The notes under the pieces: generated by a model
Told to the model about the DNA's origin: nothing
The model's database searches: none
What the model saw: the letters and a program-made list of their open reading frames with translations, nothing else
Position numbers and translations under genes: made by a program
From: Candidatus Thiodiazotropha endolucinida
Lineage (GTDB): Bacteria; Pseudomonadota; Gammaproteobacteria; Chromatiales; Chromatiaceae
Reading direction: 5' to 3'
DNA length: 64,000 nucleotides
Assembly (NCBI RefSeq): GCF_001715975.1
Contig: NZ_MARB01000019.1
Coordinates: 16,402 to 80,401, forward strand
In this document: piece after piece, positions 1 to 64,000 of the stretch
How positions within the stretch are numbered: position 1 is the first letter of the stretch
Layout: the number at the start of each line of letters is the position of its first letter

Positions 1-1356
1 TACCTGATCCGGCTTGGCTTTGTAGAGCAGACTGAGGATCATGGCATTGATCGCCACCGATTTACCGGAACCGGTGGTACCGGCGATCAGCGCATGGGGC
101 ATCTTGGCCAGATCGGCGCACATCGGATTGCCGGCGATGTCCTTGCCCAGGGCGAGGGTCAGCGGAGACTTCGCCGATTCGTAGGTCTCCGATTGAAGCA
201 CCTCGCTGAGAAAAACCATTTCGCGATACTCATTGGGGATCTCGAGACCGATCACCGATTTACCGGGGATCACCTCCACTACGCGTACCGCAATGGTCGA
301 TAGCGCTCGCGCAAGGTCTTTAGACAAGCTACTGATTTTGCTGACCTTGGTGCCCGCAGCGAGTTGCAGCTCAAACAGGGTGACCACCGGACCGGGGTGG
401 ACTGCAACCACCTGGACCTCGATATCGAAGTCGGAGAACTTCAACTCCACCTGTCGCGACATGGCCTGCAGCGCTTCCGGTGAATAGGACTGCACCGTCT
501 GCTTGGCCGGGTCCAACAACGCCAGCGGCGGCAGTTCACTGTTGGGATCGGCCTCGAACAGAGGCACCTGGCGCTCCTTCTCTACCCGTTCACTGGCTTT
601 TGGCGCATTGATCACCGGCTCGATGCGTGGCTGCTTGCGTTTGACCGACTTCTTCTGCTCCTTCTTGATCAATTCGACCCTTTCCTGACGTGCCCGCTTC
701 GCCGCCAGGTTTTCCCGCCAGTGGGTGTAGAAAAGTTGCGTCTTACGCATCACACCCAGCACCAACCCGCCCAAAAAGTCCATCACGGTAAACCAGGAGA
801 CGCCAGTGAACAGGGTAAAACCACTGAGAAACAGCGCCAACATCAGCAATGAACTGCCGGAGCGGCTGAAAGAAGCCTCAAAGTGGCCGCCAAGGAAATT
901 ACCCAGGGCGCCACCTGTGCCTGTAGGCAGGGTGAGTGCCAAATGGTTGGTATGGAGCGCGGCCAGGGCACAGCCGGATGCCAGGGTGATGAAAAATCCC
1001 AGCCAACGCACCAGCACCAGATTCAGGTTGACGGAATCATCGGGGTTGCGACGACGGAATACGAGTACCGCACTCCAGCTCAACATAATGGGGAACAGAT
1101 AGGCAAAAATCCCGAACAGGTAGAGAAAGACATCGGCAAACCAGGCACCGGCAGGACCACCGGAATTCCGTACTGAGATGGTAGGTCCGGTATAGGACCA
1201 ACCGGGATCCAGCGGCGAATAACTGAACAGGGATAGCAATAGATAACCACTGAGGCAGAACAGGCTCCACATGATGCCTTCGCGCATGGCATGGCTGACG
1301 TGGCTGTGAAATGCACTCTGGTCTGATGCTTGTTGGCTTTTGGCCTGTGCTGGCAT
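1..1356 (-). CDS. ftsK: DNA translocase FtsK, N-terminal part (cut by window edge)
   Basis: Septal DNA translocase that pumps chromosome termini through the division site and activates XerCD recombination. The visible 452 residues begin MPAQAKSQQ and hold about four membrane segments in the first 180 residues. A charged linker follows (QERVELIKKEQKK), then the alpha domain, then a Walker A motif GTTGSGKS at about residues 426-433, close to base 80. The rest of the motor domain and the gamma domain lie beyond the left edge. The linker is short compared with E. coli FtsK, which is common in this class. The start is the first ATG of the open frame; upstream is AT-rich with no strong Shine-Dalgarno. 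FtsK next to trxB and ald is a familiar gammaproteobacterial neighbourhood. Confidence 0.95.
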   Translation of the reverse strand, partial: MPAQAKSQQASDQSAFHSHVSHAMREGIMWSLFCLSGYLLLSLFSYSPLDPGWSYTGPTISVRNSGGPAGAWFADVFLYLFGIFAYLFPIMLSWSAVLVFRRRNPDDSVNLNLVLVRWLGFFITLASGCALAALHTNHLALTLPTGTGGALGNFLGGHFEASFSRSGSSLLMLALFLSGFTLFTGVSWFTVMDFLGGLVLGVMRKTQLFYTHWRENLAAKRARQERVELIKKEQKKSVKRKQPRIEPVINAPKASERVEKERQVPLFEADPNSELPPLALLDPAKQTVQSYSPEALQAMSRQVELKFSDFDIEVQVVAVHPGPVVTLFELQLAAGTKVSKISSLSKDLARALSTIAVRVVEVIPGKSVIGLEIPNEYREMVFLSEVLQSETYESAKSPLTLALGKDIAGNPMCADLAKMPHALIAGTTGSGKSVAINAMILSLLYKAKPDQV

Positions 1357-1406
1357 ATCAATAATCTTTTTAAATTAAAATGTTACAGTTATTTATTATT
1401 GTAGTT

Positions 1407-2468
1407 TCATAAATACTGGTCACGCAAGGCCGGATAGATCAGCTCCCCCATGGAAAGGTTTACCGCAGCCTTCAGGCACGGATCCTCCTGCCACCCCTCA
1501 ACCAGGCGCCTAAGATAGGGCATCATCGCCGCGGAGAGGGATTGGCTGGCGCTCCTGGGCACCGCACCCGGCATATTCGTCACACAAAAGTGGGTCACCC
1601 CATCCACCTGATAGGTCGGCTCCTCATAGGTTGTCGGGCGGGTGGTCTCGATGCACCCGCCCTGATCAACTGATATATCCACAACTACACTGCCCGCCTG
1701 CATCGTCGAAATCTGTTGGCGTGAGATCAGATGCGGCGCTTTCGCTCCGGGAATCAACACCGCACCGATCAGCAGGTCGGCACTGGCAACCGCTTCGCTG
1801 ATCGCATCCTGATAGGGATAGAGTGCAGTGACACTGTTGCCAAGTACCCGCATCGCGCCCATTTTCTCCCTTAATCGATCAAACACCGTGACCCGGGCAC
1901 CCACGGCAGCAGCAAGTTGGGCGGCATTGCCACCCGCCTGACCGGCGCCCAATATCACCACATGACCCCGTTCCGCGGCTGGCAAGCCACCCAGCAACAG
2001 CCCCCTGCCCCCATGCTGATGGTGTAACAGGGTAACGCCATTCTGCACCGCAATTCGACCGGCTATATCACTCATCGGGGCCAGAATCGGCAACCCCCCT
2101 CGGTCCGCCACCGTTTCAAAGGCGATGCCGGTGACGCCTGAATGTAAGAGACGCCGGGTCAATCCCTCATCCGCTGCCAGGTGGAGAAAGCAGAACAGCA
2201 ACTGCCCTTCCCGCAGCATCTCCGGCTCATTGCCATAGGGTTCCTTGACCTTCACTACCAGTTCGGCCTGCTGATAGATTGTCTCTGCATCGGACACGAT
2301 CTCCACCCCGGCCTTCTCATATCTCTGATCCGTGTAACCACTGGCGCTGCCCGCACCCTGCTCCAGCATCACCAGATGTCCAGCCTTGACCAACTCGCCG
2401 CAGGCCTCAGGGACCAAACCTACCCGTCCCTCAAGGGGTTTGATCTCTTTCGGTATGCCGATTTTCAT
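1407..2468 (-). CDS. ald: Alanine dehydrogenase
   Basis: NAD-dependent L-alanine dehydrogenase, interconverting alanine with pyruvate and ammonia in the cytoplasm. The N-terminus MKIGIPKEIKPLEGRVGLVP carries the substrate-binding Arg/Lys pattern of the family. A Rossmann motif (VVILGAGQAGGNAAQ) lies in the middle and VVVDISVDQGG near the C-terminal third. Length, about 353 residues, is slightly below the usual 370. I chose the ATG at 2468 over the one two codons upstream because GAGAG is better spaced to it and MKIG is the family start. It is transcribed away from trxB. Confidence 0.93.
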   Translation of the reverse strand: MKIGIPKEIKPLEGRVGLVPEACGELVKAGHLVMLEQGAGSASGYTDQRYEKAGVEIVSDAETIYQQAELVVKVKEPYGNEPEMLREGQLLFCFLHLAADEGLTRRLLHSGVTGIAFETVADRGGLPILAPMSDIAGRIAVQNGVTLLHHQHGGRGLLLGGLPAAERGHVVILGAGQAGGNAAQLAAAVGARVTVFDRLREKMGAMRVLGNSVTALYPYQDAISEAVASADLLIGAVLIPGAKAPHLISRQQISTMQAGSVVVDISVDQGGCIETTRPTTYEEPTYQVDGVTHFCVTNMPGAVPRSASQSLSAAMMPYLRRLVEGWQEDPCLKAAVNLSMGELIYPALRDQYL

Positions 2469-2633
2469 TACCATATTCTCTCGATTCTTTACCCCGGAGG
2501 GATGATTACGTAGTATTCCCGCAATCCTGATTTATGTCTTGGATGCGGGTCACCAATTAAGGACGCGCAAGGCCGAGTCTTATTTAATATCGCCTGCCAC
2601 GCAACAAGCCGGGGCAGGCCCGAGCTGGAGTAA

Positions 2634-3605
<972 letters not shown>

Positions 3606-3620
3606 TATCTATGTCTGCGA

Positions 3621-4214
3621 ATGAACGCTGATCAACGCAAATGGTTTTGTGTTGCGGGATCAGCTATCTCCAGGCGTATTGTTTATCTGTTGGCAGGTTG
3701 TCTCGTACTGGCAAGCTGTACTCAGCTACCTCGAGGCATCCAGCCAATCAGCGGATTTGAAATCAACCGTTACCTTGGCACCTGGTATGAGATCGCCCGC
3801 CTCGACCACCGCTTTGAGAAAGGCCTGAATAACGTCACCGCAAACTATACGCTGCGGAATGATGGCGGCATCAATGTAATCAACAGAGGATACGCTCCCA
3901 AGGATCAGGCATGGAAAGAGGCGCAAGGCAAGGCATTCTTTGTCGGTGACAAACAGAAAGGCCATCTACAGGTCTCGTTTTTCGGCCCTTTCTACAGCTC
4001 ATATGTAATATTCGAACTGGACAAGGATGACTACCAATACGCCTTTGTCAGCGGGTACAACCGTGATTATCTTTGGCTTCTGGCAAGGAAACCCCGGGTG
4101 GATGATGAGACTATTGGGCGTTTTCTCGATCGTTCAAGATCATTAGGCTTTGATACTGATGAAATCATTTTTGTCACTCATGATCGAGCCGAGATCCTCC
4201 AACCTGGTCAATAG
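3621..4214 (+). CDS. blc: Outer-membrane lipocalin lipoprotein
   Basis: Bacterial lipocalin (Blc family) expected to bind lipids or small hydrophobic molecules at the outer membrane. A hydrophobic signal region ends in the lipobox LASC, so a mature N-terminal Cys is predicted. The lipocalin signature NRYLGTWYEIARLDH follows directly and the conserved C-terminal KPRVDDE segment is present. It starts 15 bases after trxB, so it may be co-transcribed. An internal start nearer the signal core cannot be excluded; the peptide before the hydrophobic stretch is longish (about 20 residues). Confidence 0.9.
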   Translation: MNADQRKWFCVAGSAISRRIVYLLAGCLVLASCTQLPRGIQPISGFEINRYLGTWYEIARLDHRFEKGLNNVTANYTLRNDGGINVINRGYAPKDQAWKEAQGKAFFVGDKQKGHLQVSFFGPFYSSYVIFELDKDDYQYAFVSGYNRDYLWLLARKPRVDDETIGRFLDRSRSLGFDTDEIIFVTHDRAEILQPGQ

Positions 4215-4407
4215 TAATGTATATCTGACACTGCATGTGTATGCGCCCTATTACTGCGGATAAGCAGATGGTTACCCAACGCTTCTATAAGACCTAAGTC
4301 TATTGCTACACGGATATCACTAACCAGGATTCCCAAGCTGACATGAATATCATTTATCCTCAGGTATAACTGATTATCAGCATCCTCATTGCGTCAACAT
4401 CTGTTAC

Positions 4408-4815
4408 TCATAATTCCGATAAGAATGTACAGACAACCCTACGATCTGTCCTGGGCCCATCGAACTCGCAGAAGAAGATATTCTGCCAGCGTGAGAGACC
4501 CAGCTTGCCATCGATAATCGGGATGGTCTCTGATGGCCCAATCAAGCCCGCTTTGAGGTGACTGTCTCCATTGCCGTCCTGGGCGTCGTGCAGCCAGACG
4601 CCCTGTGGGATCATCTTGCGCAGCAGGTTGACCACATCGGACTGCACACTCTGGTCCCAGTTCTCCTGGATCATGATCGCCGCTGTTGCACCTTGCGCGT
4701 AGACATTCACCAATCCCTGTTCAATACCGCTGTGTGCCAGCACTCGTTCAACCTGGTCTGTGATATCGACTAAAGTCTCGCGTTTGTCGGTCTGCAAATG
4801 AATCGTCTCACCCAT
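4408..4815 (-). CDS. YjbQ/UPF0047 family protein
   Basis: Small (135-residue) protein of the YjbQ family. Some members show weak thiamine-phosphate synthase activity, but the physiological role is unsettled. Family features visible are GLVNVYAQGATAAIMIQE in the middle, the NGDSHLKAGLIGPSE segment with the conserved His, and the ending FFCEFDGPRTDRRV. It is monocistronic. Gap 4215-4407 before it holds nothing I can name. Confidence 0.88.
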   Translation of the reverse strand: MGETIHLQTDKRETLVDITDQVERVLAHSGIEQGLVNVYAQGATAAIMIQENWDQSVQSDVVNLLRKMIPQGVWLHDAQDGNGDSHLKAGLIGPSETIPIIDGKLGLSRWQNIFFCEFDGPRTDRRVVCTFLSEL

Positions 4816-5061
4816 AGCCGTTTCTCACCCGCTGTTCGCTGAGATTAAATATCCCATCCAATGTTCCTGCTACCAATTTTGTCAGATAAAAGCCCGATGC
4901 CCGATTTCTACCGCGCAATCGGCTCTCCGTGAATAGAGACTGTTTACAAGCTGCTCAGGTGGTTTAATCATACAAGGCTTGGCGTCGATCTGTATTCTTG
5001 CAGCAACAGTCACCCACTCATCACATTTTTCGGTACGCCAAATTGGCATATTTTTTTTCTT

Positions 5062-5082
5062 TTGATAACAAACGGTTATCAA
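5062..5082. promoter_or_regulatory. Inverted repeat, candidate enhancer site for a sigma-54 activator
   Basis: Perfect 8-bp inverted repeat TTGATAAC-N5-GTTATCAA. It is centred about 140 bases upstream of the sigma-54 promoter at 5204, a usual distance for a bacterial enhancer-binding protein. No activator gene is visible nearby, so the binding protein is unknown. The assignment rests on symmetry and position only. Confidence 0.5.
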
Positions 5083-5203
5083 CAAGCGCATCAATCAACC
5101 AGACATTTTGTCAGGTTCAGCCATTAGCCGGCACGTATTGAGAATAACTATCGATAATATTTTTATCAAAATAAACAATAGGATATCGAATCAACTCGCA
5201 TAA

Positions 5204-5219
5204 TGGCACAGGGATTGCT
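5204..5219 (+). promoter_or_regulatory. Sigma-54 (RpoN) promoter
   Basis: TGGCAC-N5-TTGCT matches the -24/-12 consensus, with the invariant GG and GC separated by exactly ten bases. Transcription would start near 5231, giving a 146-base leader before the first gene of the ferredoxin/NrfD/cytochrome operon at 5377. The rest of the gap 4816-5376 shows no convincing gene; a 70-codon minus-strand frame there lacks any family feature. Confidence 0.75.
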
Positions 5220-5376
5220 GCTTCTGTTGAGATCGGCTTGCACGTCCGGCATAAAACCGCTGTAAAAAATTAACGCGACTGCAGTATTCCGCTTTTTTTT
5301 TAACGACAACACTTTACCGCTAATCGGTATAGCGGAATGTATTGACAGTCTTGAAACAGGCCAAGAGGTAATTCAG

Positions 5377-5712
5377 ATGCTTAAAAGATGGATCATGCCG
5401 CTGCAAAAATGGCTGTTCGGAGTAACTGATAATCAACACCACACCCGGTTGGACAGTTCAGATGAGCCGGATACTACCCGCAGACGTTTTTTCAAGCAGG
5501 CAGCCATCAGCACGGTGAGTGTCGCCGGCACCGCTGGACTGGCCAAGACTGTCGTTGATTCCATGCCTCAGCCCGACTTGCGACAGCAATATAACCAAGA
5601 CGCCGTTAAGGGTGAAAATGAACTCCTGCAACGGGAATATGTGGTTATGACCGACGAGGAAAAGGACACAATGGTGCAGTCACTCGTCGATACCTATAAC
5701 AAAGAATCCTGA
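5377..5712 (+). CDS. Small Tat-signal protein of the NrfD complex operon
   Basis: 111 residues of unknown function. A twin-arginine motif (TRRRFFKQAA) at about residue 36 is followed by a hydrophobic Ala/Gly/Val stretch, predicting Tat-dependent export or membrane anchoring. The C-terminal 30 residues (EYVVMTDEEKDTMVQSLVD) resemble a segment just after the Tat signal of the next gene's ferredoxin, so it looks like a cluster-less paralogue of that N-terminal module. It contains no Cys. First gene after the sigma-54 promoter; 53 bases separate it from the ferredoxin gene. Likely an accessory subunit or assembly factor. Confidence 0.8.
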   Translation: MLKRWIMPLQKWLFGVTDNQHHTRLDSSDEPDTTRRRFFKQAAISTVSVAGTAGLAKTVVDSMPQPDLRQQYNQDAVKGENELLQREYVVMTDEEKDTMVQSLVDTYNKES

Positions 5713-5765
5713 TCATCACGCGATTATTCCAGTCTATCCGATAGCCACCCGATCAGAGGACAGCC

Positions 5766-6794
5766 ATGCCCAAACAAGATGAGAGCAAAGAAAACGATAG
5801 CAAACCCACCACCCGACGTGATTTTCTGCGCAGTGCGGGCAACTACACGGTGGCATCACTATCCGGCGCGGCAATGCTGCTGTCCGATCCCAAACCGGCG
5901 AAAGCGAATGTCACATGGGCGGAACATTTCCAAAAAAACTATCGGCTGATGACAGATGAGGAAAAAAAGGAGGCTATCGATCGCCTCGAAACCCGTTATT
6001 CAGAGGAATACGGTAAAAAAGTCATCGTCGACGATGCACCCTCAATGGAGGGTGTTTTGTTTGGATATGCGCTCAATATACAGAAATGCATCGGTTGCCG
6101 TCGGTGTGTCAAGGCCTGCGTGGCGGAGAACAACCAGTCCCGTGGCGACGAACAGCAGATCGAGTGGATTCGCGTCTTACGCATGGAAAAGGGAAATTTT
6201 ACCGAAGCGGGCAGGGATCAACACGGATACCCGGATGCATACGGCGTTCAGGTCGGCGGCAACGCCTACAAACCCGCGGGAGTGGTGCTGGAAGGCCAGC
6301 ACTATTATGAGCCGGAACAGGTGCCGGAAAAGGATGCCTTCTACTTTCCCATGCAATGCATGCAGTGTGAGAAACCGCCCTGTGTCAAGGTCTGCCCGGT
6401 ACGTACCACCTATCGTGATCCCGACGGCATCGTGGTTATCGATTACAACTGGTGTATCGGCTGTCGCATGTGCATCGGTGCCTGTCCCTATTGGGCCCGG
6501 CGCTTCAATTGGGGCGAACCCAATCTGCCGAAGGAAGAGATGAATCCCAATACCCACTATCTTGGCAACCGCCCGCGTATGAAAGGTGTCGTCGAGAAAT
6601 GCAGCTTCTGTATCCAGCGTACCCGCAAAGGCCGCTGGACTGCTTGTGTCGAGGTATGCCCCGTCGGCGCCCGCAAGTTCGGCAACCTGTTGGATCCGAA
6701 CAGTGAAATCCGCAAAGTCCTGGCGAACAAGAAAGTGTTCCGCCTGAGGGCCGACCTCAACACCTATCCTAAGTTTTTCTATTTCATGGATTAA
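5766..6794 (+). CDS. Tat-exported four-cluster ferredoxin subunit (DsrO/HmcB/TtrB-like)
   Basis: 342-residue periplasmic iron-sulfur subunit. The Tat motif TTRRDFLRSAG is near residue 18. Four cysteine groups follow: CIGCRRCVKAC, CMQCEKPPCVKVCP, CIGCRMCIGACP and the CSFC...CVEVCP pair, which should ligate four [4Fe-4S] clusters. This is the electron-wire subunit found next to NrfD-type membrane proteins in Dsr, Ttr, Hmc and related complexes. GAGGA lies just before the ATG. The preceding small Tat protein shares its MTDEEK segment. No molybdopterin catalytic subunit is encoded nearby, so electrons probably pass between quinone and the multihaem cytochrome. Confidence 0.92.
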   Translation: MPKQDESKENDSKPTTRRDFLRSAGNYTVASLSGAAMLLSDPKPAKANVTWAEHFQKNYRLMTDEEKKEAIDRLETRYSEEYGKKVIVDDAPSMEGVLFGYALNIQKCIGCRRCVKACVAENNQSRGDEQQIEWIRVLRMEKGNFTEAGRDQHGYPDAYGVQVGGNAYKPAGVVLEGQHYYEPEQVPEKDAFYFPMQCMQCEKPPCVKVCPVRTTYRDPDGIVVIDYNWCIGCRMCIGACPYWARRFNWGEPNLPKEEMNPNTHYLGNRPRMKGVVEKCSFCIQRTRKGRWTACVEVCPVGARKFGNLLDPNSEIRKVLANKKVFRLRADLNTYPKFFYFMD

Positions 6795-6805
6795 GGGGAG
6801 ATCTC

Positions 6806-8062
6806 ATGATGCGCTTTTTTCAATTCGTGGTCGATTTCCTGCGGGCAGGCTTCACCGGGGGCATCCTGTTCTGGTCCTGGATGCTCTTCCTGTCCTTTTT
6901 CATCATGCTATGGGGTTACGGGGAGTATGTTCAAATCGCCAATGGCATGATCGTCACCAACCTCAATGATCAGGTCAGCTGGGGTTTCTACCTGGCCAAT
7001 TTCGTGTTCATGGTCGGTGTGGCGGCAGCTGCGGTAACTGTGGTATTTCCCGCCTATGTCTATAAGCACAAAGAGTTGCACCGCATTGTGATACTTGGCG
7101 AAATGCTCGCCATTGCAGCGGTGGTGATGTGTCTGCTTTTCGTCGTTGCGCATATGGGGAGACCGGACCGCCTGTGGCATATCTTCCCGGTGATTGGTAT
7201 TTTCAACTGGCCCCATGCCATGCTGACATGGGATGTTATCGTGCTCAGCGGTTACCTGCTGCTCAATATCATCGGCGGTTTCTACTATCTGTATAAAAAA
7301 TATACCGGCACTGAGGTCAACAAGGCCTTCTATCTGCCGATCGTCTATATCGCCATTGTCTGGGCATTGAGTATCCATACGGTTACGGCATTCCTGATCA
7401 ACACCATGCCGGCGCGTCCGATGTGGTTCCACTCGATGATGCCGATCAAGTTCATCACCACGGCGTTTGCCGCGGGCCCCTCGCTGATTATCATCGTATT
7501 CCTTCTGGTGCGCCGTTTCACACCCATGAAGATTGCCGATGAGGCCTTCCATCTCCTTTCCCAGATTGTTGTCTGGTGTCTAGGCATTGCCCTGTTTCTG
7601 ACAATGTCGGAGATCGTCACCGAACTCTACCCATCCACAGAGCACTCATTGGGTCTGCAATATCTGATGTTCGGGCACAATGGACTCAACAGCCTGGTAC
7701 CCTATTTCTGGACTGCACTCTCCCTGATGGTGGGCTCATTCGTGTTGTTGCTGATACCCAGGATCAGAAAAAACCTGACTCTCCTGCCCTTCATCTGCAT
7801 CGCTGCCTTTATCGGCATCTGGATCGAAAAAGGTATGGGATTGATGCTACCCGGTGTGATCCCGACACCCATTGGCGAGTTCGCAGAATATACACCGAGC
7901 CATATCGAACTCATGGTTGTTGGCGGTGTGTGGGCAATCGGCTTCTTCTTGCTTACCTTCATGCTTAAAGGGGCGGTCGCGGTAATGCTGGGAGAAGTCC
8001 GCTACCAAACACGGGAAATCGAGCAACCTGTATCAGGCGAGCAGACAGAAGCAACAACTTGA
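6806..8062 (+). CDS. NrfD/DsrP-family quinone-interacting membrane subunit
   Basis: 418 residues with about ten hydrophobic membrane segments, belonging to the polysulfide-reductase NrfD superfamily. It should exchange electrons between the quinone pool and the periplasmic ferredoxin encoded upstream. Typical elements include the HMGRPDRLWH loop, NWPHAMLTWDV, and the acidic and aromatic residues in SIHTVTAFL. It starts 11 bases after the ferredoxin stop with GGGGAG in front, so the genes are translationally close. Ordinary length for the DsrP-like subgroup. Confidence 0.92.
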   Translation: MMRFFQFVVDFLRAGFTGGILFWSWMLFLSFFIMLWGYGEYVQIANGMIVTNLNDQVSWGFYLANFVFMVGVAAAAVTVVFPAYVYKHKELHRIVILGEMLAIAAVVMCLLFVVAHMGRPDRLWHIFPVIGIFNWPHAMLTWDVIVLSGYLLLNIIGGFYYLYKKYTGTEVNKAFYLPIVYIAIVWALSIHTVTAFLINTMPARPMWFHSMMPIKFITTAFAAGPSLIIIVFLLVRRFTPMKIADEAFHLLSQIVVWCLGIALFLTMSEIVTELYPSTEHSLGLQYLMFGHNGLNSLVPYFWTALSLMVGSFVLLLIPRIRKNLTLLPFICIAAFIGIWIEKGMGLMLPGVIPTPIGEFAEYTPSHIELMVVGGVWAIGFFLLTFMLKGAVAVMLGEVRYQTREIEQPVSGEQTEATT

Positions 8063-8111
8063 CCTTGTGACTCATGGATTGTGCGGACAATATCGATTTG
8101 GAGAAAAAAAG

Positions 8112-8921
8112 ATGACGAGCTATCGAAACCATCTGTCTATTTTGGGTCTCTGCTTGCTGGCGGTTATATCGATCAAATCCGCAATCGGCACTGAGGCTCA
8201 GGAAGGCAACGAATGCTTCGAAAGCAGGGACGGCATGTCACAAGTCATTTCACACGAAACAGCACCTGGACTGATGAATGTGAAATGCTCCCCCACTACC
8301 GGGGGCGTACTGTGGTGGGGAGACCCTTTCGAAGGCACTATCCCCATGGGTCACATGGATGTAGAAGCGGATTACTTTCATGAAGAGGCCGTGGTGAAAC
8401 CCCGTGAACCGCAAATTGACAGGAACAAAATGCTGACGATATGCAGCATGGCCTGCCACAACGGTGAATATGTTCCGATCCCGTACAACAAAGATCCCCG
8501 CCCGTTGAAGATGCATCTGGACATTATTCCCGACGCCATGAACCTCAAGCATGGCAAAGGAGGCGTCTGGTGTCTTGATTGTCACCACCTGGTCGACCGC
8601 ACCAAACTGATCGACAATTTCGGTTATTCGATCAGCTTCAATCAACCACAAAAACTCTGTGGCAAGTGTCACGGTCAGGTCTATCGTGCCTGGCGCGACG
8701 GAATCCATGGTAAGCGAATCGGCATGTGGGACAAGGGCGGTAAAAAACGCTGGTGGGTCTGTACTGAATGCCACAACCCGCATGATGTTGAACAAGCTGG
8801 GAGAAATTCCGGCTTTGCCCAATTACGGCCGGAACCGGCACCGAACCTGCCAAAAGGGATGACAAATGCGGATCACGAAAGGATGCACCATGGCCCAATC
8901 CAAAGTGAAGAGCCTCACTAA
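8112..8921 (+). CDS. Periplasmic multihaem cytochrome c of the NrfD operon
   Basis: 269 residues with an N-terminal signal peptide (LSILGLCLLAVISI). Three CXXCH motifs are seen at residues 154-158 (CLDCH), 183-187 (CGKCH) and 217-221 (CTECH). A fourth site is CSMACH at 111-116, which has three residues between the cysteines. If it binds haem, this is a tetrahaem protein. The start at 8112 was preferred over the frame opening at 8067 because GGAG precedes it and the signal peptide begins there. It probably accepts or donates electrons to the ferredoxin/NrfD pair. I do not recognise a named family; NapC/NrfH similarity is not obvious. Confidence 0.85.
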   Translation: MTSYRNHLSILGLCLLAVISIKSAIGTEAQEGNECFESRDGMSQVISHETAPGLMNVKCSPTTGGVLWWGDPFEGTIPMGHMDVEADYFHEEAVVKPREPQIDRNKMLTICSMACHNGEYVPIPYNKDPRPLKMHLDIIPDAMNLKHGKGGVWCLDCHHLVDRTKLIDNFGYSISFNQPQKLCGKCHGQVYRAWRDGIHGKRIGMWDKGGKKRWWVCTECHNPHDVEQAGRNSGFAQLRPEPAPNLPKGMTNADHERMHHGPIQSEEPH

Positions 8922-9033
8922 AGATGACTGTATCACCAATATCCATATACAGCTCAGGGCGTGATGAGGGATGTAAAAATTTATGCTCGTTCATACACAG
9001 CAAGAGTAATGTTGATCAACGGAGAAGAGAAGA

Positions 9034-9783
9034 GTGACAACCAGTTTCCAGAATAGAGAAAATGTCCGGCGACAGGCATTCGAATCGATCTGGGAAAGCC
9101 AGATCGATGCGGTGTTTTCCGATGTCGCAGCGGTCTATGACAGAGCCAATGACTTTGCCAGTCTCGGAACCCTGAATGGTCTGCGTCGCAGATTCATCGC
9201 CACCATTGACGTTTCACCTGGCCAACGGGTACTCGATGTGTGCGCCGGAACCAATGTGGTCGGTATCGACCTGCTTAAAAAAGAGCCAAACCTTGATATC
9301 TACGCAGTCGATCGCAGTGATGCCATGCAGAAAGTCGGCAGCGATCGCGCCGCACAACAGGGCTTCGATATTAAAGGACATATCTGCGATGTTCATCGGC
9401 TGCCATTTCCCGACAACCATTTCGACGTGGTGACTTTGCAATATGCAACACGTCACTTGCGTGTCATCGATGTTTTCTCAGAGATCAATCGGGTGCTTAA
9501 ACCGGGAGGACACTTCTATCATTTCGATATGTTGAGGCCAGCCAGCAAAATAATTGAAGAGGCTTATTGCCTCTATTTGCGGGGATGTCTCAAAACGATC
9601 TCCTGGGCCATCAGAGTCGGACCTGAAGCGAGAAACTGCTGTGACTATTTTATTGATGCCATCCGTCTTTTCTACTCCACGGATGAACTCTCTCGCCTGC
9701 TCTCTGAATTAGGTTTTTCAGACGTTATCGGCAAACCCCTGCTGGGCGGTACTGTTGCGATACACAAAGCGTGCAAGGTTTAG
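9034..9783 (+). CDS. UbiE-like class I SAM methyltransferase
   Basis: 249-residue cytoplasmic methyltransferase. Motif I is VLDVCAGTNVVGIDLL, an acidic residue ends strand 2 (IYAVDRSD), motif II is the FPDNHFDVVTLQYATRH region, and RVLKPGGHFYHFDM is the usual motif III. The N-terminal VFSDVAAVYDRANDFASLG resembles the UbiE/MenG opening. The position in a quinone-reactive operon suggests a quinone or other lipid substrate, but that is inference. The start is GTG with GGAGAAGAG upstream. The motif I Cys and Asn replace the small residues usual in UbiE, so it is probably not the housekeeping UbiE. Confidence 0.82.
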   Translation: MTTSFQNRENVRRQAFESIWESQIDAVFSDVAAVYDRANDFASLGTLNGLRRRFIATIDVSPGQRVLDVCAGTNVVGIDLLKKEPNLDIYAVDRSDAMQKVGSDRAAQQGFDIKGHICDVHRLPFPDNHFDVVTLQYATRHLRVIDVFSEINRVLKPGGHFYHFDMLRPASKIIEEAYCLYLRGCLKTISWAIRVGPEARNCCDYFIDAIRLFYSTDELSRLLSELGFSDVIGKPLLGGTVAIHKACKV

Positions 9784-9847
9784 CGGAGGGGTCTCATCCG
9801 CAATCGGTCACTGATACATGCGCAGTTTCTTCTTGGGTAATGACATT

Positions 9848-10174
9848 ATGACAATTCATAACAGATTGATCACTTACATCGGCATCCTCGCCATCGCCCT
9901 GACGCCTTTTGCGGCACAGGCATTGGATGCGCCTGCTCTCTACCATGAACGTACTTGTATCGCATGCCACGGCGCAAACGGCAGAGAGCCGGTGATGGAT
10001 GAATATCCTAAATTAGCCGGGCAACCGGAACAGTATCTTCTGACACAGATGAAGGATATTAAAAGCGGATCGCGATCGAATGCTCACTCAATGGCCATGA
10101 AAAATGTAATGCACCTGATCAGTGATGAGGAGATGTCTGTACTGGCAGAATGGCTCGCGAAACTTCCCGAATAA
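9848..10174 (+). CDS. Small periplasmic cytochrome c (c553/class I)
   Basis: Monohaem cytochrome c of about 108 residues with a cleavable signal peptide (ITYIGILAIALTPFAAQA), haem motif CIACH, and the axial-Met region LISDEEMSVLAEWLAKL. The DEYPKLAGQPEQYLLTQMKD segment is typical of the c553/c4-half family. I chose the ATG at 9848 because the signal peptide begins there; the upstream ATG at 9818 would add ten odd residues. It is closely related to the second cytochrome at 11125, suggesting local duplication. It probably shuttles electrons in the periplasm. Confidence 0.9.
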   Translation: MTIHNRLITYIGILAIALTPFAAQALDAPALYHERTCIACHGANGREPVMDEYPKLAGQPEQYLLTQMKDIKSGSRSNAHSMAMKNVMHLISDEEMSVLAEWLAKLPE

Positions 10175-10212
10175 ACTTGCCTGCCGAATTCAAAGGGGGC
10201 AGATCGATGGGG

Positions 10213-10671
10213 TCAGCAACCCCAGGCCGCATCAACCAGAGAGGCGATCTGATTGTAATAGGCATCGCGATCCATACCAAGCACGGTGGCACCGAATATT
10301 TCTGCATCGTTTGCAGTGGCAAGATCGCCATAGTTAACCAGTACCAATTGATAGAGAATGAGCGCGGGTATATCGTCGTGTCGATTTTTGTAATAACTGT
10401 GCAACAAAATGGTGTAGCCATCTTCAGGATTATCAGAAACAGGCTCTGTTTTTCCGAACATGCCGGGTTCGATACCTTCGGATACAAACCTGATATTCAC
10501 GGGATAGCGAACCGATTTTCTATCTTCGAGCATGCTGAGCACCGTCCGATAATCGATCTCGTCACCGTAACGGGTTCGTATCTCTTTCGCCTTTTCAAGG
10601 GCATGCTGCGAAACCGCACTGTGTATAACCTTTCCCGCTCTTTTTTTAACCTTGGGTTTTTGTTGCGCCAT
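10213..10671 (-). CDS. Conserved-looking hypothetical protein
   Basis: 152 residues, not recognised. It has a basic N-terminus (KPKVKKRAGK), a helical middle and a globular C-terminal half rich in Asp and Tyr. No signal peptide, membrane segment or metal motif is visible. It lies on the opposite strand between two cytochrome c genes and is divergent from the next hypothetical gene, sharing a 38-base gap. Codon use looks native. Coding status rests on intact length and plausible composition. Confidence 0.65.
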   Translation of the reverse strand: MAQQKPKVKKRAGKVIHSAVSQHALEKAKEIRTRYGDEIDYRTVLSMLEDRKSVRYPVNIRFVSEGIEPGMFGKTEPVSDNPEDGYTILLHSYYKNRHDDIPALILYQLVLVNYGDLATANDAEIFGATVLGMDRDAYYNQIASLVDAAWGC

Positions 10672-10709
10672 GACAATAATATATTTGCTGTGATAACCAG
10701 GGATAGCCT

Positions 10710-11081
10710 ATGTCCGAATACTCACTGAAGTTTACCGAAGATCCTATAGAGGAATCCAGACAACGCACCATTGATGAGATCCATCAATTCATCAGGTCGA
10801 TGGATGGACGACCGCTCGCAGTGGTGACCCTGGACAATGAGCAGAGCGATCTTTGGGACTCGGAGGGAACGATCGACTACCAGGATATCTATGGACGACA
10901 AATCATCAGTCAAATTTCGGACGGCTCCACTGAAACCCTGCTGATCCGTAATAACGAAGGGTTTCCACTGGCGTTGGCGGCATTGAGCAGTGTTGACGGC
11001 TGGCAGGGGATCGGCATCGAGAAGCGTTTACGCTTCGAAGTGGCAAGGATGTTTCAGAATGATGAAACTGAATTCGAATGA
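10710..11081 (+). CDS. Hypothetical protein
   Basis: 123 residues, acidic and soluble, with no recognised family. Visible features are an N-terminal helix (ESRQRTIDEIHQFIRS), a beta-like core (PLAVVTLDNEQSDLWD) and a C-terminal basic helix (KRLRFEVARMF). It is divergent from the 10213-10671 gene and 43 bases upstream of the second small cytochrome c, so co-transcription with it is likely. Confidence 0.65.
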   Translation: MSEYSLKFTEDPIEESRQRTIDEIHQFIRSMDGRPLAVVTLDNEQSDLWDSEGTIDYQDIYGRQIISQISDGSTETLLIRNNEGFPLALAALSSVDGWQGIGIEKRLRFEVARMFQNDETEFE

Positions 11082-11124
11082 ACGAATACCTTCATACAAT
11101 ATACAAGGCCGGGAGGTCATAAAG

Positions 11125-11457
11125 ATGAAAAAATCGAGTTATATTGGGTTATATCTTTGCGGTCTCATTGCAACATCTCTGATATCCAGCGCATATGCCG
11201 AAACCGATAACATAGACAGTGCCAACCTCTACCTCGCCAAGGCATGTGCGGGATGCCACGGTGTTGATGGCCGCTCGCCTGTGGACCCATACTATCCGAA
11301 GATCGCTGGACAGAATGAAGGTTACCTCTACAATCAATTGCGTGACATGAAGAACGGCAGCCGCAACAACAGCCAATCGAATATTATGAAAGGCATCATG
11401 ACTGCCGTCAGCGAAAAGGAGATGCGTGCAATCGCAGCATGGCTTGCGAAACAGTAG
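11125..11457 (+). CDS. Small periplasmic cytochrome c (c553/class I), second copy
   Basis: 110-residue monohaem cytochrome c with signal peptide (YIGLYLCGLIATSLISSAYA), haem motif CAGCH and the same YPKIAGQNEGYLYNQLRDMKNG core as the 9848 gene. The axial Met is expected in the MKGIMTAVSEKEM region. The start at 11125 has a strong GGGAGG nine bases upstream; a longer frame opening at 10990 overlaps the preceding gene and is not used. It is probably a paralogous electron carrier for the NrfD operon products. Confidence 0.9.
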   Translation: MKKSSYIGLYLCGLIATSLISSAYAETDNIDSANLYLAKACAGCHGVDGRSPVDPYYPKIAGQNEGYLYNQLRDMKNGSRNNSQSNIMKGIMTAVSEKEMRAIAAWLAKQ

Positions 11458-11509
11458 TCATGAGGGGTACTGCACTTCACAGACCAGGGCCGGCACGGCG
11501 TCGGGAAGC

Positions 11510-11525
11510 GTGTTAACAGGCCTTA
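11510..11525 (-). repeat. Dispersed repeat, copy at the nudB stop codon
   Basis: On the minus strand this reads TAAGGCCTGTTAACAC, with the TAA being the nudB stop. It is a short, diverged copy of the family also seen at 14824, 19034, 26008, 38786 and 56297. Confidence 0.6.
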
Positions 11526-11966
11526 AGCGGTTTCGCCGAAAAGATGTCGAATCGCTTTCCGGTTGGTCCATGATGACGCCAAGCGAAGGGCTTGTGCATA
11601 GGAGACCCAGCGATAATCTGCATGTTCCTGTCGGTGAAGCCTGGGCTGCCGCCTGAAGGGCAACATCACCGCAAACCAGTGCTCGGTATTGGTGTGGGTG
11701 TTTGCCGCATAGCGTGAGCGCCAGGCGGGAAGGATAGGAAAGATCTCCTGACAGGCAAGATCGAACAAGGCCCCGCCGGCCATAATCCCGGTCTCCTCGT
11801 AGAGTTCCCGACGCGCAGCCTGAGCGGCGGATTCTCCCCACTCCAGGCTACCGGTCACTGACTGCCAGAAATCCCCGGGGCGGGTTCGACGCAGCATCAA
11901 TATGTCACCCGCTGTGGTATAGACCACAACCAGGACCGATTCGGGGCGTTTATTTGCTTTCTTCAC
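11523..11966 (-). CDS. nudB: Dihydroneopterin triphosphate pyrophosphohydrolase, Nudix family
   Basis: 147-residue Nudix hydrolase that removes pyrophosphate from dihydroneopterin triphosphate in folate synthesis. The Nudix box is seen as [17 protein letters not shown] followed by YEETGI, with all catalytic Glu positions present. [18 protein letters not shown] and [13 protein letters not shown] match NudB. It starts with GTG and overlaps the end of aspS by 17 bases, the usual aspS-nudB arrangement. Its stop codon merges with a dispersed repeat. Confidence 0.92.
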
Positions 11967-13737
11967 TAACCGGTTTTCTAACCCGGATCGAGAGTTCCCG
12001 CAACTGGTCGGCGCCCACTTCCGAAGGTGCGGCGGTGAGCAGGCACGCCGCCGTCTGGGTCTTCGGGAAGGCCATCACTTCCCTGATCGAGGCCGAGTCG
12101 GTTAGCAACATGACCAGACGATCGAGACCGAAGGCCAGACCACCGTGGGGTGGACAACCGTATTGCAGGGCGGACAACAGAAAGCCGAACTTCTCCTCGG
12201 CCTCATCTTCGCTGATCTCCAACAGCTCAAAGATCTTCTGCTGTACCTCCTGCTGGTGGATACGAATGGAACCGCCACCCAACTCAACACCGTTCATGAC
12301 CATGTCGTAGGCCCGAGATTTACAGGCCCCGGGATTGCTCTCGAGCACATCGAGCTGATCCAGCTTGGGTGAGGTAAACGGGTGGTGCAAGGGTGTCCAG
12401 CGGTCATGCTGTTCGTCCCATTCGAACATCGGGAAATCGACCACCCAGAGTGGCTGCCACTCGCCCTGTAACAGTTCCAGGTCATGCCCCAACTTGACCC
12501 GCAGGGCTCCCAAGGATTCGTTCACCACATGACGCTTGTCGGCACCAAAGAAGATCAGGTCACCGTCTTCGGCATCGGTACGTTGCAGTATCGCTTCGGC
12601 CACCTCATCCGGGAGGAACTTGAGGATTGGCGATTGCAAACCCTCGACACCCTTGGCGATCTCATTGACCTTGATATAGGCCAGCCCCTTGGCGCCGTAG
12701 ATCGCCACGAACTTGGTGTATTCATCGATCTGTTTACGGCTGAGGGAACTTCCCCCGGGCACCTTCAAAGCCGCCACGCGGCCCTTGGGGTCCTTCGCAG
12801 GACCGGAAAAGACCTTGAATTCGACCTCTTTCATCAGGTCCCGCAGATCCACCAACTCAAGGGGTACTCGAAGGTCGGGACGATCCGATCCATATCGCTC
12901 CATCGACTCGTCATAACTCATGCGCGGAAAGGGATTCGGCAGATCCACATCCAGTATCTCTTTATAGAGTTGACGAATCATCTCTTCATTAAGCTGGATG
13001 ATTTCATCCTCGTCGAGAAAAGAGGTCTCTATATCGAGCTGGGTAAACTCCGGCTGCCGGTCGGCGCGCAAATCCTCGTCGCGAAAACAGCGCACGATCT
13101 GATAGTAGCGATCCATGCCCGACATCATCAGCAGCTGTTTGAAGAGTTGCGGTGACTGAGGCAATGCAAAAAAGGAACCGGGGTGGGTACGGCTGGGGAC
13201 CAGATAATCACGTGCGCCTTCCGGGGTCGCTTTGGTAAGCATCGGTGTTTCGATGTCCAGGAATCCGCTATCATCCAGGAAGCGGCGCAATACCTGGGTA
13301 ACCTGAGCCCGGGTGCGGATCTTCTCCAGCATCTCGGGACGACGCAGGTCGATATAACGGTAGCGCAGCCGTATCTCTTCCGAGGCGTTTTCATGTTCAT
13401 CGAGCTGAAACGGTGGCGTTTCGGCACGATTCAGCACCTCCAGCTCCAACCCCAGGATCTCGATCTCGCCGGTGGGCAGATCGGGATTGACCGTACCTTC
13501 AGGCCTGGCCCTCACACGTCCTTTGATGCGCAGCACATATTCATTGCGCACATGCTCGGCGACACTGAAAACATCCGGCAGGTCAGGATCATAGACCACC
13601 TGAACAAGACCCTCCCGATCCCGCAGATCGATAAAAATGACCCCACCATGATCCCGTCTTCGATGTACCCAACCACAAAGTTCTACTTCCTGGTCGATAT
13701 GAGAGCTGTTGATCTGTCCACAATAGTGACTGCGCAT
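11950..13737 (-). CDS. aspS: Aspartyl-tRNA synthetase
   Basis: Class II synthetase of 595 residues, the length of the bacterial type with an inserted GAD domain. It opens [20 protein letters not shown] and shows the anticodon-binding OB fold ([19 protein letters not shown]), motif 2 ([18 protein letters not shown]) and motif 3 ([14 protein letters not shown]). It charges tRNA-Asp, possibly also tRNA-Asn if this organism is non-discriminating; that cannot be settled here. First of the aspS-nudB pair, downstream of the DUF502 and fmdB genes. Confidence 0.97.
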
Positions 13738-13796
13738 GGAATATTCCTGTGAGAATCCGCGATATTAATCCGGCAACCGGTTAAAAGGCGGGAATG

Positions 13797-14423
13797 TTAC
13801 GGCTTGACCTCAGACTCTGCAAGCCCATCGCCCGGATTGACCGCACCCATGGAGAGGAGCATCTTCAATCCCTCATCGACACTCATATCCAAATCCCGTA
13901 TATCTTCTTTCGGTACCAGTACAAAATAACCGCCTGTCGGGTTCGGCGTGGTGGGTATATAGACGTTGACCACATCCCGGCCGGTCGCCTGCTGTACCGC
14001 CCCACTCTCTTCGCTGGTCAAAAAAGCCAGCGTCCAGAGTCCACGCCGGGGAAACTCGACCAAAACCACTTTGCGAAACGATTTACCTTTGTCGGCAAAC
14101 ATGGTTTCGACCATCTGTTTGACAGCGGAGTAGACAGATCTGACCAGTGGAATCCGGGCCAGCAGCCCCTCCCACATGCTTACCACTTTTCGCCCGAACA
14201 GATTGGCGGCCACCAATCCGGTAAGGAGCAGAATCAGCAGGGAGAGCAGAACCCCCAGTCCCGGAATATGGAAACCGAACAGATTATCGGGGCGATAGGC
14301 CTCAGGCAGCAGTAATAGACTGTTGTCCATCCAGCTGACCAATAAATTGATGACAAGAAAGGTGGCCCCAAGGGGCAACCACACCAACAGACCGGCCACC
14401 AGATAGCGGCGAAGGAAGCTCAT
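13797..14423 (-). CDS. DUF502 family membrane protein
   Basis: 208 residues of the DUF502 family, whose role is unknown. There are two hydrophobic segments (YLVAGLLVWLPLGATFLVIN and LGVLLSLLILLLTGLVAANL) and the family region RIPLVRSVYSAVKQ. A soluble C-terminal half includes the conserved NPTGGYFVLVPKED. It sits between fmdB and aspS, an order widely conserved in Gammaproteobacteria. Confidence 0.9.
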   Translation of the reverse strand: MSFLRRYLVAGLLVWLPLGATFLVINLLVSWMDNSLLLLPEAYRPDNLFGFHIPGLGVLLSLLILLLTGLVAANLFGRKVVSMWEGLLARIPLVRSVYSAVKQMVETMFADKGKSFRKVVLVEFPRRGLWTLAFLTSEESGAVQQATGRDVVNVYIPTTPNPTGGYFVLVPKEDIRDLDMSVDEGLKMLLSMGAVNPGDGLAESEVKP

Positions 14424-14442
14424 TTAACAATCCACCGGGTGC

Positions 14443-14727
14443 TTAATGGCACCCGCAGGAACCGCCACTGCAACTGGCCGGTTTGGTTTCGCTCTTGGCA
14501 GCTTCCTTCTCACTGCCTCCGCCATCATGGACGTTTTTCTTACTCCCGTTCTTAAAATCGGTTTCATACCAACCGCTTCCCTTGAGATGGAAAGCAGCTG
14601 CCGAGATAACTTTCTTGAGGCTATCACTCTTACATTCCGGACATTCGGAAAGCGCTTGGTCGCTCATTTTCTGGATGACTTCCAGCTGATGATCACAAGC
14701 CTCACAACGATATTCATAGATGGGCAT
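14443..14727 (-). CDS. FmdB-family zinc-ribbon protein
   Basis: 94-residue putative regulatory protein of the FmdB family. The N-terminus MPIYEYRCEACDHQLEVIQK supplies CxxC and a second CPEC pair follows, making a zinc ribbon. The tail is low-complexity, Lys/Ser/Gly-rich, ending in a Cys/Gly cluster (SCSGGSCGCH). ATG at 14727 is preferred to the GTG one codon upstream because the family starts MPIYEY. Upstream of DUF502 and aspS. Confidence 0.9.
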   Translation of the reverse strand: MPIYEYRCEACDHQLEVIQKMSDQALSECPECKSDSLKKVISAAAFHLKGSGWYETDFKNGSKKNVHDGGGSEKEAAKSETKPASCSGGSCGCH

Positions 14728-14823
14728 CACAGGTTCCTCAATCGCTCTGTTGCGGCGGCATCGATGGTATCAGCGCCGCTGAATCGGGGAATCCTACCAT
14801 ATTGGGGGTGATAAACGACATTT

Positions 14824-14856
14824 TAGGGCCTGTTAACACTAATCCAATCGGCCCTG
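14824..14856 (+). repeat. Dispersed repeat, TAGGGCCTGTTAACA family
   Basis: Reads TAGGGCCTGTTAACACTAAT, then CCAAT and a closing GGCCCTG whose complement matches the start, so the unit can fold into a hairpin. It lies between fmdB and the PilZ gene. The next 40 bases resemble the sequence after the 19034 copy, so the repeat may belong to a longer element. Confidence 0.7.
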
Positions 14857-14911
14857 TTGCCTCTGAAAAAGCGCCCAGAGTCATGCTCAATACGCAGCCA
14901 GCAACGGTGAA

Positions 14912-15529
14912 TCAGTCGTTCTGCTGATCCAACTGCTCTCTACGTTGACGCAACATCTCACCCTGGCGCCTTGTGATGTGGCGGATCAAGGCATCCTGAT
15001 CACTATTGCGGATGAGCGTGAAATTTATCCTGGTATGGAAGGGATAGGCCGCATCTCCACCGATTGCCTCTTCGATACCAACCACCTCGCCGTAGGCCAC
15101 CACACCGGTAAATGAGGGCAACAGCAGCAGTTTTATCTCAATCAGGTCACCCACTTCCAACTTCTCGGTGATATCCATGGCAATGCCACCGGCACTCAGG
15201 TTAACCGAATGGGAGGGTCGATTCAGCAACTCATTTTCCTGTGCGAGGAAACTTTGTCCCAGTAAATTGATCTTGTCATCCAACGCCTTGAGATAGTCGG
15301 CAATATCAGGATCCCGCTGCTCGATACGGTGCAGGGGTGCGGACAGGTGCTGGCTGATGGTCTGTAGCCGGGTCATTACCGTGAATCTGTCTGTTCCCTG
15401 CAATTTGTCGTCGATGCTTTCAGGTAGCTCATTCAGGGTGATCACACGATAGCTGACCTGTATCGAATCATCGATGCGAAAAAACTCTCTGCGTTCATCC
15501 TGTGTTATTGCCTTTTCATTCTTCGTCAT
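14912..15529 (-). CDS. PilZ-domain protein
   Basis: 205-residue protein. The N-terminus (DERREFFRIDDSIQVSYRV) carries the RxxxR-type PilZ opening, and a central SVNLSAGGIAMDI is close to the D/NxSxxG c-di-GMP-binding motif. A helical linker separates the two. It probably reads c-di-GMP for motility or surface control, consistent with the flagellar stator-type genes upstream on the same strand, 26 bases away. Confidence 0.85.
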   Translation of the reverse strand: MTKNEKAITQDERREFFRIDDSIQVSYRVITLNELPESIDDKLQGTDRFTVMTRLQTISQHLSAPLHRIEQRDPDIADYLKALDDKINLLGQSFLAQENELLNRPSHSVNLSAGGIAMDITEKLEVGDLIEIKLLLLPSFTGVVAYGEVVGIEEAIGGDAAYPFHTRINFTLIRNSDQDALIRHITRRQGEMLRQRREQLDQQND

Positions 15530-15555
15530 CTATCAGCACTCCTCTCCAGCTTACA

Positions 15556-16440
15556 CTATTGCTCACTGGCCTTGATCACTTCACCGCTATCCTCATCCTC
15601 ACCACGCTGAATCACAAGCTCGACACGCCTGTTCTGCGCCCTGTTTTCACTCGTATCATTGACTACCAGTGGTTGAGAATCGGCATACCCCTGGATCAGA
15701 AAGCGACCTTCATCAATGGCCGCATTACTCAGCATGGCGTGCACAACAGTCACCGCCCTGGCAGATGAGAGTTCCCAATTCGAGCGAAAGCGCCGGGTGG
15801 AAATTGGGATGTTGTCAGTATGACCGGCAACAATGATCTTACCAGGTGTGTTGGCTATAACATCGGTAATCTTTGAGATCACTTCGAAGAAATCGGGGTT
15901 GAGAGTCGCCCGACCCGATGGAAATGAACCCTTTTCCTGGATGCGAATGATAATTTTTGTATCCTCCGTCTCCACATCCAGCAATCCTTCCGAAATTTCG
16001 CTGTCCAGCATCTCCTGCAGCTCTTCTGCCTGCTCCTCGACCTCTTCCTCAATCTGAGCCTGCATCGCGGCCTTTGCCACGTCGATATCGAGATCCTGCT
16101 GCTCTTCGGCCTCGCTACGCTGATCCTCACTCTGCAGAAAATCCTTTTCCACATCCGTAGTCTGCTGGCGGAGCTCTTCTATCGGCGTCGGTTCCGGCTT
16201 TCCCGGGCTGAATTCCTGCATGACCACACTGGTACCCTTGACGACATCCATTACCGGGATTTCACGCTGGACACCGAAGGCATCCTTCATCGATTCGGCC
16301 ATTTTCTTGAAACGTGCGGCATCGATCTCCGCGAAGGAGAGCAGCAAAACGAAGAAACACATCAGCAATGACATCAGATCGGCAAAGGTCGCCAACCACG
16401 GAGGAAGTCCGTCAGGGCATTTCGGGCATTCGTCCGCCAT
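15556..16440 (-). CDS. motB: MotB/PomB-type stator protein with OmpA domain
   Basis: 294-residue stator B subunit. A single N-terminal membrane segment with the channel Asp sits in PPWLATFADLMSLLMCFFVLL, including the AD of the plug and channel motif. A long acidic, Gln/Glu-rich coiled-coil-like stretch (residues about 85-145) follows, then the OmpA-like peptidoglycan-binding domain (GHTDNIPIST, NWELSSARA, GYADSQPLV). It would anchor the flagellar stator to the wall. Downstream of and nearly touching the interrupted motA, so its function depends on whether motA is read. Confidence 0.92.
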   Translation of the reverse strand: MADECPKCPDGLPPWLATFADLMSLLMCFFVLLLSFAEIDAARFKKMAESMKDAFGVQREIPVMDVVKGTSVVMQEFSPGKPEPTPIEELRQQTTDVEKDFLQSEDQRSEAEEQQDLDIDVAKAAMQAQIEEEVEEQAEELQEMLDSEISEGLLDVETEDTKIIIRIQEKGSFPSGRATLNPDFFEVISKITDVIANTPGKIIVAGHTDNIPISTRRFRSNWELSSARAVTVVHAMLSNAAIDEGRFLIQGYADSQPLVVNDTSENRAQNRRVELVIQRGEDEDSGEVIKASEQ

Positions 16441-16444
16441 CTGG

Positions 16445-17203
16445 TCAGGCTTCCTGAACCGGACGCTTACCGGTTGGGAGATAGGTGCTCAAAAGCTGTT
16501 CCAGCACCCGTGGATTCATACCTTCCTGGATGCCAGAGATTGTTTCCATGATCAGTGACTTGTTGGTCTTCTCCATCGCACTGGCCCGGGCAAGCTTGTC
16601 GGAAATGGGTTGAGCGAAGGCATTCGCGATAACGGCACCATAGAGTGTTGTCAGCAAGGCGACTGCCATGGCGGGCCCGATACTGGCCGGATCCGACATG
16701 TTCGCCAGCATCTGTACCAAACCTACCAGGGTACCGATCATTCCCATTGCCGGCGCCATGGTAGCCATATTCTTGAACATAGTCTGGCCGACCTCGTGGC
16801 GCTGAATTGTCAGATCGATATCCTTGCTCAACAACTTATTGACCAACACCGGATCGTGACCATCCACGCACAGACCGATACCTTGCTGCAGGAAAGGATT
16901 GCCGATCTCCTGCCCTTCCAAGGCCAGTAATCAGTTTTTCCGCGCAATGTCTGCCAGCTCAACCGCCTCTTCAATGAGTTTCTTAGGGTCGTCGGTCTTG
17001 TAGAAAAAGGCCTTCATTCCGATACTGAAGGAGCCGAGAAAATCACCCAGGGAGACCTGCATCAATGTCACCATGAATGTTCCCCCTACAACAATCAATA
17101 GGGACGGAATATTCACAAACAGCATCACATCGCCACCCGACGCAATTGCCCCGATAATGATGCCGAAACCACCCAATAGGCCAACCAGAGTAGCAATATC
17201 CAC
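16445..17203 (-). pseudogene. motA: MotA/PomA stator gene interrupted by an in-frame TGA
   Basis: Together the two halves make a full-length PomA/MotA of 252 codons. The first 90 codons (MDIATLVGLLGGFGIIIGA to ELADIARKN) are followed by TGA at 16931-16933, then in the same frame LLALEGQEIGNPFLQQG to the natural end. Homologues read ARKxGLLALEGQE, so TGA stands where a Gly codon (GGA) is expected, a one-base change. There is no frameshift. It could be a recent null mutation, a sequencing error, or recoded UGA. The transmembrane pairs and cytoplasmic domain are otherwise intact, with little decay in the second half. Confidence 0.85.
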
Positions 17204-17458
17204 AGACTATTTCTCCGAATCCCCGTTGCTTATTTATGCATCTTTGAGAAGCTGGCCGAGAGCAACCCGTCCCGGGTCGATCACAGGCGTTGCGCTAAGA
17301 TTCCAATCTGTTTGTTTTAGCGGTAGGAAATGGGCAAACTTTAATTCCTCAAGGACCTTAGTTGCTCACTCCGTAAGTCGTTTGAATCAGCATTGGATTG
17401 CTATAAACCACACTATCATGAGCAGAATTGTTGCAAAAAAATTTACAATACCGCCCAT

Positions 17459-18307
17459 ATGTCAAATGAAAAAAGTGTACTCATAACCGGCTGTTCCAGC
17501 GGTATCGGTCATTGCGTCGCAGCCGGACTGAAAAACCGCGGTTACCGTGTCTTCGCCAGTGCCCGCAAAGAGCAGGATGTGGCCGATTTGCAGCAACAGG
17601 GATTCGAATCACTCCAGCTCGATCTCGATGACAGCAGTTCCATCGATCAGGCCGTGGAGCAGGTGTTAAAAAGAACCGACGGACACCTCTATGGCCTCTT
17701 CAACAATGGCGCATACGGTCAGCCCGGAGCGGTTGAGGATCTGAGCCGGGAAGCGTTGCGGCGACAATTTGAGACCAATCTGTTCGGCTGGCATGAGCTG
17801 ACCTGCCGGATCATACCCACTATGCGCAGACAGGGTGAGGGTCGAATCATTCAGAACAGTTCCATTCTGGGTTTTATCACTCTGCCCTATCGTGGGGCCT
17901 ACGTGGCCAGTAAATATGCCCTGGAGGGATTGAGCGACACGCTGCGCTTGGAGCTTGTGGGGAGCGGTATTCACGTCTCGCTGATTGAACCGGGACCGAT
18001 CGAAAGCAAATTTCGGGAAAATGCCCATAGAATGTTTCAAAAACATATCGACAGCCTACATTCAGTCCACCGGCAGTACTACCAATCTTTAATAAATCGT
18101 CTCGAAAAACAAGGACCTGCCGCTCCCTTTACCCTACCGGCGGAAGCGGTTTTGGAAAAGGTCATCCATGCCCTGCAAAGCAACAGGCCCAAACCGCGCT
18201 ATCACGTCACCTTTCCTACCCACCTGTTCGCACTACTACGGCGACTGCTCAGCAGTCGCGCCATGGATCGCACCCTTCTCAGGGTCGGGGGGAGCGGCAG
18301 ACGCTGA
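17459..18307 (+). CDS. Short-chain dehydrogenase/reductase
   Basis: 282-residue classical SDR oxidoreductase. It has the NAD(P) motif TGCSSGIG near the N-terminus, NNGAYG in place of NNAG, Ser in QNSSILGF and the catalytic YVASK (YxxxK). The substrate is unknown; length and the C-terminal Arg-rich tail resemble SDRs annotated as retinol- or lipid-type dehydrogenases. The ATG at 17459 was chosen because MSNEKSVLITG puts the Rossmann motif at the usual distance. The 255 bases before it show nothing else. Confidence 0.88.
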   Translation: MSNEKSVLITGCSSGIGHCVAAGLKNRGYRVFASARKEQDVADLQQQGFESLQLDLDDSSSIDQAVEQVLKRTDGHLYGLFNNGAYGQPGAVEDLSREALRRQFETNLFGWHELTCRIIPTMRRQGEGRIIQNSSILGFITLPYRGAYVASKYALEGLSDTLRLELVGSGIHVSLIEPGPIESKFRENAHRMFQKHIDSLHSVHRQYYQSLINRLEKQGPAAPFTLPAEAVLEKVIHALQSNRPKPRYHVTFPTHLFALLRRLLSSRAMDRTLLRVGGSGRR

Positions 18308-18397
18308 TAAGGCCATCAAAGATTCCAGGTTGAAGCGGGAAGCCTTTGTGTGACATCATCCTTGCCCCTTATCTAACCTTGTTGGCCTGCATGTATT

Positions 18398-19036
18398 ATG
18401 TCGAGTGAGAGCCCAACCCCCATTGAGATCAATTTACACCAAAAGTCCCGCCTCCTGGTCCTGCGCTTTTCCGATGGAATGAGTTTTGAGCTCCCCTGCG
18501 AGTATCTGCGTGTCTTCTCCACAGCGGCGGAGGTCAAAGCAAGTGACGCACCCGTCATAGGAAAGGAGTCGGTCAACATTAAAAAAATCGAGCCTCAGGG
18601 CCAGTATGCGATTCGCCTTATCTTCGACGACGGACACGATACCGGGATCTACTCTTGGGAAACACTCTATCAGTTGGGTGTCGAGCAAGAGAAAAACTGG
18701 AACAGCTATCTCAAAACATTAGAAACCATAGGCTATACACGCCGGGAAAAGGGTCAGGGAGAACGCAAGATCAAGCTCTACTATTTCTCCTGGTTGGCCA
18801 ATAAAACGGGTAGAGAGAGTGAAGAACTGGTATTGCCACCTTCAGTGACAACCATTTCTGAGCTACTGAAGCTACTCAGAAACCGTCGGCATCAGGTCGC
18901 TCAAGTCTTTGATGAATCGCTTTTAAGACCTACGATCAACAAGCAGTTTGCCGAGTTTTTCAGCCGCCTTGAAGATGGCGACGAGGTTGCATTGATACCC
19001 AATCGTCCGACACCACCCGCAACACCTGATCTGTAG
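18398..19036 (+). CDS. Fusion of DUF971 domain and MoaD/ThiS-like ubiquitin fold
   Basis: 212 residues. Residues 1-115 match DUF971 (LVLRFSDGMSFELPCEYLRV, IYSWETLYQLG), a domain shared with the N-terminus of gamma-butyrobetaine hydroxylases and linked to iron-sulfur or metal handling. Residues about 125-205 look like a MoaD-type beta-grasp domain (KIKLYYFSWLANKTGRESEE through RLEDGDEVALIPN). The C-terminal Gly-Gly needed for adenylation by MoeB/ThiF enzymes is absent; the chain ends PATPDL. The stop codon TAG is the first triplet of a dispersed repeat, so the tail may have been altered by its insertion. Confidence 0.8.
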   Translation: MSSESPTPIEINLHQKSRLLVLRFSDGMSFELPCEYLRVFSTAAEVKASDAPVIGKESVNIKKIEPQGQYAIRLIFDDGHDTGIYSWETLYQLGVEQEKNWNSYLKTLETIGYTRREKGQGERKIKLYYFSWLANKTGRESEELVLPPSVTTISELLKLLRNRRHQVAQVFDESLLRPTINKQFAEFFSRLEDGDEVALIPNRPTPPATPDL

Positions 19037-19058
19037 GGCCTGTTAACACCAATCCGAT
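19034..19058 (+). repeat. Dispersed repeat, copy at a gene stop codon
   Basis: TAGGGCCTGTTAACACCAAT; its TAG is the stop of the DUF971 fusion gene. The sequence after it (to about 19100) is related to that after the 14824 copy. Confidence 0.7.
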
Positions 19059-19167
19059 TGGTACCATTGTAACTGAACAAACGCCAATCAAGCTGCAAGC
19101 AGAGCGGTTTGGTGATTCTAAATGTACCACGAGCAACACCGCACCGAGTGGCGCTTTTCAGGCATAT

Positions 19168-19247
19168 CCCAAGGGCACTTCCTTCGGGGCGCACCCCAAG
19201 GGCACTTCCTTCGGGGCGCACCCCAAGGGCACTTCCTTCGGGGCGTA
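19168..19247. repeat. Three tandem copies of a 27-bp unit
   Basis: The core AAGGGCACTTCCTTCGGGGC recurs at 19171, 19198 and 19225 with period 27. Each unit is itself a GC-rich imperfect hairpin (CCCCAAGG against CCTTCGGGG). It lies in the 288-base gap between the DUF971 fusion and gspC, converging on the gspC stop, so it may act in transcript termination or be a mobile palindromic repeat. Confidence 0.85.
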
Positions 19248-19324
19248 TTCCGGGGGGGCTGGGGCTAGTAGAGTATTGGATTCCTGGCGCAATCCAGCTT
19301 GTGAAATACAGCTTTACAGTGGAT

Positions 19325-20278
19325 TCAGTTTAGATCGAAATTGAGTGTTTGCGGCTTTCCGTTGCGCACGATTTCCACCTGAATGTTCCTCACATCCTTC
19401 AGTTTTTCAATCAGTTTCATCGCCTCCTTGTCATTGGACAAGGCAATGCCGTTCACCGAGGTCACCAGATCCGAGGGCCGCACTCCCAGCTGATTATAGA
19501 GTTCACGATTCTTTTGCGGCAAAATTCGATATCCCTTCATGCCTTCCCTGGATTTCACAGGTACGAAACGAACAAATTCAAAAATCTTCAACGGCTCATT
19601 GCGCAACAGATCACTATACTTCTTCAGATTTTTGCTTGTGCTGTTGGTTACCGCTCCCGGCCCGAATCCCGTTTGCGATGAGCGGCTTGTGGCCCTTGTG
19701 CTACCCCGGGTATTTGTTGTGGTTCTTGGCTTCGATACCTTGGGAAATCGTAACACTTCCGACTGCCCATTCCTCAACAACACCACCCGATCCTCGAAGA
19801 CTGCCTGCAAGGTAACCCCCGACATGACTGCATTGCCGACTTTATAGTATTTTTGCACATTGCCCGATGTTCCGATGATGGCCTCTCCCTTTTCAGCTTC
19901 ATCAGCCACAAATACCCCATGCAGTGTCAAATTGAGTCTGGTTTCCGGTGCCTTGGTATCGATTTTCTTTACTGTTTTGGCAGCTCCTGCAACACCAAAC
20001 AGGTGAAGTTTAGCCACACTATCGAGCTGATTGGAGGTCGTCTTCCGCTGAGTGTTCGGCGTGGATTTAACGCCTTGTGGTTGCATCTTCTGTTGAATCT
20101 CGGGTGCAGGTATCAGGCTCCATGTGAGATCCGCGGCTCGCCAACTGATCAGTAAAACCAGTATCAACGCTACAGCCACCGGCAGCTGCTTGGTGAGCAG
20201 CTTCTCCAGCCATTTTGGTGCTGTTTTTTCCGACATCCAGTCGTTGAAATAGCTTTGAGCCTGTGTTGCGATGTTCAT
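19325..20278 (-). CDS. gspC: Type II secretion protein C
   Basis: 317-residue inner-membrane GspC that links the secretin to the inner-membrane platform. One N-terminal membrane segment (LPVAVALILVLLISW) is followed by the homology region (LHLFGVAGA, LNLTLHGVFVADE, YKVGNAVMSGVTLQAVFEDR). A C-terminal PDZ domain follows (GYRILPQKNRELYNQLGVRP, DLVTSVNGIALSN). No other gsp genes are in the window, so it stands apart from the rest of the system, as gspC sometimes does with gspD. Confidence 0.9.
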   Translation of the reverse strand: MNIATQAQSYFNDWMSEKTAPKWLEKLLTKQLPVAVALILVLLISWRAADLTWSLIPAPEIQQKMQPQGVKSTPNTQRKTTSNQLDSVAKLHLFGVAGAAKTVKKIDTKAPETRLNLTLHGVFVADEAEKGEAIIGTSGNVQKYYKVGNAVMSGVTLQAVFEDRVVLLRNGQSEVLRFPKVSKPRTTTNTRGSTRATSRSSQTGFGPGAVTNSTSKNLKKYSDLLRNEPLKIFEFVRFVPVKSREGMKGYRILPQKNRELYNQLGVRPSDLVTSVNGIALSNDKEAMKLIEKLKDVRNIQVEIVRNGKPQTLNFDLN

Positions 20279-20298
20279 CGATCTCCCCGTATACCCGT

Positions 20299-20877
20299 TT
20301 ATTCCTTACTTTCCGGATATCGCATCAGCTTTGGGTTAAGTTTGAATGCTGTTTTTATCTTAGCAAGCATTTTTTCAGCCAGTCTGTGATCCACCTCCGG
20401 CCCGACACGGATACGGTAGTGGAGTTTACCGTTCAACCTGACCTTTTCCATCTGCGCCGGTAGATCTGCCTTACGTAGGCGTTTGACCAGATTTTCAGCA
20501 TTTTTCTCATTCGTAAGACTGGCAACCTGGATCATCCATGCAGTTGGAGATAGTCTATTTGATGCATTCCCGCTTGCTTTGACCGGCTTCGATACAGGCG
20601 GTTTAACTTCCTTGGTGACAGTCGGCTCCGGTTTGGACATCTTCTGTGGTTCCGGCTTCTTTATTGCAGGCACCGGCTGTGGTTCAGTCGCCCTTGGCTG
20701 CTGATTCCTCTTTTCCGGTACGGATTTATTGAGCGCCGGTTTGACTGGAATGGTGTAATCTGAGTCGGTACGCCTTTCAACAGGCTCTTCAATAAGCATA
20801 GGCACGAATATCACGACCAATGCAACAAGCACCGCACCTCCCAGTAATCGCTGTTTGAGTCTCTCCTCCAATCCCAT
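20299..20877 (-). CDS. dedD: SPOR-domain cell division protein DedD
   Basis: 192-residue septal protein. An N-terminal membrane segment (LLGGAVLVALVVIFVPMLI) follows a short basic start (GLEERLKQR). A Pro/Lys-rich linker leads to a C-terminal SPOR domain (WMIQVASLTNEKNAENLVKR) that binds denuded septal glycan. It lies directly after folC, the standard order. ATG at 20877 is preferred to a GTG two codons upstream. Confidence 0.88.
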   Translation of the reverse strand: MGLEERLKQRLLGGAVLVALVVIFVPMLIEEPVERRTDSDYTIPVKPALNKSVPEKRNQQPRATEPQPVPAIKKPEPQKMSKPEPTVTKEVKPPVSKPVKASGNASNRLSPTAWMIQVASLTNEKNAENLVKRLRKADLPAQMEKVRLNGKLHYRIRVGPEVDHRLAEKMLAKIKTAFKLNPKLMRYPESKE

Positions 20878-20979
20878 ATTCACTATTCCAGCTTACGATT
20901 CAGTGACAAGTCGAACATGTTCCAATAATTCGCTCCTTGCCTGTTCAGCCAAGTATATCAGCTCAACTCCGGATAACCC

Positions 20980-22248
20980 TCATGACAAATTCAAATTGTG
21001 CATAGCCTCTCCCACAATCAGGAAAGACCCGAAGATCAGAATCAAATCCTGGGGTTCCGCCCGATTCCTACAGGCCTGGAAAGCCTCGGAAAAGGTATGA
21101 TGACAGCTGATCGGTTGTTTCACCCCCTCCTGCCTCAGGTTGTCGGCAAGTTGTTCCGCCGTGCGACCGCGCCAGCCATTCAAGTCAAGCAGATGCCAAC
21201 TCGCCAGCAGCGCCCCTATCATTTGGACAGCATCGGCCGCATTCTTGTCCTGCAACATCCCGAACAACGCATGGATACGCCCCTGCCAGTTCATCTGGTT
21301 CAAGGCATCGCGCAGGGCTTCCAATGATTGCCTGTTATGGGCGACATCCAATAGTAATGCGGGTGCAGCCGGTACGAAATGCAGTCGCCCCGCCAGCCTG
21401 ACATCACGCAATCCCTCGGCTATGAAATTCTCATGCAGAGGAAAACGATCTTGCAGCAGATGACACACCATCACAACCGCACTGGCATTCAGAAGCTGCT
21501 TGCTACCTGTCAAACCCGGTTCCGGGAGTTCCAACTCCACACCCTTCGGCCCCGACCAGCGCCACCCGATATCACATACTTGATGGGTGAAATCCCTACC
21601 AAACTGGTAGATATCCGCCTCTAATTGATCTGCGTGATCGAGTACCGACCGCGGCATGGCCGGATCTGCTAAAACCACAGGCTTATGACCGCGCATTATA
21701 CCCGCCTTCTCCCTACCGATTGATTCAACATCATTACCGAGCCAATCGGTATGGTCCAGATCGATGGTGGTGATCAGGGCAACATCGGCGTCGACGATGT
21801 TCACCGCATCGAGACGACCGCCAAGCCCAACCTCCAGGATCACCAGATCCGGCTTCTCCGAAGCGAAACAGATCAGTGCCGCCAGGGTAGCGAATTCGAA
21901 ATAACTCAGACTTATCTGCTCCCTTGCCTGATCAATCATCTCGAAGGCACGGCATAGCTGCTGATCGGAAACCGGCTTACCATTCAGGCGAATGCGTTCG
22001 TTGTAGCGGATGAGATGCGGCGAGGTGAAGCTGCCGATTTGGATACCTGCCCGGAGGTATATCGATTCAAGCATGGCTACACAAGAGCCTTTGCCATTGG
22101 TGCCGGCTACCGTTATCACCTGGGCCTGGAATGAAACCGATTGCAGTCGCTGCCAAACGGTCTTAACCCGCTGCAAGCCCAGGTCGATCTCTCTTGGATG
22201 CAGCTGCGCCTGCCAGTCGAGCCATTGATCCAAGGTCTCAAAACGCAC
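20980..22248 (-). CDS. folC: Folylpolyglutamate/dihydrofolate synthase
   Basis: Bifunctional ligase of 422 residues that makes dihydrofolate and adds glutamates to folates. It has the P-loop ITVAGTNGKGSCVAMLES, the Mur-ligase-type GLGGRLDAVNIVDADVALIT and TTIDLDHTDWLG, and DVAHNRQSLEAL in the C-terminal domain. Between accD and dedD as expected. The 136-base gap before accD is AT-rich and probably holds a promoter. Confidence 0.95.
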   Translation of the reverse strand: MRFETLDQWLDWQAQLHPREIDLGLQRVKTVWQRLQSVSFQAQVITVAGTNGKGSCVAMLESIYLRAGIQIGSFTSPHLIRYNERIRLNGKPVSDQQLCRAFEMIDQAREQISLSYFEFATLAALICFASEKPDLVILEVGLGGRLDAVNIVDADVALITTIDLDHTDWLGNDVESIGREKAGIMRGHKPVVLADPAMPRSVLDHADQLEADIYQFGRDFTHQVCDIGWRWSGPKGVELELPEPGLTGSKQLLNASAVVMVCHLLQDRFPLHENFIAEGLRDVRLAGRLHFVPAAPALLLDVAHNRQSLEALRDALNQMNWQGRIHALFGMLQDKNAADAVQMIGALLASWHLLDLNGWRGRTAEQLADNLRQEGVKQPISCHHTFSEAFQACRNRAEPQDLILIFGSFLIVGEAMHNLNLS

Positions 22249-22384
22249 CGTTGAGACTCCAACGACCCATATCGCAAACCTTCAACCGGGTTACAAAAAA
22301 TCTATATTTATGATTTACAATCAAAAACTTATTTCAAAAAAATCATAATTTGGAAAATCCCTTGGCGCTCTGTTGCAATATCCA

Positions 22385-23245
22385 TCAGGCCCTGGGCTTA
22401 CTCAGCAAGATACTGAGCAAGTCAGCAATACGGTCTCGCATATCACGGCGGTCAATGATCATATCGATGGCGCCATGATCGAGTAGGAATTCACTGCGCT
22501 GAAAACCTTCAGGGAGCTTTTCGCGCACTGTCTGTTCAATAACCCGGGGACCCGCGAAACCGATCAAGGCATTCGGCTCCGCCACATTGATGTCACCCAG
22601 CATCGCCAGGCTGGCCGAGACGCCACCCATAGTGGGATCGGTCATCACCGAGATAAAGGGCAGACCGCGCTTTTGCAGCCGCTCGAGTGCTGCGCTTGTC
22701 TTGGCCATCTGCATCAAAGAGAAGAGTGATTCCTGCATCCGCGCACCGCCACTGGCTGAAAAACAGACCAAAGGTGTGTGCCTCTCCAACGCCATGTTGA
22801 CAGCACGCACAAAGCGTTCACCCACGACCGATCCCATCGAGCCCCCCATAAAGCTGAACTCGAAGGCGGCGACAACCAGGTCGATACCCTTCAATTGGCC
22901 ACGCATGGCCACCAAGGCCTCTTTCTCACCCGAACCCTTTTGCGCCTGGCTGAGACGTTCTTTGTACTTTTTGCTGTCCTTGAATTTTAATGGATCAACC
23001 GACTCCAGGTTCGCACCTATCTCTTCCCGGGGTTCCGGATCGAGAAAGGTCTCAAGGCGACGCCTGGCGCCAATCCTGTTGTGGTGGTTGCATTTAGGAC
23101 AGACGTCGAGATTCCGTTCCATCTCCGCCCGGTAGAGAATAGCGCTGCACCCCGGACATTTGGCCCATAGCCCCTCCGGTACCGCACGTTTGTGTCCGGC
23201 ATCCGTACGGATGCGGCTAGGCATCAGTTTTTCAAACCAACTCAT
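22385..23245 (-). CDS. accD: Acetyl-CoA carboxylase carboxyltransferase subunit beta
   Basis: 286-residue subunit of the carboxyltransferase that makes malonyl-CoA for fatty acid synthesis. The N-terminal four-Cys zinc ribbon is visible ([19 protein letters not shown]), then the crotonase-like core ([46 protein letters not shown]). Ordinary length. Between trpA and folC. Confidence 0.97.
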
Positions 23246-23318
23246 AAGATGTACGACCCTTGTTATCTCGTCATTGCCACTGGATTCATAGATCCAGTTG
23301 GTATATGTCTCAGCGTAA

Positions 23319-24128
23319 TCAGTTTGCCTGGTCCATTGCCACCCTCATGGATGAGAGGACTTCCCGCAATGATGCACCGATCTTCTCCGGTTCATCCGCC
23401 AGGGCTTCCACACGTGAAACCAGTGCGCTGCCGACCACTACGGCATCAGCAAGCGCGGAAACGGCTGCAGCGGTTTGCGCATCCTTGATGCCGAATCCGA
23501 CCCCCACCGGCAGATCGCTTGCGGCACGAATCTCAGCCAGTTTCTCATCCAGGGACTGCAGATCCAAATGACTGGCGCCTGTTACCCCTTTCACGGAGAC
23601 ATAGTAGACGAAGCCTCCAGCCAAGTCACAGATCCGTTGAATACGTTCAGTTGTACTGGTAGGCGCCACGAGATAGATCTGATCAATCGATTTTGCCTGC
23701 AATAGCTGCTGCAGATCCTCACCCTCCTCGGGCGGAATATCGACCACCAGTATACCATCCACACCGGCCCCTGCCGCCTGTATGGCGAATTGCTCATATC
23801 CCATTGTTTCAATGGGATTGAGATAGCCCATCAAAATCACCGGTGTTTCAGCATCGAACTGCCTGAACTGGGCAACCATCTCCAATACATCACGCAGACT
23901 GACATGGTATTCCAATGCCCGTTCACTGGCCCTCTGGATCACCGGACCATCGGCCATCGGGTCGGAAAACGGTACCCCCAACTCGATCAGGTCCGCACCA
24001 GCGGATACCAGATCGTGCATCAGATCAACAGTAATCTCCGGGATCGGATCACCGGCGGTGATGAAAGGAATCAGCGCTTTCCTGCCCTCCGCCTTGAGCT
24101 GTGCAAACTTCTTACCGATCTGGCTCAT
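23319..24128 (-). CDS. trpA: Tryptophan synthase alpha subunit
   Basis: 269-residue TIM-barrel subunit that cleaves indole-3-glycerol phosphate. The catalytic Glu ([18 protein letters not shown]) and Asp are present, with [20 protein letters not shown] and [14 protein letters not shown] for phosphate binding. It overlaps the end of trpB by four bases, indicating coupled translation. Confidence 0.97.
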
Positions 24129-25339
24129 AACTGGATCCCCTCTCGCGCCGCTACAGTATGCATGTCCTTGTCGCCCCTGCCCGAGAGGTTGACCAGGATA
24201 ATCTGGTCCGGACTCATGGTAGTGGCAAGCTTTGCCGCGTAGGCAAGGGCGTGGCTCGACTCGAGTGCAGGAATGATGCCCTCGATCCTGGTCAGATCAT
24301 GAAATGCCGCAAGGGCCTGGTCGTCGGTCACTGCGACATAGTTGGCGCGGCCGCTATCCTTCAGCCACGCATGCTCCGGACCAACCCCTGGATAATCAAG
24401 GCCGGCGGATATGGAATGGGTCTCTATAATCTGTCCATCCTTGTCCTCCATCAGGTAGGTGCGATTGCCATGCAACACACCAGGTTGTCCGGCACAGAGC
24501 GGTGCAGCGTGCTGACCTGTTTCCAAACCGTTTCCGGCGGCCTCGACGCCATAGATGGCGATCTCTTTGTCATCCAGATAGGGGTAGAAAAGCCCGATCG
24601 CATTTGATCCTCCACCGACACAAGCGACCAGCGCATCCGGTTGCCGACCTGCCTGGCGTTCCATCTGGGGACGTGCCTCTCTGCCGATAACCGCCTGGAA
24701 ATCCCGTACCATCGCCGGATAGGGGTGGGGCCCGGCAACCGTACCAATGATATAAAAGGTGTTATCCACATTGGTCACCCAATCTCGCATGGCCTCATTG
24801 AGCGCGTCCTTGAGGGTTCTGGAACCCGATTCAACAGCCCTCACCTCTGCACCCAGCAGGCGCATGCGATAGACGTTCGCCTCCTGCCGCGCAATATCTA
24901 CAGCCCCCATATAGACAACGCACTCCAAACCAAGCCTGGCAGCCACTGTGGCACTGGCCACACCATGTTGACCGGCACCCGTCTCGGCGATGATCCGGGC
25001 CTTACCCATATGCCTGGCAAGCAGCGCCTGTCCCACCGTGTTATTGACCTTGTGGGCACCGGTATGGTTAAGGTCTTCTCGCTTCAGATAGATCTGAGCA
25101 CCACCCAACTTTTCACTCCAGCGCTTGGCATGATAGATGGGGGAAGGACGGCCGACATAGTGAGCAAGATCCTGATCCAGCTCCTCGAGAAACTCCGGGT
25201 CATTCATAAAACGATGGTAGGCTTGACGTAACTCTTCAAGCGGCGCCATCAGGGTTTCCGAGACAAAGAGCCCACCATATGGACCAAAATGCCCCTTATG
25301 ATCGGGTAGGGACCCAATGATTTTCTCAGTTGTCTCCAC
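24125..25339 (-). CDS. trpB: Tryptophan synthase beta subunit
   Basis: 404-residue PLP enzyme that joins indole and serine. The PLP lysine is in [11 protein letters not shown], the catalytic Glu in [14 protein letters not shown], and the phosphate loop is [13 protein letters not shown] start it at the GTG at 25339 (METTEKIIG), which has GGGAG upstream and gives the family's normal length; it overlaps trpF by 14 bases. A longer open frame to 25408 would add 23 residues inside trpF. Confidence 0.96.
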
Positions 25340-25949
25340 GCTTAACTCCCGCAATAAATGCCTCAATTTTTGCCGCGTCTTTAACACCCTTTGAGCGTTC
25401 GACACCACCGCTCACATCCACCGCATAGGGATGCACCTGCTTAATAGCCTGGGCCACATTTTGCGGATCGAGACCACCTGCAAGGATTATCCTCGAAGCC
25501 AGGGTTGCAGGTATTCGACCCCAATCGAAACACTGGCCGGTTCCTCCGGGAACACCCGCCTTGTAGCTGTCCAGCAACAGCCCAGCCGCTCTGCCGTAAG
25601 CACGCGCAATCTCGGCTAGATCAATCCCCTCGCGCATACGGATCGCCTTGATCCACGGTCTGGCATATCGACTGCACTCATGCGCCGACTCGTCACCATG
25701 AAATTGCAACAGATCGATTTGAACTTCATGTATATATCTTTCAATCGTATCCCGATCCTGATCGACAAACAGACCAACTACCGTGACGAAGGGTGGCAGG
25801 CTTTCCACAATGGTCTTGGCCTGCTGTAGTGAAACGGCACGCGGGCTGGCAGGGTAGAATACCAAGCCTATGGCATCAGCGCCCAACCGAACAGCATCGG
25901 CAGCGTCTTCAACCCTGGTAATGCCGCAAATTTTGATACGTGTTCTCAT
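25326..25949 (-). CDS. trpF: Phosphoribosylanthranilate isomerase
   Basis: 207-residue TIM-barrel isomerase of tryptophan synthesis. CGITRVEDA holds the catalytic Cys, [10 protein letters not shown] the middle strand, and [14 protein letters not shown] plus [17 protein letters not shown] the catalytic Asp and phosphate loop. First gene of trpF-trpB-trpA; no leader peptide or attenuator is evident in the 90 bases upstream. Confidence 0.96.
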
Positions 25950-26007
25950 AAGCTGCTGAAAGATACATGATGCATCACCCTGAGGCTAGTGTAGTATTGA
26001 CAGGTTC

Positions 26008-26040
26008 TAGGGCCTGTTAACACTAATCCAATGCGCCCTA
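26008..26040 (+). repeat. Dispersed repeat at the truA stop codon
   Basis: TAGGGCCTGTTAACACTAAT, then CCAATGCGCCCTA: a complete 33-base unit with complementary ends (TAGGGC/GCCCTA). On the minus strand its closing TAG is the truA stop codon. It separates truA from trpF. Confidence 0.75.
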
Positions 26041-26820
26041 ATACAGGCAAAAACCTGATCCGGGCGGATCAGGGATCGCAAATGCCTGCGGATAGTCGAC
26101 CTTCGTCAGATAGAGCCCTTGTGGCGGCGCTGTAACCCCACCCAGCGTACGATCACGCAACTCCAAAACATCCTGAGTCCACGACTCATCCTGTTCGCCT
26201 TTTCCGATAGCAATCAAAACACCGGCGATATTGCGCACCATATGATGTAAAAAGGCATTGGCATAAACCTCGATTGAGATAAACTCGCCAACCCGTTCGA
26301 CCTGCAGTCGGTGAACTGTCCTGACCGGATGTTTGGCTTGACACCCCATCGCCCGGTATGAAGAGAAGTCGTGGGTACCGACCAGTGCCTGTGCCGCCCG
26401 CTGCATGCGTAACTCATCCAGGGGACGGTGAATCCAAACCGCCCGATCACGCCACTGGGCAGAACGAAACCGCCGATTCAGGATCAGGTAACGGTAACGC
26501 CTGGCAGCAGCGGAAAAGCGTGCGTGAAACGCTGCCGGGACCTCTTTGGCCCAACCGATGCTGATATCCATCGGCAGATTGGCATTGCTTCCCAACACCC
26601 AGGAGCGATCGGATCTTTTGGCATCTGTCTCAAAATGAACCACTTGCCCCGTGGCATGCACACCGCAGTCTGTCCGGCCGGCACAGTGAACTGTCACCTC
26701 ATGATCAGCCACCCTGGAGAGTGCCTGTTGTAACAACTCCTGTACACTCCGAACATCTCCCTGGTACTGCCAGCCGTGAAATGCACTGCCATCGTATTCC
26801 ACACCCAGCGCTATCTTCAT
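26038..26820 (-). CDS. truA: tRNA pseudouridine(38-40) synthase
   Basis: 260-residue enzyme that modifies the tRNA anticodon stem. The catalytic Asp is in CAGRTDCGVHATGQVVHF. The start MKIALGVEYDGSAFHGWQY and HHMVRNIAGVLIAIGKG are characteristic. The ATG at 26820 is chosen on homology; a longer frame to 26856 adds twelve unusual residues. Between trpF and fimV, the standard order. Confidence 0.96.
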   Translation of the reverse strand: MKIALGVEYDGSAFHGWQYQGDVRSVQELLQQALSRVADHEVTVHCAGRTDCGVHATGQVVHFETDAKRSDRSWVLGSNANLPMDISIGWAKEVPAAFHARFSAAARRYRYLILNRRFRSAQWRDRAVWIHRPLDELRMQRAAQALVGTHDFSSYRAMGCQAKHPVRTVHRLQVERVGEFISIEVYANAFLHHMVRNIAGVLIAIGKGEQDESWTQDVLELRDRTLGGVTAPPQGLYLTKVDYPQAFAIPDPPGSGFCLY

Positions 26821-26856
26821 CACATACCCTGATTTAAATAAGGCTCTTCGCCACAT

Positions 26857-27160
26857 AAAGTTGCTTTAATGAGTAAACAACCAATCAAATTATTTTAAAT
26901 AAAAAACCTTGATCATGCCGCGAATGAACGCCAATCACCGCAAACTATCGCAAATAACAGGACATTGTTAGTGGTGATCGCATAAATAATTCCATCTAAT
27001 TTCCGATGTAAGAAACCTTCATAGGATTTCAAAGTTCATAGCATTTGGATTACAAATCACTGACTGATTTTAAACAATTCGCGTTTATTGGCGGTGACTA
27101 GCGTGCATTAGCGGCTAGTTCTTTCTCTTTAACTTGGCTTTTTGATCTAGGGTAAGAGCA
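26857..27160. other. AT-rich intergenic region with degenerate short repeats
   Basis: No gene seen. It contains several variants of a GCGAATGAACGC / TCACCGC word in both orientations (near 26921 and, inverted, near 27078), also present at 3615. It probably holds the truA promoter and the 3' flank of fimV. Confidence 0.5.
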
Positions 27161-27162
27161 AT

Positions 27163-27190
27163 AAAAAAGGGCGCACCAGAAGTGCGCCCC
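27163..27190 (-). terminator. Rho-independent terminator of fimV
   Basis: On the minus strand GGGCGCAC-TTCT-GTGCGCCC is followed by six T residues, about 25 bases after the fimV stop. A strong stem with a U-tract. Confidence 0.9.
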
Positions 27191-27214
27191 TTATTAGATT
27201 TGAAAGTCTCTGAC

Positions 27215-29938
27215 TTAAGCACCGAGACCGTTGAGTAACTCCTGGGCCTCTTTCTGTTGTGCTTCACTGCCTTCGCTGGAGACCTCGTCAAGGATGCTTT
27301 TGGCGCCTTCAATATCACCCATGTCTATATAGGCCCGGGCCAAATCCAACTTGGTCGTAATCTCATCCGTGGAGTCGAGATCCAGGTTTTCACTATGACT
27401 TTGCAACAGACTCAACTCATCCACAGCTTCTGAGTCTTCGCTATCGAGATCCGACGAGAGCCCTTCCAGTTCCTTTTCGATACTCTCCAGATCCAGGTTG
27501 TCCAGTGTTTCGGAATCTTCGAGTTCTATGGCGTCGGATACATCCGATGCACCCAAATCAGCAGCAATCTCCGAATCTCCTTCAACGTCGGAAAGATCGA
27601 AGGGCTGAGGCTCTTCAGCGGCACTGCTCTGCTCAGAGTCCATATCCAGATCACTGAGATCGATATCCAGCGCCTCTTCCTCTTCCGCCGGGCTCTCTCC
27701 AGACTCCATCTTGTTTAGAAATTCCGAGTCCAGCGACAGATTGCCTTCGAGACTCTCGGAATCCATTTCATCAAGATTTTCAAGACCACTCAGATCCATT
27801 GAATCGATTTCTAAGTCAGAAGAATCCTGAGCTTCGGGTGTCTCGGCCATCTCTTCGGCTTCGGCGGCCGGTTCGGAGCCGAGATCCAAGCCAAGGTCAT
27901 CCAGTGCCTCATCTGCCGCAGCGACACCGCCCGCGGCCATGCCGGCAGCCCCTGCAAACAGTGCGTATGACGGATCCAGCTCTTTACCCATTGCAGCGAT
28001 TTTTGACCAGGTTTCCGGCTCTTTATCCTCCAATCCCGCATCGTGGAGTTGTTGAGCAAGGGAGTTGAAATCCTGATGCTTTTTCGCAGAAAAGTAGATT
28101 TCAGCAAGTTTGTGCTTGAGCTCCTCACGTTCCGGATTCTTCTCTATCGCCTGCTTGATCAGCTCTTCAGCCTGTTGATAACGGCCATAGGCGATATAGA
28201 CATCTGCCTCGGAGAGAGGATCGACTTCACCCGTCTCATCCTGCAGCGCATCGATATCACTGGGAGAGAAATCACTCATGAATGAGGTTTCATCAGTCGG
28301 CGCGGTAAGTGAACTGGAATCTTCCTTGCCCGCGGTTACGACACCACTGTCAGGCGACACCAGAATGCTCTCGGCGAATTCTGCCTCAGCCTCTTTCCGA
28401 CGACGCATGATCATCCACAACAGGCCAATCAGCAATACCGCAACACCACCGACAATCCCCAACAGGGTGCTGTTTTCCTTGATGCCATCGAAATAGCTCA
28501 CCTTCTTCGGCGGTAACACGGCAACAGGCGGTTTCGCCGGTTCCGGTTGAGCCGTAGGCGTTGGAGTTGGGGCCGGGGCCGGGGTCGGCTCTACAGCGGG
28601 CGGAGTCGCTTCCGCTACAGGTGCTTCCTGCTGCATGGCTTCATCGATCCGTGCCTCGATATCGACCTCTTCGATCACGGTACCTGGAGGAACAGGTACA
28701 ACAGGTTCCTCAGCCTCGACGGTTGTCGGTTCCAGTTCGGGTTCAGTTGCGGCAACATCCTCCGCCACCTCTGGCTCCATCTCCGGCTCGGGCACCTCTG
28801 CCGGAGCAACCTCGACCGCCTCCATCTCCTCCATTTTCTCAGCAGCGATATCTTGTGCAGACTGTATCTCCGCCAACTGATCACTCTTCAGAGTGAGTAA
28901 CCGCTGGATATCCTGAATCTGCTTCTCCAGCTCCTGCACACGGCTGCGCAGTGCATTGTTCTCCTGCACGACCCCTTCATTGGATTCGCGAACAAGCATG
29001 ATCTCGTCTTGCAAGCGATCGATCTCACTTTCGGATTCGGCCATGCCTTCCCGTTCGGCAGCTTCGCCCTCACCAGGTTTGGCTGAAATCAGACGCAGAC
29101 GATCCTCTTCCTTGGCCTCGGTTTCGGTGGGCTTTTTGGAAACCACGGGCCTGGGTGCGTCACCAGTACGCCCTGCCTGCCAGGCCCTGGTCTGTGCAAG
29201 AAACTCATCACGCGCTTCCCGCTTGGATATTGAGGTCACGCCCGAATCCTCGGGCAGCCGCAGTATTTTGCCGACCTTGAGGTTATTGACGTTGTTATTG
29301 ATAAATGCAGAGGGATTATGGCGCTGCAGTGCCATCATCACCTGTTCCACGGACTCATCGGACCGCTGCATGCCCTTGGCAATATTCCAGAGATTGTCAT
29401 TGGGCTGTACCGGACCGTATTCCCTGGCACCGCCCTCGCTGCTCGTTGAGGAGGTTACCATTGGCGGCCGAGACCTACTGACCTGGGTTGTAGGTGTCAT
29501 TGTGGTCGTGGGAGCTGTAACGGGCTGTGGAGCGCGTTTAAGGGTAACCGGCGGATCAAGCAGCACCGTATACTCACGTACCAGTCTGCCTTTCGGCCAA
29601 TTCACCTCAATCAGAAAATTCAGAAAGGGCTCTCGAATGGCATCAGAGCTCGAGATGGAGATCACCGGTTTGCCGGCGGGGGTCAGCATCGGAGCGAACT
29701 TCAGGCCAGTCAACAGATAGGGCCTCTCCATGCCCGCTTTCTCGAAGGCCTCGCGTGAGGCAAGCGAAACACGAACATCCTGCAACTCTTCCTGGGATAC
29801 TGAAAGCAGATCGATATCGGCTTTGAAGGCTTGGTTGAGAGCAGACTGGGGATGAATTTCACCCAATCCGAGAGCCAAAGCACCAACGGGTGATAGGGCT
29901 GTTGCGACAGCCACTGCCAGAGACAGCTTACGAATCAT
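27215..29938 (-). CDS. fimV: FimV-family polar hub protein
   Basis: 907-residue FimV-like protein, which in relatives organises the cell pole, type IV pili and twitching. Signal peptide (LSLAVAVATALSPVGALA), then the conserved LGEIHPQSALNQAFKADIDL region, a LysM-type segment (EYGPVQPNDNLWNIAKGM) and a coiled coil (RVQELEKQIQDIQRLL). Then come a Pro/Glu-rich linker, one membrane segment near residue 490, a TPR-like region (YGRYQQAEELIKQAIEKNPE), a very acidic stretch, and the C-terminal FimV domain (TKLDLARAYIDMGDIEGAK). Start at 29938 because AAGGAGGAAGC precedes it and the signal peptide begins there. Confidence 0.94.
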   Translation of the reverse strand: MIRKLSLAVAVATALSPVGALALGLGEIHPQSALNQAFKADIDLLSVSQEELQDVRVSLASREAFEKAGMERPYLLTGLKFAPMLTPAGKPVISISSSDAIREPFLNFLIEVNWPKGRLVREYTVLLDPPVTLKRAPQPVTAPTTTMTPTTQVSRSRPPMVTSSTSSEGGAREYGPVQPNDNLWNIAKGMQRSDESVEQVMMALQRHNPSAFINNNVNNLKVGKILRLPEDSGVTSISKREARDEFLAQTRAWQAGRTGDAPRPVVSKKPTETEAKEEDRLRLISAKPGEGEAAEREGMAESESEIDRLQDEIMLVRESNEGVVQENNALRSRVQELEKQIQDIQRLLTLKSDQLAEIQSAQDIAAEKMEEMEAVEVAPAEVPEPEMEPEVAEDVAATEPELEPTTVEAEEPVVPVPPGTVIEEVDIEARIDEAMQQEAPVAEATPPAVEPTPAPAPTPTPTAQPEPAKPPVAVLPPKKVSYFDGIKENSTLLGIVGGVAVLLIGLLWMIMRRRKEAEAEFAESILVSPDSGVVTAGKEDSSSLTAPTDETSFMSDFSPSDIDALQDETGEVDPLSEADVYIAYGRYQQAEELIKQAIEKNPEREELKHKLAEIYFSAKKHQDFNSLAQQLHDAGLEDKEPETWSKIAAMGKELDPSYALFAGAAGMAAGGVAAADEALDDLGLDLGSEPAAEAEEMAETPEAQDSSDLEIDSMDLSGLENLDEMDSESLEGNLSLDSEFLNKMESGESPAEEEEALDIDLSDLDMDSEQSSAAEEPQPFDLSDVEGDSEIAADLGASDVSDAIELEDSETLDNLDLESIEKELEGLSSDLDSEDSEAVDELSLLQSHSENLDLDSTDEITTKLDLARAYIDMGDIEGAKSILDEVSSEGSEAQQKEAQELLNGLGA

Positions 29939-30274
29939 GCTTCCTCCTTGCCAGAAAACATAACCCACCGGTCAAACTCATTCCGAAATATAGTGTTCAA
30001 AATGGTCCCCTGAACAGTCCCGATAGGTTTAGAATAGACTTAATAATTAGTCGCTAACTATAGCTGATAAATGATCTTTTTACCAAAACTTCGATGATCT
30101 TCACACTATTTTTTGCGATACTTTGCCAGTGCTAGCCGGCGACTACCCAAAGTGAGAAACAGGTCGAATTTTTCACGCTGAATAAATTCCCCTCTACGCC
30201 TGATGACCCTCTGTCATTTCCATCTGTTGCAAAACGACGCTGAATCGATCTCTCCACTCCCTGGCCTGAAATAG
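29939..30274. other. Intergenic region upstream of fimV
   Basis: About 340 bases with no convincing gene on either strand. It carries the fimV promoter region (AT-rich, 30000-30130) and ends at the asd terminator. Confidence 0.5.
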
Positions 30275-30314
30275 AAAACCCCGTCGTCAGCCGGCCGACT
30301 CTACGACGGGGTTA
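30275..30314 (-). terminator. Rho-independent terminator of the leu-asd operon
   Basis: An eleven-base stem AACCCCGTCGT / ACGACGGGGTT encloses a GC-rich loop and runs into TTTTC on the minus strand, about 30 bases past the asd stop. Confidence 0.85.
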
Positions 30315-30346
30315 CAAACCATCAGCGTAATCATTCTGTCGGCGCT

Positions 30347-31462
30347 TCAAGCCTCCAGCAGAATTTTCAACATACGCCGCAACGGTTCAGCTGCACCCCA
30401 AAGCAGTTGGTCACCCACCGTAAAGGCATTCAGATACTGTTCGCCCAGATTCATTTTTCTCAGCCGTCCCACCGGGACGGATAAGGTTCCTGTAACCTGG
30501 GCAGGATTCAATTCCCGTATCGTGATATCCCGCTCATTCGGGATAACCTTTACCCAATCATTGGCGCTGGCCAATATCGACTCCACTTCGTCTATCGGCA
30601 CGTCACTTCGTAACTTTACGGTCAATGCCTGACTATGACAGCGCATAGAGCCGATTCTTACGCAGGTACCGTCGATGGGAACCGGTTTGTCGCTACGACC
30701 GAGTATCTTGTTGGTTTCAACGAATCCCTTCCACTCCTCCTTGCTCTGACCGTTTTCCAGCGCCACATCGATCCACGGAATGAGACTTCCCGCCAAGGCG
30801 GCTCCGAAATTCTCTGTCGGGAAACGCTCGCTACGGAGCGTCTCAGCCACCTGCCGATCGATATCGAGGATAGCAGAAGCGGGATCAGCCAGATAATCCC
30901 TTACCGACGCCTCGACCGCACCCATCTGACCGATCAACTCACGCATATTGCGCGCACCCGCACCCGAGGCAGCCTGATAGGTCATGGATGTCACCCACTC
31001 CACGAGATCCCGCTGAAACAGACCGCCCAGCGCCATCAACATCAAACTCACGGTGCAATTGCCGCCGATAAAATCCTTTGTACCGTTAGCCAGGCCGTCG
31101 CGAATAACCTCGTCATTCACCGGATCCAGCACGATCAGCGAGTGGTCCTTCATGCGCAGGCTGGATGCTGCATCGATCCAATACCCTTGCCAACCCGCCG
31201 AGCGCAAGCTGTCATAGACCTTGTTTGTGTAGCTTCCGCCCTGACAGGTGAGAATCGCATCCATCTCCATCAAGGCATCGATATCGGTGGCATCTCTCAG
31301 CGGTGCCCGTTCTCTACCGATATCCGGGCCCAGCTGGCCCACTTGTGATGTCGTGAAGAATACCGGCTCTTCAATGGCGGCGAAGTCATTCTCTTCCCGC
31401 ATGCGCCCCATCAATACGGAACCCACCATCCCGCGCCAACCAACAAATCCGACTCGTTTCAT
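30347..31462 (-). CDS. asd: Aspartate-semialdehyde dehydrogenase
   Basis: 371-residue NADP enzyme making aspartate semialdehyde for lysine, threonine and methionine synthesis. [21 protein letters not shown] is the NADP-binding start, [16 protein letters not shown] holds the catalytic Cys, and [17 protein letters not shown] the active-site His. This is the Gram-negative long form. The start at 31462 is by homology; a longer frame adds 15 residues. Downstream of leuB, as usual. Confidence 0.96.
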
Positions 31463-31524
31463 CTCTATATAACCAAAAAAAAGTAATTCAGTAGCCCGAT
31501 GCGGCAAGCCGCAGAGCCTCTAGT

Positions 31525-32601
31525 TTAACTCAATGCCGATACCACGGCGTCGCCCATCGATTCACAGCTCACTTCAGTCATCCCTTCCGACATGATATCC
31601 GCTGTGCGCAGTCCGTCATCCAGAACCCTGTCCACCGCATGTTCAATCCGATCGGCCATCGCCGGTTCATCGAGACTGTAGCGCAACATCATAGCCACGG
31701 AGAGAATCGTTGCCAGGGGATTGGCCGTACCCTGGCCCGCAATATCCGGCGCCGAACCGTGTATCGGCTCGTACATCCCTTTACCCTGCTCATCCAGTGA
31801 AGCCGACGGCAGCATGCCAATGGAACCAGTCAGCATCGCAGCACAATCCGATAGAATATCCCCAAACATATTGGTCGTCACCATCACATCGAACTGTTTC
31901 GGCCATTTCACCAGTTGCATCGCAGCGTTATCGACATACATGTGACTCAGTTCCACATCCGCATACGCCTCGCCAACTCGCGTCACGACCTCCCGCCAGA
32001 GCTCAGTGGATTCGAGCACGTTGGCCTTATCGACTGAACAGAGCCTGCTGCCGCGCTTCCTGGCGATATCAAAGGCGACTGCAGCGATACGCTCAATCTC
32101 CGATTCGCTGTAGACAAGTGTGTTAAAGCCCTGGCGTTCACCCCTGTCAAGTTCACGAACCCCTCTTGGCTGACCGAAGTAGATGCCACCTGTGAGCTCG
32201 CGCACTATCATGATGTTGAGGCCGGCAACGATATCCGCCTTGAGACTGGAAGCCGCGGCCAGCTGAGGATAGAGGATAGCGGGACGTAAATTGGCAAACA
32301 GATTCAGCTCCGATCGCAGCCCCAATAACCCCTTCTCAGGACGAATTGAGATATCCAATGCCTCCCATTTAGGTCCACCTACCGCGCCCAGCAGAATGGC
32401 ATCCACCTCCCGAGCCAAATCAAGCGTGGCATCAGGCAACGGCCCGCCTGTGGCGTCGATCGCAGCACCGCCAACCAATGCCTCATCGAGATCGACGTCC
32501 AAACCGAAATCATCCCGTAGTACCGCCAATACCTTGACAGCCTCTGAAACAATTTCAGGTCCAATGCCGTCACCCGGCAAAACCAATATGTTTTTACTCA
32601 T
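31525..32601 (-). CDS. leuB: 3-isopropylmalate dehydrogenase
   Basis: 358-residue NAD enzyme of leucine synthesis. [18 protein letters not shown] starts it; [14 protein letters not shown] and [20 protein letters not shown] are the substrate- and NAD-binding signatures. It follows leuD and precedes asd. ATG at 32601 is chosen over a GTG one codon upstream. Confidence 0.97.
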
Positions 32602-32710
32602 CACTTTGTACCTTGCAACCGAGCAGAGTTCGGCAGCGATATTAATTTAAATTCAATAAATTATCTTTTCTTTGTGATTCCAAAACAGCGTGTGAAGCAG
32701 ATACCGGCGC

Positions 32711-33349
32711 TCACTCAGTAAACAACCAAGGGGCCTCTACCCGTCTACGTGTCTCATAGGCCTTGATATCGTCAACATGCTGTAGCGTCAGACCGATATC
32801 ATCCAAACCATTCAGCAGACAATGCTTGCGGAAAGCATCCACTTCGAATGGGATTTGCCCATGGTCTGTCGTGAGCAGTTGATCCAACAGGTTCACTGTC
32901 ATCTCCAGGGGCTCTTCATCGGTCGATTGTCGAAACAGATCATCAATTATTTCTTCTTTTAATACAATAGGAAGCAATCCATTCTTAAAGCTATTATTGA
33001 AGAAAATATCGGCAAAGCTCGGGGCCAATATCACCTTGAATCCGTAGTCCTCCAGGGCCCAAGGCGCATGTTCACGGGATGAGCCACAACCGAAATTTTC
33101 CCGTGCCAGAAGGATCTGCGCAGCCTGATAGCGAGGGTCATTTAATACGAAATCGGGATTGACTGTTCGTTTACTGTTATCCATGCCCGGCTCGCCATGA
33201 TCCAAATAACGCCACTCATCGAATAGATTGGGGCCAAAGCCGGAACGCTTGATCGACTTGAGAAACTGCTTCGGAATAATGGCGTCTGTATCCACATTGG
33301 ATCTATCCAGAGGGCAGACGATACCTGTGAATGTATTGAATTTATCCAT
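32711..33349 (-). CDS. leuD: 3-isopropylmalate dehydratase small subunit
   Basis: 212-residue swivel subunit of isopropylmalate isomerase. [34 protein letters not shown] and [16 protein letters not shown] are diagnostic. The ATG at 33349 has AGGAGACAG before it; an upstream extension to 33406 overlaps the leuC end and is not used. Confidence 0.96.
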
Positions 33350-33377
33350 TACTGTCTCCTCTAAACTCAAACCCGTT

Positions 33378-34799
33378 TTATCTGATATTGAGATCGTCGA
33401 GGTCAATGAAACGTCCGGCTACCGCGGCGGCGGCGGCCATTGCGGGACTCACCAGATGGGTGCGCCCCCCCTGCCCCTGCCTACCCTCGAAATTTCGATT
33501 CGAAGTGGAGGCGCAACGCTCTCCGGACAACAGACGGTCAGCATTCATGGCAAGACACATGGAACAGCCGGGTTCACGCCACTCAAAACCGGCATCGATA
33601 AAGATCTGGTCAAGCCCCTCTTGCTCGGCCTGGGCCTTCACCAGGCCGGATCCAGGCACCACCAGCGCAAGCTTGATGTTGTCAGCCACCTTATGGCCCT
33701 TTGCAATTGCTGCCGCTGCACGCAGATCCTCAATCCTTGAATTGGTGCATGAGCCGATAAAGACCTTGTCCAAAGGGATCTTGGTGATCGGCGTACCCGC
33801 TTCCAGGCCCATGTAGTCAAGGGCGCGCTGCATCCCTTCCGCCTTGACACTGTCGGACTCATTGGCCGGGTCCGGTACCACCTGATCCACCGCCACCACC
33901 ATCTCAGGAGATGTGCCCCAGGTAACCTGGGGTTTGATGAGCGCCGCATCCAGGGTTACCACGCGATGGAATTCCGCGCCCTCGTCACTGTGCAAGGTCC
34001 GCCAATAGGCAACTGCTTTTTCCCATGTCTCACCGCTGGGGGCGTAGGGACGCCCTTTGACATAGTCGATGGTTTTATCGTCAACGGCCACAAAGCCGGC
34101 TCGCGCACCCGCCTCGATAGCCATGTTACAGAGTGTGAGACGGCCCTCGATGGAGAGACCTTCAATCGCCGATCCGGCAAATTCGATTGCATAACCTGTA
34201 CCCCCTGCGGTACCGATCCGGCCAATGATGGCAAGCACAATATCCTTTGCTGTCACACCAGGTGCCGTTTTACCCTCAACCAGGATCCGCATAGCCTTCG
34301 ATTTCTTCTGAATCAGGCATTGTGTGGCAAGTACATGCTCTACCTCGGAGGTCCCTATGCCATGCGCCAATGCGCCTATTGCGCCATGGGTGGAGGTATG
34401 GGAGTCGCCACACACCACCGTCATACCCGGCAGGGTTGCACCCTGCTCAGGGCCGACTACATGAACAATACCCTGCCGTGGATCGAGCATCTTGAATTCC
34501 GTAATACCGAAATCTTCACAATTCGTATCCAGGGTCTCGACCTGAGTCCGCGATATCGGATCCTGAATGGCTTCAACGCCACCCTGCCGAGGCGTGGTTG
34601 GTACATTATGGTCAGGCGTTGCCAGATTGGCCTCGACCCGCCATGGCTTGCGTCCGGCCAGACGCAGACCTTCGAATGCCTGAGGCGATGTTACTTCATG
34701 CACCAGATGTCTATCGATATAGATCAGTGATGTACCGTCCTCTTCCGTACGCACCACATGAGAATCCCACAATTTGTCGTATAGGGTCTTGGCGCTCAT
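33378..34799 (-). CDS. leuC: 3-isopropylmalate dehydratase large subunit
   Basis: 473-residue aconitase-family subunit. The three [4Fe-4S] ligands are in [10 protein letters not shown] and [29 protein letters not shown] is the family signature, and the ending [15 protein letters not shown]-like segment is normal. First gene of leuC-leuD-leuB-asd, divergent from a LysR regulator that is a natural candidate for controlling it. Confidence 0.97.
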
Positions 34800-34911
34800 C
34801 TCTCGTAACCTCATAGGGATCGTGCAAAAAAGCTAGTGAAAAACATAGGGGAGTATGCTACATAATACAAATTCATAATTTTCATTTTTTCCATTCTTAA
34901 TAGGAATAGAT

Positions 34912-35787
34912 ATGGAATTAAATACCCTTCGCGCCTTTGTTCAGGTGGCTCATGACGGCTCATTCTCCCTCGCGGCCGAACACCTTTTCCTCACCCAACC
35001 CGCCATCAGCAAGCGCATCGCCACACTGGAGAGTGAACTCGATACCCGCTTGTTCGATCGCATGGGGCGCCAGATCTTTCTTACCGAAGCCGGGCGGCAT
35101 CTACTCCCGAGAGCGGAGCATATCATTGACCAGTTGAGCGATATGCGGCGGGAACTTGCCAACCTCACCGGCCGGGTTGCCGGAAGCCTGGCAATGGCCA
35201 CGAGCCACCACATCGGCCTGCATCGACTGCCAGCCGTACTGCGCAGCTACAGTGACACTAACCCACAAGTCGATCTGGATATCCGTTTCATGGAATCAGA
35301 AAAGGCGTGTCAATCGGTGGAACAGGGGGAGTTGGAGCTTGCTGTCGTTACCCTGCCGTTGAATCCTGTAGACGCCTTGCAGAGCAGGACAATTTGGCAT
35401 GACCCAATGGCTGTGGTGGTCGGACTGGACCATCCCCTGGCAAAACAGCGTGCAGTGAATCTGCGCGAATTATTGGATTACCCAGCGGTTCTGCCATCCC
35501 GCGGCACATATACCCGAAGCCTGATTGAGCAACGCATCGGCCAGCACCACCTGCATGTCAATTGCACACTTTCCACGGACTATCTCGAAACCCTGAAGAT
35601 GATGGCCACCATAGGCCTGGGCTGGAGTCTCCTGCCTGAGATCCTGGTGGATGATCACCTGGTTCAGTTGCAGGTACCCAAGCTGAAGTTAAGCCGTTCG
35701 CTTGGTATCGTCACGCATCATAAACGTACCCTGTCCAATGCCGCACGTGCGATGCGGGAACTGTTACTGTTTTCCGGCAGCAAGTAG
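34912..35787 (+). CDS. LysR-family regulator divergent from leuC
   Basis: 291-residue LysR-type regulator: an N-terminal winged helix (LRAFVQVAHDGSFSLAAEHLF, TQPAISKRIATLESEL) and a C-terminal co-inducer domain. The 112-base divergent gap with leuC is AT-rich, typical of LysR target promoters. Regulation of the leu operon is inferred from position. The ligand is unknown. Confidence 0.9.
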   Translation: MELNTLRAFVQVAHDGSFSLAAEHLFLTQPAISKRIATLESELDTRLFDRMGRQIFLTEAGRHLLPRAEHIIDQLSDMRRELANLTGRVAGSLAMATSHHIGLHRLPAVLRSYSDTNPQVDLDIRFMESEKACQSVEQGELELAVVTLPLNPVDALQSRTIWHDPMAVVVGLDHPLAKQRAVNLRELLDYPAVLPSRGTYTRSLIEQRIGQHHLHVNCTLSTDYLETLKMMATIGLGWSLLPEILVDDHLVQLQVPKLKLSRSLGIVTHHKRTLSNAARAMRELLLFSGSK

Positions 35788-35916
35788 CCCCGGCAACGCC
35801 CCGATTACTTCAGAGGTTGCCGGAAAGGATGTGTATACGATTCTATTAACGCTGAAAGGTAACTGGCGAACACCACCCGAGTTTGCCGATTGGCAGCAGC
35901 CAAACCACGAACAGGA

Positions 35917-36345
35917 TCAACGGGTTCTTGCACAGACGCCTTCGGGAAAAAAGAAGCCGATCTCAACCCTGGCCGTGTCCGGGCCATCGGATCCATGCAC
36001 TGCGTTCTCATCCACCGTTTCTGCAAAATCGGCACGGATAGTACCTGCAGCCGCCTCTTGCGGATTGGTGGCGCCCATGATCTCACGGTTGCGGGAGATG
36101 GCGTTATCGCCTTCCAGCACCTGTACCATCACAGGACCTGACGTCATGAAATCGATCAGGTCATTGTAGAAGGGACGCGCTTTATGTACAGCGTAGAATT
36201 CCCCCGCCTGTTCCCGGCTCAACTGGAACATCCGTGATGCCACGATCCTCAAACCGGCGGATTCGAATCGGCTATAGATCTTCCCGATCACGTTTTTAGC
36301 TACTGCATCCGGCTTGATAATGGATAGGGTCTGTTCGATGGCCAT
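35917..36345 (-). CDS. ndk: Nucleoside diphosphate kinase
   Basis: 142-residue NDP kinase that balances nucleoside triphosphates. [18 protein letters not shown] starts it and [16 protein letters not shown] carries the phosphorylated His. Full length, ending [12 protein letters not shown]. Stands alone between the LysR gene and an MFS transporter. Confidence 0.96.
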
Positions 36346-36520
36346 AATGGAACTCCCGAGTCAGTCATTAGTGAATGGATTCAAAGATTAAAGTACGATG
36401 CTGCGGTGCAGCATGCGCGCAACTTACTGCCCATCACAATGGCTGTCAAGTCATTGTTGAGGACAGGGTACGATTTATTGAATGCCAGCCCTGTCGCAGG
36501 CACACCTCAGCACCGCACGC

Positions 36521-37660
36521 CTACTTGTCCCTATCGACCCAGCGCCAGGCTATGGCAACCGCCAAAAGTGCATAAGCTGCTGCAATCCAAAAGGTCGCTG
36601 CAGGCCCAATGCCACTCCAAAGATAACCGCTGAGGAGACTGCCGAAGGCTCCGCCCGCACCAAAACTGATACTGCTGTAGAGCGCCTGGCCCCTACCCTG
36701 ATGGCGACCGATGAAATAGTGATGCACCAGATGAATGGCTGCGGCATGAAAGGTTCCAAAAGTGGCCGCATGCATGACCTGGGCCAGCAGCACCAGGAAC
36801 AGATTATCAGGCGCTGAACCGACCAAAATCCAACGCACCACCGCAATGACAAGGCTGATGATCAGCACCTTGCGCGCACCCCACTGATGTAACAGCCGGT
36901 GCATCACCAGAAACAGTCCCACCTCGGCGATCACACCGAGGGCCCACAGCTGCCCGATGACACTGCTCGAATAGCCCGCCTCTTCCATATAGATGGAGTA
37001 GAAGGCGTAGTAGGCACTATGGCTGGCCTGCATCAGAAAACAGACCACAAGAAACGCGATCACATCACTCCGCCGCAACACATGTAAGATCGATCCCTGA
37101 TCATGTTCCGGCATTACCGCCTCTTTCTCCGGAACCAGCAGGCTATCGATTAAGATGCCGAAAAAAAGAAGCAATACAAAATAGGGAATCACCTCAACAC
37201 CCCACCGGTCGAGCATGATCCCCAATGCGACAACGGTCAGGATAAAACCGATCGAACCCCATAAGCGGATCAGACTGTAGCGTTGAATACGCTCCCGCAG
37301 GTAACTCATGGTGACTGCCTCGAATTGCGGCAGCGACGCATTCCAGAAAAAACTGAACAGCATCATCACCAAGGCGAACGGCCAGAAACCATCGGCAATA
37401 AAGACCCCCAGAAAACAGCATAACGAAAGCAGTGATGCCAGGCGTACAATGGGCATACGGTGGCCGGTATGATCACCGATCCAGCCCCAGATATTGGGTG
37501 CGATCAGTTTGGTGACCATGATCACCGCCATCAGCTCACCGATCTCTACCGGGGTGAAACGCCGTGCTTGCAGGTAGAGCCCCCAGAAAGGGATCAGGGC
37601 ACCGAGGGATGCGAAGTAAAAAAAGTAGAAACTGGAAAGACGCCAGTAGGGCATCCGCAT
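36521..37660 (-). CDS. MFS transporter (HcaT/MFS_1-like family)
   Basis: About 379 residues with twelve membrane segments. WGLYLQARRFTPVEIGELMA and IAPNIWGWIGDHTGHRMPI resemble the proton-symporter group containing HcaT. The substrate cannot be told. It abuts aroC (an upstream frame to 37690 would overlap it), which is a common neighbour in this class. The ATG at 37660 (MRMPYWRLSS) is chosen as nearest the first membrane segment. Confidence 0.85.
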   Translation of the reverse strand: MRMPYWRLSSFYFFYFASLGALIPFWGLYLQARRFTPVEIGELMAVIMVTKLIAPNIWGWIGDHTGHRMPIVRLASLLSLCCFLGVFIADGFWPFALVMMLFSFFWNASLPQFEAVTMSYLRERIQRYSLIRLWGSIGFILTVVALGIMLDRWGVEVIPYFVLLLFFGILIDSLLVPEKEAVMPEHDQGSILHVLRRSDVIAFLVVCFLMQASHSAYYAFYSIYMEEAGYSSSVIGQLWALGVIAEVGLFLVMHRLLHQWGARKVLIISLVIAVVRWILVGSAPDNLFLVLLAQVMHAATFGTFHAAAIHLVHHYFIGRHQGRGQALYSSISFGAGGAFGSLLSGYLWSGIGPAATFWIAAAYALLAVAIAWRWVDRDK

Positions 37661-37673
37661 CGGGTGAGGGCCC

Positions 37674-38771
37674 CTAACAATTTGATCCAAGATCTGTCAG
37701 ACCGGAATCAACATCCATATTCTGCCCACGGTGGCGTAGCACGTGATCCATTACCACGATTGCCACCATCGCTTCCGCGATCGGCGTGGCCCGAATCCCG
37801 ACACAGGGATCATGTCGTCCTTCGGTGACAACCTCGACAGGATCACCGTCACGATTGACTGTCTTACCTGGCAAACGCAGACTCGATGTCGGTTTCAGGG
37901 CTATCGACGCCAAGAGATCCTGACCGCTGGATATGCCTCCCAATACACCCCCGGCTTGATTGGTAAGGAAACCGTCCGGGGTCATCTCATCACGATGCTC
38001 GGTACCCTTCTGCTCGACGCAGTGGAAGCCGGCGCCCAGTTCGACGCCTTTTACCGCATGGATACTCATCAGTGCGTGGGCAAGCTCGGCATCCAGACGG
38101 TCGAAGATGGGCTCACCCAAGCCGGCGGGCATGCCGCTGGCTGCCACGTTGATGCGGGCACCGATGGAGTTTCCCTCTTTACGCAGGGCATCCATGTATG
38201 ACTCCAGCTCCGCCACCTTGTCTGCATCGGGACAGAAAAAGGGGTTTTTCTCCACCTGATCCCAATCGAGCTTTTCAGCCTTGATCGGCCCGAGCTGAGC
38301 CAGGTAGCCGCGAATCCGAATGCCGTAGCGCTCGCGCAGATACTTTTTTGCGATCCCACCTGCGGCGACACGCATCGCGGTTTCGCGTGCCGAGGAGCGA
38401 CCACCACCCCGGTAATCCCGAAATCCGTATTTCTGATTGTAGGTGTAGTCGGCATGTCCCGGCCGAAAGCGGTCCATGATCCCGGAGTAGTCCTTTGAAC
38501 GCTGATCGGTGTTGCGGATAATCAGGCCGATGGGGGTACCGGTGGTTTTACCCTCAAAGACACCGGAAAGAATCTCCACTTCATCCGCCTCCCGCCGCTG
38601 GGTGGTATGGCGCGAGGTGCCGGGTTTGCGGCGATCCAGATCGTGCTGCAGATCGCCGGCGGCGAGTTCCAGTCCCGGAGGACAGCCATCAACGATACAA
38701 CCGATGGCTGGACCGTGGGACTCGCCAAAGGAGGTCACACTAAAGAGTTTGCCGATGGTATTGCCAGACAT
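37674..38771 (-). CDS. aroC: Chorismate synthase
   Basis: 365-residue FMN-dependent enzyme for the last shikimate step. [37 protein letters not shown] and the C-terminal [18 protein letters not shown] are family signatures. The start at 38771 is by homology. Upstream lies a dispersed repeat, then tolC. Confidence 0.97.
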
Positions 38772-38785
38772 GATATCCCCAGGGG

Positions 38786-38803
38786 GCCTGTTAACAGGCC
38801 CTA
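38786..38803 (-). repeat. Dispersed repeat at the tolC stop codon
   Basis: On the minus strand TAGGGCCTGTTAACAGGC, where TAG is the tolC stop; the inner part is a perfect palindrome GGCCTGTTAACAGGCC. It lies in the 29-base gap before aroC. Confidence 0.65.
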
Positions 38804-40123
38804 GCGCTCCAACCAACCATTGACCCGCTCCAGGTCCGACTCGCCCAAGGTACCGGCAGCGGACTTCAGGTTGAGTCCGTTGATGATGTAACTGTAACGG
38901 GAATTGAGATAGTCGCGTTGCGAAGAGAAGAGGTTACGCTGCACATTGAGCACATCGACGATAGTCCGTGTTCCCACCTCGTAACCCGCCTGGGTAGACT
39001 CCAGCGCGCTTTGGGCCGATACGGTCGCCGCTTTCAAGGCCTCGACCTGGCTGATGGTGGAGAGTACGCCACGATAGGCATCCCTCACCTGTCGGTTTAC
39101 CGCGCGGCGGGTTTGATCCAGCCCCTGCTGACTCGCGCGAAAGTTCGCCTGAGCCTGGCGGGTTTGCGCACTGACAGCACCACCTGTATAGATCGGCACC
39201 TCCAGGGAGAGTCCGATGGTCCCCGTATCGGACTCGGTGGCGGTATCGGAATCGCTGCGGTTCATCGCATAGCCACCCACCAGATCCAGGGTAGGATAGT
39301 GGCCTGAACGGCTGACATCGATCTCCTGTTTGAGACTCTCGAGACCGGCGCGGGCTGCGATGATACTGTAATTCTGCTGCTGGGCGGTATCCGACCACTC
39401 CTGAAGATCATTGGGTACAGGCGGATTGAGCGCCAGCCCCTCCCCCAGTTTCGCCAAGTCATGCTTCGGTTGCGAACCGATGATTTCAAACAGCGCCTCC
39501 CAGGCATTGTCGAGGCTGTTCTCGGCGGCAATCTCCGATGCCCTGGCCGCATCGAATGCCGCCTGAGCCTCGTGCACGTCGGTGATCGCGATCAGGCCGA
39601 CGTCGAAACGCTGCTGCGCCTGTTCGAGCTGACGGCCGGTGGCCTCGCGTTCCGCCTTGGCGACCCGAAGATCGTCCTCGGCAGAGAGAATATTGAAATA
39701 GGTGGTGGTACTGCGCACCATCAGATCGATCTCCGCCGCCGCGTACTCGGCCTCGGCCTCGGCGATGGTACTGTCCGCCTGCTCCAGCTGCAGTAACCGG
39801 TCCCGGCGATAGATCGGCTGGGTCAGGTTCAAGCCAAGTGCCTTGTCATGACTGGTGCTTTGATCATCGAAGGGAACTCCCTGCAGGGTTTTGAGATCTC
39901 TGCGCACCACATCGTAGGTAGCGCCCAATCCAATGGTCGGCAACAGCTGGGAACGGGCGAGACTCTTGGATTCACGCGCTGCGCTCAACTGTTCCTTGGC
40001 AACCTGCAATTGAGGATCATTTTGCAATGCCTGTTGATAGACCGTTATCAGATCCTCTGCCTGAACTGATAACGTGGGAATAAGTGTCACTAGAAACAGG
40101 ATCAATCGTTTTATCGATTTCAT
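38801..40123 (-). CDS. tolC: TolC-family outer membrane channel
   Basis: 440-residue outer membrane channel for type I secretion and efflux. Signal peptide ([16 protein letters not shown]), then two homologous halves rich in long amphipathic helices ([38 protein letters not shown]). Length is normal. No efflux pump genes are adjacent, so it is probably the general-purpose channel. Confidence 0.95.
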
Positions 40124-40225
40124 TGTTATTCCATCGCCTGAACGGCAGTCAAACTATAAAAATACCGGGTGACTTTACCATAGATCGCCTGCCTGGCCTG
40201 TAACAATAATCAACCAGCCCCACGG

Positions 40226-41077
40226 CTATTCATCCGTCGGCATGGGGGGGACCAGGAGCTGCGGGTCGATACGGGCCTGGCGAAGATTCATACGCCAGTC
40301 GAGATGCGCACCGGTTACCCGGCCGGTAGCGCCGATCTCGGCGATCGGATCACCCTGTTTTACCCGATCACCCTCCTTGACCAGGATCTTATGCAGATGC
40401 AGAAAGGAGGACGAAAGCTGATGACCATGATCGACGATCAAGGTTCCCCCGGAATAGAACATATCAGGATAGGCCAGGGTCACCACACCATCCGCCGGCG
40501 CCACCACCAGCGTTCCCACTGGCGCAGCTATGTCGATACCGAAGTGTGGCCGTTTGGGAATACCATTGAGGATCCGTTGACTGCCGTAGACACCGGAGAT
40601 AATTCCTTTCGACGGCCAGATGAATCCATTAGTGAAGTCACTGCGGTCATCGTCGCACTTGCGAGCCTGTTTCACCAGTGCCGCCTCCTTCTTGATCCGC
40701 GCCCAATCTCTTTTCGGGGGTGTGACCTTACTCGGGGGGAGGCCGTCGATTTTCTGAATCCGATAGGTTCTTTCGGCAATTTCAATCTGCCGTTTTTCGA
40801 CTCTCTTACCCGCCCTGCTCACTTCCAGGGTATGCTGCAGGCTGTCATCCCTGCCAAAACCGATTAAAAAAACCCCCTCAGGGGAGACACGAATCGGTTT
40901 GTCGTTGAATCTGATCTGATTGCCCGGCTCTGTTTTACCGATCAGCATTCCCCCCTGGACCCTCTCGCCTTCCAGGGTCACCGAGAGGACCGTGGACGGC
41001 AATAGGAATATGGCCAGTAGAAAAAGAAGGTGTCTGTTGTTTAAAGCATCTAATAGCATAAAAATCATGGTAACCAT
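40226..41077 (-). CDS. M23-family peptidoglycan endopeptidase
   Basis: 283-residue LytM-type peptidase with an N-terminal hydrophobic signal (LLFLLAIFLLPSTVLS). The C-terminal M23 domain shows RPHFGIDIAAPVGTLVVAPA (HxxxD) and SSFLHLHKI (HxH), the zinc ligands, so it should be active. It probably trims cell wall in the periplasm. The start is uncertain; internal Met codons 3-7 residues in are equally possible. Confidence 0.9.
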   Translation of the reverse strand: MVTMIFMLLDALNNRHLLFLLAIFLLPSTVLSVTLEGERVQGGMLIGKTEPGNQIRFNDKPIRVSPEGVFLIGFGRDDSLQHTLEVSRAGKRVEKRQIEIAERTYRIQKIDGLPPSKVTPPKRDWARIKKEAALVKQARKCDDDRSDFTNGFIWPSKGIISGVYGSQRILNGIPKRPHFGIDIAAPVGTLVVAPADGVVTLAYPDMFYSGGTLIVDHGHQLSSSFLHLHKILVKEGDRVKQGDPIAEIGATGRVTGAHLDWRMNLRQARIDPQLLVPPMPTDE

Positions 41078-41094
41078 GCACTAGGGTCCAATAT

Positions 41095-41238
41095 GAATGG
41101 CACTTACTTGAGGACGAATTTCAGAATTTTCGCCCTTCCGGCGCAGGCCGGAATCCAGGAATACCGTCACCATCAAGCATTCTAAATCCCGGCCTGTGTT
41201 GGGATGACGGTGGTTCTTGGCTTAAGTAAACGCCATTC
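41095..41238. mobile_element. 144-bp palindromic MITE-like element
   Basis: The two ends are inverted repeats: AATGGCACTTACTTGAG at the left and CTTAAGTAAACGCCATT at the right. Inside are two further inverted arms (TTCCGGCGCAGGCCGGAATC near 41136 and a CCCGGCCTGTGTTGGGATGA arm near 41188). It has no coding capacity. This is the look of a non-autonomous element, just upstream of the tRNA-Leu gene. Confidence 0.65.
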
Positions 41239-41392
41239 GGATCCGATTTCACTTATCCGATGGCGCGTATCACAGCAAACTACCACAGTTGAGATTGACC
41301 AGCCAACCGGATCGACTAAGAGGATTGACAGAAAAAGAAACTGGTTGTAGAGTGCGCGGTCTCTACGCCGGCCACCGGCAAGCCACATCCTA

Positions 41393-41480
41393 GCCGAGGT
41401 GGTGAAATTGGTAGACACGCTAGCTTCAGGTGCTAGTGGGGGCAACCCCGTGGAGGTTCAAGTCCTCTCCTCGGCACCAA
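41393..41480 (+). tRNA. tRNA-Leu(CAG)
   Basis: Class II tRNA, 88 bases with encoded CCA. The acceptor GCCGAGG pairs with CCTCGGC; the anticodon stem CTAGC/GCTAG encloses TTCAGGT with anticodon CAG. A variable arm (GGGGGCAACCCC) and a GGTTCAAGTCC T-arm are present, all standard for tRNA-Leu. Confidence 0.97.
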
Positions 41481-41574
41481 TTTTCGCTCAAGTACATCCA
41501 TTGAACCATTTGGTACCGGCTATAAGATGCAACCCGGTCGATTATCGCTTGCATCGTTCGCGTGACTGCTCTGA

Positions 41575-42108
41575 TTATTCATCAGCGAACTCCAATGCTT
41601 CACGTACCGTTTCGAGTCCAGCCATGGCACAAGCGCCGTCAATGCTGTCCCGTTCGGATTTCCCTGGCGGAGCGCCTGATATACCGATCCCGCCGAGAAT
41701 TTCACCACCCGCCTCTATCGTCAAGCCACCACCCACAAGCAGTGCACCGGGATTGTTAGCCACTTGGTCAGGAATGCGCCGCTCCTCAAGCATGCCTGCC
41801 AGTTCCGCCGTTGACTGGCGAAAGCTGTTGGCTGTCCAGGCCTTCCGATATGCGGTCTCCGAAGTATGTGGACCGGCAAAACGGTCGCGTAGCTGAACCT
41901 GTATATTGCCACCGCGATCCACCACGGCGGCCGCAACAGAGTAACCTCGATTACGGCAATCGTTGATTGCCCCCCATGCCGCCTTGGAAGCCATTTCCAA
42001 TGAGATCGACCGAAACTGATAGACAGCACTGCCTTGCTGCGAGTCTGCATAGGCGCTGCTAAAGAACATGGCAAGCACAATCAGCAAGCAAAGACTCCTG
42101 GATAACAT
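41575..42108 (-). CDS. GlcG/HbpS-family periplasmic protein
   Basis: 177-residue member of the GlcG/HbpS (DUF336) family, some of which bind haem or cobalamin. Signal peptide (SLCLLIVLAMFFSSAYA), then the family pattern GYSVAAAVVDRGGNIQVQLR, SETAYRKAWTA and GGGLTIEAGGEILGGIGISG. The start at 42108 is chosen with GGAG upstream. It neighbours a truncated haemoglobin and a peroxidase, suggesting a small haem/oxidative-stress group. Confidence 0.88.
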   Translation of the reverse strand: MLSRSLCLLIVLAMFFSSAYADSQQGSAVYQFRSISLEMASKAAWGAINDCRNRGYSVAAAVVDRGGNIQVQLRDRFAGPHTSETAYRKAWTANSFRQSTAELAGMLEERRIPDQVANNPGALLVGGGLTIEAGGEILGGIGISGAPPGKSERDSIDGACAMAGLETVREALEFADE

Positions 42109-42242
42109 TTTATTACTCCGGTAAACAATGATTGCCTGCCAAACCCTCAGCGAGCAATCCAACAGGTCAAGCTACGCTGATCACACGCTGAGAGTTTTCC
42201 GTCATCGGCAGGCAACAGGTCGATAAAATCTGTCAGACGAAC

Positions 42243-42710
42243 CTAGGATTTCTCTACAATGTCACTCTTTGTACTGGCAAAGAAATCCAACACTTCACGA
42301 CTCTCTATGGCAGGTACTTTGAATTTGTGCAGGGTATTTTTCAGTGCGGTGATCAGAATCTCCCAATCCTTCTCATCTATCCCCATACCCTCATGGGAAA
42401 GTCTCATCTCCCGCCCTCTGTAGTAAAGTGGGCCACCCGCCTTAGAGACGATAAAATCCACAATCAACTGTTTTTCCCTTGAAATGCCGTCACTACCGCG
42501 ATGCGCCCAAAAGCGCCCGAGTTTTTCATCCGCTGCAATTTGCACAACCACATCATCCACGACAGCACTGATGGCGTTATAACCGCCAAGCCGTTCATAG
42601 AGAGAGACTTGTGATGGATCATTGTCGCCGGCGATTGCCGATGGTGCAGCGCATACTAATGCAAGTGGCAAAACAACGGTAATGGCAAGCTGGTGAAAAC
42701 GGGTCTTCAT
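42243..42710 (-). CDS. Exported group 1 truncated haemoglobin
   Basis: 155 residues: a signal peptide (ITVVLPLALVCAAPSAIA) followed by a truncated-globin domain (SLYERLGGYNAISAVVDDVV, GGPLYYRGREMRLSHEGMGI with the proximal His). Truncated globins handle oxygen, NO or peroxide; most are cytoplasmic, so export is notable. Convergent in theme with the neighbouring GlcG-like protein and di-haem peroxidase. Confidence 0.9.
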   Translation of the reverse strand: MKTRFHQLAITVVLPLALVCAAPSAIAGDNDPSQVSLYERLGGYNAISAVVDDVVVQIAADEKLGRFWAHRGSDGISREKQLIVDFIVSKAGGPLYYRGREMRLSHEGMGIDEKDWEILITALKNTLHKFKVPAIESREVLDFFASTKSDIVEKS

Positions 42711-42861
42711 ATCACTACTCCTTAACGGCTAAATTTGTTTGCAAAGCGACTCGATTGTCGGCCGCTGTTTCAGGGTAGGTATATGTCGATAAAATTAGAA
42801 ATTGTATTTAAGAATGTAATTTATTCAGTTTTTAAATCAATCCCAATCATCCTCACCTTGA

Positions 42862-43797
42862 TTAGCCGACACTTTGCTGGCTGCCTGTCTCGGCCTGACC
42901 GGAAACCAATGCGGGGACCGTCGTCCGAATATAATCGATAAACGATTGAATATGTGCGGACTCAGTGTTTTCAGATTGCCAACTCCACTCAAAGCTGAAA
43001 CAGGCGGGTTCATCTTTATCGATAAATAGCGGAAAGTTGGCCATATGGTCTGGTGATATTTTGGCCTTCGGCAGGATACCGGCGCCTATTCCCAATGAGA
43101 CCCAATCTTCGATCACCTGATAGGTCAGGGCCTGCCCCGCATAGGCATGCAACTCAACACCCTGGGATTTGAGTAACGTTGACAAGGCAGCATTCAGTCC
43201 GCAACCGCCACCTGTAAGGATGATCGGCGTGGCAGGCAGGTCTGTTATTTTGAATGACAGATGATTCGTCGCTTGATTGTCATCAGCCGCCGGCAGGTAG
43301 TGGAGAGAATCCCGGTAGAAAAGGCAGGCGTGTTCTCTCTCACTCTCAGTTGTCGTCGGCAGGATCTGCACATCGATCTGCCCTCTGTTCAGACGTTCGG
43401 CAAGCTCATCGATAAAACACTCCTTGAAGAAGATCGTGATATCCGGATTTGCCTGTCGAAACGGCGCCAACACATGATCCAGCCTCTGCATGTCAACCAG
43501 GGGAGAAAAACCAATGCGCAAAATCTTATGCGTGGGATTGTGGAAGGACTCTGCCGCCTTGCTCAATTCATCGAGACTCAGTAGTACATCCTTGAAACGC
43601 GGCAGCATATATTCGCCGAAGGGAGTCAGATCTACCCTACGCGTCGTGCGATTGAACAACCTCCCCCCCAACTCATCCTCAAGTTGCGAGATGGCATTCG
43701 ACAACGTCGGTTGAGTGGCGAAGCAAAGCTCCGCAGCGCGACTGAACGAGTGGGTCTCCGCAACGTGCACGGCAAACTGAAGCTGCTTTATATTCAT
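42862..43797 (-). CDS. LysR-family regulator
   Basis: 311-residue LysR-type regulator. The winged helix is MNIKQLQFAVHVAETHSFSR and TQPTLSNAISQLEDELGGRL. The C-terminal domain has a lone Cys in LTGGGCGLNAALSTLL, near where OxyR has a redox Cys, but overall resemblance to OxyR is modest. Divergent from the small membrane protein and peroxidase at 43910 and 44139, so it may control them in response to oxidants. Confidence 0.88.
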   Translation of the reverse strand: MNIKQLQFAVHVAETHSFSRAAELCFATQPTLSNAISQLEDELGGRLFNRTTRRVDLTPFGEYMLPRFKDVLLSLDELSKAAESFHNPTHKILRIGFSPLVDMQRLDHVLAPFRQANPDITIFFKECFIDELAERLNRGQIDVQILPTTTESEREHACLFYRDSLHYLPAADDNQATNHLSFKITDLPATPIILTGGGCGLNAALSTLLKSQGVELHAYAGQALTYQVIEDWVSLGIGAGILPKAKISPDHMANFPLFIDKDEPACFSFEWSWQSENTESAHIQSFIDYIRTTVPALVSGQAETGSQQSVG

Positions 43798-43909
43798 AAC
43801 TTAATTTATTCGGATATCAAATAAATGGCATTCATAAATAGAATTTCTCAATTATTCGTCTCGAGCTTATGCTTTTCACCGACACAATTCAACACGATGG
43901 AGATCAACG

Positions 43910-44089
43910 ATGAGCGCCCAACGAATGCTGTTTCTGACTGTCGCCGTACTGCTCTTTGCCGGGATCGGATTGTCCGGCTGGAATCAGGTGCATTGGTTCC
44001 TCTATCTACCTGCCGGGATGCTGGTCTTCGCCGGCCTTACAGGTCTCTGTCCAGGACTGGTGCTGTATAGAAAGCTCGGCTTCAAGTAA
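43910..44089 (+). CDS. Small DUF2892-like membrane protein
   Basis: 59 residues, with GGAG just before the ATG. Two hydrophobic segments (MLFLTVAVLLFAGIGLSG and WFLYLPAGMLVFAGLTG) and an end GLCPGLVLYRKLGFK like the CPLY motif of DUF2892 (YgaP membrane part). Function unknown; 49 bases before the peroxidase gene. Confidence 0.7.
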   Translation: MSAQRMLFLTVAVLLFAGIGLSGWNQVHWFLYLPAGMLVFAGLTGLCPGLVLYRKLGFK

Positions 44090-44138
44090 CCCCCTTCAGC
44101 ATGTAGATCTGCCACATTTAACGGACTGAAGAGATAGG

Positions 44139-45446
44139 ATGAATACGGGAATAATTGAGCTTCTGGCATTTGGATTGGTTGCCATCATAGCCGGATTTTT
44201 TCTGCTGATCAGCATGGTTCGCGAACTCACGCCCAATCAGCGGCGAAAATGGTTTCTTGGGATTGGCCTCGGTACCGGTATCATCGCATTCAGTCTGAAG
44301 ATTGGGCTTATCGTGATCTTCTCACTCTTCCCCGGGCCTATGTTGTCGCTGTTCCCCGAACGTGAGCATGAGCTTGCATCGGTGATTGCATCTACCGACC
44401 AACGCAATGATTCAAGGATATTCAAAACCCCCTATACCTGGCAGGCACTGCCCACCTCAGCTCCATACCCTGAGGATAACCCGCCTACTGCCGAAAAAAT
44501 CAAACTGGGCAGAAAGCTGTTCTTCGACACGCGGCTATCGGCAGACGGCACCCTTTCATGTGCATCCTGTCATGTACTCACCGATGACAAAGGTGGTGGG
44601 GACGGACTCACCGCATCGATCGGTATAGACGGTAAACAAGGCACCAGGAACGCCCCCACGGTATTCAATGCGGCCTTCCAGAAAGTACTGTTTTGGGACG
44701 GACGCGCCTCATCACTTGAGGACCAGGCAAAGGGACCACTGATCAACCCGATCGAAATGGGTATGCCCTCACTGGATCATGTCGTGAATACAGTACGCAA
44801 TATTCCAGAGTATCAGGCGTTGTTCAGCTCAACATTTCCAACCCGGCCATCGATCACCATCGACACCATCGCAATGGCCATCGCCAGCTATGAGCGCACC
44901 CTGATCACCCCTGACTCACCCTATGATCGGTTTATCAGGGGCGATTCGAACGCACTCACTGAAAAGCAGATTCGCGGGATGGCGCTGTTCGGGTCCACCG
45001 GCTGCATCCTTTTCCACTCCGGACCCAATTTCAGTGCAGCAAGTCTCTTCAGTGACGACACGCCCTACAGAATATTTCCCTCCATTCCCAACACGGTGTA
45101 TGAGAAGCGGCATCGTCTAAACGATGACCTCGGTGCGGCACCAAAGGATAACGGCTCGGACAGAGGTGTCTGGCGCATTCCCTCGTTACGCAATGTCACT
45201 CGAACCGGTCCCTATTTCCACAATGGTTCCGTTTCCTCTCTGGAAGAGGCGGTACGCATCATGGCCCATGTTCAGTTGAACAAAGCCATAAGCAATAGGG
45301 ACACTGATGACAGATCAATTCAATGGTTGAATAGCAATAAACGACTCAGGGTGGAGAGCCATCAGGCCTTGAGTGATACCGAGGTTGAGGAGATTGTGGC
45401 CTTTCTCGAGTCGTTGGAAGGTAAGTTGCCAATCAGCCAGCAATAA
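44139..45446 (+). CDS. Di-haem cytochrome c peroxidase with altered second haem site
   Basis: 435-residue membrane-anchored member of the bacterial CcpA/MauG family, which reduces peroxide with electrons from cytochromes c. Two N-terminal membrane segments (residues about 5-27 and 40-63) precede the catalytic part. The first haem motif is CASCH (residues 141-145). The second is CILFH at 289-293, where CxxCH is expected: Phe292 replaces the second Cys by one TGC-to-TTC change. SGPNFS after it matches the family. Haem could still attach through one thioether, or the site may be damaged. Confidence 0.88.
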   Translation: MNTGIIELLAFGLVAIIAGFFLLISMVRELTPNQRRKWFLGIGLGTGIIAFSLKIGLIVIFSLFPGPMLSLFPEREHELASVIASTDQRNDSRIFKTPYTWQALPTSAPYPEDNPPTAEKIKLGRKLFFDTRLSADGTLSCASCHVLTDDKGGGDGLTASIGIDGKQGTRNAPTVFNAAFQKVLFWDGRASSLEDQAKGPLINPIEMGMPSLDHVVNTVRNIPEYQALFSSTFPTRPSITIDTIAMAIASYERTLITPDSPYDRFIRGDSNALTEKQIRGMALFGSTGCILFHSGPNFSAASLFSDDTPYRIFPSIPNTVYEKRHRLNDDLGAAPKDNGSDRGVWRIPSLRNVTRTGPYFHNGSVSSLEEAVRIMAHVQLNKAISNRDTDDRSIQWLNSNKRLRVESHQALSDTEVEEIVAFLESLEGKLPISQQ

Positions 45447-45903
45447 AAAGAGGAACCAAAAAGGGTAGCTGTTGCCCGCGAGCATCTCCTTGAACAACTC
45501 GGTCTCTATCTTTCTGCAAGATCATACAACCTTGGCTATCTGCATGTATCAGTGGATCGAAGGAAAAACGACACTCAATGAATGTAAAACAATGTAATAA
45601 AGCGCACTCCCTCCACCGCCTCTGATCCGCCTCCCAGCCCCTCAACTAATATAATGTATTTCATATACTTAAAAAGGCCACATAACAGAATTGATATGGC
45701 TTGAACAGGAACCAGAACATGATGAACAGATCGTGGTCAATAGACTAGACCTATAGATATTAATCCAGCTTGAGCCGGGTACATTGACATCATGAGCCCA
45801 GCTATCGTAGGGTCAATTTACGTTGTTTATAACACACTGCGTTTTATACAACCGCTCGGATTGCAACAGAGAATGACTTAACTGATTTAGACCGAGATAT
45901 GAC
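45447..45903. other. Intergenic region, no gene seen
   Basis: 457 bases, AT-rich toward the right. Short minus-strand frames here lack Shine-Dalgarno and family features. It presumably carries the promoter of the M48 peptidase gene. Confidence 0.4.
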
Positions 45904-47445
45904 ATGAATAGGTTACTGATCCCTGTCGCCCTCTCCCTTTCCCTGATCACTGGCTGCGCGGTGAACCCTGTCACCGGAAAGAAAGAACTCAGCCTGGTTT
46001 CCGAGGCGCAGGAGATGGAGATCGGCCGAAAGAACTATGCGCCACTACGCCAATCCCAGGGGGGGGACTACGTGGTGGATAAGAAGCTCACCGCCTACGT
46101 CAGCGAAATCGGTCAAAAACTGGCCGCTGTCAGTGATCGCAAGCTGCCCTACGAATTCAAGGTTTTGAATAACTCGGTTCCCAATGCCTGGGCACTCCCC
46201 GGTGGTAAGATCTCGATCAACCGCGGTCTATTGACCGAATTGGGAAGCGAAGCGGAACTGGCTGCCGTGCTGGGGCATGAAATCACCCATGCCGCGGCGA
46301 AGCATACCGCCAGCAGCATGTCCCGAGGGATGTTGATTCAGGGTGCGGTAATGGCAACGGTGATCGGCACCCAGGGAAAAGACTATGCCCAAATCGCGCA
46401 GTTGGGGGCCGGTCTCGGGAGCCAATTGATCACCAAGAAATATGGCCGGGATGCAGAACGTGAATCCGACTACTACGGCATGAAATATATGTCGAAGGCG
46501 GGATACGATCCTCAGGGGGCAATCGATCTGCAACGTACATTCGTACGTCTCTCTGAAGGTAAAAACCAGGATTGGCTCAGTGGACTCTTCGCCAGCCATC
46601 CACCCTCCAGAGAGCGGGTCGAGAACAATATCAAGACAGCCGCCAAGCTTCCTAAAGGCGGCAGCGTCGGCAAGGATCGTTTCAAGACCAGAACGGCCCA
46701 CATAAGACGTACCAAACCAGCCTATGAGGCCTATGAAGAGGGTCGCAAGGCACTGCAAAAAGGTAACCTCAAAAAGGCCAGGACACAGGTCGGCAAGGCC
46801 CTGCGCCTTGAACCCAAGGAGGGCCACTTTCATGCCCTGCTCGGGGATATTGAGGAGAAAAGAAAGCACCCTGCGATTGCCAAGCGGCACTATAACAAAG
46901 CGATTAAACTGAATGACAGCTTTTTCTACTACTACCTCAAACGGGGGCTGGTGAACGAAAAACTGAAGAATGCCGACGCCGCCAAGCTCGATCTGGAGAG
47001 GAGCATCCAACTATTGCCGACAGCAAATGCCTACAACTCCCTGGGCAATCTGGCCCGGACGGCCGGTAACCTGAAATCCGCCAAGTCCTACTATCGCAAG
47101 GCCGCCTCGAAAGATACCACGGAGGGCAAAGCCGCCTACAGCGCCTTGATGGCGCTCGATTTGTCGGAGAATCCGCAAAACTACATCAAACTCAGAACCG
47201 GCCTGGACAACAAGGGTAGAGTCAAAGCGGAGTTATACAACCCAACTCCCCGCGATGTAAAAAGTATCGTCATTGCAATCCATTTCCGCGATACCAATGG
47301 CCAGATCAGAAAACTCAAACGCGTCTACAAATCGGTTTTACCTTCCGGCAAAAAGCGACTCATCGACCTGGGCGTAAAAAACATCCCGAAAGCGCAACTG
47401 TCGAAGGCCAAATTCGGCATCATCGGCGCCCGTCTTGCCAAATGA
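45904..47445 (+). CDS. M48-family lipoprotein metallopeptidase with TPR region
   Basis: 513 residues. The signal peptide ends in a lipobox (LITGC), so it is a lipoprotein. The Zn motif is GHEITHAAAKHTASSM (HExxH) with the distal Glu in RDAERESDYYGMKYM. The middle is TPR-like (AYEAYEEGRKALQKGNLKKA, YLKRGLVNEKLKNADAAKLD) and a C-terminal beta domain ends the chain. It resembles BepA/LoiP-type envelope quality-control peptidases with an added C-terminal domain. The extended length is unusual but not unique. Confidence 0.92.
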   Translation: MNRLLIPVALSLSLITGCAVNPVTGKKELSLVSEAQEMEIGRKNYAPLRQSQGGDYVVDKKLTAYVSEIGQKLAAVSDRKLPYEFKVLNNSVPNAWALPGGKISINRGLLTELGSEAELAAVLGHEITHAAAKHTASSMSRGMLIQGAVMATVIGTQGKDYAQIAQLGAGLGSQLITKKYGRDAERESDYYGMKYMSKAGYDPQGAIDLQRTFVRLSEGKNQDWLSGLFASHPPSRERVENNIKTAAKLPKGGSVGKDRFKTRTAHIRRTKPAYEAYEEGRKALQKGNLKKARTQVGKALRLEPKEGHFHALLGDIEEKRKHPAIAKRHYNKAIKLNDSFFYYYLKRGLVNEKLKNADAAKLDLERSIQLLPTANAYNSLGNLARTAGNLKSAKSYYRKAASKDTTEGKAAYSALMALDLSENPQNYIKLRTGLDNKGRVKAELYNPTPRDVKSIVIAIHFRDTNGQIRKLKRVYKSVLPSGKKRLIDLGVKNIPKAQLSKAKFGIIGARLAK

Positions 47446-47552
47446 TCCCTCAACAGTTCGAGGTTGGATTCAGATGAACCCCATTATGGAACCATAGGGA
47501 TTTTGAGGATCTGGCTGCACAGAGACGTACCGCCAGCTTTCATCGCTGTAAC

Positions 47553-47736
47553 CTATTGAAATTGAAGGAGCCGGAAAACCTCATTCTCCCATTTCGCGCT
47601 CTGGACAATGCCGTCGACAGCCTTGATCAGCGTCTCGTCTGTCATCCTGAATAGGGAAAGGCTCAATCGTCGCAGCATTTCAGCGATCGTGACGCTTCCA
47701 TTCGACCTGGCCAAAAAAACCAAACCACGTTAATCA
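47553..47736 (-). pseudogene. Possible short gene remnant
   Basis: A minus-strand frame reads about 50 codons, ending MTDETLIKAVDGIVQSAKW and WENEVFRLLQF before a TAG. It has no start with a Shine-Dalgarno and no recognised family. The rest of the gap 47446-47862 shows nothing else. Confidence 0.25.
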
Positions 47737-47862
47737 ATGAAAATTTTTTCTCTTCAGATGAATCCAGGATCAGACTTGGTCCGTATTCTTGCTTGAAGTC
47801 ATGCATCAAGCAGGCTGATGAATGCTACTGAATCAATTACATAACCATCTGAGGAGAAAACC

Positions 47863-48120
47863 ATGAACAAGACTACAAAGACAGCCATCGTGGCCGGAGC
47901 GATTTCAACTGCATTGGCCATGGGGGCGGCGAACGCTGCGCCCTCTGCCGGTACGGAAAAGTGTTACGGTGTAGCCAAAGCGGGTAAGAACGACTGTAAG
48001 GCAGGCCCCGGCACCAGTTGTGCCGGCAGCTCCACAACGGACGGCCAGGGCAACGCCTGGATGCTGGTACTCAAAGGGACCTGTCAAAAGATTGTGGGTG
48101 GCAGCCTGGCAGAAAAGTAA
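47863..48120 (+). CDS. Bufferin-like DUF2282 precursor peptide (BufA1 family)
   Basis: 85 residues: a signal peptide ([18 protein letters not shown]) and a short mature part with four Cys (34, 45, 53, 74) in the pattern [19 protein letters not shown]...C...KGTC. This is the DUF2282/BufA1 pattern; bufferins are exported metal-binding peptides modified by a DUF692 (BufB) enzyme with BufC. Neither partner is encoded here, which makes it an orphan. Strong GAGGAG precedes the ATG. May buffer copper or another metal in the periplasm. Confidence 0.85.
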
Positions 48121-48137
48121 TCAAGCAAGTCGACCCC

Positions 48138-48162
48138 GCCGGATGGGGTTCGCCCATCCGGC
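48138..48162 (+). terminator. Hairpin downstream of the bufferin gene
   Basis: The stem GCCGGATGGG / CCCATCCGGC with a short GTTCG loop lies 18 bases after the stop codon. There is no T-tract, so it may be an RNA-stabilising hairpin rather than an intrinsic terminator. Confidence 0.5.
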
Positions 48163-48371
48163 AAACAACACCCCGCTTGTCACTTTTTATCCCGGGTTGT
48201 TCACTCTGCCTCCAGGATTGCCGTACCTAGCTTGCTGTAGATGGTTGACAGCGAAAAAAACCATGATGTAGAAGTACTTGGATTATGTGATCCAGATCAG
48301 GCAATATTCCCCGGGGGTGATATGATGTCACCTATTCTCATTGCCGCCCGCCACTGATCTTTCCTCAAACA

Positions 48372-49256
48372 ATGTCAGAAGATATTCAACAGCCCTATCT
48401 CACCGATCCGGTTATTCAGGGGCAACTGGTAAGCTACATTGAGGCATGCAGGCAACGAATTCCAACCTTCGTCAACAGGCACTTTTCCCTGCAAGGCGCC
48501 TTCCAGTTAAACAGACTGGCCCTGGGAGGCGACATCCTGGTCGCACCATTCAACTTCCTGATGGGCTTACCCAATTTCCTGCTCCGGCTGATCGCTATGC
48601 TGTTCGAACTCCTCGGGGCGCATCGCCTGGCCCGACGCCTGTTGAAGATCCATCTTGGACTTCCCACCAGGGTTCAACAGGCGTTGAGCACACATCTGTA
48701 TACGGACTTGCTCATGCTATCCCACCACCATGAAGATGCAGACAAACGGCTACGGCAACTTCTCCACCAATCAGCCAGGGAACCGTTGCGGATCTATGTG
48801 CAAACAAGAAATGTAGCCGGCGATATCACCGCAGGTACCCTGGCGGCCATTCTGGGTTTAATCCTGCTGAATCAATTCACACCCGGTTCCTTTTCGGCCG
48901 GTGCTGCAATCGCCCACTTAGTCGCCAGTGAACAGGCCGCTTCGGAATTCTTTCTCGGAGAGACAGTGGGACGCTTCTATTACGCCCTCTTCCCGGTAAA
49001 CCCGCCGATTGGTATCGTGATGCTAACCGTACTAGTGGTAATGGTGACGATCGCCCTGGTGGCGGCATTTTCCGGCATGCTTCACGACCCCATCCAGAAG
49101 CGTACCGGGATACATCAACGCCGACTCAATCAGCTTCTGGATGCCATTGAGAAAAGTGCCTGCCAATCGCTCGCAAAGGGGTATCGCCCCAAAGATACCT
49201 TTGTCGGCCGGATCTACGATTTCATCGATTGGGTCAAAGGATTGCTTTCATTTTAA
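48372..49256 (+). CDS. Uncharacterised membrane protein
   Basis: 294 residues. A helical cytoplasmic-type N-terminus contains one amphipathic hydrophobic stretch (FNFLMGLPNFLLRLIAMLF). Two or three membrane segments lie in the second half (ITAGTLAAILGLILLN, MLTVLVVMVTIALVAAFSGM), then a conserved-looking end (YRPKDTFVGRIYDFIDWVKG). I do not recognise the family. 251 bases after the bufferin gene; no clear functional link. Confidence 0.75.
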   Translation: MSEDIQQPYLTDPVIQGQLVSYIEACRQRIPTFVNRHFSLQGAFQLNRLALGGDILVAPFNFLMGLPNFLLRLIAMLFELLGAHRLARRLLKIHLGLPTRVQQALSTHLYTDLLMLSHHHEDADKRLRQLLHQSAREPLRIYVQTRNVAGDITAGTLAAILGLILLNQFTPGSFSAGAAIAHLVASEQAASEFFLGETVGRFYYALFPVNPPIGIVMLTVLVVMVTIALVAAFSGMLHDPIQKRTGIHQRRLNQLLDAIEKSACQSLAKGYRPKDTFVGRIYDFIDWVKGLLSF

Positions 49257-49371
49257 TCACCGCGGCAGAGCCCATAAATGATTTCCGTTGTACACAGAGT
49301 GTCTGGGCGAGTATCCGGGTAATTGGTTATGATGGGTCAGATGCAACCGCCATAGAGCACCTTTAAAATAC

Positions 49372-50721
49372 GTGACTGACTATCTCCACGCCCCACTGCC
49401 GTCCCGAAAAATGCCAGCAGGCATCCCCTTCATCATCGGCAATGAAGCGGCTGAGCGATTCAGCTTCTATGGCATGCGGGCGATACTGGTAGTCTTCATG
49501 ACCCAGTACCTGCTTAACAGTAGCGGCGTTGCGGAGCCGATGAATGAAGAGGAGGCGAAAGGCTGGTTCCATCTATTCGTCTCGGCGGTCTATATCACAC
49601 CCCTGCTGGGCGCACTGATCTCCGATGGCCTACTGGGCAAGTACCGCACCATCATCCTGCTCTCCCTGGTCTACTGCCTCGGCCACTTTGCCCTGGCGTT
49701 GGACCACACCCGCCTCGGCCTGTTGCTCGGATTGGGGCTGATCGCCTTGGGTTCCGGTGGAATCAAACCCTGCGTTTCCGCCCATGTGGGGGATCAGTTC
49801 GGCCGCACCAATGGGCACCTTCTGCCGCGTGCCTTCGGCTGGTTCTACTTCGCCGTCAACCTCGGCGCATTCATCTCAACCCTGGCCACCCCCTGGCTGC
49901 TGCAGCAGGCAGGACCGGCCTGGGCCTTCGGTGTACCCGGTGTCCTGATGGTCGTCGCCACAATACTCTTCTGGGCCGGTCGCCGTCGCTTTATACACAT
50001 CCCGCCTGGTGGGTGGGAATTTGTCCGCGAGACATTCAGCCGCGATGGATTGCTCACCCTGGCTCGGCTGTTGATTCTCTATCTCTTCGTTGCCGTCTTC
50101 TGGGCCCTTTTCGACCAGACCGGCTCAGCCTGGGTAATCCAGGCCAAGTCAATGGATCTAACGTTGTTAGGCGTGGAGATACTACCGGCCCAGATCCAGG
50201 CGGCCAATCCCCTGCTGGTGATGCTGCTGGTACCAACCTTCTCCTATCTCATCTATCCCGCAATCCAACGCCGCTGGCACCTGACGGCCCTGCGAAAGAT
50301 CGGCTACGGCATGCTCCTCGCGGCCCTAGCCTTCGGTATCTCAGGATGGGTGCAACACCAGATCGACATGGGGCAAACCCCGACCATCGCCTGGCAGTTA
50401 TTGGCTTATCTGGTGCTCACCAGCGGCGAAGTCATGGTATCGATCACCTGCCTGGAGTTCTCATATACTCAGGCGCCCAATCGGATGAAGTCATTCGTGA
50501 TGGCCTTTTTCATGATGTCCGTCGCCCTGGGAAACCTCTTTACAAGCATGGTCAATTTCGCCATCGAAGGCAGTGAACTTCTGCAGGGTGCGGACTACTA
50601 TGTTTTCTTCGCTCTCTTGATGTTGGTAACCACAGGGCTGTTTGCATTGGTGTCGCGATATATTCCGGAACACACCAGGTTACACACCGAAGCTGTGGCC
50701 GTACCAGCCAATCGGGATTGA
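49372..50721 (+). CDS. POT-family proton-coupled peptide transporter
   Basis: 449-residue oligopeptide/proton symporter of the POT (PTR2) family. GNEAAERFSFYGMRAIL carries the ExxER proton motif; GALISDGLLGKYRTIILLSL and FYFAVNLGAFISTLATPWL are the two PTR2 signatures. About twelve to fourteen membrane segments. The start codon is GTG. Slightly short relative to DtpA. Confidence 0.93.
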   Translation: MTDYLHAPLPSRKMPAGIPFIIGNEAAERFSFYGMRAILVVFMTQYLLNSSGVAEPMNEEEAKGWFHLFVSAVYITPLLGALISDGLLGKYRTIILLSLVYCLGHFALALDHTRLGLLLGLGLIALGSGGIKPCVSAHVGDQFGRTNGHLLPRAFGWFYFAVNLGAFISTLATPWLLQQAGPAWAFGVPGVLMVVATILFWAGRRRFIHIPPGGWEFVRETFSRDGLLTLARLLILYLFVAVFWALFDQTGSAWVIQAKSMDLTLLGVEILPAQIQAANPLLVMLLVPTFSYLIYPAIQRRWHLTALRKIGYGMLLAALAFGISGWVQHQIDMGQTPTIAWQLLAYLVLTSGEVMVSITCLEFSYTQAPNRMKSFVMAFFMMSVALGNLFTSMVNFAIEGSELLQGADYYVFFALLMLVTTGLFALVSRYIPEHTRLHTEAVAVPANRD

Positions 50722-50844
50722 ATGGTGTTCGTGCAGATTGGCTGTCGATCTTTAGTATGCATAGCGATGGGCATCTTAGAGCAATGGCAATCTTAGTAAG
50801 ACTAGAGTAATCCCATTAGATCAATTAACAAAAGAGGATCTGCT

Positions 50845-51210
50845 ATGCCGCTAGTCAACATTTCCATACTCAAGGGTAAGTCACCCGACTATATTAAAGC
50901 CGTTACCGACGGTGTGAATTCTGCGGTTATTGAGACGATGGACTTCCCTGATGATGATCGATATCAGATCGTTCATGAAGTGGAACCGCATTGTCTGCAA
51001 TTTCAGGAGCGCGATGGTGATCGGGTGATGATGTTTCTCATCATGCGCGCGGGACGTTCAAACAAGGCGAAACAGGCCTTTTACAAAAAATGCGTTGAAA
51101 ACCTCGCAAAAAATCCCGGTATAGATCCGGCGAATGTTCTGATCACGATTGCAGAGAATCATGATGTTGATTGGTCGTTTCGTGATGGTGTTGCTCAATT
51201 CGTCGTGTAA
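50845..51210 (+). CDS. Tautomerase-family protein
   Basis: 121 residues of the 4-oxalocrotonate tautomerase superfamily, two-motif type. The catalytic Pro directly follows the initiator Met (MPLVNISILKGKS). SPDYIKAVTDGVNSAVIETM and NPGIDPANVLITIAENHDVD match the group. The substrate is unknown. AGAGGA before the ATG. Confidence 0.88.
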   Translation: MPLVNISILKGKSPDYIKAVTDGVNSAVIETMDFPDDDRYQIVHEVEPHCLQFQERDGDRVMMFLIMRAGRSNKAKQAFYKKCVENLAKNPGIDPANVLITIAENHDVDWSFRDGVAQFVV

Positions 51211-51253
51211 GGGAATATCTATTTCGCATAAGCCATTAAAATCCTCTGGTATT

Positions 51254-51378
51254 TAAGTCGGAAGTTCGAACAACCTCGCTTTCGCGCCAGGCGTGATTAG
51301 CACTGCCGGTGATACTTGAAAAAATGGCGCGCCCGGAAGGAATATTCGGGCCGCCGCTACGCGGCGCTGGTCGAATCT
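51254..51378. repeat. tRNA-derived dispersed repeat, copy A
   Basis: Contains AAGTCGGAAGTTCGAA (T-arm-like), GTGATACTTGAAAAAATGGC and CGCCCGGAAGGAATATTCGG followed by GCCGCCGCTACGCGGCG. All three modules recur at 54855-55037 in a different order. The CGCCCGG...TTCG module resembles the complement of a tRNA 3' end. Confidence 0.65.
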
Positions 51379-51425
51379 GTGCTAAAATCGATCTTATTCA
51401 ATAACTTTTCCTAATCGATGAATCC

Positions 51426-52022
51426 ATGGTTTTCAATCAAACTGCCATCATTCTCATTGGATTTCAGAATGATTATTTTCTCAAAGATGGGGCATTGCAT
51501 GGAGCACTTGAGAGTTCAGAGGCAGCAGGTCTCGCTCTGAAAAACACGGTCAATCTCATAAAGCGCCTGAAAGACACACCGACCCTGCTGATTAACACTC
51601 CTATTGTATTTACCAGCGATTATTCCGAAATCACCCAGCCGGTCGGTATCCTGAAAACCATCAAGGAGATAGGGGCGGTCAAGCATGGTACGACAGGTTG
51701 CGAGACCGTGGCTGAAATCAAGGCCTTCAGTGACAGGATCATTACGGTTCCGGGCAAGCGCGGACTGAACGCCTTTTCTAATACATCACTGGAACAATTG
51801 CTGCAATCACACGACATCACCGATGTGGTATTCGCCGGTGCGGTCACATCAATCTGTATTGACACTACCGCCCGCACCGCGCTCGACAAGGGTTATTCAG
51901 TCACCATTCTGAAAGACTGCACCACCGGACGCAGCAGTTTCGAGCAGGAATTTTATTGTGAGGAGATATTTCCGCTCTATGCCGAAGCCATCACCTCATC
52001 GCAGATGACCGAGCAACTATAA
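51426..52022 (+). CDS. Isochorismatase-family cysteine hydrolase
   Basis: 198-residue cysteine hydrolase. The catalytic triad is visible: Asp15 (GFQNDYF), Lys111 (TVPGKRGLNAF) and Cys144 (VTSICIDTTARTAL). The family includes isochorismatases, nicotinamidases and other amidases; the substrate cannot be told. 14 bases before the diguanylate cyclase/phosphodiesterase gene, so probably co-transcribed. Confidence 0.9.
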   Translation: MVFNQTAIILIGFQNDYFLKDGALHGALESSEAAGLALKNTVNLIKRLKDTPTLLINTPIVFTSDYSEITQPVGILKTIKEIGAVKHGTTGCETVAEIKAFSDRIITVPGKRGLNAFSNTSLEQLLQSHDITDVVFAGAVTSICIDTTARTALDKGYSVTILKDCTTGRSSFEQEFYCEEIFPLYAEAITSSQMTEQL

Positions 52023-52035
52023 ACCGCAATCTACG

Positions 52036-54573
52036 GTGAAAAAGCAGATCACAAGCGACGAATTACAGGCCCAGCTGAACCTGAAACTGCTTGAACGTTT
52101 GCGTACTTCTGAACGCCGCTACAGGGAACTGGTCAGTAATCTCAAACAAATCGTCTTCCAATTGGATCGGGACGGTCGGATGACTTTCCTGAATCTGGCC
52201 TGGGAAAACATCACCGGCACCTCGATCGACAGGGCTGTTCATCTGCCATTGTCTCATTTCCTACCTGAAGCGGATCGCGCCGAATTCGATGCCATTGTGC
52301 ATCAGCTGCTTATAGGCAGTGGGCAGATTTTTTCATTTGAATCTGAGTTGATAGGAGAAAACGATATACGCACCCCGGTCGAAATGACCCTAACGCCGCA
52401 ACTTGAAATTAGTGATGTCACAGGCATTGTCGGAACCATCATCGATGTCACCGAACATAAAGATATGTTGTGCGAACTGAGTCTGAATCGAGAACGCCTG
52501 TTCTTTGCGCTGCAGGGTGCCAACGACGGCTACTGGGACTGGAATCTTGAAACTGACGAGGTTTATTATTCCCCCCGCTGGAAAAGCATGTTGGGCTATC
52601 GGGACGATGAGCTGCTGGAAGACGACCTGACGGTGTGGGAGCAACTGGTACATCCCGATGACAGAGGCACCACATTGAAACAGGTCCGGCAATATCTCGA
52701 CGGTCGCATTGACAAGTTTGAAGTGGAATTCCGCATGCAGCATAAGGCCGGACACTGGGTGAATATTTTATCCAGGGCATCGCTCGCCTGTGATGATAAC
52801 AGCCGCCCCCTGTCGCCTAAACGGTTAGTGGGCACCCATGTCGATGTAACAGAACGCAAACAGATCGAACAAAAACTGCTCAAACAAAACCTTGCGCTGG
52901 AAGCCACCGCCAACGCTATCTTCATCACCGATCCGGATGGCGAGATTGAATGGGCCAACCAGGCCTTCCTCAAGATGTCTGGCTACAACATGGAAGAAGT
53001 ACTGGGGAATAATCCGAAGCAACTGATTTATTCCGGCAAGCAGGAAAATGATTTTTACGAGAATATGTGGCAATCCATCAGTTCAGGACAGGTCTGGCAG
53101 GGTGACCTAATCAACCGCAAGAAAGACGGCAGCCTGTTCGATGTGTTCATGACCATCACGCCGGTGCTGGATGCGCAGGGACAGATCACTAACTACATCG
53201 CGGTAAAGGACGACATCACGCATCGCAAACAGATCGAAAAGGAAGTGGAAGAACTGGCCTTTTATGACCCACTGACCCGTCTACCCAATCGCCGCCTGTT
53301 CATGAGTCACCTGAAACAGGCAATACTCCATAGCCGTCGTCAACTGACCTATTCCGCCCTCCTGTTTATCGATCTGGATCATTTCAAAAATCTCAACGAC
53401 AGTTACGGGCATGATATCGGGGACCTGCTGCTTATCGATGTCGCATCGCGTATCACTTCCTGCCTTCGGGAAGTCGATTTGGTGGCGCGTCTCGGTGGCG
53501 ACGAATTCGTGGTCATACTGGAAAACATGGGTAGAGATTCAGCTGAAATCAACAGCAGTGTCTTGACCATTTGCGAAAAAATTCTGGTTTCAGTGTCCGC
53601 CGAGTCGAACCTTAAGAACATCAGCTACTCAAGCACCTGCAGCATTGGTGTTTGTTTGTTCAGGGATGAATACCCACGCGCGGAAGACATTCTCAAGCGT
53701 GCTGACACCGCCATGTACGAAGCCAAGAAATCAGGCCGTAACAGCGTTCATTTTTTCAATCCGGAGATGCAGCAGGAACTCAAAAGTAGACTCCAACTTG
53801 AGCGTGAACTGGCCTATGCCCTGACACAGAATCAGTTCCGCCTGTTTTATCAATTGATTGTGGATCACGAGCGCAATGTGGTCGGCGCCGAAGCATTGCT
53901 CAGATGGCACCATCCGGACAAAGGCATCATCGGCCCCGACCAGCTTTTCCCCCTGATCGAGCTCAACGGTATGATCGTCCCGATTGGTGAATGGGTGATC
54001 AATGAGGGCATCCACCAATTGCAGCGCTGGCAGAAGGAAAGCTCAACCCGTTCGCTAACCCTGTCTGTCAATATCAGTGCGCTACAGTTCAAAAAACCCG
54101 ATTTCATCAGTAACCTGGCATCGAGCATCGACAGGTACGGCATCGATTGCAATCAACTCTACCTGGAATTGACCGAGAGCACCCTGATCATCAATTTTTC
54201 CAGGACCAATGAAAAGATAGAAAAACTCAATCGCATGGGCATCAAGACCTCGCTTGACGATTTTGGCACCGGTTATTCCTCATTGAGTTATCTGAAACGC
54301 TTCAATGTCTCACAATTAAAAATCGACAGGTCGTTCGTGCAGGACATCCTGGTGGACGAAGGTGATCTCACCATGGTGAGGACCATCATCGAGATGGGCA
54401 GAAATCTCGGTCTTGAGGTCGTTGCAGAAGGTGTCAGCAATGAACAGCAATTCGAGCTACTGAAAAGCTGCGGATGCAAACGCTTCCAGGGCTACTGGAT
54501 TAACCGGCCGTTGCCGATAGAGGACATTGATTCCCTGCTGAGCCCCCTTTCACCTAAATCGAGTGCTTTTTGA
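52036..54573 (+). CDS. PAS-PAS-PAS-GGDEF-EAL c-di-GMP enzyme
   Basis: 845 residues, with no membrane segments. Three PAS domains (about 25-145, 150-280, 285-405), the second with a PAS_3-like NDGYWDWNLETDEVYYSP. GGDEF follows with an intact motif (LGGDEFVV, near 486) and EAL with GAEALLRW (near 619) and DDFGTGYSSL. Both catalytic domains look intact, so it may make and degrade c-di-GMP under PAS control. The start is GTG. The PilZ protein at 14912 is a possible receiver in the same cell. Confidence 0.94.
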   Translation: MKKQITSDELQAQLNLKLLERLRTSERRYRELVSNLKQIVFQLDRDGRMTFLNLAWENITGTSIDRAVHLPLSHFLPEADRAEFDAIVHQLLIGSGQIFSFESELIGENDIRTPVEMTLTPQLEISDVTGIVGTIIDVTEHKDMLCELSLNRERLFFALQGANDGYWDWNLETDEVYYSPRWKSMLGYRDDELLEDDLTVWEQLVHPDDRGTTLKQVRQYLDGRIDKFEVEFRMQHKAGHWVNILSRASLACDDNSRPLSPKRLVGTHVDVTERKQIEQKLLKQNLALEATANAIFITDPDGEIEWANQAFLKMSGYNMEEVLGNNPKQLIYSGKQENDFYENMWQSISSGQVWQGDLINRKKDGSLFDVFMTITPVLDAQGQITNYIAVKDDITHRKQIEKEVEELAFYDPLTRLPNRRLFMSHLKQAILHSRRQLTYSALLFIDLDHFKNLNDSYGHDIGDLLLIDVASRITSCLREVDLVARLGGDEFVVILENMGRDSAEINSSVLTICEKILVSVSAESNLKNISYSSTCSIGVCLFRDEYPRAEDILKRADTAMYEAKKSGRNSVHFFNPEMQQELKSRLQLERELAYALTQNQFRLFYQLIVDHERNVVGAEALLRWHHPDKGIIGPDQLFPLIELNGMIVPIGEWVINEGIHQLQRWQKESSTRSLTLSVNISALQFKKPDFISNLASSIDRYGIDCNQLYLELTESTLIINFSRTNEKIEKLNRMGIKTSLDDFGTGYSSLSYLKRFNVSQLKIDRSFVQDILVDEGDLTMVRTIIEMGRNLGLEVVAEGVSNEQQFELLKSCGCKRFQGYWINRPLPIEDIDSLLSPLSPKSSAF

Positions 54574-54586
54574 ATGAAATCTTGGA

Positions 54587-54776
54587 AGTATCGCCTTGGT
54601 ATCAGTTCAGGGGAACAGGCGTTCCGCTGGAAATGCGCAAAGCCCTGCTGGGAAATGCTAACGGGGATATCACGACCCATTACACGGCAGCGGAACGGCA
54701 AGCGCTGCTGAATACCGCTGAAATGATCGTTGATCGTAGCAACGCCCAGACCCCCACCCTGAAAATGGTCGGTTGA
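54587..54776 (+). pseudogene. C-terminal remnant of a tyrosine recombinase (integrase)
   Basis: About 60 codons reading GTGVPLEMRKALLGNANGDI then TTHYTAAERQALLNTAE, matching the C-terminal end of phage/island integrases (the HxNGDITTHYSAAE region with the catalytic Tyr). The rest of the gene is missing, and the frame overlaps the end of the preceding gene. It marks the left side of a region with island-like content. Confidence 0.7.
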
Positions 54777-54854
54777 AGTAAAGGATTTATCGGAAAACTG
54801 TCGGGAAAGGAAAAAGCGCTAGCCACTAAATAAGCGTTAACTCTTAGATCTATA

Positions 54855-55037
54855 TGGTGCGCCCGGAGGGATTATTCGGATCGATGGTCCTCACCCCAGC
54901 GGGGCCGCCGCTGCGCGGTGTTCTGCACGCCTGCGGCGCTGGTCGAACCGGCTCTTTGAAGTCGGAGGTTCGAATACTCTCGATTCTTCTTTTGGCGCGA
55001 TTTGCAATACAGGTGATACTTGAGAAAATGGCGCGCC
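54855..55037. repeat. tRNA-derived dispersed repeat, copy B
   Basis: Modules: GGTGCGCCCGGAGGGATTAT (complement of a tRNA 3'-end-like sequence), GCCGCCGCTGCGCGG, GAAGTCGGAGGTTCGAATAC (T-arm-like), then AGGTGATACTTGAGAAAATG. The same modules are in copy A at 51254. No functional tRNA can be folded. The surrounding gap 54777-55262 otherwise holds only a 14-base palindrome TTGTTGTACAACAA at 55153-55166. Confidence 0.65.
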
Positions 55038-55262
55038 ATTACAGACGTGTCTGGGCACTGGTCCGAAGAATTCGAAATTCCGTTTGGACGTACTGTGAGA
55101 GTACCAGATAAGTCTAAGCGCAGATCATAATTTATAACTATTAATCAGTACGTTGTTGTACAACAATGGTTCATTCCTATAACAAGCATTAAACAAATCA
55201 ATGACTCTCGGTTTCAGCATTGAAATATCAAGACCTGTAACCAGGCTCTCACATTGTCTTAA

Positions 55263-55622
55263 TTAATCATTTCGGCATACGACCTCTCCTTCTTCTTCCA
55301 GAAGTCGAGAGAGGTCTTCTTTGTGTATTCCGGATTCGTCACTCATTCCCATTACAGCCATGAAGATTGCTTTGGTATTTTCATTACTGCTATCTGCCGA
55401 AACAAAACAACTCCTACCCTTCCTATAGATCACTACTAATCCTGATATTTCAAGGATTTGAGTATGCTTCGTTATATGGTTCGATGGGAGTGAGAGGGCG
55501 TTAGCTATTTCACCAACGCATATTGGTGTTTGTATAGCAAGAAGCAAACGCATGATACGGAATCTTATGTTATCAGCCAGCGCTTGAAAAGGCCAGGTTT
55601 GTTTCAGTCTCGTCATCTGCAT
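55263..55622 (-). CDS. ArsR-family winged-helix regulator
   Basis: 119-residue ArsR/SmtB-type DNA-binding protein: FQALADNIRFRIMRLLLAIQ, ICVGEIANALSLPSNHITKH and LEISGLVVIYRKGRSCFV form the winged helix. The metal-binding CxC of ArsR is absent, so the signal is unknown. A Met two residues in (55616) is an equally good start. No obvious target gene adjoins it. Confidence 0.85.
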   Translation of the reverse strand: MQMTRLKQTWPFQALADNIRFRIMRLLLAIQTPICVGEIANALSLPSNHITKHTQILEISGLVVIYRKGRSCFVSADSSNENTKAIFMAVMGMSDESGIHKEDLSRLLEEEGEVVCRND

Positions 55623-56746
55623 AATCGATCACCTAGTCAATAAATGCTAAGTTCACAGTTTCACCCATACACTTGATCAATAGCATTACTGATTATTCTT
55701 TATCTCAGTAACTAATTTACCTATTTAACAGGTTGTGCAGTGCACGCATTCTTTGTGAGCGTGTGCAAATCTCTGCACTGGTAGCTGACACTATAAGCAG
55801 ATGTGATAGATTGTGTGCTTTCTATCATTTTATAGGTAACAAGGATTTTGATTCTGCTTACTAAGATAGAACACAGCCCACATCTAACTAGATGTCCAGT
55901 CAGTAGTTGTACTCCATTCATAGCGGTTGAACGGGACGTGCCAAAGATTATGTAGTGACTGCACTGCGATGGTTCATCGGCTTTTGAGGTTTATGTGAAA
56001 GCGTTAAGCGCGCTGCTCATGAACCTCTGCCGACGTTGGCGAAACGCCGGGGCTGGAACACACCAATAAAATTACGATCAGTCCTCCAAGCAAAGCGTGG
56101 GATGGAAATCGTCATTTGTCTTGTTTTTGACGGATCGAATGCCCCTCAATTATTACCTCAAATCCCAGGAAGCGCAGGGGGGGCTTTCCCAGCTCGAAAG
56201 GGGCGCCGGAAAACGCGAGCAACTCGTTTGCAGCAGAGGAAAGGCTTTTCTCCACCAGAAAAACTTCTCCTCAGTCACGCAGACTCTACTGCGCACTGGA
56301 TTAGTGTTAACAGGCCCTAGTACATCATCTGTAACCAACTCACACCCTGTCGGCTTTTTCTTACAAATGCCTTTGCCGTTAGAACCTCGTCCTTAATACC
56401 ACCTCGATGGGTGGATAGATACACACGAAGATGTACAAGCCTGTGCCGGCTAGGAAGGCAGCTACTCCATTCATGTTGTGACCTAAGGTGGGAATTCGCG
56501 CTCTCTCCATCCTCCCAGACGGCCCATGAAATGCCGCATATGAGCTGCAGCCTCCCGAAACCGGGGAGTTAAAATGAGACTAACTGCGAGATTTTAACTA
56601 GCAGCTAAAAGCGAAGCCGAACTGCACGGACTACTGAGGAAACCTTCATCGACCTGGCGCAAAAGGGACCCCACTCACAGAAGCGCCGCAATGCCCTGGC
56701 AACTATCGAGAATATTCAGAATGAGCTTGCATACAGGATATTGTCC
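55623..56746. other. Gene-poor region with repeat remnants
   Basis: More than 1.1 kb without a convincing gene. 55623-55930 is AT-rich. 56030-56320 holds short overlapping frames next to a dispersed repeat and looks like a decayed element. 56400-56740 includes a small hairpin CTCCCGAAACCGGGGAG near 56550 and a frame reading EETFIDLAQKGPHSQKRRNA that could be the end of a lost gene. Confidence 0.4.
56297..56319 (-). repeat. Dispersed repeat, TAGGGCCTGTTAACA family
   Basis: On the minus strand TAGGGCCTGTTAACACTAAT then CCA, identical over this length to the 14824 and 26008 copies. It ends the decayed-element region 56030-56320. Confidence 0.75.
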
Positions 56747-56775
56747 TTGACATTATTCTTACCAGTGGTAATATT
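56747..56775 (+). promoter_or_regulatory. Sigma-70-type promoter of the six-gene operon
   Basis: A perfect -35 TTGACA (56747-56752), a 17-base spacer and a -10 AATATT (56770-56775). Operator 1 lies inside the spacer and operator 2 just downstream. AGGAGG at 56797-56802 provides a strong ribosome site for the first gene. Confidence 0.7.
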
Positions 56776-56791
56776 TTCTTACCACCAGTAA
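56759..56791. promoter_or_regulatory. Pair of 13-bp palindromic operators
   Basis: Operator 1 TTACCAGTGGTAA (56759-56771) and operator 2 TTACCACCAGTAA (56779-56791); the complement of operator 2, TTACTGGTGGTAA, matches operator 1 at 11 of 13 positions. Centres are 20 bases apart, two helical turns, and they straddle the promoter. The XRE protein encoded second in the operon is the obvious candidate repressor. Confidence 0.75.
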
Positions 56792-56807
56792 GGAATAGGA
56801 GGTCTAT

Positions 56808-57089
56808 ATGCCGAAATTAGATATAGAACAGATAGTTATCGCTTGCATTCAAGAAAACATGGAGCTTTCGTGTGAAGAGGTGCCCACTATTACCATGAAT
56901 ACCAATCCTGCCAATGATTTGTGTGGCTTTGACAGCCTGAGAACCTTGGAAGTACTCATTGGTATTGAAGAGCGCCTGGAATGTGAATTACCGCCGGACA
57001 AGGTATTTTCAGGCATGAAATATGAAGATATGACTATTAGCTCCCTAGTGACCTCAATCCAAAAAATAAAACAGGAAAGCATGTCATGA
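56808..57089 (+). CDS. Acyl-carrier-protein-like protein
   Basis: 93 residues, acidic and helical. DLCGFDSLRTLEVLIGIEER matches the carrier-protein signature (G-x-D-S-L followed by a helix), with Ser43 as the expected phosphopantetheine attachment site, and ECELPPDKVFSGMKYEDMTI the later helices. It would carry an acyl or aminoacyl group, but no ligase or transferase for loading is obvious here. First gene of the operon with AGGAGG; its stop overlaps the next start (ATGTCATGA region, 4 bases). Confidence 0.75.
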   Translation: MPKLDIEQIVIACIQENMELSCEEVPTITMNTNPANDLCGFDSLRTLEVLIGIEERLECELPPDKVFSGMKYEDMTISSLVTSIQKIKQESMS

Positions 57090-57427
57090 GCAAAGAAGAC
57101 ATCGCGAACCGTCTACGCTCTGCCCGAGAAATGGCTGGATTGTCACAAGGTCAAGCCGCAAAAAAACTTGGGATGCATCGCCCAACTATCAGTGAGATTG
57201 AGGCCGGTAGGCGAAACGTCAAATCTAATGAGGTGGTTGAATTTGCTAACCTTTATGGCATTGAAGTCAGCTGGATAACCGAGGGGATTGTAAGTGAAGA
57301 CAAAATAGACCAATCCATCTTAGCAGCTGCAAGAGAATTAAGTGCCATGAAGGATGAGGATATAGAGACACTGATTAACACGATTAAGATGATCAAAAGC
57401 TCGGGAAACAAGGATGGAAAAGATTAG
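57086..57427 (+). CDS. XRE-family transcriptional regulator
   Basis: 113 residues. The N-terminal Cro/CI helix-turn-helix is clear (LRSAREMAGLSQGQAAKKLG and HRPTISEIEAGRRNVKSNE). The C-terminal half is a helical tail (ILAAARELSAMKDEDIETLI). It overlaps the ACP-like gene by four bases and the metallopeptidase gene by 14. XRE plus ImmA/IrrE pairs usually form a repressor cleaved on stress; the two operators upstream fit autoregulation. Confidence 0.92.
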   Translation: MSKEDIANRLRSAREMAGLSQGQAAKKLGMHRPTISEIEAGRRNVKSNEVVEFANLYGIEVSWITEGIVSEDKIDQSILAAARELSAMKDEDIETLINTIKMIKSSGNKDGKD

Positions 57428-58247
57428 AGCCGCTCAGGTAACTGCCAAAGCCTTAAAAACGCGAAAGACCTTTCTTGGTGTCTCTCCTCATTTAGCCATT
57501 TGCCCCTATGCTCTATGCGAAGCAATGGGTTTTGATCTTCGTTTCGTGAACATACCCTCTTTTGAGGGTATGTATGTTGCCAGCCAGAATCTAGTACTTA
57601 TATCTGCTGAGCGCCCTGAGGGGAGGAAGCATTTTACCTGTGCGCATGAAATCGGCCATCATGTGCTTGGACATGGCACAATTATTGATGAAATTCTTGA
57701 GTGTGGATCAAGCAATGAAGAGGAGCTTGAAGCTGATTTTTTTGCCAGTATGCTTCTCATGCCATCTTCTGCAATTACACGGAGCATGATTCGTTACGGA
57801 ATCGAAGCGAATAATTTAACTCCTAAGGATTGCTACATATTAGCGAAATACTTTGGTGTTTCCTATCAGGCTTTTATCACACATATTTACAGTAATCTAC
57901 GGCTCTTCAATTACAGGCACTATCAAACCCTAAAAAAAGGCAATCTGCCTGGGATTCGTTTTGAAATCTGCGGACTAGATACCAAGCAGCAGATTTTCTC
58001 TATCGGAGATTGGTGGGAAGAAAAGGCACTGGAGCTGGAGGTCGGTAATTATATTGTGACTGATCAACCGCTACTGGTAGATGGGCCAGACTTACTGGAG
58101 ATCGAAGATGTACAGAAAAATATATTGAAAGCTAAATCCCCTGGTATAACGCGGGTGTACAACGGCACATGGAGTCGTTTTGTAAAAATCAGTCGTCATA
58201 AATTTCAGGGATTTTACCAATATAAATATGATGAGGAAGAAGAATGA
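57414..58247 (+). CDS. ImmA/IrrE-family metallopeptidase
   Basis: 277 residues. The zinc motif is CAHEIGHHVLGHG (HExxH, residues 78-82) with the downstream ELEADFFASMLLMP supplying the third ligand, as in ImmA/IrrE (COG2856). A C-terminal domain of about 110 residues (FEICGLDTKQQIFSIGDWWE, ISRHKFQGFYQYKY) is not recognised. By analogy it would cleave the XRE repressor when activated, switching on the operon. Overlaps both neighbours. Confidence 0.9.
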   Translation: MEKIRAAQVTAKALKTRKTFLGVSPHLAICPYALCEAMGFDLRFVNIPSFEGMYVASQNLVLISAERPEGRKHFTCAHEIGHHVLGHGTIIDEILECGSSNEEELEADFFASMLLMPSSAITRSMIRYGIEANNLTPKDCYILAKYFGVSYQAFITHIYSNLRLFNYRHYQTLKKGNLPGIRFEICGLDTKQQIFSIGDWWEEKALELEVGNYIVTDQPLLVDGPDLLEIEDVQKNILKAKSPGITRVYNGTWSRFVKISRHKFQGFYQYKYDEEEE

Positions 58248-58990
58248 TCATCCAGGGAGAAAATGTAACTGAATGCTGGTTGAAGACCTTAATTGCTATG
58301 GCTGATGGCCCTCATTGGGAGCTTTCACCGTTTATTGCGCATTTTAAAACTGGGAGTAAAACTCCTGTCTATGCCGATGAATTGGAAAGTGATTTGAATG
58401 TTTATCTGGAAAGTGTTGGTCAGCCACACATAAATACTACAGCTGGTACGATTTTCCCTCAAAGCCTAACAGGTGGAAGCGAAGATGTGTTTGATCGTTT
58501 TGATCGCATATGGAAATATATAAAAAAGGACAAGCGTAATTACAAAGGCCACTATTTTAGACGACTTGTCGCTTATAATGAACAAAATGGCCGACGTGTT
58601 AACCAGCTCAAGCACATAATCGAAACATATAACGGCATAGAAGGTGTCCGTCATCCGGTTCATCGGCGGTCGGCACTAATTGCATTGACCTTCGACCCTA
58701 CCGTAGATCACACTGCACAGCCATTGCGCGGTTTCCCTTGCCTCCAGCAAATCTGTCTTGTCCCTAAGAATGATGGCGAGGTGACGCTTAATGCCATATA
58801 CGCTATGCAACATCTTGCGGACAGAGCGTATGGTAATTATGTTGGACTGGAGAATCTAGGCCACTTCATGGCGGGCGAGATGGGCCTAGAGCTCGTTGAG
58901 GTAAACTGTATCGCAAGCGTATTGGAGCTTGGAAAGATGAAAAAGTCAGTAGCAAAAGAATTCGCGGAAAAATACAAACAATATGTCTAA
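58244..58990 (+). CDS. Thymidylate-synthase-like protein
   Basis: 248 residues. The second half follows the thymidylate synthase/dCMP hydroxymethylase pattern: a candidate nucleophile Cys166 in RGFPCLQQICLVP, then LNAIYAMQHLADRAYGNYVG and LENLGHFMAGEMGLELVEV, aligning with the family's RSxDxxxGxPxN and GLxxG regions. Several usual residues differ, so activity may be altered. In phages such enzymes make 5-hydroxymethylpyrimidine nucleotides. The assignment is by eye and needs profile confirmation. It overlaps the metallopeptidase stop by four bases and the next start by eight. Confidence 0.65.
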   Translation: MIIQGENVTECWLKTLIAMADGPHWELSPFIAHFKTGSKTPVYADELESDLNVYLESVGQPHINTTAGTIFPQSLTGGSEDVFDRFDRIWKYIKKDKRNYKGHYFRRLVAYNEQNGRRVNQLKHIIETYNGIEGVRHPVHRRSALIALTFDPTVDHTAQPLRGFPCLQQICLVPKNDGEVTLNAIYAMQHLADRAYGNYVGLENLGHFMAGEMGLELVEVNCIASVLELGKMKKSVAKEFAEKYKQYV

Positions 58991-59981
58991 ATCGTCCAGC
59001 ATTATAATAAAACTCGAACCTTCCAAACCCACAAAAGCATACGATACTTACTGGAAATTTGCCTACGAACGCCAAAATGTCTGGTACAACCGCCTATATG
59101 GAGCGCAGCGCCCATTCAGTGACGATCCCATATTGCAGGAATATAAATTCACAAATGTATACAGAGCCAGCGATCGTGTAAGCCAGTATCTAATTAAGCA
59201 TGTGATATACAACACCGTATATGGCGACAACCCGAATGATACTGTTTTTAGGATATTACTATTCAAGCTCTTCAATAAAATTGAAACATGGAAGCTACTG
59301 GAACACCGATTTGGAGAGTTGAGTGTAAAGACCTTCAAAATCAACGCATTCATCAAGTTTCTTGATAGTGAGATGAATAAGGGAAGAACCCTCTATTCAA
59401 ACGCATATATGATGGCCTCAGGCTGTAGGGAGTTTAATGTTACTCGCAAACACCACGCACACTTGATGCTGCTAGAAAAAATGCTTAAAGAAAAATTACC
59501 TGACAAGATTGCTAACTGCATAAAAATGCGTGATGCCTATGCCTTGTTATTGGACTACCCGCTAATCGGTCGATTTCTCGCTTACCAGTACGTAACTGAC
59601 CTCAATTATAGTGAGCTGACTAACTTCAAAGAAACTGAATTCACGGTACCTGGCCCAGGGGCGAGAGACGGCATTAAAAAATGCTTCAGATCGTTGGGGG
59701 GCTTATCAGAAACGGACATCATCAAAATGATGACCGACAGACAAGAATTCGAGTTCGAACGTTTGGGGCTGAGATTCAAGAGGCTTGGTAACAGAAAGCT
59801 ACAGTATATCGATATGCAAAATATTTTTTGCGAAGTTGATAAATATTGCCGCGTAGCACATCCAGATCTTTCGGGCTTTTCGGGACGGACACGGATAAAA
59901 CAGCGGTTTAAGTATAACCCTGATCCCATAGAGTATTTTTTCCCACCCAAATGGAAAATCAAGCTAGGAGCAAAGAAATGA
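58983..59981 (+). CDS. HMUDK-helical-domain-like protein (thymine hypermodification family)
   Basis: 332 residues, basic and helical. YWKFAYERQNVWYNRLYGAQ, DDPILQEYKFTNVYRASDRV and SQYLIKHVIYN match, as far as I can judge by eye, the signature of the helical domain attached to phage 5-hydroxymethyl-dU DNA kinases and of the related predicted alpha-glutamyl/putrescinyl-thymine pyrophosphorylases. No P-loop kinase domain is present, so it is a stand-alone version. GPGARDGIKKCFRSLGG looks like a helix-hairpin-helix-type turn, consistent with a DNA-glycosylase-like fold. The substrate (DNA or free nucleotide) is unknown. Overlaps both neighbours. Confidence 0.7.
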   Translation: MSKSSSIIIKLEPSKPTKAYDTYWKFAYERQNVWYNRLYGAQRPFSDDPILQEYKFTNVYRASDRVSQYLIKHVIYNTVYGDNPNDTVFRILLFKLFNKIETWKLLEHRFGELSVKTFKINAFIKFLDSEMNKGRTLYSNAYMMASGCREFNVTRKHHAHLMLLEKMLKEKLPDKIANCIKMRDAYALLLDYPLIGRFLAYQYVTDLNYSELTNFKETEFTVPGPGARDGIKKCFRSLGGLSETDIIKMMTDRQEFEFERLGLRFKRLGNRKLQYIDMQNIFCEVDKYCRVAHPDLSGFSGRTRIKQRFKYNPDPIEYFFPPKWKIKLGAKK

Positions 59982-60868
59982 ACGTTGATGAATATCAGGC
60001 TCTCGCCGCAGATACCATGCAGTTTCATAAAACACAGGAAGCGGCATTATCTATCGTCATGCTTGGTCTTAGTGGTGAGGTTGGAAGCTTATCGACGGAA
60101 TACAAAAAGAAAATGCGTGATGGTGATAGCTATACACTTTTTCGTGAAAAGCTCGTAGAAGAGCTAGGCGACATTATCTGGTATTTAACTTCTATTGCCA
60201 CAATTGAAGACATAACGCTTTCTGAAATCCTTAAATTCAATCTTAAAAAAACGCAAGATCGATGGGCTGATTTGCAAGGCACGGCACAACTCCCCCTGGA
60301 AGGCGATTTTTATGATGACGAGTATGACGAGAAAGAACAGCTACCCAGAGAATTTGTCACTGAATTTAACGAAGGCACTGACAAAAATGGGAAACACTGC
60401 ATTGAAATTTCTGTTAATGGAGAGGTATTCGGCAATACGATCAGAGACAATAATTATGAAGACGACTATTACTGGTATCATGATTTATTTCATTTTTCTT
60501 ATGTCACCTGTTTGGGGTGGTCACCCACGGCGCGAGGCCTGATGCATAAAAAACGCCGTAGTAACGAGCAGGTCAATGAAATTGAAGACGGCGGTCGAGC
60601 AATCGTTATAGATGAGGCCATATCAGCACTAGTTTTTGAGCATGCCCGCAATCACAAATTCTACGAAGGCGTTACAACCCTTGACGAACAACTTCTGCAG
60701 ACGATACGCCTGCTTACTAGACATCTTGAAGTGCAACAAGCAACTCCTAAAGAGTGGGAAAAGGCAATATTAACTGGTTTTGACGTATGGCGGATAATGC
60801 GCAAGGAGAAAATTGGACGTGTTATCTGCAATATGCATGAGAAAACCATGTATTTTGAAAATCCGTAA
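59978..60868 (+). CDS. MazG-type nucleotide pyrophosphohydrolase
   Basis: 296 residues. The N-terminal all-alpha NTP-pyrophosphatase domain shows LGLSGEVGSLSTEYKKKMRD and the EELGDIIWYL (ExxxD) metal-binding helix. A second domain (YYWYHDLFHFSYVTCLGWSP, EDGGRAIVIDEAISALVFEH) is a conserved extension known in some MazG-like proteins. It would hydrolyse (modified) nucleoside triphosphates to monophosphates. The start at 59978 has GGAG upstream and overlaps the preceding stop (ATGA). Last gene of the operon; no terminator is visible after it. Confidence 0.85.
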   Translation: MNVDEYQALAADTMQFHKTQEAALSIVMLGLSGEVGSLSTEYKKKMRDGDSYTLFREKLVEELGDIIWYLTSIATIEDITLSEILKFNLKKTQDRWADLQGTAQLPLEGDFYDDEYDEKEQLPREFVTEFNEGTDKNGKHCIEISVNGEVFGNTIRDNNYEDDYYWYHDLFHFSYVTCLGWSPTARGLMHKKRRSNEQVNEIEDGGRAIVIDEAISALVFEHARNHKFYEGVTTLDEQLLQTIRLLTRHLEVQQATPKEWEKAILTGFDVWRIMRKEKIGRVICNMHEKTMYFENP

Positions 60869-61378
60869 GTTGATCTAATTGTAATCCTTCTACTTTAATA
60901 CGTAGGTTGCGACTGAAATGGTCAACATATTCGTAGGCGTTTATAATTATTTTGGTTTAGGTGGATCATAAATCAATAAGTTATGAATAATTCATGCACC
61001 GTATTTCCGATAACTCAGTAATCAAAAGATGTATTTGCCAGAAAAATGGATACTTATTGTTAGATTCAGGCATTGTCGATAAAACCATAGGCAAATCAAC
61101 TTTTTTGTATTTGCTCTCGGCTAATTGGTTATTTCCAGATTTGCCAGTAGATGGTCTCCAAGCGGCCAATAGCGGGCGGTTTGGAAATGGCTTTATTGAT
61201 GACGGTTGGGCTAATATTCTCAAATAAGTAGGGTATAAGAATAAGGCAGGATGCGGTTTTCTTAGAACAATTGGGGGATGTCCCTTATTAATGTGACTAT
61301 CTTGGATAATAATTTCCACATGTAGATTGAAAGTGGTGAAAACCTTATTATTTATATTACGACTTCGAGAGGCTTAGG
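60869..61378. other. Intergenic region between the two defence-like loci
   Basis: 510 AT-rich bases. Two overlapping opposite-strand frames (60994-61227 and 60981-61319) lack a ribosome site and recognisable motifs, so I do not call them. The promoter of the large NTPase gene should lie near 61320-61370. Confidence 0.4.
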
Positions 61379-64000
61379 ATGCCAAAGGACCAATCCACCA
61401 TCTCATTACTTTCACCAAAAGAAATTTGGGATCGCGTCGACCCACTTGCTGATGATCTACATACCAACCCACAAGTCAAGGGGCTGGCGGATCTTCCATA
61501 CAACCTGTTAGGCGGTTCTCGATTCGAACGCCTCTGTTATGAACTATTGGTAGCCGAGGGCCATAATCCCCGCTTTTTTGGGCGTAGCGGGCAAAGCGAT
61601 TATGGTGTCGACATTGTTGTCGAGGCCGGCGAAATCCGTACTGTCTACCAATGCAAAAATCTTTCTGTGGCGCCGTCATGGACCACCATCCGTGATGCCG
61701 TTACCAAATTCAAGACGGATTGGCTCAGCAAAGCTGGTCTGCCAACACCCAAGCGTTACATCTACTGTTGCCCCCATCCATTGGATGCTAGGTCGCTTGG
61801 GGAGAAGTGGACCCATTTTCGAGATGAATTCAAGGCAAGAACTGGCGTTGAGATCGGTTTCTGGGATCAGAATGCACTGAATACCCGTCTGCGCCGCCTA
61901 CCCGATGTGGTCGCCGGACTTTTTTCCCCTTCCTATGCCGAACATTTCTGTGATCATGATGGGTGGATGGACGATCCCTGGCTTCGCGTATCCCGAAGCG
62001 AAGCGCGTCACCGTCCAGTGGAACGCTTCCTGAAGCGTCATTACCAAGAGGCCATTTATGTCGAGGAGAAGGATTCCGAAGCTTTCAACGACGCCATCTC
62101 CTCCTCCCCTGTCTTCGCCATACGGGGTCAACCCGGGGCCGGCAAGACGTTGATCGCGCTGGAGCTGGCCTGTGGGATGGAGTCACCGAGACGACGCATC
62201 TATTATGCCAGCCTGGAAGACTCCACCGATGTTCAGCGCCTATGGCAATCGGCACGCCGTCGCACCAACCTGCCGGCCATCTTTATCCTCGACGATTGCC
62301 ATCGGGATCTGGTGAAGACAGGGCGTCTGCTGGAAAGCCTTGCTCCGGAGTTAGGAGACAGCCGCAACCGACTGCGACTATTACTGATATTGCGGGATCT
62401 GCCTTCGAGTGGCGGCAACGAACTGGACGATACCCCGGATTGGCTGTTCCAGTTGCAACAGGAGGCACGAGTCATGGACTTGGTGTGCAGTCTGGATCGC
62501 ACGCTGGCCGTGGCTATTCACCTGCGACCAGAACTGAAAGGGCTTTCCCGCAAGCGAAGGGAACGGCTACATCATTTGACCGGTGGTGACCTGCTATTGC
62601 TGGACGAACTCCTTCAGGACGTAACCGAACCGAACGACTTGGAACGCCTGAACCCAGATCAGCTGCAAAACAGCATCCTCAATCGCTATTTTGGAGGCGC
62701 CAGGCGGCTGCCAACCGTACTACGCTTGGCATGCCTGTCCCAATTCGACTTAGTTCCCCTTGCCGACTGCCTGGATCGAGATTGGCAACCGGGCGAGAAG
62801 GCCTTGGCAGCACCACTGATGAGCATGTTGTTCGGACCGCCGCGCTACAAATTTCTGCATGCCTCCCTGGCTGAACTGGTTACGCGGGCCTTGGTGACCG
62901 TCGAGATTCCACCGGAACGATTGACCCAGGGGGTGATCGACCACACTTCGAATGCGTTGCTCGGCTACCTTGGACACCTACAGGCAGTTCACGATACGGG
63001 CGCAACCTTATCCTTTGTAGAGATCATGTTGACGACGCGGCTCAAGCTATTGGCAAACGAGGTGGAAGCACAACTCAAGGCCAGGGTTTTGGCTGACGAG
63101 GCCATCACAATCGAAATTGGTGCCAATTTGGAGCAATACCATTTCTTCCACCTGCATCTCATGCTGATGCTGCTCAACTTGGCCAAACATCCTAGCAAAT
63201 CACGATATGAGGAGCTGATTGTAGAGCGTTTCCATATTCTCTTCCGGCACGAGGCAAACGGAACCGATGGCGCAGGAGTGGCGACTATCGCGACCGGGAT
63301 TCGTACCTTGGCCAAGTACGCACCCGACCGACTCGAAAACCTGTTTTCTGTCTATGGACCTCAAGCCTTCCTACAGCTAATCCAGGCCAATGGCACCCTG
63401 TTCGAGCTGTTCCGTGTCCTGGAATACGCGACCCCCAAGTTTCGTGGGCAACTGCTGGATCTATTGACTCCGGCCATGGCCCTTGCCCTGGTGGAGAAAA
63501 CCATTGCCGCGGGGCGTTCCATCGGCACCCTGCATATGGCTATGCGGGAGTTGGCTGATGCCGACCCGGCCCTGCTGGTACGGCTGGAGCAGGCCATCGG
63601 CGCTGAAGCATTCCTACATCTAATCCAGGCCAATGGCACCCTGTTCGAACTGTTCCGTGTCCTGGAATACGCAACCCCCAAGTTTCGTGAACAACTGCTG
63701 GATCTATTGACTCCGGCCATGGCCCTTGCCCTGGTGGAGAAAACCATTGACGTGGGGCGCTCCATCGGCACCCTGCATATGGCTATGCAGGAGTTGGGCG
63801 ATGCCGACCAGGCCCTGCTGGTACGGCTGGAGCAGGCCATCGGCGCTGAAGCATTCCTGCATCTGATCCAGGCCAATGGCACCCTGTTCGAGCTGTTCCG
63901 TGTCCTGGAATACGCGACCCCCAAGTTTCGTGGGCAACTGCTGGATCTATTGACTCCGGCCATGGCCCTTGCCCTGGTGGAGAAAACCATTGCCGCGGGG
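61379..64000 (+). CDS. Large PD-(D/E)xK nuclease-STAND-type NTPase with 81-residue repeats (cut by window edge)
   Basis: At least 874 residues, open at the right edge. N-terminal nuclease-like domain: RFERLCYELLVAEGHNPRFF, then Asp78 (DYGVDIVV) and Gln91-x-Lys93 (VYQCKN), the Mrr-type DxV..QxK pattern. P-loop ATPase: GQPGAGKT (250-257) and Walker B IFILDDCH (301-308). From about residue 662 the protein consists of an 81-residue repeat (EAFLHLIQANGTLFELFRVL to ALLVRLEQAIGA), two full copies and a third cut off, nearly identical at DNA level with period 243. The layout nuclease-NTPase-repeat sensor resembles Avs/STAND antiphage proteins. ATG chosen as first in frame. Confidence 0.85.
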   Translation, partial: MPKDQSTISLLSPKEIWDRVDPLADDLHTNPQVKGLADLPYNLLGGSRFERLCYELLVAEGHNPRFFGRSGQSDYGVDIVVEAGEIRTVYQCKNLSVAPSWTTIRDAVTKFKTDWLSKAGLPTPKRYIYCCPHPLDARSLGEKWTHFRDEFKARTGVEIGFWDQNALNTRLRRLPDVVAGLFSPSYAEHFCDHDGWMDDPWLRVSRSEARHRPVERFLKRHYQEAIYVEEKDSEAFNDAISSSPVFAIRGQPGAGKTLIALELACGMESPRRRIYYASLEDSTDVQRLWQSARRRTNLPAIFILDDCHRDLVKTGRLLESLAPELGDSRNRLRLLLILRDLPSSGGNELDDTPDWLFQLQQEARVMDLVCSLDRTLAVAIHLRPELKGLSRKRRERLHHLTGGDLLLLDELLQDVTEPNDLERLNPDQLQNSILNRYFGGARRLPTVLRLACLSQFDLVPLADCLDRDWQPGEKALAAPLMSMLFGPPRYKFLHASLAELVTRALVTVEIPPERLTQGVIDHTSNALLGYLGHLQAVHDTGATLSFVEIMLTTRLKLLANEVEAQLKARVLADEAITIEIGANLEQYHFFHLHLMLMLLNLAKHPSKSRYEELIVERFHILFRHEANGTDGAGVATIATGIRTLAKYAPDRLENLFSVYGPQAFLQLIQANGTLFELFRVLEYATPKFRGQLLDLLTPAMALALVEKTIAAGRSIGTLHMAMRELADADPALLVRLEQAIGAEAFLHLIQANGTLFELFRVLEYATPKFREQLLDLLTPAMALALVEKTIDVGRSIGTLHMAMQELGDADQALLVRLEQAIGAEAFLHLIQANGTLFELFRVLEYATPKFRGQLLDLLTPAMALALVEKTIAAG
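63362..64000 (+). repeat. In-gene 243-bp tandem repeats
   Basis: Equivalent positions occur at 63368, 63611 and 63854, exactly 243 bases apart, with only scattered single-base differences. The array continues past the edge. Encodes the 81-residue helical repeats of the large NTPase. Confidence 0.95.

Follow-up and report, generated by a model that had tools for sequence, protein, structure and literature searches.

A widespread six-gene operon joining an acyl carrier protein and a predicted CapH/CapP-type switch to putative nucleotide-modification enzymes

The window, i.e. the whole stretch of 64,000 nucleotides analysed here, contains one promoter followed by six genes in the order acyl carrier protein (ACP), XRE repressor, M78 ImmA/IrrE-type peptidase, divergent thymidylate-synthase (TS) homologue, PF18723 protein and MazG-MazG_C protein (Table 1). 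The six ORFs were recovered where a sequence-only reading of the same DNA had placed them, and its description of a single operon with overlapping junctions held: the successive overlaps are 4, 14, 4 and 8 bases, and the last is 4 bases if the MazG gene starts at the ATG at 59978. This ORF was listed from 59951, but in an alignment of 31 homologues at least 90% have a methionine where 59978 falls; judged from this alignment, 59978 is the more likely start. All six families assigned earlier by eye were recovered by profile matches, a weak one in the case of the TS homologue.

Table 1. Features of the operon and its upstream flank (positions in the window).
Feature	Position	Strand	Basis
~180 bp repeat, left edge of the operon-bearing strain-specific island	54854..55037		comparison with two same-genus genomes
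Operon	56747..60868	+	one promoter and six overlapping genes
Promoter (TTGACA ...), two operator-like inverted repeats and ribosome-binding site	56747..56807	+	sequence; repeats in relatives
Acyl carrier protein of 93 aa with a DSL motif that contains Ser43	56808..57089	+	PF00550; profile match to solved ACPs
XRE-family repressor, 113 aa, CapH-like	57086..57427	+	PF13560, PF01381; PADLOC capH
M78 ImmA/IrrE-type zinc peptidase, 277 aa, CapP-like	57414..58247	+	PF06114; PADLOC capP; profiles
Divergent thymidylate-synthase-family protein, 248 aa	58244..58990	+	TIGR03283, hhalign, residue counts
PF18723 protein, 332 aa, predicted transferase, helix-hairpin-helix glycosylase-like fold	58983..59981	+	
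MazG pyrophosphohydrolase domain and MazG_C domain	59978..60868	+	PF03819, PF18722; conserved Met; fold

Downstream of the TTGACA element are the inverted repeats TTACC-agt-GGTAA and CTTAC-cacca-GTAAG. The strictest palindrome in the window (6-base arms, spacer of at most 3) was reached by 295 of 2000 letter shuffles and is not significant, and the case for operators therefore rests on conservation. When seven loci were compared, two such repeats with an equal start-to-start spacing of 20 bases were found before the same operon at loci L013 and L015, one perfect and one partial copy were located upstream of it at L016 and L017, and the upstream regions of L016-L019 had the core GTAAGATnnTCTTAC in common. 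Of the single promoter with two operators described earlier, the promoter and the repeats stood, the latter as putative operators by their conservation in relatives and not by window statistics.

The XRE protein matched HTH_31 (1.7e-14), HTH_3 (4.2e-14) and PADLOC capH (2.5e-10), and the product of the gene immediately downstream matched Peptidase_M78 (1.4e-14), PADLOC capP (2.7e-19) and, in profile comparisons, IrrE (6e-10) and CapP (1.5e-7). The HEXXH motif of the peptidase spans residues 78-82, and H78, E79 and H82 are each present in 76 of 77 cases. An XRE gene directly before the gene of an M78 peptidase with HEXXH is the arrangement of a CapH/CapP-type switch, and the matches to the CapH/CapP and IrrE models agree with the repressor-switch type proposed for this pair. 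In CapH/CapP the peptidase is activated by single-stranded DNA (ssDNA) and the repressor is cleaved. The locus resembles both the CBASS-associated CapH/CapP and PprI(IrrE)/DdrO in that the XRE gene lies beside that of an HEXXH M78 peptidase near the head of the presumed target operon, but here the pair is combined with an ACP and nucleotide-modification enzymes instead of CBASS, and the switch is a predicted one. An arginine seven residues before the HEXXH is kept in 74 of 77 cases and would by its spacing correspond to R85 of Deinococcus PprI, which has been described as part of an ssDNA patch (PMC10904395). The C-terminal part of the peptidase is uncharacterised.

The ACP matched PF00550 with 21.3 bits (cut-off 20.8) and solved ACPs with a best E-value of 4.4e-6. 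Ser43, the phosphopantetheine serine, lies in a DSL motif and is invariant in all 75 loci with an ACP. Every ACP-profile match was located upstream of the M78 gene (75/75) and zero were found elsewhere among 6435 ORFs. The divergent TS and M78 genes were present in 75/75 ACP loci, and none of the 10 loci lacking the divergent TS had an ACP. A nearby acpS gene was found in 29/75 ACP loci compared with 1/16 other loci.

The TS homologue had no Pfam match. Its match to NCBIfam TIGR03283 (7.9e-11) scored 41.8 bits, well short of the curated cut-off of 174.55. The protein was aligned with canonical TS by hhalign at an E-value of 8.6e-4 and a probability of 23.5. The catalytic Cys166 (80/81 homologues) and Asn198 are kept, and we assign the protein to the TS family from the weak similarity of its catalytic core to two profiles and from the catalytic cysteine. 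In ThyA, RSxD and DSxHxY are the motifs that bind the phosphate and sugar of dUMP. The RSxD motif is absent at the aligned site, where 2/81 TS homologues have Arg, in contrast to the second-TS ORFs, of which 16/17 have RSND; HxY after the GN motif was found in 0/81 TS homologues, with the profile alignment stopping just short of that segment.

The PF18723 protein matched its family at 2.1e-105, and with the weak TIGR03283 match this upheld the relationship of the two enzymes to the TS and HMUDK families. It contains PF18723 only, without the PF18748 kinase domain, and is by its domains not an HMUDK; the protein of SBSphiC, the one phage relative scanned, has both domains, and a thymidylate-kinase domain (PF02223) is fused to PF18723 in 22/91 loci. 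The solved structure nearest to the predicted model was the 5-PmdU glycinyltransferase (8z2n, 8z2m), by its PDB title the 5-phosphomethyl-dU glycinyltransferase PaMx11 gp46 (PUGT); the two proteins are far apart, with 8% identity and a Foldseek E of 0.039. Helix-hairpin-helix glycosylases and a queuine salvage enzyme have folds similar to the predicted one as well, the transferase being the top fold match by less than 1 Z, and a profile of PF18723 gave only weak annexin matches among PDB sequences (E 0.13 or worse). Since the model resembles both the glycinyltransferase and the glycosylases, the protein may itself be the group-transferring enzyme, and it is probably a transferase and not a kinase. 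A kinase remnant was considered and dropped after the structure comparison; the absence of the kinase domain noted by the sequence-only reading was confirmed, whereas the idea of a kinase leftover gave way to a predicted fold of the transferase/glycosylase type.

The last protein matched MazG_C at 1.8e-68 and MazG at 7.8e-5. The predicted helical fold of residues 3-115 is that of MazG, including the acidic residues that bind metal, and the fold matches include dCTPase and DR2231; the MazG_C domain gave no fold match of its own among the listed matches, which mainly cover residues 3-115. MazG-type enzymes have an ExxE motif and hydrolyse non-canonical dNTPs.

The operon is present in unrelated bacteria across many phyla. 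The PF18723 protein has 395 relatives in GTDB; of the 80 best, 67 have the first five genes in the same order and 46 have all six, i.e. the set does recur elsewhere. Across 91 loci with PF18723, which include these 80, the five genes were in fixed order in 73 and all six were present in 51, and in a less selected sample the operon was found in 3/5 PF18723 genomes. A near-identity search with the operon against E. coli genomes gave no match. Within about 5 kb, a dCTP deaminase was found in 26/91 loci, a canonical second TS in 18/91 and a dUTPase-like gene (family by eye) in 4/91, and these neighbours are possible substrate-supply genes. Among 421 flanking ORFs of at least 200 aa, 143 were drawn, 130 taken and 125 scanned, leaving out five accessory neighbours of radical SAM, Nmad2 or TIR type; the defence enrichment of these 125 ORFs was weak and without control, as judged from the first 25 of 210 and of 149 matching families, and it is given no place among the main arguments. 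Two same-genus genomes carry neighbouring copies of the ~180 bp repeat that lies at the left edge of the island, and similarity to both genomes stops at 55037. The upstream flank is common to a 4.7-Mb single-contig same-genus genome, which supports a chromosomal setting.

We estimate a probability of about 0.5 that the operon is an inducible nucleotide-modification system of the CapH/CapP type, induced by ssDNA, most likely directed against phages and making a C5-decorated deoxyuridine nucleotide with the carrier; that the six-gene set is a stress-triggered defence is probable. At rest, the XRE repressor would occupy the two putative operators at the promoter. By analogy with CapH/CapP and PprI/DdrO, ssDNA from infection or damage would activate the M78 peptidase, the repressor would be cut and the operon released. 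The TS homologue and the phosphopantetheinylated ACP would then produce a C5-substituted deoxyuridine nucleotide, to the C5 arm of which the PF18723 transferase would add an amine- or acyl-type group at the mononucleotide level, and MazG-MazG_C would hydrolyse unwanted or modified dNTPs. The product might poison phage DNA synthesis or serve as an alarm molecule. This reading is favoured by the fixed gene order, the confinement of the ACP to loci with the divergent TS and M78, the nearby acpS and possible substrate-supply genes, the thymidylate-kinase fusions, the glycinyltransferase as nearest solved structure, the kept arginine of the peptidase and the TS and 5-hmdU-kinase domains known from E. 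coli defence. The induced chromosomal modified-pyrimidine system inferred earlier is retained in its chromosomal setting and revised in the role of PF18723. A more detailed version, in which the thioester-bound group of the ACP passes to C5 of a deoxyuridine nucleotide through a TS homologue that holds dUMP non-canonically and a glycosylase-fold transferase, giving a new immune nucleotide under ssDNA control, is put forward tentatively and with the odds against it.

An unlikely alternative is that the operon decorates thymines of host or plasmid DNA in the manner of phages, with nucleases telling self from non-self. PF18723 matches proteins of SP10 and PhiW-14, phages with hypermodified bases in their DNA (PMC5977210), and four of the operons are located on plasmids, as this would lead one to expect; against it, the repressor-protease switch suggests expression on induction instead of all the time, the recurrent neighbour clusters include neither a methylase nor a nuclease family, and relatives with a kinase have one of the mononucleotide type. 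The ACP could instead be part of the switch, its acylation state reporting lipid or carbon status to the M78 peptidase in a metabolic stress response, and each of the 73 five-gene loci indeed opens with ACP, XRE and M78. The partial distance correlation of ACP with M78 (0.29, or 0.36 when five outlying loci are removed) is also near that with TS (0.35 and 0.37, respectively), and the two couplings are not separated, ACP-TS being higher in 67% of half-samples. Given that the ACP-XRE value is about zero (-0.08) compared with 0.52 for the expected partners XRE and M78, and that 0/75 ACP loci lack the TS homologue, we regard this role as slightly less likely still.

The least likely of these alternatives is counter-modification of phages that decorate their DNA, whose hypermodified bases and nucleotides would be removed or sanitised by the glycosylase-like protein together with MazG. 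The fold similarity to helix-hairpin-helix glycosylases as well as to the queuine salvage enzyme is compatible with this, as are the dCTPase and DR2231 matches and the known hydrolysis of non-canonical dNTPs by the MazG family, but a transferase leads the fold matches, albeit by less than 1 Z, and the TS homologue, ACP, AcpS, dCTP deaminase and kinase, which look like supply or biosynthetic functions, would be left unexplained.

If the more detailed version is correct, the operon would represent a carrier-protein-dependent branch of bacterial immunity. The operon would join carrier-protein biosynthesis to immune nucleotides and offers roles for PF18723 and MazG_C. It is a fixed multi-phylum operon linking nucleotide-modification enzymes to an ACP and a DNA-damage-type switch, small enough to be cloned and with an identifiable product. 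New here are the invariant ACP serine, the nearby acpS, the TS without RSxD/HxY and the transferase-like PF18723 model; no description of the ACP/switch operon was recognised in the literature searched, and parts may have been predicted earlier. Phage thymidine hypermodification of the SP10, PhiW-14 and PaMx11 type is similar in combining a TS-family enzyme with PF18723 or with a transferase whose fold is like it, but the TS here is divergent and lacks RSxD/HxY, the PF18748 DNA kinase is absent from the window, and the genes are found with an ACP and a switch in a bacterial island. A role of nucleotide-modification enzymes in phage defence is a very recent finding, given without chemistry in the passages considered: in E. 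coli, the validation of TS and 5-hmdU-kinase domains in defence dates from 2026, the DefensePredictor systems containing them reducing phage plating or plaque size (PMC13092281). These systems (thymidylate synthase, dNMP kinase, 5-hmdU kinase, NMAD) have the same domain types, whereas a term search of the main text gave no acyl carrier (PMC13092281), and they resemble loci such as L070, in which TIR, Nmad2, DCD, Tmk, PF18723 and TS are found.

The six genes, overlapping junctions and promoter that the sequence-only reading had described were borne out by inspection of the window sequence. Pfam assigned the first gene to the acyl carrier proteins (ACP, PF00550, with a score barely above the cut-off), genes two and three to XRE and M78 peptidase, the fifth protein to PF18723 (E 2.1e-105) and the sixth to MazG and MazG_C (the latter E 1.8e-68). 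The fourth protein had no Pfam match and was recognized by the NCBIfam thymidylate synthase (TS) model TIGR03283 at E 7.9e-11, with a score far below the curated cut-off. The families called by eye thus hold by Pfam for ACP, XRE, M78, PF18723 and MazG, and for TS through this sub-cut-off match. The PADLOC models capH and capP matched the XRE (E 2.5e-10) and M78 (E 2.7e-19) proteins, respectively, and no PADLOC model matched the remaining four. The component families are already known, and searches of the open literature turned up no paper that presents the six-gene operon as a system. The surprising feature is the coupling of a carrier protein to a TS homologue without dUMP-binding motifs.

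GTDB contigs were scanned with six aligned PF18723 proteins, giving 395 relatives, and the best 80 were combined with plasmid loci, phage loci and the window into a set of 91 loci, leaving out an own-genome duplicate (L001) and a locus without PF18723 (L012). ACP was present in 75 of the 91 loci, XRE in 74, M78 in 77, the divergent TS in 81 and a same-strand MazG nearby in 59. The genes from ACP to PF18723 kept this order, all on a single strand, in 73/91 loci, and did so together with MazG in 51/91. Among the best 80 of the 395 GTDB relatives the corresponding numbers were 67 and 46, the latter answering the earlier proposal to look for all six genes together elsewhere; given this selection, the operon counts describe near relatives. 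The five-gene carriers, many of them metagenome bins, belong by record name to Proteobacteria, Cyanobacteria, Acidobacteria, Planctomycetes, Chloroflexi, Verrucomicrobia, Bacteroidetes, Armatimonadota and Elusimicrobia. The existence of the six-gene operon is thus confirmed, and it occurs widely. Two plasmid loci (L009, L011) and a phage locus (L005) with more distant PF18723 proteins were without switch and ACP, and among 68 viral contigs ACP was found in one, compared with canonical TS in 31. That one contig (L093) has a bacterial-type operon with ACP, M78, TS, kinase-PF18723 and radical SAM, and may represent a prophage, or else bacterial DNA misassigned to the viral collection.

In a less selected sample of 398 genomes of the phylum, PF18723 occurred in five including the window genome, and in three of these M78, divergent TS, PF18723 and MazG were found together: the window genome, G378 (ACP present) and G178, whose contig stops short of the ACP position. 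TIR, Nmad2 and a canonical TS (G372) or a dCTP deaminase (G192) took the place of the operon in the others. A radical SAM gene was near PF18723 in 9/91 loci, eight of them without MazG, and lay downstream of it in L083, L049, L064, L077, L057 and L075; this neighbour may mark a different product. The ACP of L092 (record Bacillus sp. 2B10) closely resembles the one in L038, an Erythrobacter locus, reflecting either transfer or contamination.

Ser43 was the sole residue invariant across all 75 ACP sequences, with an FDS context in 58. The ACP profile gave 103 matches among PDB sequences, nearly all of the 60 listed being carrier proteins (best 4.4e-6), and among 6435 ORFs it had no match outside the operon ACP position; a profile built from six seed sequences alone, the seeds themselves being among the loci, found 73. 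A holo-ACP synthase gene lay within about 5 kb in 29/75 ACP loci versus 1/16 loci without ACP, the single exception (L059) being cut by a contig end. The occurrence of ACP follows that of the divergent TS, which was present in 75/75 ACP loci; the ten loci without this TS had no ACP. Six loci had the divergent TS without ACP, of which L014, L020, L040 and L059 were cut by contig ends; the others were L073 and L091.

In a profile alignment with the canonical second TS found at some loci (E 8.6e-4, hhalign probability just 23.5), the catalytic Cys lined up with Cys166 of the divergent TS, and the Asn that follows RSND, equivalent to the uracil-reading Asn177 of ThyA, lined up with Asn198. Cys166 was kept in 80/81 and Asn198 in 81/81 divergent proteins, making base chemistry plausible. 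RSND was present in 16/17 second-TS ORFs; the divergent proteins had A-T/M-Q-Q or similar at this site (Arg in 2/81), and none of the 81 had HxY after Asn198, the profile alignment ending just before that segment. From these replacements, the usual hold on the deoxyribose phosphate seems to have been lost. The best PDB profile match was a CMP 5-hydroxymethylase, with an E-value of only 0.047.

Partial correlations of pairwise distances (n = 73 loci) were 0.52 for XRE-M78, 0.40 for M78-TS, 0.35 for ACP-TS, 0.29 for ACP-M78, 0.24 for ACP-PF18723, 0.01 for TS-PF18723 and -0.08 for ACP-XRE. Across 500 half-samples the ACP-TS value was always above that of ACP-XRE; it was above ACP-PF18723 in 86% of them and above ACP-M78 in just 67%. 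By these values the ACP appears to be linked to TS and M78, not to the repressor. A single pathway containing both TS and PF18723 is not favoured by their near-zero value, and the phylum-sample result weighs in the opposite direction.

The window M78 protein matched the IrrE (6e-10) and CapP (1.5e-7) profiles. Each HEXXH residue was kept in 76/77 M78 proteins, and an Arg seven residues ahead of it in 74/77; by equal spacing this Arg corresponds to Arg85 of Deinococcus PprI, described as belonging to a patch at which a triple mutant no longer bound ssDNA (PMC10904395). CapH and CapP are described as giving DNA-damage-responsive control of adjoining immune operons (PMC13373217).

A second locus class (L070) carries a ThsB-type TIR, Nmad2, dCTP deaminase, thymidylate kinase, PF18723 and TS; L032 and L176 are similar and shorter, and L071 and L002 have fewer of these parts, with a patatin gene in L002 whose arrangement is possibly a nucleotide signal plus effector. 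Such loci resemble domain lists of DefensePredictor, which include TS and 5-hydroxymethyluracil kinase domains in validated E. coli systems; aGPT-PPlase and MazG-C systems appear in the same source as predictions untested there (PMC13092281). The most fitting reading of the window operon is that of an ACP- and switch-bearing cousin of this class, and flanking genes only mildly support the link to defence. In a variant in genome G408 (L174), which is without PF18723, the leading ORF is by eye an ACP with a DSL motif, below the profile threshold; an insertion-sequence-like gene lies downstream, and the opposite strand carries a MazG/MazG_C-like gene. A papain-like peptidase follows M78 in L010 and L063 as well.

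Coordinates of the features in the window and in two compared loci
Feature	Sequence	Position	Remarks
Repeat, ~180 bp	window	54854-55037	coincides exactly with the putative island's left edge; adjacent copies in two same-genus genomes
Short element	window	56291-56326	upstream of operon; matches of ~31-42 bases, 85-97% identity
Direct repeat	window	63360-64000	contig end; 486 bp spacing, 97% identity across 155 bp
Patatin locus	L002	114-4660	patatin-like phospholipase and PF18723 genes overlap by 11 bases, followed by MazG, TIR, Nmad2
Variant module	L174	2118-8850	after XRE gene: M78, papain-like peptidase, TS homologue in a row

The window (contig C19, 16402-80401, of a 4.49 Mb genome) ends at the contig end. 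PF18723 was not found in the other 21 same-genus genomes, and in the relatives search it was present in 1/93 genomes, namely the window genome; at 76% identity, records of Nitrosovibrio and Nitrosomonas contained the closest PF18723 proteins among the relatives found. The upstream flank is common to two same-genus genomes (95-97% identity), in both of which similarity stops at 55037, at the end of the ~180 bp repeat. Given this break, the absence from the other 21 same-genus genomes of any match to the 3 kb that follow the operon, and a G+C content of 42% in the operon versus 53% over the window's initial 55 kb, the region looks like a laterally acquired island with its right edge outside the view. 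At the direct repeat by the contig end, a minus-strand ORF shows repeated peptide blocks, and the short element upstream of the operon recurs in at least 13 of the 22 same-genus genomes.
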